A DNA stretch of 31,987 nucleotides. Origin: a virus. The notes beneath the pieces are model-generated. The model had not been told where the DNA came from. It made no database searches and worked only from the letters and a program-made list of their open reading frames with translations. This document shows, in pieces, positions 1 to 31,987 of this stretch (within the stretch, counting starts at the first letter, position 1; the number at the start of each line of letters is the position of its first letter). The stretch spans positions 1-31,987 of the IMG/VR virus record IMGVR_UViG_3300034279_002194. One strand, written 5' to 3'. The position numbers were made by a program, and so were the translations under genes.

Positions 1-2403
1 TGCCCCAGCAGGAGACCAAACAATTTTAGTATCAGGGTTGGTTTTGTTTGGGGCAGCAGATGGTCCGTTTCCAATAATTGTAGTTACAATTCCCGCACAA
101 ACAGTAATCGCAGAAACAACATTTGCACACCCATCATAATTATCATTTCCTCCAACAGAAGAATCATCTTGAAGGCTTAAATCCTTGATTTGTTGAATAC
201 TTGATCCAATACTTTGATATGATTTTGGTATTGATACATTATTAACTACATATCTTGCAAGTTGTGCTGCCGTGGTAATAGCAACAATGGTGGCATCTTT
301 TACAGAATATCCATTTGTATCATTACCTGTTATATGCAATAAGGTATTTCCACTATAGTAAGATAATCCAGCACCTACAGATTGTGAGTTTCCACCTCTA
401 GTAATATCATAAGTTATTGATTTTAAAATATTTTTAATATCATCTTTACAATTTACAATATCTGTTGCAATTCCAGAAGAATTAACAACTACAAATGGTG
501 GATTTTTATAATCAGTACTTGTTAAAAATCCAATAGTTTCATTTGCAATGAAATCTAAATTAATCCGAATTAAATTAGCAGCATCATAAAATCTTCCAGG
601 TATAATATTTCCTGCAGTATCAACACCAACTGCAGTTAAAACATTTCTGGGAACTTGATATTTTTCTGACCTAAATCCCACATTTTCATTTGAATCATAT
701 ATTGCACCTTGATTAAAGAAAACATCTTTATTATTAAACTCAATGTCTCTTCTAGGAGAAGTTGTTCCAAATCCAACTGATCCAATTCCGGTTGTAGTGA
801 TTACAGTACCTGCTACTCCAACTTTTAAAGTAGAATTTATTGAAGCATTATTTCCAACGTTTAAACTTTTTTCAATACCAACACCACCTTCAACTACAAG
901 AGCACCAGTATCTTTACTTGTAGAATCTATCAAACTACCTACAGTAACATATCCTCCAGCATTTATATTTTCACCAACACCAAGTCCCCCAGTTATAACA
1001 ACAGCACCTGAATCTTTATCAGATGAAGAATTTCCAGAAAGAACATCCACAGTTCCTATAATTTCTGCATCCCCAGATAAGTAAAAATCATTTCCTACAT
1101 TAAGATTTTCCTCAATTCCAACACCACCTTCAACTACAAGAGCACCAGTGTCTTTATCGGATGATGATGTAGTTCCACTTATAGTAACATCTTGTCCAAC
1201 GTTTAAATTTTCTTCAATTCCAACTCCACCTTCTACTATAAGAGCACCAGTGTCTTTATCGGATGATGATGTAGTTCCACTTATAGTAACATCGTTACCA
1301 ATATTAAGATTTTCTTCAATTCCAACACCACCTTCTACTATAAGAGCACCAGTGTCTTTATCAGATGATGACTGAGTAGAACGTACAATTAAATAATCAC
1401 CAACATCAACATATGAATCTACCTCTAGTTGAAGTTGAATATAAGCATCTCCAGTAACATCCAAAGAAGCATCAATTGTAGTATCATCTAAAATATCTGC
1501 AGTTCCAATAACATTAAGACTTTCACCTACATTTAAATTAAACCCAATACCGACGCCACCAACTACAGTAAGAGCACCATCAGTAATACTAGTAGATTGT
1601 TCATCCCCAGTAAATCTTGCACTTTGAGTTACCCTAAGATCACCACTAAGATCAAGAGAATAAAGTGGAGCATTATTGTTAATACCTACTTTAGATTGTC
1701 GATAAACATTACTGGAAGGATCTTGAGCATCAACTAAAGACCACCTATCAGATATAATAATATCCGCAAATTTACTACTAATCCCAATTTTAGCTTCTAC
1801 TAGATTATTTGGGTCATTTCCATCAAGAAAATTGAGATTGGCTACAATTCCTTTAAATAAATTTTCATCCCAAATACCTATAGTTTGTAGTGGAGTTCCT
1901 ATCCCAGAAATATCTCTCCAAAATACTGACGTACCATCAGTTAAAAGTATTTCCCCATACATTCCACTGTAATCAGTTTTATCATATATTGGCCCTTGCA
2001 AAAACAAGTTTTCATTTACTAATAAATTATCTGTCTTTAAATTAGGAAATGAGTCTGGATCAGAATATAGTGGATAAGAACCAAATTCAAAAGTAGTTGT
2101 TACAGAATCGGCATTTAATGATTCCTGATTAATAAAAACACTTCCGATACCAATTGAAAGTACGGAAGTTCCTGGTTGTATTACTTCATCAATTGTTTTT
2201 ATATACTGCCCGGTAGAAATTCCAGAAGTTTCTATTCCAGTAATAATTAATGAATAACTTTCAAGTGTTCCACTTACGGAAACAGAAGTTGAAAATTGAT
2301 CATCATCGAATATATTTGCTGCATTTGGATCATATTCTCTGGTAGTATCAATTGAATATGCTCTAGGATATTTAAAATTATATTGAGGATTTGTATGTGT
2401 CAT
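1..2403 (-). CDS. Repeat-rich virion structural / tail-fibre-like protein (C-terminus beyond window)
   Basis: The frame is open from an ATG at 2403 to the left edge (801 codons, no stop), so the C-terminus is missing. The product starts MTHTNPQYNFKYPRAYSID. After about 280 residues it enters an array of 34-residue repeats of the type SSSDKDTGALIVEGG followed by VGIEENLNVGNDVTISG, also seen in diverged form on either side. Such glycine/asparagine-rich repeats are common in phage fibre and adhesin shafts. A non-repetitive part follows. It lies 11 bp after the preceding gene, on the same strand as the tail genes, which suits a tail-associated fibre. No enzymatic motif is visible and the receptor is unknown. 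The reading frame is certain; the fibre role is inferred from repeats and context. Confidence 0.8.
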   Translation of the reverse strand, partial: MTHTNPQYNFKYPRAYSIDTTREYDPNAANIFDDDQFSTSVSVSGTLESYSLIITGIETSGISTGQYIKTIDEVIQPGTSVLSIGIGSVFINQESLNADSVTTTFEFGSYPLYSDPDSFPNLKTDNLLVNENLFLQGPIYDKTDYSGMYGEILLTDGTSVFWRDISGIGTPLQTIGIWDENLFKGIVANLNFLDGNDPNNLVEAKIGISSKFADIIISDRWSLVDAQDPSSNVYRQSKVGINNNAPLYSLDLSGDLRVTQSARFTGDEQSTSITDGALTVVGGVGIGFNLNVGESLNVIGTADILDDTTIDASLDVTGDAYIQLQLEVDSYVDVGDYLIVRSTQSSSDKDTGALIVEGGVGIEENLNIGNDVTISGTTSSSDKDTGALIVEGGVGIEENLNVGQDVTISGTTSSSDKDTGALVVEGGVGIEENLNVGNDFYLSGDAEIIGTVDVLSGNSSSDKDSGAVVITGGLGVGENINAGGYVTVGSLIDSTSKDTGALVVEGGVGIEKSLNVGNNASINSTLKVGVAGTVITTTGIGSVGFGTTSPRRDIEFNNKDVFFNQGAIYDSNENVGFRSEKYQVPRNVLTAVGVDTAGNIIPGRFYDAANLIRINLDFIANETIGFLTSTDYKNPPFVVVNSSGIATDIVNCKDDIKNILKSITYDITRGGNSQSVGAGLSYYSGNTLLHITGNDTNGYSVKDATIVAITTAAQLARYVVNNVSIPKSYQSIGSSIQQIKDLSLQDDSSVGGNDNYDGCANVVSAITVCAGIVTTIIGNGPSAAPNKTNPDTKIVWSPAGA
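877..1390 (-). repeat. Tandem 102-bp (34-codon) coding repeats
   Basis: The anchor agcacc recurs at 901, 1003, 1141, 1243 and 1345, i.e. in steps of 102 bp with one step of 138, and a diverged copy is at 1573. The three copies at 1141-1380 are nearly identical in DNA, including the run tctttatcggatgatgatgt in two of them. Each unit encodes one 34-residue repeat of the fibre-like protein. This is an in-frame protein repeat, not a CRISPR or intergenic element. Confidence 0.85.
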
Positions 2404-2414
2404 TGAAATAAAGG

Positions 2415-3134
2415 TTAAGATCTTACATCATAATTCCATCCTACAATAGAATATTCATCATTATTTCCGGGATAATCTGCAGGACTATTTCCCTCATACT
2501 CTACGATTAAATTTTCCCCATCAATTCTATTAGCATATACTATATAGTAGCAATCTATAGAAGAACTTGAACCAGATTTAATAATAATCCTTGTTCCCCA
2601 TTCAATTTTTTCTACTATAAGGTCCTGCTGAGAACCTATCTGAGTTAAATGCACTGAAATACTTTCAGGATCAATAAATCCTCTCCAATATTCTGGAAGT
2701 TCAATTATATTCGAACCAGTAAGTCTGCCCCTATAATATACAGCATTTTCTGGACCCTCTATACAAGTATGCCTAAGTCTCCATCCTTGTTTATTTGGGT
2801 GCGGTATATCAAAATTTTTTTTAGCAGAGAGTCGATGAGCACCACCATTAGAAAAAACTTCTCCACTAAAAGTAGATCTATTTGCATTAACAAAAAATGA
2901 AGGGATATTACCCGAACTTCTTTCCAAAGTAAGAGTAGAGGTACGAAATCCATTCAAATGCATGTAAATATAATCAGCAGGAGATTCTGATCTATTCACT
3001 AAACAAACAGAAACATCATTCAGATTAAAAGAAGATCCATCATAACTACTAACATCAAAGTCATCATTGTCTCTATACTCAAATGGAGTTCCTGGTCCAG
3101 TAAAAGTACCATACTTTTCAAAAGTAAAAGCCAT
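2415..3134 (-). CDS. Tail-fibre-type structural protein, paralogue of its upstream neighbour
   Basis: 239 aa, start MAFTFEKYGTFTGPG. The C-terminal half carries HPNKQGWRLRHTCIEGPENA, then VYYRGRL, IELPEYW, an LTQIG...QDL segment and YANRIDGENLIVE. The neighbouring 219-aa protein has the same order: HPTKEGKKLVHTCLEGPENG, VYVRGKL, IELPEYW, ITPIG, QDIFV. I know this HP..k.L.H...EGPE..VY.RGK...IELPEYW module from tail-fibre-like phage proteins, where it usually sits at the C-terminus. The N-terminal halves of the two proteins differ, which suggests different attachment points or ligands on a shared distal or chaperone-like module. The start overlaps the upstream stop in a TAATG junction, implying translational coupling. 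The exact function is unknown. Confidence 0.75.
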   Translation of the reverse strand: MAFTFEKYGTFTGPGTPFEYRDNDDFDVSSYDGSSFNLNDVSVCLVNRSESPADYIYMHLNGFRTSTLTLERSSGNIPSFFVNANRSTFSGEVFSNGGAHRLSAKKNFDIPHPNKQGWRLRHTCIEGPENAVYYRGRLTGSNIIELPEYWRGFIDPESISVHLTQIGSQQDLIVEKIEWGTRIIIKSGSSSSIDCYYIVYANRIDGENLIVEYEGNSPADYPGNNDEYSIVGWNYDVRS

Positions 3135-3793
3135 TATTCATCAATCTCCGTTACTAATTTTTCGACATCATTTCTTGTACCAAATATATGATAAAAACAA
3201 CTTATTGGTAAAGACTCTTTTTCTTGTAAAAATATTTTATTATTTTCTATGTTAGATACAAAAATATCTTGTGAATTACCTATTGGAGTAATAGAAATTG
3301 ATATTGAAGATTCATCAACCAACTTTGTCCAATATTCTGGTAATTCAATTATAGATTCATCAACCAATTTACCGCGAACATAAACTCCATTTTCAGGTCC
3401 CTCTAAACAGGTATGAACTAGTTTTTTACCTTCTTTGGTTGGATGATCAATTACAAAATTTTTTATTGATGCCTGAAGAACTTCGGTTCTTACAATTTTT
3501 GCTTCAATAAATTTACATTTCAATAAAATATCAATTCTAACAAAGTTCTGAAATCTAGAATATAATTTAACCCAAAGAGAGTATAATGCAGATGGTGCGT
3601 CCGAATTGTTAAGTCTTCCTATAAGGAAAGTAGCACGGGGAACTTTATGATCACTTGATTTCCCTACTTGCATAGGACCTTCAACATAAGCAGATCCTCT
3701 TATTTTAGAATCCCCTACTCCTAATGCAACTGGGTTTCCTGCTCCACAAATAAATTGTCCTCCAGCAGCACAATCGTCTAGTAAAAAAGCCAT
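3134..3793 (-). CDS. Tail-fibre-type structural protein with EGPE/IELPEYW C-terminal module
   Basis: 219 aa, start MAFLLDDCAAGGQF. The N-terminal part is Gly/Ala-rich (CGAGNPVALGVGDSKIRGSA). A FVIDHPTKEGKKLVHTCLEG segment then begins the C-terminal module, continuing through VYVRGKL, IELPEYW and SISITPIG to FGTRNDVEKLVTE. The ribosome site is clear (AGGAG six bases before the ATG at 3793). It overlaps the next gene by one base. The module is shared with the next protein downstream, so the pair is probably an old tandem duplication. Its place just after the spike-like and gp5 genes suggests a baseplate-proximal or fibre component, but nothing identifies a ligand. Confidence 0.75.
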   Translation of the reverse strand: MAFLLDDCAAGGQFICGAGNPVALGVGDSKIRGSAYVEGPMQVGKSSDHKVPRATFLIGRLNNSDAPSALYSLWVKLYSRFQNFVRIDILLKCKFIEAKIVRTEVLQASIKNFVIDHPTKEGKKLVHTCLEGPENGVYVRGKLVDESIIELPEYWTKLVDESSISISITPIGNSQDIFVSNIENNKIFLQEKESLPISCFYHIFGTRNDVEKLVTEIDE

Positions 3794-3802
3794 TTATTTC
3801 TC

Positions 3803-4468
3803 CTATTTTACTTTAGTTTGAGATCTATAAATATCTTTTCCACCAACTTTAGAATCTCTATTCGCAACAGCATCAGTCACACCTTGAATCACTGAACTAT
3901 ATATCTTCATAGTGGAATTTGCTGTTATTTGTGCCTGACCAGTAGTTACTAGTTTATATGAAGAAGTCCCATCAATTGTTACATTATTTGCTTTAAGATT
4001 GAGATTACCACCTTCCGCTTTAATTTGAATGTTTCCTCTGGTATTGTCTGGTCCTTTTGCGATTAAATCAATATCAAGTCCTTCAATACGAACTCTACCA
4101 TTTTCAGCTCTGATAATTATATCACCATTAATAGAAGTAAGGACTAAAGAGTTTTCATCTCCGCTTTTATCATCTCCACATTGAATTTGAAAAACACCAG
4201 GAGCAAACATAGTAGTCCCACCTTTTCGGGGACCATCTTTATCCATCATTATAGAGTGTCTTCCGTCAGAAGCCTGAAGTAAAACATCTGCAATAACATC
4301 CGCTTGCTTATGGATATGACCAAAACTTACAGATCCGTGGTCATTTCCATAACGAATAGTTGTATATGTTTTCTTAGATCTATTATTTTCAGGTAAAGAA
4401 CCCGAAGCGTAAGCATCGCTTCTTGGGGAACCAACTCTAGTATTTCTTATATTTTGGGGAGTCGCCAT
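3803..4468 (-). CDS. Baseplate spike-like beta-helix protein
   Basis: 221 aa, start MATPQNIRNTRVGSPRSDAY. Residues about 95-175 are short alternating beta-strand repeats: SLVLTSINGDIIIRAENGRV, RIEGLDIDLIAKG, GNIQIKAEGGNLNLKANNVT. This pattern resembles the triple-stranded beta-helix at the C-terminus of T4 gp5 and VgrG spikes. The gp5 homologue encoded about 4 kb upstream in the same transcription unit has no such repeat, so this protein could supply the needle separately. That role is inference; a plain virion structural protein is the safe call. No good Shine-Dalgarno is visible. The leader is extremely AT-rich, with TTTATAA-type repeats running into the start codon. Confidence 0.7.
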   Translation of the reverse strand: MATPQNIRNTRVGSPRSDAYASGSLPENNRSKKTYTTIRYGNDHGSVSFGHIHKQADVIADVLLQASDGRHSIMMDKDGPRKGGTTMFAPGVFQIQCGDDKSGDENSLVLTSINGDIIIRAENGRVRIEGLDIDLIAKGPDNTRGNIQIKAEGGNLNLKANNVTIDGTSSYKLVTTGQAQITANSTMKIYSSVIQGVTDAVANRDSKVGGKDIYRSQTKVK

Positions 4469-4500
4469 TTATAAATTATAAATTATAATACTATTTACCA

Positions 4501-7500
4501 TCATAATTCCGTTGTTGTTCTTAGTGTTCTTGGGATGTTCAATGTTGGATCATTGGATGAAACATCAGTTCCAGAAACTTCAATAGCACTTGGAGGAGTA
4601 ATTATATTAGCAGTTATACTTTCTTGTAAAGTATCATAAACTATAGTTTGAGTTCCAGTTGTCTTATAATAACCAGCATATCTAACTCCATTATCATAAT
4701 AAACAGCACCATAGTAAGCACGACCATCAACATATCCAGTCTGTTTAAGACCCACCAAATCAGTAACCTGAATCAATCTATCTTCAGGAACTTCTATAGG
4801 ATCTCTCACAACTCTAAAAACTGGAACAAACGAAGCATTAACACCAGTGGGTTGTGTAGGAGACTGCATAAAAATATTTGGATATGAAGTAAAACCTATT
4901 CCAGGTTCATTCACAACAACATCTGAAATTCTACCAAAAGAATCACAAACATATGATAGTTTAGCACCATTGTCTGGGACTATTTTTATTTCATCAATTC
5001 CACAACTATAATTAATTCCAGGATTTGTTACAATAACATCAGCCAATTCAAGAGTTACTGGATAGGTCTGCCCCGTAGGGTCTGGAGGCAGATATCCATT
5101 TCCGGGATCTTCAACTATTACCTCATTAACAACTCCTTTACCACCAATTTCTTTGGGGCAAGGAGGAGATATAAGAACTGCAGAAACTCCAATTGGATTT
5201 GATCTTGCCCAAGAAGCAGCATTTGGATTAAGAACGCTAACATCTTTGGTTATATGTATAGCTGTTCCCATTGGATTATTTTTAAATATAAAAGAATTTT
5301 TATTATCCAAAGGTCTTTGGACATTTTCAAGTTCAACACTCACTGTGTGCTTTCCTTGAGTCACATTTGCAATATATTGGATAGGATTTCCTGAAAAATC
5401 AGTAGATGTTGCTATTGTTTGTTCGTCTATTTTTAGAATTCCTACATTATCTGCCTGAAAATTTATTTTATATGTACCGCTTTCTGGAAAATCAACATTA
5501 CTCCAAGTTAAAGTATATTTTCCTATTACTGGATTTTCTGGTTGTGATATATCAGTAAAAACTTTTGGAGAAACGGAGTAATTATTCATAAAATTATTAC
5601 TCCAAGATCTATCTTGATGAGCAAATAATGGAGGACCAGAATAACTGACTCCACCAATATTTTCAACTGAAGTTAAATTTTGAGAATCAACTCTAAAGGT
5701 GAGATCATATGTACTTCTACCACTATTTTTTGCATTTCTTTTATTGGAAGGTATGAATATACCAGACTCTACAGTAATTTGCATATCATCATTATCATTA
5801 TCAGATGCAATACGGTCACCAAAAATACGATTTGAATTTTGGAGTCCGCCTTCTTTATTTTTCGTACCATTCGAAATAGTTCCCTGTTCTACGGTACCAA
5901 GAGAAGATGTAGCAACAACCTTGTAAGTAGTATTTGCTTTTACTTTAATTGTTTCTTTTCTATAAGTCCCAGAAGAATATGCACCATTAATAGTAAATGT
6001 ACTAGAATTATCTTCTGAAGAAAATGAAAATTTCATTTTATTACTATTTCTACCCTCACCATAAACTCTAAAAACAACATCAACAAAATCAGATTTTGTC
6101 GGAGATCTCCAATCTTGAGTACTGAATATTTTTTTATCAATTACATTTAAAACATCTTGAGGAAAATTTAAAACCTCAACGGTAATTGTATGAGGTCCTT
6201 CTGTAAGAAAGACTTTATTAATTGTAGGATTATTTGTAGTAAATCCATTTAATGATGTTACTAAAATTCCATCAACATATACCTTTCCCGAATTATCAGC
6301 AGTTCCTTTTAATGCATAAAATCCATCATATGGAATATTAACGTTCCAAGTATTAGAAAAAGTTATTCCTGACTGATCACTTCCAGGGTCACTTGAAGGT
6401 GGAACTGGAGAAACCGCATACCTGTTCATAAAGTTGCTCCAGGTATTTGGAACTTCATATTTAACAGGGTACCAACTTGAAGTTGCTCCAGAAAATCTTG
6501 TAGACCATATTGGATTAGAAGGACATCTTCCAGTTTGTTTTGGTATTGGTTCTACTGGAATTGGAGGATCAGGAGCATCTATGGACATAGAAATACCCAT
6601 TGGATTTGTGTTCCAAGATGCCGAAGATATTACAGTTCCAACCGATATTGATGTCTCTTTAGATTTAATTGGGTTTATACTAAAAATTTCAAATTTAATA
6701 TTTGCATCATTTCCATCTAGATCATATAGATCTAATCTTCTTGATCCATTTATTTTTTGAGTAGAACTACTACCCAAAATCTGTATTGGACCATATAATC
6801 TACCACCAGTGAAACTTACATTTTTTGTTATCGTTTCCTCTTTTATGTAAGAAACAAACGAAGAAGTAAAAGTATCTATTTGAGATAGTTTGGTCCTTTT
6901 AAAAGATACATTTCCGGTATCTGTTGGTAAAATTATTTCAGATGCAGCAATATCAGCAATGTATGGACTATCATTAACATCCATTTTAATCTTTGCTTTA
7001 ACTTCACCATTTCCAGATACTTGAATATAGTATTGATTATTTTTCTGAACAAACTTTACTGTAGGTATTTGATATGATGTTGGTTCATTTGATGTATCTT
7101 TGAGTACTTCTATCCCATTTACCTTTAATGAATTTTGCTCATTAACAACATCAGCAATAGTCACTTGAATATTTTGATCTGTTCCATCTGCATCATATAA
7201 TGCAATTTTATTATTATTTTTTACTTCCGGTTCAGGAACATTTATTGATGCTCCAATAATTTTAATCGGACCATAAGTTTTTCCTCCAGTAAATCTAGCA
7301 GTTTTTTTTATACTTTCATTAGGAACAACAAAAGATTCTATATTAGATGAAGAATATCCTGTTCTAGTAAATTTTAGATCACCATCATTTGACGGTATTA
7401 TGATTTGTTTTGCAGCAACTCCAGCAATTCCAGGAGAATCATTTATATCAACTAAAATAGTTACTTTACCTGTTCCAGTTCCTTCAACTTCTATAAAAAA

Positions 7501-8613
7501 ATCCTTTCCTTTTTTTATAAATTTTGGATTTATTTTCGATACTTGAGTATTGTTTGAAGAACTATTGGGAGTAGATGTTTGTGGAATAGGAATATTTAAT
7601 AAATCAACTCTAATTACGTGAAAACCTTCTGTAATATTTGCAGCAAAAGATGATACTGGGGAATCAAAACCATTTAGATTATCTACAAGTAAAGAATCAT
7701 CAAGATAAACTTTTGATATGTTATCACAAAGTCCCTTAAAAGTATATTGACCATCATAAGGAAATTCTTCTATCCATTCGAAAGTAAATACTCTTCCAGA
7801 ATAATCACTTCCAGAAAAATCCGAAGATGGTACTGGAGAAATTGCATACTTATTCATAAACTCATTCCAAGAAGGATGAGTAACATCATATGAATTATAA
7901 GATTCATCCAAAGAAGTTATTTTGGATGGTTTATTTTTTCTAGTAGTCCAAAAAGGTTTTTCTATGAGAACTTTTTGATATTTTTTAATCTCATCTGCAA
8001 TTGGATCATTTTCATTATTAAAATCATAACTATCTGCATTCCATTGACCTAAAATTTCTCCATCAGGTCCCCATTCAACTATACCATTACCCTCTTCTTC
8101 TTCTATTACATATTCTTCAAAATCTTCTTCGTCTTCATAAGTTTCTAAAATAGTAGCAGTTTCTCCTAAAGAAGACCTTAATACCGCACCACTTCCAAAC
8201 TGACACAAATCTTCGGCAGAAACTTTAGGTGGAAATTTATATCCAAAACCACCAGAAACTACATCAACCGCAAGTAAAGATCCATCTGCACCTATAATAG
8301 GATTTGCAGATGCCCCTACGCCACCACCTCCGAAAAAATTAATAATAGGAGGACCACATTTTTGTGGTTTATCATTACACTTATCAGTAGAAATTAGATC
8401 AGAATAAGTTAAAGAATTTACTTCAGTGATTGTTAAAAATCTTAAATTATTATTACCATCAAAGAAAATAAAAACAGTTCCTGGATTTACTTGAGCATAC
8501 TTGTTTGCATCATTAATAGAAACGTTATCAATATATCCTAAAGTAGGATCAATATATCCAACAGTTATGGCAGATTTTGGTGTTGGTCCTAATAAACTGC
8601 TTTGTCTTGCCAT
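4501..8613 (-). CDS. Very large modular virion structural protein with triplicated beta-domains
   Basis: 1370 aa, start MARQSSLLGPTPKSAITVGY. The N-terminus and a region near residue 1180 have beta-roll-like units ending in GGFGYKFPP or GNGYLPP. Three copies of a domain of roughly 95 residues follow the pattern W..FMN.YA.SP, then PYDG.Y..KG..DN..KVY.D, then TEG.H...V...N. They start near residues 248, 725 and 1035. Between the first two are two copies of a module containing VDINDSPGIAGVAA / MDVNDSPYIADIAA and a GKTYGPIKIIGAS / GRLYGPIQILGSS ending. The first domain type resembles PA14-like or other carbohydrate-binding beta-sandwiches; that is inference. The C-terminus has a Tyr/Gly-rich stretch (DGRAYYGAVYYDNGVRYAGY). 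Lying between gp5 and the spike-like gene, it is probably an external baseplate or fibre component. A weak late-promoter-like ACTAAATA precedes it. Confidence 0.8.
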   Translation of the reverse strand: MARQSSLLGPTPKSAITVGYIDPTLGYIDNVSINDANKYAQVNPGTVFIFFDGNNNLRFLTITEVNSLTYSDLISTDKCNDKPQKCGPPIINFFGGGGVGASANPIIGADGSLLAVDVVSGGFGYKFPPKVSAEDLCQFGSGAVLRSSLGETATILETYEDEEDFEEYVIEEEEGNGIVEWGPDGEILGQWNADSYDFNNENDPIADEIKKYQKVLIEKPFWTTRKNKPSKITSLDESYNSYDVTHPSWNEFMNKYAISPVPSSDFSGSDYSGRVFTFEWIEEFPYDGQYTFKGLCDNISKVYLDDSLLVDNLNGFDSPVSSFAANITEGFHVIRVDLLNIPIPQTSTPNSSSNNTQVSKINPKFIKKGKDFFIEVEGTGTGKVTILVDINDSPGIAGVAAKQIIIPSNDGDLKFTRTGYSSSNIESFVVPNESIKKTARFTGGKTYGPIKIIGASINVPEPEVKNNNKIALYDADGTDQNIQVTIADVVNEQNSLKVNGIEVLKDTSNEPTSYQIPTVKFVQKNNQYYIQVSGNGEVKAKIKMDVNDSPYIADIAASEIILPTDTGNVSFKRTKLSQIDTFTSSFVSYIKEETITKNVSFTGGRLYGPIQILGSSSTQKINGSRRLDLYDLDGNDANIKFEIFSINPIKSKETSISVGTVISSASWNTNPMGISMSIDAPDPPIPVEPIPKQTGRCPSNPIWSTRFSGATSSWYPVKYEVPNTWSNFMNRYAVSPVPPSSDPGSDQSGITFSNTWNVNIPYDGFYALKGTADNSGKVYVDGILVTSLNGFTTNNPTINKVFLTEGPHTITVEVLNFPQDVLNVIDKKIFSTQDWRSPTKSDFVDVVFRVYGEGRNSNKMKFSFSSEDNSSTFTINGAYSSGTYRKETIKVKANTTYKVVATSSLGTVEQGTISNGTKNKEGGLQNSNRIFGDRIASDNDNDDMQITVESGIFIPSNKRNAKNSGRSTYDLTFRVDSQNLTSVENIGGVSYSGPPLFAHQDRSWSNNFMNNYSVSPKVFTDISQPENPVIGKYTLTWSNVDFPESGTYKINFQADNVGILKIDEQTIATSTDFSGNPIQYIANVTQGKHTVSVELENVQRPLDNKNSFIFKNNPMGTAIHITKDVSVLNPNAASWARSNPIGVSAVLISPPCPKEIGGKGVVNEVIVEDPGNGYLPPDPTGQTYPVTLELADVIVTNPGINYSCGIDEIKIVPDNGAKLSYVCDSFGRISDVVVNEPGIGFTSYPNIFMQSPTQPTGVNASFVPVFRVVRDPIEVPEDRLIQVTDLVGLKQTGYVDGRAYYGAVYYDNGVRYAGYYKTTGTQTIVYDTLQESITANIITPPSAIEVSGTDVSSNDPTLNIPRTLRTTTEL

Positions 8614-8664
8614 ATAATATTGATCTTGTTATTTTCGTTCTTTTATTAGAAGTATTTAGTATAA

Positions 8665-10590
8665 CTATCCAATGTTTGAATTTTCACCAACAGTAAATCC
8701 AGAAACAGTTTGTTTAGAAGGTTGAGCAAAAGGATTTTCTTTCTTTGGAACTTCTGAATTTTGATTTATATTTTTAGACACATTATCTAGAATTGGTTGA
8801 TCTACAGATTTAGATGCACCTCCACCATTCTGGAAAGTGTGATAATCATTGATTGGGCAAGATTCTTCTTCATCACAACTAAAAAATTGAAGTATAGAAT
8901 TTACAAATCCTAAAGCACTCGTCATATTTCCAGTTATTCCATCAAGTAAAGATGTAGATTGATTTAATATTGTTGCTACATTAGTTAAAGGCTGACTTAC
9001 TGCTCCAGTTGCAGAATCAATCTGACCAAAAATAAAACTAGAAGATTGTCCTGCAAGTGAATCAATTTTCCCAGAAACAAATCCGGAAGAAACATATGAT
9101 AAAGATTCTAAAGGAAAAGTATTAGAATCACCAGAAGTACTTCCACCAAATTCAACATAAGAACCCAGAGATTGTGAAACTAAATTTCCGATAGGAGATA
9201 CAGCAGCATCTACACCTTCAGTAATTTCCTGAATTACATTTCCTAATACATTTCCAGTGAGTTGTTCAACTGAACAAATTGGAACGATTGGAGTAGTTCC
9301 TTCTTCTGGTGCAACTTTTTTAAAATTCCCAGAATCATCTTTGAATAATTTACCCAAGAATGATCCAATTAATCCAACTAATTTTCCAACTATTTTATTA
9401 AAGAGACAAACAATTTTACTTGTACTTTTATCTTTCAAACGCAAAACTTTATTTCTTTGATTTGGAAATATTTTATCAACTATTTTAGAAATTTTAGCAT
9501 TCATTTCTTTAATCACATATCCCTTTACTTGCTCAAAGATACTTTTCATATAAGAGGCAACTTTTGCTGCGGCAGAATCTACCAATGATTGCAATTTAGA
9601 TTCATTTAAATTTGTAGAAACTGCATCAATATAACTATTTGCTGCTTGCTGAACTTTATTAATGTCTTTTGTAAGATTTTCAATTACTATTTGTATATTT
9701 TTAAGATCAGTTTTTTGTTTTTTACAAGGACTGGAAAGAGGAACCTTTCTCAACATTTTTTCATTACGAATTACATCTGCGGCACTTAATTCGTGTGGGT
9801 TATCTGGTTGCTCTCTAGTTGCACCAGGTTGAGAAGGAGAAGTTGAAGAATTAGATTCTTTGCATCTATTCTTAATTCCCTTTGCTACTTCAGATTGTAT
9901 AAATGATGCTCGATCTTCTGGTCTCAATAATCCAGAATTTATTCTTGCTTCTGCCTCTATTATTGCTATTTGTTGATCTTGAAACTGCGCTTTAGATAAA
10001 GGAAGATCTGATCTTAATCCAAATTGATTTACAGAAACTCCATTTGGAGGAGGAGAACATTCTTCAGATTGTTCTTTAGACTTTGGTTTATTTGTAACTA
10101 AAGATTCTGCAGGAACTTTTATATTTAAATCCTTATCCCCATTTGCTGGAGTTGCAAATCCACTTGTCGCTGAAAAATTACTTTTATCATCTCCAATCTT
10201 AGTACCTAATACTGTCTGGGCATTATTACCAAGAACTCCCATTATTACAGGAACTTGTTGATCTTGCCCATCAAGAAAGAACCCAAAAACAAAATTACCT
10301 TGGCGAAGGTTGGATGTAGCAGACGCTGCTGCTTGACCTCCACCCGCAGTAATTGGATACATTACCTGCGCCCAAGGAAGTTGATCAGAAGGAATTGTAG
10401 TTTCTTCTCTATCGTGCAATCCAATTATTCGGACTTTATATCTTCTCCCCCACCCAGGAACCTGATCTTTATTTTCAAATTTTCCTGGAACAATATTATC
10501 CCTCCAAGTGGAATCATCAGCAATCTGACCTATCCACCAATAGAAATGTGATCCTAAAAATCCAGGATTAAATAAAGACCCACCTTCCAT
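8665..10590 (-). CDS. gp5: Baseplate central hub protein gp5-like (no lysozyme domain)
   Basis: 641 aa. The N-terminal ~125 residues fit the gp5/VgrG OB-fold: FYWWIGQI, then GWGRRYKVRIIGLHD, LPWAQVMYPITAGGG, and later VFGFFLDGQDQQVPVIMGVL. In T4, gp5 forms the trimeric hub below gp27 and carries a lysozyme domain and a beta-helix needle. Here neither is recognisable. The rest is a low-complexity Ser/Gln/Pro region (about 150-280), a helical Lys-rich segment (about 290-400), Ser/Gly-rich repeats around SLSYVSSGFVSGKIDSLAG, and a CDEEESC motif near 580. The gene follows the 72-aa ORF by 6 bp and the gp27-like gene lies just upstream, as expected for hub partners. The gp5 assignment rests on the N-terminal domain and context. 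Confidence 0.8.
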   Translation of the reverse strand: MEGGSLFNPGFLGSHFYWWIGQIADDSTWRDNIVPGKFENKDQVPGWGRRYKVRIIGLHDREETTIPSDQLPWAQVMYPITAGGGQAAASATSNLRQGNFVFGFFLDGQDQQVPVIMGVLGNNAQTVLGTKIGDDKSNFSATSGFATPANGDKDLNIKVPAESLVTNKPKSKEQSEECSPPPNGVSVNQFGLRSDLPLSKAQFQDQQIAIIEAEARINSGLLRPEDRASFIQSEVAKGIKNRCKESNSSTSPSQPGATREQPDNPHELSAADVIRNEKMLRKVPLSSPCKKQKTDLKNIQIVIENLTKDINKVQQAANSYIDAVSTNLNESKLQSLVDSAAAKVASYMKSIFEQVKGYVIKEMNAKISKIVDKIFPNQRNKVLRLKDKSTSKIVCLFNKIVGKLVGLIGSFLGKLFKDDSGNFKKVAPEEGTTPIVPICSVEQLTGNVLGNVIQEITEGVDAAVSPIGNLVSQSLGSYVEFGGSTSGDSNTFPLESLSYVSSGFVSGKIDSLAGQSSSFIFGQIDSATGAVSQPLTNVATILNQSTSLLDGITGNMTSALGFVNSILQFFSCDEEESCPINDYHTFQNGGGASKSVDQPILDNVSKNINQNSEVPKKENPFAQPSKQTVSGFTVGENSNIG

Positions 10591-10596
10591 TACAGA

Positions 10597-10815
10597 TCAA
10601 TCCTCATATATTCTACATTCAAGAGCATTTGGATGAGAGTCGCAATATAATTCAAGTGATGTTGGATCGTGATCTTCGTCTGGATGATTTACTTGATATT
10701 GTTCGAGTGCAGTAAGTTCATCGCTCAAATGACGACGACGTTGACTACTAACATTAGAATTGTTTAATTCATCTATATCATCATTAATGTGTTGTTGGAG
10801 GCTTTTATTGTTCAT
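10597..10815 (-). CDS. Small conserved cyanophage protein
   Basis: 72 aa, start MNNKSLQQHINDDIDELNNS. It is highly charged and probably helical in its first 45 residues. It ends in a motif-like segment (NHPDEDHDPTSLELYCDSHP) closing on ECRIYED. Two cysteines and several histidines lie in the last 30 residues, so metal binding or a disulfide is possible but unproven. The start overlaps the stop of the gp27-like gene (ATGA) and gp5 follows after 6 bp, so it is translated between the two hub components. It may be a small hub chaperone or structural piece. I recognise it only as a protein I believe recurs at this place in cyanomyoviruses; no function is known to me. Confidence 0.75.
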   Translation of the reverse strand: MNNKSLQQHINDDIDELNNSNVSSQRRRHLSDELTALEQYQVNHPDEDHDPTSLELYCDSHPNALECRIYED

Positions 10816-12152
10816 AATGGTATTTTACCAGATGTGTGATTGCCAACTCTACCAAAAGAATCTCTGACTAAATTTAACTTAGTATAAGTTTCTTTCGGGG
10901 AAATGTAGTGACATAAATCTGCTATAATATATAGCCCACCATATTCCTTATTTACTTCTTCATCATAAATTGATAATTCTTTAGCATCAACAAAAACAAC
11001 ATCACCAGCGTGTAGTGAAAAATCACCAGGAATAGTGATAGTACTCTTTAAAGAAAAAAGTTGATTATATCTCATTATTGATTGATTTAATATGTTTTTA
11101 TACTCAAAATTTTCTTCTTTAGATTTACTAAGTTGTTGCTTAGTATTACCCGAAGGCAATGTACCTTTATCTAATAAGTAGTAAGTAGTTCTAGAAAATT
11201 CTTTATTACTACCTTCCCTATTAAACTCTGGATTCAAAGTAGGAAGTTCTTTTCCACCCAACTTTAAAGATTGTTCTTTTTCTTTTGCATTAGGAGTAAT
11301 AACTTCATAATAACAATTAAATGGGTCAAATAAGACAGTTCGAGTAGAAAATGCACCCATTTTTAATTTTTCTTGAACATCGACCCGATTATCTTTATAA
11401 TAATCAAGTGCTTTAACATCATACCCAGAGGGAATATTATCTCCTCTAGAGTCTGGAGTTTGATTGAATATAATAGACTTTTTCTTTTCTTGACTTAATA
11501 AAGAATCTATAGACTTAAATTTAAATCCTTCTGTTGTTTCAAAGAAAAAATATCCAGCAGTGTTTCCACTTGCTTCAGAAAAATTAGGCACAGATTTTTT
11601 AGATAACCAATTCATAGCATAATAAGGTTTTCTGTTGTTTCCGATAAAATTATAATTATTAAATGTCTCCTCTATATCTAATTTCTTATCTGTTGCAAGA
11701 TATTTTTTATCAGTCAAAATCCTTTTAATATGTTCGGAAATTTTTCCATCAAATCTTTCATTCAATCTAACTTTTTCATTCATAATAAATTCTTTAGAAA
11801 CTAATTCCAACTGAATCATAGATTTTGTAGTGTCTTCAGAAAGTGGAGAAACCTTATTCACATAAAGAACCAAATCTAAAGTTTTTTCATTATTATCAGT
11901 AAATTTTAAATATACTTTTTCTTGGCCAACAATAGGCAAACCATCAACTACTGTTTTATCATCAACTGAATTTCCAGTATCAGCAAAAGTATAAGTTGCT
12001 TTAATACTATCTTGAAGGATGCTTTCATAATACATTAAACGAACAGCACCATTCACGATACTAGCAGTTTTACTTTGATCCTTATTAGAAACTACATCTA
12101 GTCTTTGTATATAAGAAGATTCAGCAGATTTAGTTGCTATTAAATTTACCAT
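10812..12152 (-). CDS. Baseplate hub protein, probably gp27-like
   Basis: 446 aa, start MVNLIATKSAESSYIQRLDV, preceded by AAGAGGT eight bases before the ATG. The C-terminal part has FSLHAGDVVFVDAKE followed by EYGGLYIIADLCHYISPKET. This fits the beta-barrel end of gp27/GpD-type hub proteins, in which a field is read out through a G-D-.-V-.-V strand and a YIIAD...H strand. An N-terminal DNNEKTLDLVLYVNKVSPLS segment fits the first hub domain. In T4, gp27 is the trimeric adaptor between the six-fold tail tube and gp5, and here the gene lies between the tape-measure block and gp5, in line with that. Sequence similarity to T4 gp27 is not obvious by eye, so the symbol is left empty. Confidence 0.7.
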   Translation of the reverse strand: MVNLIATKSAESSYIQRLDVVSNKDQSKTASIVNGAVRLMYYESILQDSIKATYTFADTGNSVDDKTVVDGLPIVGQEKVYLKFTDNNEKTLDLVLYVNKVSPLSEDTTKSMIQLELVSKEFIMNEKVRLNERFDGKISEHIKRILTDKKYLATDKKLDIEETFNNYNFIGNNRKPYYAMNWLSKKSVPNFSEASGNTAGYFFFETTEGFKFKSIDSLLSQEKKKSIIFNQTPDSRGDNIPSGYDVKALDYYKDNRVDVQEKLKMGAFSTRTVLFDPFNCYYEVITPNAKEKEQSLKLGGKELPTLNPEFNREGSNKEFSRTTYYLLDKGTLPSGNTKQQLSKSKEENFEYKNILNQSIMRYNQLFSLKSTITIPGDFSLHAGDVVFVDAKELSIYDEEVNKEYGGLYIIADLCHYISPKETYTKLNLVRDSFGRVGNHTSGKIPL

Positions 12153-12175
12153 TTGTTATTACCTCTTAATTATAT

Positions 12176-15100
12176 TTAACCACCAACATAAAGAGAATCA
12201 AATGGATCAGACTCTTCCACATCAACCATTGATACTAAACTTCCAGGCGAACCAGAAGATTCATAAACTTCTCCAAGAATTACAGTAGGAACATAAACAA
12301 CTTCTGGTTTTGAATAGGGTTGTTCATAATCAGCGTATCCAGAAATTACTTTTAATTTTTCTATAATTGATGGTGCTTTTGCTATAAGTTGAGATTGATT
12401 TTCAATATCAATAATTTCTTTTGTGAGATCATATCCAAGTAGATTTACAGAATCTTTATCAATAACCTTAAACATTTCCCCATCGTGAAGAGTTAATCTC
12501 AATCCACCTTTAGGAACAATACCAAAAGATTTTCCTCTGAATGCATAAAAATCTGGAGCACCCATACTAAATCGTGTCCCTCCTTGTTGAGGAGCAAGTG
12601 TCCCGTCAGGTTTATACCTTCCGTGCCCAACAAATGCATTTGTTCCAACAATATCAGCAGATACTCCATAACCATCAGTATCACTATACTTCATATTTTT
12701 AAGTGCTAAAGGAAATGCAACTTTAGTTCCGGGTCCAACTACTCCTCCAATTTGAAGATCTAATTCCGTTTTTCTATGTGCTCTTTGTCCTCTAGCAATA
12801 TATCCTCTTATTTGTTCATCTGTAGCACTTGCGGGTATAAATTCTTTAGATCTTCCTACAAAAATTGATTTTTTACCTAAGAAGTTTTTAATTACATTAA
12901 ATCCAGCAGCTGCTACGCCAGAACCATCTCCAGGTTTATTTGTACCGATGTGAAAATGATTTCCTTCAGATGCACCAGAATTACCTTGAATGAATTTTCC
13001 ATCACCTGGTTTTAGATTTACATTTCCAGTTATATTTGCATTAACCATAGCAGCACTTAATTGCCCAGATTTAAACATTCCAATTGTTGAACCTCTTGGT
13101 TCAAAACCAAATGCGTGTCCCAGTCTTCTAACTTCAGTTTCATCTGCAAGATGATTTTTTTTATTTTCAAAATCATAAGATCTAAAACTATCTCTTGGTC
13201 CAACAAATTGTCTTGCACTTTGTTGTTTATTTTTATCCAATAGTGCTGCAGCAACTGTTTCTAACTGTGCTTGAGACTTTCCATAATTTTTTATGAATCT
13301 CAAGGCATCTTCCTTTGTTTTAATTCTACCCCAAACAGAAGCACCGCCATAATCAGAAACTGGTTGAAATTGTCCAGGATTTAAAATAGCTTTTCTGATA
13401 CTATTATCAACATTCCAAGGATCACCCGGCATAGCAACTCTATTATAAATTGCTTGTGCTGCATCTGCAGCACCTTGAGGATCAGAGTTTTCAAATAAAG
13501 CAGCAGTTGCAAGCAACCAAAAATCTTCACTATCACTAGAAACCTGAACACCACCACCTTCTCCCATATCATCAGGACTTGGTGGTGTTTTTTCATCTCC
13601 AGGTTTCTTAAGATTCAAATTTTTCTGTAGTTCTCTCAAAGTTTTTTGGGCATTTGTTTCTGTTGCATCTTTAAAAGCCTTTGCAACCCAATCACTAATA
13701 TCACCACCTTGAGAAATAGCCTCTAATGTTTTTGGATCAACAAATCCACCTTCAGCAAATGCAGCAACAAGACCTCCCTTCAACTTACCATCATCTATAC
13801 CCTTGGAAACCAACATATTAATACCCAAACCGACATTTTTATAGTCCTGCTGCGTTGGTTTTTGTCCTAACAAGTACTTGGAAGCAATTCCAAAAATTGG
13901 ACCAAAATAATCACTACCAGTGGTATTTTTTGCAAAATTTTCAATCACTTTAAATGGATTCATAACATCAGGAAGTTTTGGTTTTGGGAATATTCCTAAT
14001 ATTTTTTCCTCTCCTCCAATAGCAGAACCAGGAGAATTTACATCAACCCTTCCTGGTTTTTTAGGTGCCAATGCTCTTTTATATTTTCCTTTTTTAGAAC
14101 TTGTTAATTTTCTTCTTACCCTTCCTCGTCTTTTTCCACTTCGGGTTAATCCTCCATTAGCAAGTCCGGTGACGATTGAAGGTCCAGAAAAACGAGGTGT
14201 TCTCTTTTGAACTTGATTATCAGTTAATCCAGAATTTCCACTAAATGCTCTTCCAACTGATTTATCAAACTCTTTCCCACCCATAAACTCACGAGCAATA
14301 TCAAGTGCTAAAAATGCCCATCCTGCAACAGGAATAGCAGTTCCAAAAGAAAGCAATCCACCTACATAATCACCATCACGAATTCTCATTATACCTTCAA
14401 CAATAGCAAGTCCAGCCCCTAAAAATGGAACTGCTTTAAGTGCTTTAGAACCAACTTTTGCAGTTAATTTTGCAGCACCCTTTCCGCCTAAACGGGCAGC
14501 AGCTCTTGTTGCTGCTCTACCAACACCTCTTCTAGCAAGTGTTCCTGCTCCTTTTTTTGCTGCCTTTTCTGCACCTCTACCCTTTAGGCGATCCATTCCA
14601 AAATCAGCACTTGCCATTCCAACAATGATGGCAAGATTCATAAACTTTTGGAACTCACTTGTAAGTTTATCAAAGTTCTTTAATGCATCTTCACCAAAAG
14701 TTTTTCCTACTAAACCACGACTAAAATCAACAGCTTTATATCCCCAATCAACAAAAGTAGCAAGACCGTCTAAAAGTTTTCCGCCAAGACCAAGAATCAA
14801 ATCAGTTGCTTTTCCTAAAAATTTAACAATAGGAATTATTTTAGGTAGATGATCTACCAATCTAACCGCGAAATATCCAAGAATAACATTACCAATAAAG
14901 TTCTTTACCCAATCCAAGAATCCCATTCTAGGCAGACTGGGCATTTTGATTCTACCTGATTCTACTTTTGGTTTTGTTTCTAATTTTTCTTCTATTTTTT
15001 CACGTCTTTTAGAACTATCTTTCTTTTTTTCTTCAGTTAATTTTTTCTTTTCTAATGCTAATGATCCTTTTAGAATATCTTCTATTTGAATAACTTTAAC

Positions 15101-15232
15101 TCGAACAATACTAAAATTATTAATTGTTTTATCGGAAAATCCAATTGAAGATGTTTGAACAATACTCTTATTAATTTTTGTTAGTGCTCCTCCTTTTGAA
15201 GAAGGTAAAAACTTTTGAGGATTAATCGCCAT
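12176..15232 (-). CDS. Tape-measure-like tail protein with SleB-type and M23-like hydrolase motifs
   Basis: 1018 aa. A Lys/Glu coiled-coil (about 60-95) is followed by hydrophobic stretches (FIGNVILGYFAVRLVDHLP; VPFLGAGLAIVEGIM near 270) and a Gly/Ala/Arg-rich stretch, typical of tape-measure or DNA-injection proteins. Residues about 565-690 contain LLATAALFENSDPQGAADAA then QAIYNRV, with Glu581 in the position of the catalytic Glu of SleB/CwlJ-like wall hydrolases. Near 750-875 are GNHFHIG (His759, His761), then AHRKTELDL (His819, Asp825), DGYGVSADI and FVGHGRY (His870). These resemble metallopeptidase M23 elements in permuted order. GAGGT lies seven bases before the ATG at 15232. It follows the 874-aa protein by 5 bp and shares an N-terminal layout with it. 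Likely role: lumen or hub protein that cuts peptidoglycan during entry. Confidence 0.75.
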   Translation of the reverse strand: MAINPQKFLPSSKGGALTKINKSIVQTSSIGFSDKTINNFSIVRVKVIQIEDILKGSLALEKKKLTEEKKKDSSKRREKIEEKLETKPKVESGRIKMPSLPRMGFLDWVKNFIGNVILGYFAVRLVDHLPKIIPIVKFLGKATDLILGLGGKLLDGLATFVDWGYKAVDFSRGLVGKTFGEDALKNFDKLTSEFQKFMNLAIIVGMASADFGMDRLKGRGAEKAAKKGAGTLARRGVGRAATRAAARLGGKGAAKLTAKVGSKALKAVPFLGAGLAIVEGIMRIRDGDYVGGLLSFGTAIPVAGWAFLALDIAREFMGGKEFDKSVGRAFSGNSGLTDNQVQKRTPRFSGPSIVTGLANGGLTRSGKRRGRVRRKLTSSKKGKYKRALAPKKPGRVDVNSPGSAIGGEEKILGIFPKPKLPDVMNPFKVIENFAKNTTGSDYFGPIFGIASKYLLGQKPTQQDYKNVGLGINMLVSKGIDDGKLKGGLVAAFAEGGFVDPKTLEAISQGGDISDWVAKAFKDATETNAQKTLRELQKNLNLKKPGDEKTPPSPDDMGEGGGVQVSSDSEDFWLLATAALFENSDPQGAADAAQAIYNRVAMPGDPWNVDNSIRKAILNPGQFQPVSDYGGASVWGRIKTKEDALRFIKNYGKSQAQLETVAAALLDKNKQQSARQFVGPRDSFRSYDFENKKNHLADETEVRRLGHAFGFEPRGSTIGMFKSGQLSAAMVNANITGNVNLKPGDGKFIQGNSGASEGNHFHIGTNKPGDGSGVAAAGFNVIKNFLGKKSIFVGRSKEFIPASATDEQIRGYIARGQRAHRKTELDLQIGGVVGPGTKVAFPLALKNMKYSDTDGYGVSADIVGTNAFVGHGRYKPDGTLAPQQGGTRFSMGAPDFYAFRGKSFGIVPKGGLRLTLHDGEMFKVIDKDSVNLLGYDLTKEIIDIENQSQLIAKAPSIIEKLKVISGYADYEQPYSKPEVVYVPTVILGEVYESSGSPGSLVSMVDVEESDPFDSLYVGG

Positions 15233-15237
15233 TTATC

Positions 15238-17862
15238 TTACCTCATCAATCCAAGAGTTTCTTGTTTTGAACGCATTCCTTTTGTAGAAGCGTTAAAATT
15301 AGGCACTTTTGAGGTGGATGGATTACTTCCACTACCTCTTCTACCTCCCATTCCACCACCAGCAACTACTACTTTTGGTTTTTGTTTTATTGGTGGAGAT
15401 ACTGGTTTTCTTTTATTCAATTCTGCTTGTTTTTTTGCAATATTTGCTTGTGTTGCACCTCTTGCTTTCAGTGAAGAAATATTTCCTTTAGATGCTTCCT
15501 CGTATTTCTTTCTTGCATTAATAGCATCAATATTTTTATACGCACCAGGATTTATCATTCTTCCAAGTGCTTCAAGTGGGTTAGATGTTCCTGCTTGAGG
15601 TCCTCTAACATAAACAACTTTACCACCTCTCATTGCTTTATAACCAACAAAGGGTCTTCCCTTATCATCAGTCATTATTTGAGTTTTAGGCATATCCTTA
15701 AAGGACTGCTGTTTCAATCCATAACCACCTTTGATTGCACCACCTTGATATGCATTAGCGCCCAATCCGCCCAACATTGTTCTTGCCTGTCTTGATAATC
15801 TCTCTGAACCAGTCTCTCCCCCCATCTTAATAACTTTATCTAATATTCCACCAAAACTTTTTTGGTATCTTTCCTCTTTGTCTACAAGTTCTCTTAATTT
15901 TTCTATTCTGTTTGTAAGTTTTTCTGGAGTTTCTTTTCTTGCCTTTTCAATGCTAGAAGCAAGTCTCTTTGCTTCCACATAATCCAATCCACTTTGCATT
16001 AAATAATTTAACAAAAGTTCAATACCAAAAGATTTAAGATTACCCAATCCCCCAGGAACTTTAGTTCTAGCAAGAGCACCACCAGTATAAGGAACAATAG
16101 CACTACTTGTGGGTGTTGGTGGCGTCATACGAAGAGGACTTGATTGTCCTCTTAAGAAATAATCAGGTGAAAGAGGACTTGATTGACCTCTAAATGGATT
16201 GTAATTAAATCTATTTTGTAATGAAGAAAATCTTCTAAAATCTCCAGGTCTAAATCTTGATTGTGGAGTTGGTCTTGTGCCCATTCTATATCCAGTTTCT
16301 CTTAAAGAAGATCTATTACTTTTGATTTGCTCTGATAATATATTTTCGGCATTCTGTAACGCTGATATTGATTTTGTTACTGATCCTGGTTGTGGATTAT
16401 TAACTGCTTTTATTTTATCTGCTACAGATTGACGAATAGCATCAAGAGCATCATCAGCGCCGTGATGCCCTTCAAATATTCTAGAAAAATTATTTTCACC
16501 ACCAACCATTTTTTCAAAATCAGGAACTCCATTTAATTTTTTAAATGCCTTAAATAGGTCCTCTTCTGTTCCATATTGTCTAAAAGCTCTCGCAGCACTT
16601 CTGAGAGTATCATCATTAGGATTTGCGCCATAAGTAGAATAAAGAGGTATATCACCAACCAATCCTCCTCCAGCAGCATAAACAGATTCACTTTTAAAGG
16701 TAGGTTTATTTGTTCCACCACCAGCAGCATTCATTGCTTCCAGAGTATCAACACCATACTTCTGAACAGCACCACGAGACATTACAAACTCACCGTCGCT
16801 TAACCAAGCAGGAATTTTATCTACTCCCTTTTCACCACTTACCATTCCATTAAAGAAATTTCTAGCACCTCCCAATAACCCAGAAAAATTAAACCCTCCA
16901 CCAGAAAACTTTGGCGCACTTATAATTCCTCCACCAGCACGTCCTTCAACTTTCTGATCCTCACCACTAAATGCTCTTTGTGCAAGTTGAGTTGCAGCAT
17001 ATCCACCTGCAGCGACTGCAAGAGCAGTTTTTGGATTACTTTTTGCAAATCTTAAGAGAGCAGGAATTGATTTTGCAAGTTTTGCAATTCCTGATAATGC
17101 AATATTTGTTAGTACCCTAATACTTTTTCCAAACTTTGTTCCGAATAAAATAAATCCACCAAGAATTGCTGGACCCCAATCACCCAAAAATCTAATTATT
17201 GATTTTACTTTATTTGCATTATTGGGGTCGCCCAACCATTCTACAAGTTTATAAACAATTCTTCCAAGTATTACCGTAGTAAAAAATTGAAGAATTTTAT
17301 CTAGTAAAGATTTTACTGGAGCAATTATTTTTTCTGCTGCTTTTTTTAAACCTTCAAATCTTTTTTCTAACTTACTTTCAGCAAGTCCTCTTTTCTCTTG
17401 TTCTGATTTTCTTTTTTCATAAGCAGAAGCATCATCTGATATTTTCTTTTGTTTTACAACAATATCTGCAATTGAAATTACAGACTTTACAATTGCAGAT
17501 ATATTTTCTTCTACACCTTCTCCAGTTTTTTGCGAAATTCCTATGTATTTTTGAATCTGATTAGAGGAAGATCGTATAAGAGAACCTTTTCTAAGTCCAT
17601 TTCCACCACTTGCAGAAGGTGAAGGAGGAGGACTTTTTCCAGAAAAAGCAACTGACGATTTTGCAGTTTTTGTACTTACAATTTTATCAATAAATTGTTC
17701 AAAACTTATTTTATTTTTTCTTTTAGAAAAACCTTCTTTTAATTCTTGTTTGGATAATTTTTGCCCACCAATAGTGTTTTCTGTAAGGAGTTCATTTAGG
17801 TAATGTTCATACCTATCCTTACCAAAAAATTTAGAAGCATTTATTGCTTTAGAATTGGGCAT
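15238..17862 (-). CDS. Tail tape-measure-like protein
   Basis: 874 aa, start MPNSKAINASKFFGKDRYEH. It has a Lys/Glu-rich coiled-coil (about 135-180) and a hydrophobic segment (FFTTVILGRIVYKLVEWLG, about 190-210), followed by Ala-rich helices. Near residues 345-385 is the hallmark KGVDKIPAWLSDGEFVMSRG with AVQKYGVDTLEAMNAAGGG. I know the IPA.LS.GEFVM..AV..YG motif from many phage tape-measure proteins. Pro/Ser/Arg-rich low-complexity and a basic C-terminus (GGGMGGRRGSGSNPS) follow. Its position directly after the gp26/gp51-like chaperone genes is where a tape measure is expected. In T4 this role belongs to gp29, but I cannot align it. The start overlaps the gp51-like ORF by 14 bases. Confidence 0.75.
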   Translation of the reverse strand: MPNSKAINASKFFGKDRYEHYLNELLTENTIGGQKLSKQELKEGFSKRKNKISFEQFIDKIVSTKTAKSSVAFSGKSPPPSPSASGGNGLRKGSLIRSSSNQIQKYIGISQKTGEGVEENISAIVKSVISIADIVVKQKKISDDASAYEKRKSEQEKRGLAESKLEKRFEGLKKAAEKIIAPVKSLLDKILQFFTTVILGRIVYKLVEWLGDPNNANKVKSIIRFLGDWGPAILGGFILFGTKFGKSIRVLTNIALSGIAKLAKSIPALLRFAKSNPKTALAVAAGGYAATQLAQRAFSGEDQKVEGRAGGGIISAPKFSGGGFNFSGLLGGARNFFNGMVSGEKGVDKIPAWLSDGEFVMSRGAVQKYGVDTLEAMNAAGGGTNKPTFKSESVYAAGGGLVGDIPLYSTYGANPNDDTLRSAARAFRQYGTEEDLFKAFKKLNGVPDFEKMVGGENNFSRIFEGHHGADDALDAIRQSVADKIKAVNNPQPGSVTKSISALQNAENILSEQIKSNRSSLRETGYRMGTRPTPQSRFRPGDFRRFSSLQNRFNYNPFRGQSSPLSPDYFLRGQSSPLRMTPPTPTSSAIVPYTGGALARTKVPGGLGNLKSFGIELLLNYLMQSGLDYVEAKRLASSIEKARKETPEKLTNRIEKLRELVDKEERYQKSFGGILDKVIKMGGETGSERLSRQARTMLGGLGANAYQGGAIKGGYGLKQQSFKDMPKTQIMTDDKGRPFVGYKAMRGGKVVYVRGPQAGTSNPLEALGRMINPGAYKNIDAINARKKYEEASKGNISSLKARGATQANIAKKQAELNKRKPVSPPIKQKPKVVVAGGGMGGRRGSGSNPSTSKVPNFNASTKGMRSKQETLGLMR

Positions 17863-18043
17863 TGCTCATCTGCTGTTTTTGTTTTAACTCTTCTTCTTCA
17901 AGATGTTGTTGCAATAATCCAACATAGATATCCCTTTCCCAGGGAATCATATTCTCAATTTCCCATAATGAATATTTATGATATTGCATCAACGAAAAAT
18001 TAAGTTTGAAGTAATTTTCAAGATCCATATGGACCATACTCAC
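17849..18043 (-). CDS. Small gp51-like hub-assembly ORF, in -1 frame to gp26
   Basis: 64 aa if started at the GTG at 18043 (GTGA overlap with the gp26 stop); ATGs also exist at 18037 and 18028. The core LMQYHKYSLWEIENMIPWER followed by DIYVGLLQQHLEEEE matches a short helical protein I know from T4-like marine phages annotated as hub assembly catalyst (gp51-like), although T4 gp51 itself is much longer. It sits between gp26 and the tape measure. The frame is -1 relative to gp26, and a T TTT TTC heptamer precedes the gp26 stop, so it may be made as a gp26 fusion (see findings). No strong Shine-Dalgarno is seen for independent starts. Confidence 0.75.
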   Translation of the reverse strand: MSMVHMDLENYFKLNFSLMQYHKYSLWEIENMIPWERDIYVGLLQQHLEEEELKQKQQMSNAQF

Positions 18044-18759
18044 CCGAAAAAAGATGCTAACCCTTCTAGAACAACTTCACTTTCAACATTAGTTTTTGGA
18101 TTTACAACTTTAATTGTATGAGAAAGTTTCGGCATTGTTTCAAAAAACTTTTCAATATCTTTAAATTGAGAAGAATTCATTGATTCTAAAAAGTCATTCA
18201 TTTCCTTTTTAGTCACATCAGATGTTGTCCAAACTTCTTCTTCAGTAAAAATTGCACCAATACAAGATGCAATTAGTTCAAACGATTGATCCATTGCATT
18301 TTTTTCACTAAAATCAAAATTATTTTTAATAAATTGATCTAGAGAAGGATACTTCATTTCCATCATAATAGAATCATCAAGTTTAATTCTATTTGTATGA
18401 TTTTCATTTTTTTGAACTTTGATATCATCAAGATTTATCTTTACAGGAACTTGAGTTTCATTATCATCTGGACAAATAATATTAACTTCAAGTTCTTCTC
18501 CAACAGATTTACCACGAACATTTAGGAACAAATATTCAATATCAAAAGTTGGTAATGATTCTACTTTAATATTCTTGGTTAAGATACAATTCTTTATAAC
18601 AGTTTTAATTGCTGTTGTAATTTGCTTAATATCTTCACTCTCTAAAGCAATAACAAGTAATTTTTCTTCCTTAACTAAAAAAGGTCTATATTTAATTTCT
18701 TCTCCAGTTGATGGCAACTCAAGTTCATAAGTTGGTGCAGAAATCTTTGGTAAAGGCAT
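18040..18759 (-). CDS. gp26: Baseplate hub assembly protein gp26
   Basis: 239 aa, start MPLPKISAPTYELELPSTGE, then EIKYRPFLVKEEKLLVIALE. This opening (P.YELELPS...I.YRPFLVKEEKLL) is characteristic of the T4-type baseplate hub protein gp26 (the family I know as T4 bacteriophage base plate protein). The middle has RGKSVGEELEVNIICPDD, the expected RGKSVGE motif. In T4 gp26 is needed for hub assembly. It is expressed from a short leader after gp54 with a GATAAATA late motif about 30 bp before the ATG and an AGGA ribosome site. Its 3' end (TCT TTT TTC GGG TGA) carries a slippery heptamer that could extend it into the next ORF. Confidence 0.85.
   Translation of the reverse strand: MPLPKISAPTYELELPSTGEEIKYRPFLVKEEKLLVIALESEDIKQITTAIKTVIKNCILTKNIKVESLPTFDIEYLFLNVRGKSVGEELEVNIICPDDNETQVPVKINLDDIKVQKNENHTNRIKLDDSIMMEMKYPSLDQFIKNNFDFSEKNAMDQSFELIASCIGAIFTEEEVWTTSDVTKKEMNDFLESMNSSQFKDIEKFFETMPKLSHTIKVVNPKTNVESEVVLEGLASFFG
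18046..18052 (-). promoter_or_regulatory. Candidate -1 ribosomal frameshift site T TTT TTC
   Basis: On the minus strand the last gp26 codons read TCT TTT TTC GGG TGA. The heptamer T TTT TTC fits X XXY YYZ in the gp26 frame. The following ORF is in the -1 frame with no stop between. An AGAAGG (18067-18062) lies nine bases upstream, and a weak five-pair stem with an ATAT loop (18035-18022) begins ten bases downstream; both are arrangements known to stimulate -1 slippage. Slippage would give a 303-aa fusion (238 gp26 residues, Arg, then 64 residues). Not experimentally shown. Confidence 0.6.
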
Positions 18760-18787
18760 AATGTCCTATAATTTTTTCAGGTGTGAT

Positions 18788-18795
18788 TATTTATC
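18788..18795 (-). promoter_or_regulatory. T4-type late promoter motif GATAAATA
   Basis: The minus strand reads GATAAATA, matching the NATAAATA form of the T4-like late -10 element. It overlaps the stop codon of gp54 and lies about 30 bp before the gp26 start, leaving a leader of about 20 bases. Late motifs of this kind need only gp55/gp33/gp45, and gp33 is encoded in this window. Confidence 0.45.
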
Positions 18796-19693
18796 GTGCT
18801 AATGGACCAATGTTCCTACCAACATATGGAAGTCCAGATTCAACAAAACGAGAATTAGAATTTACTGCACCAATAATTTCTTCACCCTCAAAAACTTGAA
18901 GAGAATTTCCAGAAGATAAAGCATTTTGAATGCTCAATCCACCAGTTGTATCTACTCCAAATTCTGGATTAACAAGTCCCTGATAAGCGGCAACATTAAA
19001 TCCTGCTTGTTCTAGAGGGTTATTTAGAGAAGACTGGGGATTTTGGTCATCGGTTGGAGGAGGAGATCCATTAAGTTCTTCAACAAAATATCTAGTGTAT
19101 GCAAAAGAAACAGTACATTTAAGTAGAGAAGAAGAATCATAAGAAATAGGCATAGAAGATATACTAATTGGATATGCCTTTAAAAAAGTATATGTAAGTT
19201 TTGTTTTATAATCTTTTTCAAATTTAACAATACTAAACTGTGATTGATATTCTTCCGGGTATCTAGTAGTGTAATAGAAATTTGGAGATTTAAGACCTAC
19301 TGGAGCATTATTGGGACCACCAGAAATACTCTCATTCATAATAAATTTAATCCAAGTTTCAAAAAATCTAATCGCAGTATAAGAAGTATCAACATAAAAA
19401 GTCAAATCTATTCTATCATCATATATTCTACGATATGCGTGTCTTTCAGTAACTCCTGTATAATCATTATTAATTTCAAGAGTTGCTAAAGAAGATCCAG
19501 GTAAAGTAGCTTCACTACAAGCAAGTTGAAGTTTATCCTGAATGACGCCAAAATTCACTCCATTTTTACTCATTATAGATGAGAGAGGAGTAGGAACTGA
19601 AAGGAAAAGATCATAGTGCGAAGTAGTTGCAGGTTGCAATATAGCACTTTTTATTTCAGATACGTTTCTTGGTTTTGGCGTAGAAATTGCCAT
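18791..19693 (-). CDS. gp54: Baseplate-tail tube initiator gp54-like
   Basis: 300 aa, start MAISTPKPRNVSEIKSAILQ. The fold signature is that of T4 tail-tube-like proteins: a strand AYRRIYDDRIDLTFYVDTSY, then FFETWIKFI, YRYPEEYQ-type text (TRYPEEYQSQFSIVKFEKDY), and KAYPISISSMPISYDSSSLL followed by KCTVSFAYTRYF. The last motif (AYP..IS.MP.SY.....L.C.V.F.Y.RY) is typical of tube and tube-initiator proteins. In T4, gp54 sits on gp48 and starts tube polymerisation. gp48 is encoded divergently nearby, and gp26 follows downstream. A gp19 tube-subunit assignment is unlikely because of length and context, but cannot be excluded by eye. Confidence 0.75.
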   Translation of the reverse strand: MAISTPKPRNVSEIKSAILQPATTSHYDLFLSVPTPLSSIMSKNGVNFGVIQDKLQLACSEATLPGSSLATLEINNDYTGVTERHAYRRIYDDRIDLTFYVDTSYTAIRFFETWIKFIMNESISGGPNNAPVGLKSPNFYYTTRYPEEYQSQFSIVKFEKDYKTKLTYTFLKAYPISISSMPISYDSSSLLKCTVSFAYTRYFVEELNGSPPPTDDQNPQSSLNNPLEQAGFNVAAYQGLVNPEFGVDTTGGLSIQNALSSGNSLQVFEGEEIIGAVNSNSRFVESGLPYVGRNIGPLAR

Positions 19694-19694
19694 T

Positions 19695-19702
19695 TATAAA
19701 TA
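19695..19702 (+). promoter_or_regulatory. T4-type late promoter TATAAATA
   Basis: An exact TATAAATA lies in the 41-bp divergent region between gp54 and gp4, about 33 bp before the gp4 ATG. Its strand and spacing fit a late promoter for the gp4-gp53 cluster. The surrounding DNA (ATTTATAAAT, AAATATTT) is nearly symmetric, so opening of DNA for the divergent gp54 transcript could use the same AT-rich patch. Confidence 0.55.
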
Positions 19703-19734
19703 TTTTTAATCGTATATATTATGTAGTAAGGATA

Positions 19735-20172
19735 ATGGCAGAAAGTATTAAAAGCAAATACAAACCATCATATCCTGAAAAATATAAAGGTGATCCCTCA
19801 AATATAATCTGCAGAAGTAATTGGGAAAGGAAGTTTTGTTATTGGTGCGATAACAACCCAAGTATTATATCTTGGGCATCAGAAGAATTTTGCGTAAATT
19901 ACATATCTCCTGTAGATAATCGTGTGCATAGATATTTTCCAGATTACTTAATTAAAGTAAAAGAAGACTCTGGAAATATAAAGACATATGTGGTTGAAGT
20001 AAAGCCGAAAAAACAAACTCTTCCACCCAAACAAAGATCAAGAGTAACAAAATCATATCTGCACGAATGTAAAACCTATGCGATAAATCAAGCAAAATGG
20101 AGTGCAGCAAAAGAATGGTGTGCGGATAGAATGGTAGAATTTAAAATAATCACAGAAGAAGATTTATTCTAA
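19735..20172 (+). CDS. gp4: Head completion protein gp4 (PD-(D/E)XK-like fold)
   Basis: 145 aa, start MAESIKSKYKPSYPEKYKGD. The ATG at 19735 is preferred over an upstream in-frame ATG at 19687 because AAGGAT lies just before it and the extra 16 residues are unlike the family. The protein contains RSNWERKFCYWCDNN (Glu31), VHRYFPDYLIK (Asp70) and YVVEVKPKKQT (Glu88, Lys90). This E...D...ExK order is the nuclease-like layout of T4 gp4 (also called 50/65), which joins heads to tails by acting on the packaged DNA end or the neck. All key residues are present. The stop abuts the next start with no gap. Confidence 0.85.
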   Translation: MAESIKSKYKPSYPEKYKGDPSNIICRSNWERKFCYWCDNNPSIISWASEEFCVNYISPVDNRVHRYFPDYLIKVKEDSGNIKTYVVEVKPKKQTLPPKQRSRVTKSYLHECKTYAINQAKWSAAKEWCADRMVEFKIITEEDLF

Positions 20173-20556
20173 ATGGCAGAAGGTTTTGGGCAATATCTCA
20201 ATATACCTCCAAGGATGAGAGAGATTAAAAAAAGAATTGAGAAAGAAGGATCAAATGATCCTGAAGACTTGATGATAATTATTATAGATGTATTGAAAGA
20301 AGAAGCATTATATCCAGAAGTAGGAAAATTTTATACATTTATCTACAATGCGAAAACACCAAATCTTAGATATGATCAACACCCATTAATTGCCTGCACC
20401 TCAATAGAACCCTGGGGATTTAGGGGAATTAATTTTCATTGGAGAAAATATAGACAATACACCTGGCAAGAAGTTGCAGGAAAACTTCACATTGTTAGAT
20501 ACGAAGAGCTTGATGAAATGCTTTCAATTCCTTATGCAAAATTCCTTACTAAATAA
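20173..20556 (+). CDS. Conserved T4-like phage protein of unknown function
   Basis: 127 aa, start MAEGFGQYLNIPPRMREIKK. It begins immediately after the gp4 stop, so it is translationally coupled. The centre reads LRYDQHPLIACTSIEPWGFR then GINFHWRKYRQYTWQEV. The pattern YD..PL......GF.G.NFHW.....Y recalls a small family seen in T4-like and other large myoviruses, whose role I do not know. It is flanked by a head-completion gene and the tube cap gene gp48, so a neck, tail or assembly role is likely. There are no membrane segments, no signal peptide, and no catalytic motif I can name. Confidence 0.75.
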   Translation: MAEGFGQYLNIPPRMREIKKRIEKEGSNDPEDLMIIIIDVLKEEALYPEVGKFYTFIYNAKTPNLRYDQHPLIACTSIEPWGFRGINFHWRKYRQYTWQEVAGKLHIVRYEELDEMLSIPYAKFLTK

Positions 20557-20574
20557 ATAAAAAACTCCTATCAA

Positions 20575-20582
20575 TATAAATG
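20575..20582 (+). promoter_or_regulatory. Late-promoter-like TATAAATG upstream of gp48
   Basis: TATAAATG, one base off the TATAAATA late element, lies in the 85-bp gap before gp48, about 60 bp before its ATG. The rest of the gap has no gene. It ends in a clear ribosome site (GGAG at 20628-20631, ten bases before the ATG). Confidence 0.4.
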
Positions 20583-20641
20583 TCTCATACTCTACAAAAA
20601 ATTGAGATAATTATTCCCATTCAAAATGGAGATAAATTTTA

Positions 20642-21973
20642 ATGGCAAGAAGAGTATTGATAGAAAGCAAACCATCTATCACAAAAGTCGGATCTCAAGG
20701 AACCCCATTAGAATATTATGTTCAAACTGAATATCAAGTAGATAATAACGGAAAATTAATTGCGGGGACACAAAAATCATATATTGCTTATAACAATTCA
20801 ACTATTCCGGGAATAAAAAATTTTGTTCAGGCAGCAGAAACTTCTAATGGAGGTGCTAGTTGGACTTTCAAAAATGGGATAGATGGAAAACCTATTTTTG
20901 GCGCTGATGCACAAAAATCTCTAAAAGAAGGTGCTTTAAAAACAGATACTCAAAACGCAATTTCAAGTTCTGCACAAAAAGCATCCCAACCATTATCAAA
21001 TGAAGACCAAAAACAGTTAGCAGCAAGTTCTAAAAACCAGGCATCAGACACAGTAAATGCAGAAGAATCTCAACGTGCTTTGGGAGAAGAATTAGAAAAA
21101 TCAAAAACACTTTCAAGATTTAATTTTCCACAAGACTTAAGATATCCAGCAGATCTTCAAATTGATTATCAAGATGTAATACAATTTAATATGTTAAGAT
21201 ATGAACCAAGAAATATAAATACGTCTGCAAATCAAGGTTTAGGAAGTTTAGGTGAAAGAAGTAATTATACTTCGAGGATAATTGGAAAAGTTTTCTTACC
21301 AATACCAGGTGGTATTTCGGATACTAATGCAGTGACTTGGGGAGGTGATGAAATGACTCCTTTAGAAAAAAGTTTAGCAGAATTTGCAAATTCATTTATT
21401 ACTGAGGGTGCTAGTGCAGCAGCAGATACTGCCGGAACACAATTAGGAAATGTACAAAAAAGTTCTTCAGATCTTAGAACTGGAGTAGCGGCAATTTTTA
21501 CATCTCAAGCAGTTGGAAAATCTAATATTTTATCAAGAACCAAAGGTGCTGTATTTAACCCAAATATGGAGTTACTGTTCTCAGGTCCAACACTAAGACC
21601 TTTTAACTTTACTTTTAAGTTATCAGCAAGAGGCACTAAAGACAGAGATCAAATCCGCCAGATTATAAGATTTTTTAAACAAGGTATGGCGGTACAAAGA
21701 ACACAATCTCAATTATTCTTAAAAGCACCTCATACATTTAAGATTAGGTATCTACATAAAAAAGAAGATAGCTCATATTTAAATCTAATTAAAGAGTGTG
21801 CTTTACAATCTTTTACTGTCAATTATACTCCAGAAGGAAATTATATGACCTTTGCTGATGGTATGATGACTTCTTATGAAATTAGTATGCAGTTCCAAGA
21901 ACTTGAACCAATCTTTAATGATGACTATGGAAACCTTGATGGAAAATCAATAGATACTAATATAGGTTACTAA
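20642..21973 (+). CDS. gp48: Baseplate tail tube cap gp48
   Basis: 443 aa, start MARRVLIESKPSITKVGSQG. The C-terminal part holds NPNMELLFSGPTLRPFNFTF followed by KLSARGTKDRDQIRQIIRFF, then KIRYLHKKEDSSYLNLIKEC, FTVNYTPEGNYMTFADGMMT and SYEISMQFQELEPIF. These are the strongly conserved blocks I know from gp48 of T4-like phages (N.N.E.LF.GP.LR.F.F.F...PR...E...I). gp48 forms the cap on the baseplate onto which gp54 and then the tube assemble. The N-terminal ~140 residues are low in hydrophobics and Gln/Ala/Ser-rich, consistent with an extension relative to T4 gp48 (364 aa). gp53 follows after one base. Confidence 0.85.
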   Translation: MARRVLIESKPSITKVGSQGTPLEYYVQTEYQVDNNGKLIAGTQKSYIAYNNSTIPGIKNFVQAAETSNGGASWTFKNGIDGKPIFGADAQKSLKEGALKTDTQNAISSSAQKASQPLSNEDQKQLAASSKNQASDTVNAEESQRALGEELEKSKTLSRFNFPQDLRYPADLQIDYQDVIQFNMLRYEPRNINTSANQGLGSLGERSNYTSRIIGKVFLPIPGGISDTNAVTWGGDEMTPLEKSLAEFANSFITEGASAAADTAGTQLGNVQKSSSDLRTGVAAIFTSQAVGKSNILSRTKGAVFNPNMELLFSGPTLRPFNFTFKLSARGTKDRDQIRQIIRFFKQGMAVQRTQSQLFLKAPHTFKIRYLHKKEDSSYLNLIKECALQSFTVNYTPEGNYMTFADGMMTSYEISMQFQELEPIFNDDYGNLDGKSIDTNIGY

Positions 21974-21974
21974 A

Positions 21975-22667
21975 ATGGCAAATCAGTATTTTAGAAAAGT
22001 TCCAGATTTTGAATATGTAAATAGACTTCCTAACTCAAAAATAGGAGACTATATCCAAGTTAAAAACTTTTTTAAAAGAGGAAAAATTAGACCAGATATT
22101 TTTAAGAATTTAGTGTTCTTTGAAAAATATAAAATAATTGGTGACGATAGACCTGACAATGTTGCCTTTGAATATTATGGAGATGCGAATTTAGATTGGA
22201 TTGTTTTAATTTCTAACAATATTCTTAATATACAAACAGAATGGCCCTTAACTCAAACTTCATTTGACAACTACTTATTTGAAAAATATAAAGTTGTTGG
22301 AGATTCTGAAACAGATACTTATAATAGAATATATAATGGAATACATCACTATGAAACAGTCAAAGCAACTAATACTTCTGGAACAATTTTAGTGCAAGAA
22401 GGATTACAAGTAGATGAAAATTATTCACTTACATATTACGATGAATTTGTTTCAGGATATTCTACAATATATCCAGTAGTTCCAATCACAAATTACGAAT
22501 ATGAAGAAAAAATTGAAGAGAATAAAAGAAATATATTTTTACTTAAACCAAAATATTTAAATATTATTATTGATGATATGGATGATATTATGAAATACGA
22601 AAAAGGTTCCGGTCAATTTAAAACCGAAACCTTAAAGACTGCAGATAATATTAAGATTTATCTGTAA
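21975..22667 (+). CDS. gp53: Baseplate wedge subunit gp53
   Basis: 230 aa, start MANQYFRKVPDFEYVNRLPN. Diagnostic blocks are the opening QYFRKVPDFEYVNR, RPDNVAFEYYGDANLDWIVL followed by ISNNILNIQTEWPLT, and FEKYKVVGDSETDTYNRIYN. The YG....DW.I...N.I.....WPL block is the LysM-like core of gp53, which joins wedges in the T4 baseplate. Length is close to T4 gp53 (about 196 aa) plus a short C-terminal extension. It is last in the plus-strand cluster. Its TAA is directly followed by the complement of the gp32 stop, so transcripts from the two sides must run into each other. Confidence 0.9.
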   Translation: MANQYFRKVPDFEYVNRLPNSKIGDYIQVKNFFKRGKIRPDIFKNLVFFEKYKIIGDDRPDNVAFEYYGDANLDWIVLISNNILNIQTEWPLTQTSFDNYLFEKYKVVGDSETDTYNRIYNGIHHYETVKATNTSGTILVQEGLQVDENYSLTYYDEFVSGYSTIYPVVPITNYEYEEKIEENKRNIFLLKPKYLNIIIDDMDDIMKYEKGSGQFKTETLKTADNIKIYL

Positions 22668-23618
22668 TCAACTATCAACCAGTTTCTGGAAATATGAAAG
22701 AGCATCATCTTCGTCATCATCATCGGAAGAAATTTTAGGAAGAGAAGGAGTCTTTGAACGAGCATAAGACTGTTCCAATTCTTCTACGACACGATCTTGA
22801 GGCGTTGGAGTTTGAACAAACTCTTCAAGGTCGTCTTCCTGTTCAACTACTGCACGAGAACGAGTAGGAGATGAATTCTTAACACCAAGAACCGTATTCA
22901 TACGACGCTCAAGATCTTCATAAGACTTGAATTGATCTGGAGCAGTAATTGCAGTCAGAGAAAACTCTTTCTTCCAAATGGTCTCAAGAGCATCATCGTC
23001 ATCCAGTAGAGGTGCTACACGATCAAATTCTGATTTGTCGTAATTCCAATACCCATCTTTCTTTACGATTTTGAGTTTAAAATTAGCACCTGCCCAGAAA
23101 TCAAAAGGATTGATAGGTTCTTCGTCTTCAAATTCTGGTTGCATTGCTTCCATAATTTTATCAAAGATTTTCTTACCATACTTAAAAAGAAAAACTTTTC
23201 CTTCATTTTGAGGATTTGCAGGATCCTTTACAACGTAAATATTGCTGTAATAGTTAAGCTTACGTTTTTGCTTTCGAACAATTTCTTTATTCGTTTCAGA
23301 GCCAGTATTCCAAAGTTCGCGGTTATATTCACCAAGAGGATCTTTTTGACCAATAGTAGTCAAAGAATTTTCAATATACCATCCACCAGGTCCTTGGAAA
23401 GCATGAGAATACATTTTTGCCCAAGGGAGTTCTTCCCCATCAGGTGCAGGAAGAAAACGGATCACTGCAGATCCTACTCCATCCTTTCCCATCTCTGGTT
23501 TCCATAGACGATCATCAGTACCACCAGAAGTGGTAGCACTCATTTTTTCAACCTCTTTCACAAGTTTTTGTGTAAGAGAACCAAGGGAAGATTGTTTTTT
23601 AAGAGATTCAAAAGACAT
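22668..23618 (-). CDS. gp32: Single-stranded DNA-binding protein gp32 (no zinc cysteines)
   Basis: 316 aa. The N-terminus MSFESLKKQSSLGSL resembles the Lys/Ser 'LAST' cooperativity motif of T4 gp32. The OB-fold core is clear: VIRFLPAPDGEELPWAKMYS, YYSNIYVVKDPANPQNEGKV then FLFKYGKKIFDKI, FWAGANFKLKIVKKDGYWNY. The C-terminus is acidic (SSDDDDEDDALSYFQKLVDS), the tail that binds gp59 and other partners. The whole protein has no cysteine, so the Zn site of T4 gp32 (His-Cys3) is absent; its place is taken by the GQKDPLGEYNRELWNTG region. AAAGGT lies eight bases before the ATG, in a 70-bp leader. gp59 is encoded two genes upstream, as in T4. Confidence 0.95.
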   Translation of the reverse strand: MSFESLKKQSSLGSLTQKLVKEVEKMSATTSGGTDDRLWKPEMGKDGVGSAVIRFLPAPDGEELPWAKMYSHAFQGPGGWYIENSLTTIGQKDPLGEYNRELWNTGSETNKEIVRKQKRKLNYYSNIYVVKDPANPQNEGKVFLFKYGKKIFDKIMEAMQPEFEDEEPINPFDFWAGANFKLKIVKKDGYWNYDKSEFDRVAPLLDDDDALETIWKKEFSLTAITAPDQFKSYEDLERRMNTVLGVKNSSPTRSRAVVEQEDDLEEFVQTPTPQDRVVEELEQSYARSKTPSLPKISSDDDDEDDALSYFQKLVDS

Positions 23619-23688
23619 TTAGATTACCTTTATAAATTGTATTTGGCTTTTGTGACTTTGCTTAAGGGATTGTCTAGCCCAATATATT

Positions 23689-24033
23689 CTAGCAGTCAGA
23701 ACCCGTTTTGTCAATCTGCTCTTTCATCACTTCAAGCATTTTGGACATATTATTCAAGATGATGTTCATATCAGTCCCTTTTGGCATTCCCATCATAACT
23801 GCAGATTCCATTACACGATGTTTCATTTCAATTGCTTCAGGGTCATCAGATAAACTCAATCGAGTATAAAGAACTTTTTGTTTCTCTAAAAGTTTTTCAA
23901 GAACTTCAACGTGCTCAAGTTTTTCTTCTTTAGTCATTGCAGGAAACTTAAAAATGTTTCCGTAAATATGTTCCTGAAGTTCTGCAATTTCGGTCATTTC
24001 TGAACGAACAACTTCTGATTTAAAAAAACTCAT
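23689..24033 (-). CDS. DUF1825-like protein, cyanobacterial homologue
   Basis: 114 aa, start MSFFKSEVVRSEMTEIAELQ. The layout M.FF.SE.V..E........Q, then a helix with E.LE.L.EKQK.LYTRLSLSDDPEA, then MGMPKGTDMNIILNNMSKML with a final amphipathic helix, matches the DUF1825 family, which I know mainly from cyanobacteria and their phages. The function is unknown. The gene lies between gp59 and gp32, where T4 has gp33/dsbA. gp33 itself is present two genes upstream, so this is an addition. The GGAGG in the overlapping end of gp59 (ATGA overlap) is its ribosome site, implying translational coupling to gp59. Confidence 0.8.
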   Translation of the reverse strand: MSFFKSEVVRSEMTEIAELQEHIYGNIFKFPAMTKEEKLEHVEVLEKLLEKQKVLYTRLSLSDDPEAIEMKHRVMESAVMMGMPKGTDMNIILNNMSKMLEVMKEQIDKTGSDC

Positions 24034-24641
24034 TTATCCTCCAAAATAACGTTCTTTAAAATTTTTCGAAATTTAAACACGTCAATATTTAGAAAAGGAT
24101 TATATTTTTTAATTCTACGACTTACAGTTTCCCAGACTGGATCTTGAAGTTTCTTATTAAAATTCTTTGAATAATCAAAAATTTTATCATAAAGAACCAT
24201 TGTCTCCAATGATACTTTACCACTCAAAAATTTTTTAAGGAGTGGAGGATGTCCCTTTGTGCAATTGAAAACATCATCAAATTTGTTTTCATCAAATAAA
24301 GACTGACTTTCTTCTTTAAAGATATAAGAAAGAGATTGAACCTTCCTTTGCCAGGTTTGATATCTTTCTTCACCTTCTTTAATCATTTCACCTATCCAAA
24401 GAGTTTCTGGATCGGGACAAGATGCAAAATTAGCAACAAAAAATTCTACTACTTCTTGCTCTGATTTTTGCCTTGCTAATTTTTCAAACCAGAATCTGTC
24501 CTTACGTTTGTAGAAAGATTGAATAGTGGCACGACTTTTTCCACAATATTTAAAATAATCATAGTTATTATCAACAAAATGCCTTTTTAATGACAAATAA
24601 CATTTATAGACATCAAAAGGAACCACTTTATTCATCCTCAT
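24030..24641 (-). CDS. gp59: gp59 helicase loader
   Basis: 203 aa from the ATG at 24641 (MRMNKVVPFDVYKCYLSLKR); an ATG at 24635 and a TTG at 24653 are alternatives. Features of gp59 are the opening PFDVYK.YL..K.HF, then YDYFKYCGKSRATIQSFYKR followed by KDRFWFEKLA, EVVEFFVANF and the C-terminal VLYDKIFDYSKNFNKKLQDP. In T4 gp59 loads the gp41 helicase onto gp32-coated forks; length matches (217 aa in T4). Its start lies inside the last codons of the homing endonuclease gene, with no good independent ribosome site, so translation probably depends on coupling through that insertion. gp32, its partner, is downstream. Confidence 0.9.
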   Translation of the reverse strand: MRMNKVVPFDVYKCYLSLKRHFVDNNYDYFKYCGKSRATIQSFYKRKDRFWFEKLARQKSEQEVVEFFVANFASCPDPETLWIGEMIKEGEERYQTWQRKVQSLSYIFKEESQSLFDENKFDDVFNCTKGHPPLLKKFLSGKVSLETMVLYDKIFDYSKNFNKKLQDPVWETVSRRIKKYNPFLNIDVFKFRKILKNVILEDK

Positions 24642-25248
24642 TACTATTTTCAAGTTTTTTCATATTGTAATATTGTTTCATATATTGCCTATGCTTTTCT
24701 CTATTTTTCTTTCTATATTCCTCACCATAATTTTTTTTATATTCTTTTCTTTTTTCACTTTCTCCTTCATTATATTTTTCTCTTTGTTTCTTGTTTAATT
24801 GCTCTTTATTATCTTGCCAGTATTGTTTTCTACTTTCTAAATTTCCATAGTATCTTTCATTTTGTTTATTATTTAACTTTTCTTTATTTTTTTCCCAATA
24901 ATTTTTATGATATTCTTTATTTTTTTCTAACCATTTTTGCCTGCTTTGTTTTCTTTTTTGAATTCTTTCATCTTCAGTAAAAATAGTTTTTTTACCTAAC
25001 CCACCTAAACATTCATTAATAAGGATTCCCCCATCAATTTTTCTCCCATAAAGAAAAATCATATATTTTTCAAATTGAAAACATTCATCTTCATTATTAA
25101 ATTCTTTTAAAATAAGTATTCTTTCTTTTTCGGGAGCCGAAAATCCACCATTACCTCTACGATGTTTTACATAACATCTTTTACCACTACCCTTTCCAAT
25201 ATAGTAAGGAGTTTTATTTTTTCTTAAATATGCATAAACATACCACAT
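24628..25248 (-). CDS. GIY-YIG homing endonuclease, free-standing
   Basis: 206 aa. Residues 1-80 form a GIY-YIG domain: WYVYAYLR (the GIY strand), YYIGKG (16-20, the YIG strand), an Arg at 24 (GKRCYVKH), Glu60 in CFQFEKYMIFLYG and Asn78 in LINECLGG. These match the Arg, Glu and Asn positions of active GIY-YIG nucleases. The rest is Lys/Asn/Tyr/Glu-rich with imperfect repeats such as KNYWEKNKEKLNNKQ and RKQYWQDNKEQLNKKQREKY, a DNA-binding-type tail seen on phage mobile nucleases. The gene fits exactly between gp33 (one base after its stop) and gp59 (overlap), genes that are adjacent or close in T4-like phages. It is strikingly A-rich on the coding strand. No intron is evident. Confidence 0.85.
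   Translation of the reverse strand: MWYVYAYLRKNKTPYYIGKGSGKRCYVKHRRGNGGFSAPEKERILILKEFNNEDECFQFEKYMIFLYGRKIDGGILINECLGGLGKKTIFTEDERIQKRKQSRQKWLEKNKEYHKNYWEKNKEKLNNKQNERYYGNLESRKQYWQDNKEQLNKKQREKYNEGESEKRKEYKKNYGEEYRKKNREKHRQYMKQYYNMKKLENSNEDE
24628..25248 (-). mobile_element. Homing endonuclease insertion between gp33 and gp59
   Basis: The whole gene behaves as a mobile intruder: a selfish nuclease inserted in the late-transcription/replication cluster, leaving no spacer on either side and supplying bases for the gp59 start region. Free-standing nucleases of this sort spread by cutting the same intergenic site in related phages that lack them. The target site is not known. Confidence 0.65.
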
Positions 25249-25249
25249 A

Positions 25250-25504
25250 TTAAAAGATCAATTTTGCACGGGAAGTTTTTTTAAGAAAATTAAGTTCCAT
25301 TGCCTCATATTTAATCTTTTCTTTCAAAGGTTTTGATATAAGTTTAGGAATAGATTCTAAATCAATAGTATTTTGTTCGCAATAAAATACTATTGCATCA
25401 ATATAATTAACTTTTTGACTTGATACTATTTTTTCAATTTCTTCAGAAAATTTTGCAGAAGAAATGAATTTATTTTCAAGTGCTTTTTCTAACTCATTCT
25501 CCAT
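25250..25504 (-). CDS. gp33: Late transcription co-activator gp33
   Basis: 84 aa from the ATG at 25504 (MENELEKALENKFISSAKFS). A longer form would need a TTG at 25528 and adds eight residues. The body FSEEIEKIVSSQKVNYIDAI followed by VFYCEQNTIDLESIPKLISK is the gp33 signature (I.YIDAI..YCE.N.I....). The C-terminus EAMELNFLKKTSRAKLIF gives the hydrophobic end expected to touch the host RNA polymerase flap and the gp45 clamp. gp33 bridges the clamp-loaded polymerase to late promoters such as the TATAAATA sites in this window. It overlaps the exonuclease gene by 11 bases. T4 gp33 is somewhat longer (112 aa). Confidence 0.85.
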   Translation of the reverse strand: MENELEKALENKFISSAKFSEEIEKIVSSQKVNYIDAIVFYCEQNTIDLESIPKLISKPLKEKIKYEAMELNFLKKTSRAKLIF

Positions 25505-26174
25505 TTGACCCAGTATTGTGATGTACAAATTCTTTAATGTAACGAACTAATAGTTTAATATAGTCTCCTTTATTCCTTTTGTCAAACACTTTTACTTCTC
25601 CACCAGGAGTGACCATCAATGTAATGAGTTTTTCAACTACTTTTCCAGTTAGTTCATAGTATGCCGCAGCATAAAATGTTTCTTGTACAAAATAGTTTTC
25701 AATCCACTTTTCTGGTTTTATTTTCTCTGAAGTCTTGAAGTCAATAACTGCAAGTTCTCCTTCATATTCTGCGATACAATCAACTCTTCCAGCAAGTCCC
25801 AAGTACTCCGAATAAAGAGTTCTTTCGATTGCATGAATATTATTTATCTTATCTAAGTATGGTTTAGCATGATGAAACATGTGTTTTGTTAAGAGTTGAT
25901 AATCATCCCAATTTAACTCTTTATTTTCAAGATAATCTTGACACACTTGGTGAAAATCAGTTCCTCTTGCTGTTGCTTTTTTAGTAATTCGGTTTGCTTC
26001 TTCGAGACCAACTCTTTTACGCCAATCAATAAAAATCTGACGATTATAAAAAGAAGTTACAGAAGTAATAGAAGGCACCCATCCTCCATTAGGTAGATTA
26101 TAAAGACGGATGCTTTCTGTTGTCTTACATTCTAGTTCAATATCACCCAAGTAATTATGATGAATAAATGTCAT
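25494..26174 (-). CDS. PD-(D/E)XK (RecB/Cas4/MGME1-like) exonuclease
   Basis: 226 aa. The motif order fits RecB-family nucleases: GTDFHQVCQDYL (His75), YLGLAGRVDCIAEYEGELAV (Asp132), IDFKTSEK (Asp145, Lys147) and the downstream VQETFYAAAY (Gln164 and Tyr168, the QxxxY helix). All catalytic positions are present. In cyanophages this gene type is annotated as an exonuclease next to phoH; a role in recombination or degradation of host DNA is plausible. It overlaps PhoH by ATGA and gp33 by 11 bases, so it is part of one translational relay. The exact substrate cannot be read from the sequence. Confidence 0.85.
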   Translation of the reverse strand: MTFIHHNYLGDIELECKTTESIRLYNLPNGGWVPSITSVTSFYNRQIFIDWRKRVGLEEANRITKKATARGTDFHQVCQDYLENKELNWDDYQLLTKHMFHHAKPYLDKINNIHAIERTLYSEYLGLAGRVDCIAEYEGELAVIDFKTSEKIKPEKWIENYFVQETFYAAAYYELTGKVVEKLITLMVTPGGEVKVFDKRNKGDYIKLLVRYIKEFVHHNTGSNGE

Positions 26175-26926
26175 AGATTCAATTCAGTTTTTGCTACGAT
26201 ATACTCTTTAACTAGTCCAGAACGAACAATATCTTCAATACCAAATTCAATAATATCAAATGATGGCATTACACGAAGAATCTTCATAAAATCAATAATA
26301 CCATTCTTCTCATTAGTTTTAATTAAATCACTTTGAGTGGCATCACCACAGAACATAATTTTACTATCTTCACCAACCCGAGTAATAATAGAATCCAATT
26401 CATGGAAGTTAAGATTCTGAAATTCATCAACAATAATAATTGCTTTGTCTAGAGTAGTTCCGCGAATAAAAGAAGTACTCCAAAAACTAATCGTACCTTG
26501 AGTCTTAAGATTTCCATAGAGCATCTCAAAAGATGGATCATCTGGCATATTAAACATATACTTTACCATATTCTTATATGGAATTTGGTAAAGAGAAGAC
26601 TTGTCTTCATGATCTCCAGGAAGAAACCCAATCTCACGAGTAGCAACAAGAGATCTTACAATATAAATTTTTTCGTAAGGAGACCTTTCATCTAAAACTT
26701 CTTGAAGTGCATTATAGAGAGTGATGAAAGTTTTACCCGTACCTGCTGCACCATAAGCAACAATATTTTGATTTGAATCATATGATTTAAAAAGAAGTTT
26801 TTGATTCTCAGTAAGAGGTTCAACATCTCTCATCAAATCAGCACTAATTGGTTTTTTGCGCTTTATTTGTTTTGCAGTCATTCCAACACCAATTGGTTGG
26901 TCATCTACTCTTTTTCTTCTTGCCAT
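26171..26926 (-). CDS. phoH: PhoH-like ATPase
   Basis: 251 aa. Walker A is GAAGTGKT (59-66) and Walker B is IIIVDEFQN (Asp167, Glu168), followed by MFCGDATQSDL. This is the single P-loop PhoH domain, with a basic N-terminus (MARRKRVDDQ, KRKKP). PhoH proteins are common cyanophage auxiliary genes, often described as phosphate-stress related; the actual activity (RNA or DNA ATPase/helicase-like) is not settled. The context here is nucleic-acid metabolism (exonuclease, gp33, gp59, gp32), suggesting a role in that rather than phosphate uptake. No pho-box-like repeat was recognised upstream. Confidence 0.95.
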   Translation of the reverse strand: MARRKRVDDQPIGVGMTAKQIKRKKPISADLMRDVEPLTENQKLLFKSYDSNQNIVAYGAAGTGKTFITLYNALQEVLDERSPYEKIYIVRSLVATREIGFLPGDHEDKSSLYQIPYKNMVKYMFNMPDDPSFEMLYGNLKTQGTISFWSTSFIRGTTLDKAIIIVDEFQNLNFHELDSIITRVGEDSKIMFCGDATQSDLIKTNEKNGIIDFMKILRVMPSFDIIEFGIEDIVRSGLVKEYIVAKTELNL

Positions 26927-26935
26927 ATAAAAAAA

Positions 26936-27184
26936 TTAAACTGGTTTTACTTTTGACCCTGGCATTTTGCTTGCACGATGCAAGACATCGTTCCATCCGG
27001 GATGAGACTTCTTTAGTTTATCATAAACTTCACCTATTTCACCAGATGCTGGACAAGTTGATGGATCACTCCAATCCCTATCCCATTCCGGATTATCTTT
27101 TTTCCATTGATCCCACTCATGAACACTGAGAACAATCTCTTTTTGTTCTCCAGTAATTTTATTATAAATTGGATAAGTTGCCAA
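26936..27184 (-). CDS. Small conserved cyanophage protein with TTG start
   Basis: 82 aa, start (TTG)ATYPIYNKITGEQKEIV, then HEWDQWKKDNPEWDRDWSDP, STCPASGEIGEVYDKLKKSH and PGWNDVLHRASKMPGSKVKP. The TTG at 27184 is supported by a perfect GGAGG seven bases upstream, with no ATG nearby. The pattern TY...N..TGE....... (H)EWDQWKKDNP and the PG..DVL..A...PGS..K end belong to a small family I recall in cyanophages and pelagiphages, sometimes likened to FmdB regulators, although the Cys-rich FmdB motif is not present here. A NATAAATA late motif lies just upstream inside the end of thyX. Function unknown. Confidence 0.75.
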   Translation of the reverse strand: MATYPIYNKITGEQKEIVLSVHEWDQWKKDNPEWDRDWSDPSTCPASGEIGEVYDKLKKSHPGWNDVLHRASKMPGSKVKPV

Positions 27185-27210
27185 CTTTATTCCTCCATAG
27201 TATATGGGAG

Positions 27211-27218
27211 TATTTATT
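27211..27218 (-). promoter_or_regulatory. Late promoter motif AATAAATA in the 3' end of thyX
   Basis: The minus strand reads AATAAATA, fitting NATAAATA, overlapping the thyX stop codon and 27 bp before the TTG start of the 82-aa gene. It could separate late expression of that gene (and phoH) from the early thyX transcript. Chance matches are common in AT-rich DNA. Confidence 0.35.
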
Positions 27219-27924
27219 CAATAGTAATAGAAGGAGGATCAACGCATTCAGAGCATCCTTCACGAGTCCAACCAAGTGCTTCAGATACTGCAGGAAACTG
27301 ACAAGTGAAGATACAACGTACAAGTTCAGCAATCTCCATATGTTCCTTTTGTGTGCCGTGAGCAGACCGTAGATCAATGTAATGGATCCATGACCTTACA
27401 GAACCGGTCATATAGAGGCGTGTAGGCGTTGCTAGAGGCAGTACAAACCTTGCACACTCCTTTGCTACTCCTTTCTCTAGAAGGCGATTGTAGAGGCGCA
27501 TAGAGTGCTCAAAATGAACGCGAATATCTTCTGTTAGGGTTAGTTTCAAATAATCAGGAATATCGTCAATTGAGTTCTGACGATTCTTATTATCCTGACG
27601 ACGAAGTTCTGGAAGAGGAATGGTTTTTCCAAGAAGAGTACTATCAGCATATCGTTGTGAAAATTCCTGATATGTAAAACTCCTATGACGAAGAATTTGT
27701 GCTGCTAGACCACGAGTAGTATTAATTTCTACAGTCATTGAAGCTTGTTCAAAGATACTCCAATGCTGATGCTGAATACAATACTTAAGTAGTCCAGCAA
27801 ACTTATCATTCTCCTGGTTTGCTGGATTAGAAACACGAGCACAGTATGCCATATGTTTCTCTGCACCTGGTGTAACAGATACAAGTTTTACTTCTGGTTT
27901 CATAAACTCAAAGTCATCAAACAT
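27214..27924 (-). CDS. thyX: Flavin-dependent thymidylate synthase ThyX
   Basis: 236 aa from the ATG at 27924. GAGGAGG sits nine bases before it, inside the preceding gene, which decides this start over two upstream in-frame codons. The ThyX signature RHRSFTYQEFSQRY (79-92) is present, with Thr84 where the textbook motif has Ser. Other family features are MAYCARVSNP, KYCIQHQHWSIFEQASMTVE and CARFVLPLATPTRLYMTGSV followed by RSWIHYIDLR. ThyX methylates dUMP with methylene-THF, FAD and NADPH, supplying dTTP for phage DNA. It overlaps the upstream 56-aa gene by eight bases and is served by the strong promoter at 28111-28139. Confidence 0.95.
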   Translation of the reverse strand: MFDDFEFMKPEVKLVSVTPGAEKHMAYCARVSNPANQENDKFAGLLKYCIQHQHWSIFEQASMTVEINTTRGLAAQILRHRSFTYQEFSQRYADSTLLGKTIPLPELRRQDNKNRQNSIDDIPDYLKLTLTEDIRVHFEHSMRLYNRLLEKGVAKECARFVLPLATPTRLYMTGSVRSWIHYIDLRSAHGTQKEHMEIAELVRCIFTCQFPAVSEALGWTREGCSECVDPPSITIE

Positions 27925-28087
27925 TATATTCATCCTCCTCGTCATAAAATACTTCGTCGTAATCAGCTAGAAAATTCTTAACTTCCTCATATTGAGGATC
28001 TTTAACTTCAAAATCAAGTTCTTTCTTAAGACATTCAACTAAAGTCTCAAGGTTTCTTACGATGAGCTTAATCTTTTCTCTATCCAT
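27917..28087 (-). CDS. Small acidic conserved phage protein upstream of thyX
   Basis: 56 aa from the ATG at 28087 (MDREKIKLIVRNLETLVECL). The ribosome site GAGGT lies eight bases upstream; a longer form from a TTG would bypass it. It is helical at first (KLIVRNLETLVECLKKEL) and very acidic at the end (ADYDEVFYDEEDEYNV). No known domain was recognised. It is the first gene after the terminator/promoter composite, with a predicted leader of only about 17 bases, and its end contains the thyX ribosome site, so the two are co-translated. Small acidic early proteins of this sort may bind host proteins; that is speculation. Confidence 0.7.
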   Translation of the reverse strand: MDREKIKLIVRNLETLVECLKKELDFEVKDPQYEEVKNFLADYDEVFYDEEDEYNV

Positions 28088-28110
28088 TTTTATCAACCTC
28101 GACAAAGGTA

Positions 28111-28139
28111 ATTATACATAAAAAAAGAGGGGGAGTCAA
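28111..28139 (-). promoter_or_regulatory. Strong sigma70-type promoter (TTGACT-17-TATAAT) driving the thyX operon
   Basis: On the minus strand TTGACT (28139-28134) and TATAAT (28116-28111) are separated by exactly 17 bp. Match to the bacterial consensus is five of six and six of six. The -35 lies in the loop and first base of the upstream terminator's descending arm; the -10 follows its T-run. Predicted start near 28104, about 17 bases before the 56-aa gene. Confidence 0.75.
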
Positions 28140-28150
28140 GTCCCCCTCTT
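28120..28150 (-). terminator. Intrinsic terminator after the micro-ORF pair
   Basis: On the minus strand a perfect 10-bp stem (AAGAGGGGGA pairing with TCCCCCTCTT, at 28150-28141 and 28134-28125) with a six-base loop (CTTGAC) is followed by a seven-T run counting the stem end. It starts four bases after the stop of the 33-aa ORF. On the opposite strand no T-run follows, so it is directional. Confidence 0.9.
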
Positions 28151-28153
28151 ATG

Positions 28154-28255
28154 TTATTTTGCTGCCAATAGAGTGGCAAGAGATGCTTTTTTGCGCCTCT
28201 CTTCTTTTTGCTTTTGCTCTTTTATGAGTTGCAATACATTAAGTTTCTTAATCAC
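28154..28255 (-). CDS. 33-aa basic micro-protein, coupled to DUF4278-like gene
   Basis: A short ORF starting with GTG at 28255, which overlaps the preceding stop as GTGA. It reads MIKKLNVLQLIKEQKQKEER, then RKKASLATLLAAK. GGAGG lies seven bases before the GTG, an unusually good ribosome site, and the terminator begins just after its stop. The peptide is strongly basic and likely one amphipathic helix. No family was recognised. Its existence is supported by ribosome site, coupling and terminator rather than by length. Confidence 0.6.
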   Translation of the reverse strand: MIKKLNVLQLIKEQKQKEERRKKASLATLLAAK

Positions 28256-28389
28256 TTATGCCCCTCCTTTACAAACTTAACACCACGATAGGTTTCATTG
28301 TATTGTTGAGGTTGTTGCATCATTTGTTGCTGATACTGAATACGCTTTTCAGTATCATACTCGATACCGCGATAAACTACTTTAGACAT
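28252..28389 (-). CDS. 45-aa DUF4278-like protein
   Basis: ORF from the ATG at 28389, with AAGGAG eight bases upstream. It reads MSKVVYRGIEYDTEKRIQYQ, then QQMMQQPQQYNETYRGVKFV and KEGHK. The two YRG motifs (VVYRGIEY and ETYRGVKF) separated by a Gln-rich stretch match the layout I know for DUF4278, a short cyanobacterial family with paired YRG motifs. The function is unknown. The gene is preceded by a strong promoter and a structured leader, and followed by the coupled 33-aa ORF and a terminator, so the two form a self-contained early unit, possibly taken from a cyanobacterial host. Too short to be certain of homology by eye. Confidence 0.7.
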   Translation of the reverse strand: MSKVVYRGIEYDTEKRIQYQQQMMQQPQQYNETYRGVKFVKEGHK

Positions 28390-28443
28390 TAGGTTTTCTC
28401 CTTAGTTTTTTAAGTTAAAGAGCGTTCCTTCAGTCGGCGTTTG

Positions 28444-28469
28444 CGTTCGCTATTTACGAATAGCGAATG
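28444..28469 (-). other. Stem-loop in leader of DUF4278-like gene
   Basis: A perfect nine-base stem (TTCGCTATT / AATAGCGAA, 28446-28454 with 28459-28467) and a four-base loop, extendable by two pairs including one G-U. It is followed in the transcript by a GCCGAC...GGAACG copy that repeats one located before the stem. No T-run follows, so it is not an intrinsic terminator. Confidence 0.6.
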
Positions 28470-28489
28470 AACGATCCGTTCCGCGTCGG

Positions 28490-28520
28490 CTTACTTCCGT
28501 CCCATAGGGATGAACGTAAG
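28490..28520 (-). other. 5'-terminal stem-loop of early leader RNA
   Basis: Two 14-base arms around a three-base loop pair in 12 of 14 positions (one G-U), beginning CTTACGTTC and ending GGAAGTAAG on the minus strand. The predicted transcription start (near 28517) falls at its 5' base. A hairpin at the very 5' end often protects phage mRNA from decay; that is inference. Confidence 0.55.
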
Positions 28521-28523
28521 GTC

Positions 28524-28552
28524 ATTATAGACCTGTTAGTATAGTTATGCAA
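28524..28552 (-). promoter_or_regulatory. Sigma70-type promoter (TTGCAT-17-TATAAT) for the micro-ORF unit
   Basis: On the minus strand TTGCAT (28552-28547) and TATAAT (28529-28524) are spaced by 17 bp. The -10 is flanked by an inverted repeat, GGTC before and GACC after, giving a 14-bp near-palindrome that might be an operator. The leader from about 28517 to the ATG at 28389 is around 128 bases. Confidence 0.7.
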
Positions 28553-28578
28553 ATAAAATTGTAAAATATTATACCAAA

Positions 28579-28896
28579 TTAATCTCTAGTACGCCAGTCA
28601 TCTGGTTTATCTTGACTAAAGAAGTCAATAATATCATCTACATCATTAAATCCTGTTCTATGATTTGATGGATCTGGATCGCCCAAATCTAGTTGATTTA
28701 GAAAATCATCCATACCACCTTCTTGCATATCTGGATTAGCGGCACGGCGTCTTGCTTGTCTCAAAATAGTTGAGGCAGAACGATTTGCTTTTGCTAACTT
28801 TTCCGCCCATATCATTTCATTTAACTCTACAGATTCGCCCTTTACAATTCTCTCACAGATTGCTTCAAGGCGAAGACGGTATTGAGTAGAGAGCAT
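28579..28896 (-). CDS. Conserved cyanophage protein (105 aa)
   Basis: Start MLSTQYRLRLEAICERIVKG, with GGAGAAG before the ATG. The first 60 residues are helical (MIWAEKLAKANRSASTILRQ, ARRRAANPDM), followed by an acidic linker and a motif-like end (LDLGDPDPSNHRTGFNDVDD, DKPDDWRTRD). I recognise this as a protein that, to my memory, recurs next to speD in cyanomyoviruses, but I know no function. The basic helix followed by an acidic tail could suit nucleic-acid or protein binding. It lies 27 bp after speD and upstream of the promoter for the micro-ORFs. Confidence 0.8.
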   Translation of the reverse strand: MLSTQYRLRLEAICERIVKGESVELNEMIWAEKLAKANRSASTILRQARRRAANPDMQEGGMDDFLNQLDLGDPDPSNHRTGFNDVDDIIDFFSQDKPDDWRTRD

Positions 28897-28923
28897 AGTC
28901 TTCTCCAGGTATAGTGTATTTAG

Positions 28924-29250
28924 TTATCGCTCAATATAACTTAACGTATGATTTTGAGCATAAAGTTGCTGAATAATAATATCACATCCAATCTTTGGAT
29001 TACAATCACCACAGGTATAGACATCCACTGCTGCTTTACCTTCCTCCGGCCAAGTATGAATACTGATATGACTTTCCGACAACAGACAAATTACAGTGAC
29101 TCCCTGTGGTTCAAACTTCTTTGAGATAGTCTGAATCACAGTAGCACCACTTGCAACCGCTGCGTTTTCTAAAAGGTCAATAAGACAACGCTCATCATCC
29201 AAAAGAACAAACGAGCATCCATACAAGTTAAGTAGATAATGCTTACCCAT
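28924..29250 (-). CDS. speD: S-adenosylmethionine decarboxylase proenzyme SpeD
   Basis: 108 aa. The self-cleavage site is Glu59-Ser60 in CLLSESHISIHTWPEEGKAA; His65 and Cys80 (YTCGDC) occupy the other catalytic positions, each shifted by three relative to the Thermotoga enzyme (Ser63, His68, Cys83). The enzyme, with a pyruvoyl cofactor made from Ser60, decarboxylates SAM for spermidine synthesis. It is a regular auxiliary gene of cyanomyoviruses; polyamines may help DNA packaging or replace host supply. The ATG directly follows the TAA of the upstream gene, and the only ribosome-site-like GGAGG is 14 bases off, so coupling is likely. Confidence 0.95.
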   Translation of the reverse strand: MGKHYLLNLYGCSFVLLDDERCLIDLLENAAVASGATVIQTISKKFEPQGVTVICLLSESHISIHTWPEEGKAAVDVYTCGDCNPKIGCDIIIQQLYAQNHTLSYIER

Positions 29251-29442
29251 TTATAGTGGATTATCCTCCGCTTCCTTAATCAATGAACTCACAATCTCTT
29301 CAGTACCATCCATTGATTTAATAGCAAACAGAGATGATTTTTGATATTTTTTTACTTTTTTATATTGTTTTAAAAGTTTATTTAAATCTTGTTTGGGAAG
29401 TTCAAATTGAACTTCAAGATCATTATTAAATCCTTTATTCAT
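29251..29442 (-). CDS. Small unknown protein upstream of speD
   Basis: 63 aa from the ATG at 29442 (MNKGFNNDLEVQFELPKQDL), overlapping the preceding stop as ATGA. Longer in-frame starts lie inside the Lys-rich end of the previous gene and are not supported by a ribosome site. It is Lys-rich in the centre (NKLLKQYKKVKKYQKSSLFA) and acidic at the end (GTEEIVSSLIKEAEDNPL). No domain was recognised. It is part of a tightly packed run of small genes between the glutaredoxin and speD. Possibly a small binding protein; nothing in the sequence decides this. Confidence 0.65.
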   Translation of the reverse strand: MNKGFNNDLEVQFELPKQDLNKLLKQYKKVKKYQKSSLFAIKSMDGTEEIVSSLIKEAEDNPL

Positions 29443-29741
29443 TTCTTTTTTTTCTTTTCTGGTTTTTGATATCTCCACAATTTTGGATTTGTTCTTCCAT
29501 ATCCAAAATCGATTTTTTGAACAGATCCCAATCCATACTTATCATAATACATATCAAAAATACGGACCCTAGATCCTCTTACAAGATCGATGTGAATTTC
29601 TTCATCCACTTTATACCAAATTAAATATGCGTCATTTGGAAATGAAGAATCTTTTGTTTTATCAAGAGTGGTCTTTTCAAGAAGAATTTCACATCCATAT
29701 TCACTAGGCAGAACTTTATTGGTTTGATTTTTTTCTGCCAT
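29439..29741 (-). CDS. Conserved hypothetical phage protein (100 aa)
   Basis: The start at the ATG at 29741 (MAEKNQTNKVLPSEYGCEIL) is chosen because AAAGGAG lies nine bases upstream; in-frame codons up to 29786 lie in or near the preceding gene's end. The protein has a compact predicted beta core (AYLIWYKVDEEIHIDLVRGS followed by RVRIFDMYYDKYG) and DFGYGRTNPKLW, then a Lys-run tail (KPEKKKKK). I believe it recurs in cyanomyoviruses but I know no function. Strands rich in aromatic and basic residues could bind nucleic acid. It follows the 188-aa protein by 26 bp. Confidence 0.7.
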   Translation of the reverse strand: MAEKNQTNKVLPSEYGCEILLEKTTLDKTKDSSFPNDAYLIWYKVDEEIHIDLVRGSRVRIFDMYYDKYGLGSVQKIDFGYGRTNPKLWRYQKPEKKKKK

Positions 29742-29767
29742 TTTCGATTTCTCCTTTAAAAGCACAT

Positions 29768-30334
29768 TCATGAACGACCACCCCATTGAATATCGGGATA
29801 TGCCTCACTAACAATTTCTTTAGTAATTTTATATTTATTTTGAAGTTTTTTATCTTTTACAAGACAAACAATTTCCGCTTCAAGTGGATGAAGACCCTGA
29901 AGAATATTGATAAACATAGTTTCTCTGCGAAGAGAACTTAATCCATCATTACCACCTTTTACGAAATTATAAAACATAGTATATTCTTTTCTAATTGAAG
30001 ATTTACCTTGGTCCATAGATCCAAGAGAATTTGAATTCATTTCTTCCATTTTAGAAACTGCATCTTCAATTTTTCCACTTAATGTTCCACTATAAGATGT
30101 CTGCTCCCCTGTACTTGCATAAGGAACTTCCCCCTCTGGAAGTAAAGAAATCACAGACTCGTCAAAGTTCCAAATTAAAATTGTTTTAAGTGAAGGATCT
30201 TCATATTTTTGAAGAATTTCTATTTTTTTACCATTTGTTCTTTGTTTTGAAACTAAATTTAAAATTTCAAAAATAAAAGGATTTGTAGGTAAATTTTCAA
30301 TCAATGTTTTAGGTTTTGTTTTAGTTGCTGCCAT
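29768..30334 (-). CDS. Conserved cyanophage protein, DUF6433-like
   Basis: 188 aa, start MAATKTKPKTLIENLPTNPF. Blocks: FEILNLVSKQRTNGKKIEIL then QKYEDPSLKTILIWNFDESV, ISLLPEGEVPY, and a C-terminal KEYTMFYNFVKGGNDGLSSL then RRETMFINILQGLHPLEAEI, VCLVKDKKLQNKY and AYPDIQWGG. I recall this arrangement from T4-like marine phages as a family named DUF6433; the name is from memory. The C-terminal helices resemble a four-helix bundle with a R.E...IN.L..L.P.EA motif. No catalytic residues stand out. An AATAAATA late motif lies 40 bp upstream at the end of the membrane-protein gene. Function unknown. Confidence 0.75.
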   Translation of the reverse strand: MAATKTKPKTLIENLPTNPFIFEILNLVSKQRTNGKKIEILQKYEDPSLKTILIWNFDESVISLLPEGEVPYASTGEQTSYSGTLSGKIEDAVSKMEEMNSNSLGSMDQGKSSIRKEYTMFYNFVKGGNDGLSSLRRETMFINILQGLHPLEAEIVCLVKDKKLQNKYKITKEIVSEAYPDIQWGGRS

Positions 30335-30373
30335 AATTTTTAATACAAATCAGTTTAATATAGTTATTTTGGT

Positions 30374-30381
30374 TATTTATT
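30374..30381 (-). promoter_or_regulatory. Late promoter motif AATAAATA upstream of the DUF6433-like gene
   Basis: The minus strand reads AATAAATA (NATAAATA), overlapping the stop of the small membrane protein gene and about 40 bp before the next ATG. The leader is AT-rich with no visible Shine-Dalgarno. Confidence 0.4.
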
Positions 30382-30631
30382 AATCTTCTTCATTTTCATC
30401 ATCTTCATCATCATATTCTTCACCATCAAAAAATCCCTCTTCAAAACGAACAGCTAATACTTCATCAGGTATTATATTTCCATTGTTATCAAGAAATTCT
30501 GGATGAATATTGCGAATACCGTAAATTCTTTCTACTTGATATTGTTTAAAAATCCATCCACCAATTAAACCGATGAAAAGGAACATTACACAAAATAAAA
30601 TTGTAAAGGTCAAAATGATTGATAGTTCCAT
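30380..30631 (-). CDS. Small single-pass membrane protein with acidic tail
   Basis: 83 aa, start MELSIILTFTILFCVMFLFI. One hydrophobic segment covers about residues 4-28 (ending GLIGGWIFKQY) with no cleavage-site pattern, so it is a membrane anchor. The remainder is a short soluble part (YGIRNIHPEFLDNNGNIIPD) and a very acidic end (GEEYDDEDDENEED). GGAGAAAG precedes the ATG. I recall similar anchor-plus-acidic-tail proteins in cyanophages without known role. It may sit in the host plasma or thylakoid membrane; orientation and partner are unknown. Confidence 0.75.
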   Translation of the reverse strand: MELSIILTFTILFCVMFLFIGLIGGWIFKQYQVERIYGIRNIHPEFLDNNGNIIPDEVLAVRFEEGFFDGEEYDDEDDENEED

Positions 30632-30649
30632 TTGCTTTCTCCAGAGAGT

Positions 30650-30901
30650 TTATTTTTTTCTAATATCGAAATGAAATTCTATAAAAAAATGAAACTCTCT
30701 ACGAAAAAGAGAAATCATCTTACCAAATTTCAATTGAAACGTTTTTGGTGTAGATTCTCTCCTCCTATTGCGTAATAATAATTCAATACCTCGATTAATC
30801 TGAGGTTCATTTTTATTTAGTTTTCTTTTTTTATCATCCTGATCTTCTTTCACAATTAAATCAAATTCTGTTCTTTCAAATATTGAACTGTATCTGAGCA
30901 T
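30650..30901 (-). CDS. Small basic unknown protein
   Basis: 83 aa from the ATG at 30901 (MLRYSSIFERTEFDLIVKED), which would overlap the glutaredoxin by 46 bases; a GTG at 30853 just after the glutaredoxin stop would give 67 aa (MKEDQDDKKRKLNKNEPQIN). It is basic (LLLRNRRRESTPKTFQLKFG) and ends with aromatic residues (FRREFHFFIEFHFDIRKK). It fills an otherwise empty 220-bp gap between two genes on the same strand, in keeping with the dense packing around it. The start is not decided by a ribosome site. No family was recognised. Confidence 0.55.
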   Translation of the reverse strand: MLRYSSIFERTEFDLIVKEDQDDKKRKLNKNEPQINRGIELLLRNRRRESTPKTFQLKFGKMISLFRREFHFFIEFHFDIRKK

Positions 30902-31095
30902 CCACCAAGATGCTGAGTATCATTTAAAACAATCTGGGGAAAAGTAGATCCATCTCCAAACTCAGAATAAAATTCTTCACGAGTAAAATCAACATTTAGT
31001 TTATAAACAACATGCTGTAAATTTGTCAATTCTAGTACTTGTTGAATTTTAGTGCAATATGGACACCCATCTTTAGAATAAACTGTAAATTTCAT
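30856..31095 (-). CDS. Glutaredoxin
   Basis: 79 aa from the ATG at 31095 (MKFTVYSKDGCPYCTKIQQV). Longer in-frame starts would add an unrelated Lys-rich stretch and reach the preceding gene. The active site is CPYC (Cys11, Cys14); GSTFPQIVLND supplies the cis-proline loop and HLGGCSDTVQYL the glutathione-binding GG.SD end. Length and motifs fit phage NrdC-type glutaredoxins, which reduce ribonucleotide reductase during phage dNTP synthesis. No nrd genes are in this window, so the partner is inferred. It lies 50 bp after the glycosyltransferase gene. Confidence 0.9.
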   Translation of the reverse strand: MKFTVYSKDGCPYCTKIQQVLELTNLQHVVYKLNVDFTREEFYSEFGDGSTFPQIVLNDTQHLGGCSDTVQYLKEQNLI

Positions 31096-31145
31096 ACCTT
31101 TGTTTTTAAAATAAGATATTATCATCCTTTTTATTTTTTGTAAAG

Positions 31146-31987
31146 TCAAATATCTATAATATCTTCTATCTTTAAATTTTTTCCTTTTGTTTCCCACCAA
31201 TTAACTATTGTATCGTAAGACATTTCATTAATTACTCTTTGACGATTTAATATATTCAAATTATCAAACTTTAATAAACAAGATTCACAATTATAAACAT
31301 CTTCAACAAATAAAGGAAATCCATATATAGGACTCACATTAACATTACTATCTTTAGGATTTCCCAGAGGGGAAAAAACTATAGTTTCTGCTACAGGATT
31401 TTTAGCCCATTGTGGCCTTACGTGAGAATCATTTCCAACAAAATCAAGATTAAATGATCCATTTCGATAGTAATTGGATATTAATTTTTTAGCATGTGAC
31501 CTTTTAATAAGATATGCACATGCCGACCAATCACACCAACATCTATGTCTCAATTTAAGTCCATTATTAGAAAATACAAACATATCATTTTCTCTAACCC
31601 AACAAAGTTGGACACATTCCCAATCTTTTGGTAGAGAATTAAAAAACTCTTCCCAAGTAAAATTCCAATATTTAACAGTCTCAAAGCTTATATCATCCTC
31701 ACAGAAGAAAGCATATTCTTCTTCTGTATCAAAATACCAATCTTTAATTGCTTTTAAGTGAGAAGTTGTAGGTCCTCTTCCCATACCATTCAATTCACGA
31801 AAAGATTCTCCAATATAATTGTGATCTTCATCATTATAAACTTCAAATATATGAGGTCTAATATTTGTTAGATTATACTTGGAAAATTTTTCATAAAGAA
31901 GTTTTCTCCTATCTTCAGATTTATCAACACTTATAAAATTAATTGGAGGAAATTTTTTAAGTTTATATGAATGATCATCAGTTGTAT
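31146..31987 (-). CDS. GT25-like glycosyltransferase (N-terminus beyond window)
   Basis: The frame is open from the stop at 31146 to the right edge, so the start is missing. The first visible residues read TTDDHSYKLKKFPPINFISV, then DKSEDRRKLLYEKFSKYNL. The FISVDKSEDRR opening, GPTTSHLKAIKDWYF and YAFFCEDDISFE follow the order of family 25 (LPS-type) glycosyltransferases: S.DRR near the start, a SH...K helix, then an EDD metal/nucleotide site. Downstream are WECVQLCWVREND and CDWSACAYLIKRSHAKKLI. Phage enzymes of this kind may modify host surface glycans or virion proteins. Acceptor and donor cannot be told. The assignment rests on motif order only. Confidence 0.7.
   Translation of the reverse strand, partial: TTDDHSYKLKKFPPINFISVDKSEDRRKLLYEKFSKYNLTNIRPHIFEVYNDEDHNYIGESFRELNGMGRGPTTSHLKAIKDWYFDTEEEYAFFCEDDISFETVKYWNFTWEEFFNSLPKDWECVQLCWVRENDMFVFSNNGLKLRHRCWCDWSACAYLIKRSHAKKLISNYYRNGSFNLDFVGNDSHVRPQWAKNPVAETIVFSPLGNPKDSNVNVSPIYGFPLFVEDVYNCESCLLKFDNLNILNRQRVINEMSYDTIVNWWETKGKNLKIEDIIDI

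Follow-up and report, generated by a model that had tools for sequence, protein, structure and literature searches.

The stretch of DNA analysed here (31,987 nucleotides, hereafter the window) is the IMG/VR fragment IMGVR_UViG_3300034279_002194 of a marine cyanomyovirus-like phage of the T4 type. It encodes, on the minus strand, a gp26 protein that is closest to Kyanoviridae records and that belongs to the T4 gp26/gp51 family according to its matches to phrog_150 and PF12322 (E 4e-77). The genes and sequence elements of the locus are listed in Table 1. The gene is preceded by a clear tail tube gene, and the long ORF that follows was tentatively assigned to the tape measure protein on the basis of weak PHROG matches and of synteny with phage phiM12. 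No tRNA genes were found in the window. AlphaFold2 models, built with IMG/VR rows only, are confident for gp26 and predict a helical fold (pLDDT 79) for the C-terminal domain encoded downstream. A Foldseek comparison of the gp26 model with the PDB gave no significant match. The tail chaperones listed, 2OB9 (HK97 gp13, ranking second to third with an E-value of about 0.8 (0.77)) and 3KLU, had E-values between 0.8 and 3.9, a likeness of the modelled protein to solved tail chaperones that is only suggestive. The fusion protein described below, compared as a profile with the sequences of solved structures, yielded only weak and irrelevant matches.

Table 1. Genes and sequence elements at the gp26 locus (positions in the window).
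Feature	Position	Strand	Support
Tail tube protein (gp19-like), directly upstream of gp26	18791..19693	-	PF23849 E 7e-17; phrog_45 E 2e-36
gp26 (predicted TAC-N), 239 aa, product of standard decoding	18040..18759	-	PF12322 E 4e-77; phrog_150 E 1e-80; AlphaFold2 mean pLDDT 86
Predicted frameshift fusion (TAC-NC), 303 aa	17849..18759	-	phrog_150 5-281/282, 308 bits vs 272 for gp26 alone
Probable upstream stimulator: SD-like AGAAGG, ending 9 nt before the heptamer	18062..18067	-	Anti-SD pairing peak; 106/156 lineages
Slippery heptamer U_UUU_UUC, zero-frame P-site UUU, A-site UUC	18046..18052	-	T_TTT_TTN kept in 335/337 loci and 33/33 held-out loci
Probable downstream stimulator: 5-bp hairpin GGUCC-AUAU-GGAUC, starting 10 nt past the heptamer	18022..18035	-	Covariation; MFE minimum
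-1 frame extension, predicted C-terminal domain of TAC-NC, contains the 64-aa "gp51" ORF	17849..18048	-	phrog_634 E 2e-28; also the last part of phrog_150
Probable tape measure protein, 874 aa	15238..17862	-	Several tape-measure PHROGs matched weakly (E 4.5e-5 at best); same position in annotated phiM12

The 3′ end of gp26 reads GCA-TCT-TTT-TTC-GGG-TGA, with the stop codon at 18042-18040. The first-pass annotation had proposed that programmed -1 frameshifting at the in-frame T TTT TTC heptamer found there joins gp26 to a downstream ORF of 64 aa, as in the lambda G/GT pair, and the elements on which it relied were all verified in the sequence. The short ORF (18043-17849, minus strand) lies in the -1 frame relative to gp26, opens with the GTG of an overlapping GTGA, and is not separated from the heptamer by any stop codon in its frame. 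The SD-like AGAAGG is positioned nine bases upstream of the heptamer and the hairpin, a weak one, ten bases downstream. Translation gives 239 residues for gp26 and 303 for the fusion, as predicted. The first codon past the slip is CGG (18046-18044), the junction of the fusion reads ...GLASFF-RVSMVHMDLENYF..., and the stop codon of the extension ends at 17849. The last 14 nt of the -1 extension (17849-17862) are shared with the beginning of the probable tape measure gene, an arrangement that suggests translational coupling; similar short overlaps are present in P-SSM2 and S-PM2.

In-frame T_TTT_TTN is found 13 times in the 10,099 open-frame codons of the window, so the probability of meeting one among the final few codons of any particular gene is about 1%. 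Conservation of the heptamer and of the -1 phase among relatives had been set beforehand as the refutation test of the proposal. The gp26 loci were gathered from IMG/VR and from annotated phages; the 337 analysed correspond to 271 unique sites and to 156 clusters (lineages). These loci are phylogenetically related, and conservation is hence quoted as counts without a probability. The gp26 frame contains T_TTT_TTC (317) or T_TTT_TTT (15), followed by a -1 frame open for more than 35 codons, in 332 loci. The heptamer is also present in two loci on incomplete contigs, and a Rhizobium phage carries T_TTT_TTA overlapping T_TTA_AAC, bringing the loci with a slippery site to 335 of the 337. Phage contigs found in bacterial and archaeal genome bins served as a held-out set, in which T_TTT_TTN, with C, T, A or G as last base, is present in all 33 informative loci. 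A chance origin of the heptamer is excluded by this conservation in the same phase. Heptamer and relative frame are kept down to about 30% gp26 identity, in phages of the Kyanoviridae and of Pelagibacter, Vibrio, Aeromonas, Stenotrophomonas and Sinorhizobium. The slippery site is absent only from a T4-type Shigella phage and from Vibrio phage K475. In the latter a short downstream ORF starts at TAATG, so that coupling may have taken the place of frameshifting. In the Rhizobium phage (RHph_I1_18; L094:2199-2253) the two overlapping heptamers are U_UUU_UUA and U_UUA_AAC, and the zero frame runs on past the site before it stops.

The P-site codon is TTT in 156 of 156 clusters and the codon before it always ends in T (AGT, GAT, TCT, AAT, GCT or GGT), while elsewhere in the same genes 74% of Phe codons are TTT and 51-78% of Ser, Gly, Asp and Asn codons are T-ending. 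Three lineages have a Leu codon (TTA/UUA) in the A-site and still keep U6, so what is conserved is the RNA and not the Phe-Phe dipeptide. In the codon preceding the slip, read in the zero frame, nucleotide diversity is 0.63 and 0.65 at the first and second bases and 0.00 at the third. Past the slip, -1-frame codons 0-8 have a constrained second base (0.28) and a free third base (0.59), a coding signature that starts with the first codon. The pattern of diversity thus places the switch of coding frame at the slip site. No stop codon interrupts the extension, which is 58-71 codons long, in any of 155 lineages, and the encoded peptide is conserved from the slip site onwards (FFR[IVL]xLxHxxLExYYxxNFALMQHHKYSLxExENMxPWERxxY).

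The 64-aa ORF matches phrog_634 and the last part of phrog_150. Residues 5-281 of the 282 in the latter profile are covered by the fusion and residues 13-281 by T4-type gp51, while coverage by T4-type gp26 ends at 235. The fusion aligns over nearly its full length with T4-type gp51 (hhalign E 8e-9), and this end-to-end alignment implies that T4 gp51 is equivalent to the fusion encoded in a single gene, and that the cyanophage "gp51" corresponds to the C-terminal domain of the fusion. Sequence comparison therefore indicates that the cyanophage ORF is most likely no gene of its own but encodes the C-terminal domain of a protein made by frameshifting. T4 gp26 has the N domain only and T4 gp51 the N+C layout of the predicted fusion. 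The two T4 genes are separate and divergently oriented, whereas the only arrangement found in the window is the split one, in -1 phase. The N+C layout of gp51 is found there in the predicted fusion alone, with no long form encoded T4 style as one uninterrupted separate gene; membership of the family is established by homology, not by gene layout. The T4-type gp26 examined has no slippery site and is followed by gp25. Note that the T4 record (L375:1803-2090) annotates a gp26′ arising from internal in-frame initiation. Based on these relationships gp26 would be a short tail assembly chaperone (TAC-N), the fusion its TAC-NC partner and T4 gp51 a one-gene TAC-NC. The first-pass annotation had called the pair hub chaperones; "chaperones" is retained, but "hub" is better replaced by "tail assembly (tape measure)".

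Across the 156 lineages, pairing with the anti-SD sequence is strongest 8-10 nt before the heptamer, at -6.1 kcal/mol against a background of -1.2 kcal/mol. The window hairpin alone is thermodynamically weak, and the whole 48 nt segment folds with -8.4 kcal/mol (z = -0.75). Among 49 distinct relatives in the window's group, 98.4% of the cells of the 5-bp stem are paired, 3 of the 5 pairs display compensatory two-sided changes, and the covariation score was reached by none of 500 shuffles. Over the 156 lineages a minimum of predicted folding energy is located directly after the heptamer (mean -9.6 kcal/mol versus about -4.7 kcal/mol elsewhere in gp26), with a mean dinucleotide-shuffle z of -2.07, compared with -0.30 at a control position. 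The register of the stem differs between lineages: a P-SSM2-like group has an 11-bp stem with two-sided changes at two pairs, and an S-RSM4-like group a stem of up to 13 bp that is mostly paired and whose covariation exceeds that of shuffles only little.

These data lead us to conclude, with high confidence, that gp26 and a 303-aa fusion are produced by -1 programmed frameshifting of the lambda G/GT kind. The lines of sequence evidence that favour this explanation as the best one are the slippery site, its phase and conservation, -1 frame coding, the SD-like peak, the structure peak after the heptamer, covariation, the homology of the fusion to T4 gp51, the location of the pair between tail tube and probable tape measure genes, and the missing start codons detailed below. 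Points that weigh against it are the weak hairpin of the window, the GTG or ATG that overlaps the gp26 stop here and in some relatives, the non-significant structural match of gp26 to HK97 gp13 and the lesser covariation in the S-RSM4-like group. Most ribosomes would read gp26 normally to yield TAC-N. A minority would slip back by one base at U_UUU_UUC, the P-site and A-site tRNA-Phe re-pairing from UUU/UUC to UUU/UUU, bypass the gp26 stop codon and add about 65 residues encoded in the -1 frame to make TAC-NC. The slip would be favoured by the SD-like site 8-10 nt upstream and by the hairpin just downstream. If the two proteins behave like those of lambda G/GT, the tape measure protein would be coated by the N part and the C domain would recruit tail tube subunits, the ratio of TAC-N to TAC-NC being presumably set by the efficiency of slippage. 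That slippage occurs, and that its products act in assembly, is what we infer from the sequences.

Frameshifting may coexist with some synthesis of the C-terminal domain alone. Start codons for a stand-alone gp51 are present in about 60% of lineages, including the window (a GTG, then an ATG), and it is possible that in this phage and in some relatives a GTG or ATG overlapping the gp26 stop supports some independent initiation. They are not conserved and often absent, though, and no strong SD is found at the right distance; any stand-alone product would therefore be lineage-specific. We consider the production of both TAC-NC by frameshifting and a separate C-domain wherever a lineage has a start codon improbable, if compatible with the preferred reading, of which it is a variant.

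The assumption behind most database annotations, that two proteins are made and that the 64-aa gp51 is translated only by itself from a GTG or ATG near the gp26 stop by termination-reinitiation coupling, fares worse. It accommodates the GTGA overlap of the window, the TAATG-type overlaps of some relatives and the separate annotation of gp51 in many records. However, in 65 of the 156 lineages the segment that runs from the upstream -1-frame stop to the 15th codon after the heptamer, and covers all of the domain's conserved N-terminal part, contains no ATG, GTG or TTG, and in 13 of these 65 the -1-frame stop directly abuts the heptamer. The start-less lineages include the sequenced phages DSL-LC03, Aeromonas 65 and Vibrio D479; lacking any such codon, they cannot make the conserved domain by conventional initiation. 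Coding for the conserved FFR[IVL] begins ahead of any start codon, U6 conservation and covariation are left without a role, and in the window AGAAGG lies about 18 nt before the GTG, which is too far for normal initiation there. Annotated starts also vary among relatives, or gp51 is left unannotated. With the starts missing, stand-alone gp51 was rejected as the main product and we regard it as very unlikely. The inconsistency of the "gp51" annotation is apparent in seven annotated phage records, which put the start just behind the gp26 stop, put it about 50 or 90 nt further from that stop, or omit the ORF altogether.

A still less likely source of the fusion is slippage of RNA polymerase on the T6 tract, which would generate a mixed mRNA population and allow the fusion to be made by standard translation. 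A homopolymeric tract does exist, extended to 7-9 Ts in some lineages, but most lineages have exactly six Ts ended by a C. Six Ts is short for bacterial transcriptional slippage. Furthermore, the run always begins at the third base of a codon (T_TTT_TT), a phase for which a polymerase has no need, and the hairpin and SD-like site sit at ribosomal spacing. The long, phase-independent homopolymer expected for this mechanism is thus not what is found. Finally, a sequencing error or a local pseudogene is ruled out by more than 300 independent loci.

The lambda gpG/gpGT frameshift and its counterparts in other long-tailed phages were reportedly described by Xu, Hendrix and Duda in 2004. The preferred reading, -1 programmed frameshifting, shares with that system a downstream ORF in the -1 frame, with no stop between, that provides a C-terminal extension, and a site and phase conserved across divergent relatives. 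It differs in its heptamer, U_UUU_UUN, and in its conserved SD-like site and hairpin; no sequence relation between the chaperones of the window and those of lambda was detected. According to Atkins et al. (2016, PMC5009743), G/GT frameshifting is found widely among long-tailed phages "except T4". The first-pass annotation knew of no description for T4-like phages, but Vladimirov, Gautam and Davidson (Virology 566:9-15, 2022), who reportedly identified the tail chaperones of T4-like phages, are cited for poly-T -1 slippery sequences in T4-like TAC-N genes (PMC12846349) and for T4-like phages with separate short and long genes instead of frameshifting (PMC10885494). As far as these citing papers tell, the gene family and the TAC-N/TAC-NC idea are the same as here. 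The principle of frameshifting in T4-like phages thus appears to be already in print as a prediction, which limits the novelty of our finding. In phage Adele (PMC12846349) a -1 slip likewise takes place on a conserved run of Ts close to where TAC-N ends, with a -1 frame open throughout, but the motif is GTTTTT and the families are others than that of the window's phage (Vandenendeviridae/Andersonviridae).

The more interesting parts of the present analysis are an annotation error in cyanophage records and the turnover of stimulators. In hundreds of cyanophage genomes a gene 51 ("baseplate hub assembly catalyst") is listed in its own right, although the ORF most likely encodes only the end of a frameshifted protein. 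Correcting this would place most marine phages of the T4-like kind within the tail-length scheme known from lambda, and would point to an evolutionary switch between one gene with frameshifting, in cyanophages and others, and two separate genes in T4.

Clusters without the SD-like site have a stronger downstream structure than those that carry it (-10.4 versus -8.4 kcal/mol; P = 0.006, uncorrected for phylogeny). We propose, tentatively and as a view more doubtful than probable, that the stimulators are interchangeable and evolve by turnover: the slippery site stays fixed while the register of the hairpin shifts (5 bp in the window, 11-13 bp in other lineages) and loss of the SD-like site occurs mostly in lineages with a stronger hairpin. 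If so, the conserved trait would be a tuned rate of slippage rather than a particular RNA structure, and the turnover of these two stimulators, seen in well over a hundred lineages, would amount to a natural experiment on how this rate is kept constant. To our knowledge, stimulator turnover around a fixed slip site has not been documented for T4-like phages. Two smaller signals were also detected in the 156 lineages. Anti-SD complementarity rises again within gp26, to a weaker peak some 30-42 nt before the heptamer, and the predicted folding energy dips a second time, to a smaller minimum that lies within the -1 extension, about 90-100 nt past the heptamer.

What the first reader, a model, noticed from the sequence alone, without database searches (positions are those of the whole stretch)
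28111..28150. Promoter threaded through a terminator: -35 in the hairpin loop, -10 after the T-run
Seen: a perfect 10-bp terminator stem with loop CTTGAC and seven T's; TTGACT spans the loop, and TATAAT follows at exactly 17 bp. Forming the terminator hairpin and opening the promoter use the same 40 bp. This ends one early unit and starts the thyX unit with a leader of only about 17 bases. It could be compaction, or a switch in which polymerase pausing at the terminator blocks or hands over to the next promoter.
Basis: seen in the sequence. Interest (0 to 1): 0.7.

Follow-up and report, generated by a model that had tools for sequence, protein, structure and literature searches.

The report
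Cyanophage promoter built into a terminator
In this virus of cyanobacteria one 40-base stretch of DNA appears to serve both as the stop signal of one gene group and as the start signal of the next; the same layout recurs in many related viruses, and it looks like a new layout of a composite element already named in the T4 virus group.

Summary
By chance such a strong overlap appears in 1 of 100 dinucleotide shuffles of the window. A fused element lies within 500 nt upstream of thyX in 67 of 71 viral loci with enough DNA, spacing 17 in 64 and 16 in 3, while the stem sequence changes with compensation. A scan that asks for TTGAC, six T and TATAAT but no stem, with thyX-type sites removed, leaves 71 sites spaced 17, of which 28 have a hairpin on the -35, against a mean of 2.6 when 5' sides are swapped. 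In 13 cyanophage isolates and one viral record 29 of 365 terminators are fused; hli03 carries one in 8 of 14. Host-family genomes: 3 pattern matches in 151, none spaced 16-18. KVP40 and nt-1 have the -35 in the stem; RB49 has the promoter after the T-run. I read it as a compact composite of the PeSL kind with the -35 in the loop. Hand-over of terminated polymerase is possible but untested. New variant of a known kind.

The parts
28419..28516 (-). glutamine-riboswitch-like leader at the head of the upstream unit (28419-28475, weaker second match 28477-28516)
   Evidence: Rfam RF01739 33.6 bits against a gathering score of 35, and 23.1 bits; nothing at gathering score; glnA riboswitch annotated in S-CREM1 where that record matches the window
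28252..28389 (-). 45-aa reading frame of the upstream unit, weakly like DUF4278
   Evidence: translation; Pfam DUF4278 E 0.0012, below cut-off
28154..28255 (-). 33-aa reading frame (GTG start), last of the upstream unit; stops 3 nt before the stem
   Evidence: the same or a similar C-terminus recurs in relatives
28125..28150 (-). terminator hairpin: 10 pairs, loop CTTGAC 28140-28135
   Evidence: compensatory changes in relatives
28120..28126 (-). T-run of the terminator (7 T, two of them paired); upstream RNA 3' end expected about 28118-28120 (inference)
28134..28139 (-). -35 TTGACT, five bases in the loop and one in the 3' arm
   Evidence: TTGACT, TTGACA, TTGACG or TTTACA in 66 of 67 relatives
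28111..28116 (-). -10 TATAAT, 17 bp after the -35
   Evidence: TATAAT in 59 of 67 relatives
28103..28104 (-). predicted start of the thyX-unit RNA (leader 16-17 nt)
   Evidence: inference from the -10 position; not measured
27917..28087 (-). 56-aa reading frame (MDREKIKLIVRNLE...), first gene of the thyX unit
   Evidence: homologue in SynMITS9220M01 before thymidylate synthase
27214..27945 (-). thyX
   Evidence: Pfam PF02511 Thy1, E 1.8e-46

Best explanation
A composite boundary element that stops one phage transcription unit and starts the next within 40 bp. The hairpin acts only in the nascent RNA of the upstream unit, which ends about 28118-28120. The promoter acts on the duplex DNA: host sigma-70 polymerase reads TTGACT (in the loop DNA) and TATAAT (after the T-run) and starts about 28103. 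The two signals can share DNA because a 17-bp spacer is just long enough to hold the 3' arm and the T-run, so a promoter placed as close as possible behind a terminator has its -35 over the loop, the stretch of the hairpin free of the pairing rule. Selection keeps both: stems mutate in matched pairs, hexamers and spacing stay. The element insulates the unit (56-aa gene, thyX) from whatever gene lies upstream, and upstream genes differ between relatives right up to its border. Shown: anatomy, conservation, covariation, recurrence, difference of upstream neighbours. Inferred: that both signals work in infected cells, that they work independently of each other, insulation, and the time class.
For: Anatomy. 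A fused element within 500 nt upstream of thyX in 67 of 71 loci (9 of 80 were too short to judge); controls on the same loci: 2 of 71 on the opposite strand, 0 of 71 reversed, 0 of 62 after thyX. By a loose motif test the next frame resembles the window's 56-aa frame in 60 of these 67 (spacing 17 in 57, 16 in 3). Stem pairs change together, e.g. positions -7/+10: G-C 6, A-T 11. Viral scan without a stem demand: 80 of 121 sites spaced 17 against 9 of 115 for the reversed pentamer; hairpins 45 of 121 against 3 of 115; without the 9 thyX-type sites, 28 of 71 sites at spacing 17 have a hairpin against mean 2.6, maximum 7 of 200 swaps. Whole genomes: among 72 terminators with TTG in the loop a TATAAT-like hexamer lies at spacing 17 in 26 cases and at each other spacing in at most 4; none at 17 among 21 such terminators of five other phages. 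-10 start after the stem: 31 at 5-14 nt, 0 at 15-24, about 2.7 per 5-nt bin beyond. Upstream 100 nt unrelated in 78% of 5995 pairs, downstream in 5%.
Against: No RNA data. At the corresponding place S-PM2 has a terminator without this promoter and S-SM2 and Bellamy have promoter before hairpin, so the fusion is not obligatory for the unit. L063 keeps the promoter (17, 11/12) without a pairing 5' arm; L062, L064 and L071 show no element near thyX (L071 has a pattern match about 1.07 kb upstream). About 5 of the 31 close promoters are expected from background. The thyX loci were chosen by the downstream gene, so the high downstream identity is partly ascertainment. Recognition by cyanobacterial polymerase is assumed from the E. 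coli-type consensus.
Confidence: 0.75

Rival explanations
1. Relay: polymerase that has released the upstream RNA stays on the DNA about 15 bp from the next start site, keeps or regains sigma, and reinitiates at the overlapping promoter, so upstream transcription feeds the thyX unit.
For: In vitro E. coli polymerase mostly stays on DNA after intrinsic termination and can reinitiate at nearby promoters (passages of PMC6978380 and PMC7957599); a gene-coupling role for a sense promoter near a terminator is raised as a possibility (passage of PMC6978322). The fused layout gives a very short distance, and no promoter of the definition lies 15-24 nt after a stem in the cyanophage set.
Against: Nothing here and none of the passages read shows it in phage-infected cells; tight packing alone explains the layout; RB49 uses about 33-40 nt from stem to -10.
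Confidence: 0.15
2. Interference switch: polymerase elongating through or pausing at the terminator covers the promoter, so heavy transcription of the upstream, riboswitch-led unit lowers thyX-unit initiation.
For: Elongation complex at 28120 and promoter complex must occupy the same DNA (geometry); the upstream unit begins with a glutamine-riboswitch-like leader.
Against: Upstream neighbours differ among relatives (46 distinct 10-aa C-termini, many of them variants of fewer families), which speaks against dependence on one particular upstream regulator; termination is expected to clear the site.
Confidence: 0.1
3. Recombination cassette: the element is kept because copies serve as short homology for exchange of gene modules, as proposed for PeSLs.
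For: The border of similarity lies at the element: 380 pairs with downstream at least 0.8 alike and upstream unrelated, 0 the other way (1 at a threshold of 0.7).
Against: Copies inside one cyanophage genome are not alike outside the hexamers (0.23-0.61) and the window holds one copy (next best 22 of 40 on other DNA), so exchange between copies within one genome lacks homology; only exchange between corresponding copies is plausible. The thyX loci were ascertained by the downstream gene.
Confidence: 0.2
4. Only a terminator; the promoter match is accidental.
For: Promoter-like sites are not in excess in the window as a whole: 91 found, 83.2 expected.
Against: Hexamers and spacing stay while the stem sequence changes; L063 keeps the promoter without the stem.
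Confidence: 0.03

Closest known systems
PeSLs (promoter-early stem-loops; Arbiol 2010, Comeau 2014) of T4-like phages such as RB49/phi1 and KVP40/nt-1
   Same: Composite of an early sigma-70-like promoter and a stem-loop terminator at borders where gene content changes. My survey finds joined terminator-promoter sites in KVP40, nt-1 and RB49.
   Different: Here the -35 lies in the loop with spacing 17; in KVP40/nt-1 TTGAC is in the 5' arm with GTCA in the 3' arm, spacing mostly 18 and -10 3-6 nt after the stem; in RB49 the promoter follows the T-run. Copies inside a cyanophage genome are not alike. Neither PeSL paper could be opened: I saw titles in reference lists and one citing passage; which phages they treat and the rest of their content is recalled.
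Transcription reinitiation by recycling RNA polymerase (Kang 2020, PMC6978380; Harden 2020, PMC6978322)
   Same: Terminator next to a promoter is the layout in which it would act.
   Different: In vitro E. coli work with separate terminators and promoters, plus RNA-end data for antisense starts; no phage composite in the passages read.
Moron-type gene cassettes with own promoter and terminator (recalled)
   Same: Small unit with its own promoter behind a terminator.
   Different: Signals here overlap, and the unit holds a conserved gene (thyX) rather than a lone insertion; not tested as a moron.

Membership tests
PeSL (promoter-early stem-loop) | strong sigma-70-like promoter | tested here: met
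   TTGACT-17-TATAAT, 11 of 12; by sequence only
PeSL (promoter-early stem-loop) | stem-loop terminator joined to the promoter in one small cassette | tested here: met
   28150-28111; terminator activity itself not testable
PeSL (promoter-early stem-loop) | promoter active early in infection | not testable with these tools
   needs RNA from infected cells
PeSL (promoter-early stem-loop) | several alike copies per genome that can recombine (recalled) | tested here: not met
   one copy in the 32-kb window, which may be a fragment; in the nine cyanophage genomes with two or more fused elements, copies are 0.23-0.61 alike outside the hexamers. In KVP40, by the same measure, three of the four are 0.66-0.75 alike
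PeSL (promoter-early stem-loop) | sits where gene content is exchanged | tested here: met
   upstream neighbour unrelated in 78% of pairs, downstream in 5%; ascertainment by the downstream gene applies
Intrinsic terminator | G-C-rich stem followed by T-run | tested here: met
   fold -19.2 kcal/mol
Relay by recycling polymerase | downstream initiation depends on upstream termination | not testable with these tools
   needs transcription assays

The most novel reading that the evidence does not exclude
The fused elements are relay devices: T4-like cyanophages chain their short units so that polymerase released at one terminator starts at the promoter threaded through that same terminator, carrying a limited pool of host polymerase from unit to unit.
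Probability: 0.12. Interest if true: 0.8.

Novelty: new variant of a known kind. Interest (0 to 1): 0.5.

Why it matters
It shows a recurrent way of packing stop and start signals into 40 bp in cyanophages, with three different registers among T4-related phages. It also supplies natural terminator-promoter distances (by inference about 15 bp from RNA end to start here, about 40-45 in RB49) with which the open question whether terminated polymerase reinitiates at the next promoter in living cells could be tested directly.

Tried and rejected
Chance: rejected. Host-derived element: the pattern TTGAC-T6-TATAAT gives 3 matches in 151 genomes drawn from the family of a Cyanobium genome (1.0-4.0 Mb each), spacings 13, 14 and 14, fewer than the 8 matches of the reversed pattern, against 8 matches, all spaced 16 or 17, in the 13 cyanophage isolates searched, of which 6 have at least one; this pattern asks for no hairpin. 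Bidirectional terminator: the plus-strand reading has no T-run next to the stem (sequence). Rfam small-RNA matches on the plus strand at the hairpin (sraA, E 0.0093, and others) are far below gathering score and are taken as chance. A DNA cruciform exposing the -35 was considered and set aside without a test. Genomes without fused elements under the definition: Syn9, P-HM2, T4, lambda, HTVC008M, P-SSP7; KVP40 has 4 of 72. Reading the upstream frames at first used wrong coordinates (redone). Literature: ten searches ran; among the titles and abstract starts listed, and the passages that I opened of nine papers (PMC3037559, PMC6978380, PMC6978322, PMC7957599, PMC1524935, PMC4503421, PMC7029224, PMC5931544, PMC4177764), I saw none that describes a -35 in a terminator loop in cyanophages. 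The two PeSL papers are not held, so a prior description cannot be excluded.

Full report
What is there. On the minus strand a 10-pair stem (28150-28125, loop CTTGAC) is followed by a T-run; TTGACT covers five loop bases and the first base of the 3' arm, and TATAAT follows at 17 bp. The upstream unit holds a glutamine-riboswitch-like leader (28419-28516, just below Rfam's gathering score) and two very small reading frames; the last stops three bases before the stem. Downstream come a 56-aa frame (ATG 28087) and thyX. The nearest named records are cyanophages.

Is it more than chance. With one strict combined definition the window has one site; 1 of 100 dinucleotide shuffles has any. A loose version gives 1.64 per shuffle and one in the window, so the strength, not the mere overlap, is unusual in the window taken alone. 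The decisive evidence is comparative.

Upstream of thyX in relatives. 80 thyX loci were kept by the protein search (a capped list). Nine have under 200 nt upstream. Of the other 71, 67 carry a fused element within 500 nt on the sense strand: spacing 17 in 64 and 16 in 3; -35 TTGACT 29, TTGACA 25, TTGACG 6, TTTACA 6, TTGATC 1; -10 TATAAT 59, TAAAAT 6, TAGAAT 2; 56 distinct elements. By a loose motif test the next frame resembles the window's 56-aa frame in 60 of the 67 (57 spaced 17, 3 spaced 16); three more (L042, L055, L077) read alike by eye; L074, L075 and L080 begin another gene, and L079 is unclear. Controls on the same loci: opposite strand 2 of 71, reversed 0 of 71, after thyX 0 of 62. 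The four without it are instructive: L062 has neither terminator nor promoter at the junction; L063 keeps TTGACT-17-TATAAT and a T-run, but its upstream side does not pair; L064 (351 nt held) and L071 show none there, L071 having a pattern match about 1.07 kb upstream.

Covariation. Grouped by register, stem pairs switch between G-C, A-T and, at some positions, C-G or T-A together. Swapping 5' sides between elements lowers mean pairs from 9.09 to 7.16, maximum of 200 swaps 7.70. The stem is kept as a stem, the hexamers as hexamers.

Beyond this junction. A strict pattern hit 98 viral stretches, many of them near-duplicates; 98 of 99 matches are spaced 17, one 16, with 16-20 allowed. That pattern fixes part of the stem, and nearly all its hits precede the same downstream gene. 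Sites with under 20 nt upstream and repeats of the same letters were dropped. Nine of the 121 are thyX-type; without them 71 of 112 are spaced 17, 36 of 112 have a hairpin, and at spacing 17 28 of 71 do, against a mean of 2.6 and maximum of 7 in 200 swaps of the 5' sides (with them 37 of 80 against 4.1 and 10). Sites not spaced 17 are hairpin-positive in 8 of 41. In 6 of 45 the 5' arm is mostly pyrimidine, which speaks for several origins.

Whole genomes. In 13 cyanophage isolates and the 175-kb viral record G002, 29 of 365 terminators are fused, 0 to 6 per genome; in five other phages 4 of 129, all in KVP40 (first set). The -10 starts 5-14 nt after the stem in 31 cases and 15-24 nt in none; beyond that about 2.7 per 5-nt bin, so about 5 of the 31 would be background. 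Among 72 terminators with TTG in the loop the TATAAT-like hexamer lies at spacing 17 in 26 cases. The 293 terminators with other loops show no peak at 17 but one at 14-15 counted from the loop start (25 hexamers), which is a -10-like hexamer right behind the T-run; the five other phages show no peak at 17 (0 of 21 TTG loops). Counting hexamers 6-13 nt after the stem, there are 83 in the 14 genomes (365 terminators) and 22 in seven other phages or parts (233 terminators); of the 83, 30 have a -35 of at least 4/6, 19 a TGn, 9 both and 43 neither. The 43 are against a simple promoter reading of every such site. The hli03 gene follows a fused element in 8 of 14 genomes (two named by annotation; the others by their translated N-termini), with different stems.

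Against a simple picture. Upstream of thyX in the 14 genomes (with sequences) SynMITS9220M01 and G002 have a strong element (at least 10/12); P-SSM2 (9), S-CAM1 (8) and Syn1 (8) have a hairpin and the 17-bp geometry with weaker hexamers; S-SKS1 has a terminator followed by TGC-TATAAT without a -35 of 4/6; S-PM2 has a terminator only; S-SM2 and Bellamy have promoter and hairpin in the opposite order; Syn9's best site (8) is not among the fused elements; DSL-LC02, S-CREM1, S-WAM1 and P-HM2 have none by these criteria. So the fusion is common near the window's kin and optional further out.

Difference of upstream genes. Of 155 junction records with at least 160 nt on both sides, 110 are distinct. 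The 100 nt before the element are unrelated in 78% of 5995 pairs and the 100 nt after it in 5%; 380 pairs are alike (0.8) only downstream, none only upstream. The thyX loci were selected by the downstream gene, so the asymmetry is partly built in. The upstream stop codon mostly lies within a few bases of the stem.

Hosts. In 151 genomes drawn from the family of a Cyanobium genome the loose pattern occurs three times, never with spacing 16-18.

Comparison with what is known. T4-like phages have described composites called PeSLs; I found the name and titles in reference lists and one passage stating that a region of S-PM2 with many unknown genes lacks the PeSL density seen in other T4-like phages, so that this mechanism is unlikely there (PMC4503421, passages). 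The two primary papers are not held. A comparison of 26 T4-like genomes predicted promoters and terminators by separate programs (PMC3037559, passages). To compare directly I searched RB49, KVP40 and 220 of 248 kb of nt-1: KVP40 and nt-1 have TTGAC in the 5' arm (AAAGGGTTGAC-4 nt-GTCAgCCC, then T-run and mostly TATTAT), RB49 has the promoter behind the T-run with the -10 33-40 nt after the stem in seven printed sites, and P-SSM2 holds two sites of the KVP40 type. The cyanophage register, -35 in the loop with spacing 17, is thus a third layout. By function I file it as PeSL-like; by strict membership one feature (alike copies in one genome, recalled) was tested and not met.

Mechanism. Terminator function is a property of RNA and promoter function a property of duplex DNA, so both can use the same base pairs. 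I hold independent stop and start with insulation as most likely. Relay by retained polymerase is attractive, because retention and reinitiation are shown in vitro for E. coli (PMC6978380, PMC6978322, PMC7957599, passages), but nothing here tests it.

Noticed in passing
28419-28516 (minus strand): Glutamine-riboswitch-like leader, possibly two aptamers in tandem (33.6 and 23.1 bits, both below the gathering score of 35), before the small reading frames of the upstream unit; S-CREM1 has an annotated glnA riboswitch in a matching place.
   Followed up: partly
S-SM2 187180-187420, Bellamy 202270-202345: Upstream of thyX promoter and hairpin stand in the opposite order: the hairpin with its T-run follows the -10 directly and ends at the ATG, so it would lie at the extreme 5' end of the mRNA.
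   Followed up: no
13 cyanophage isolates and G002: A TATAAT-like hexamer 6-13 nt behind the stem, sometimes as ATGC-TATAAT (extended -10), is common even where the loop has no -35; 43 of 83 have neither -35 nor TGn.
   Followed up: partly
L352, L397, L405, L406, L404, L388, L437: A group of phage promoters has a palindrome like AACTGGCAAAATCCAGTT running into the -35 TTGAC; looks like an operator or a hairpin upstream of the promoter.
   Followed up: no
P-SSM2 48630 and 235177: Two KVP40-type composites with TTGAC in the 5' arm of the stem and TATAAT right behind a short T-run in a Prochlorococcus phage.
   Followed up: no
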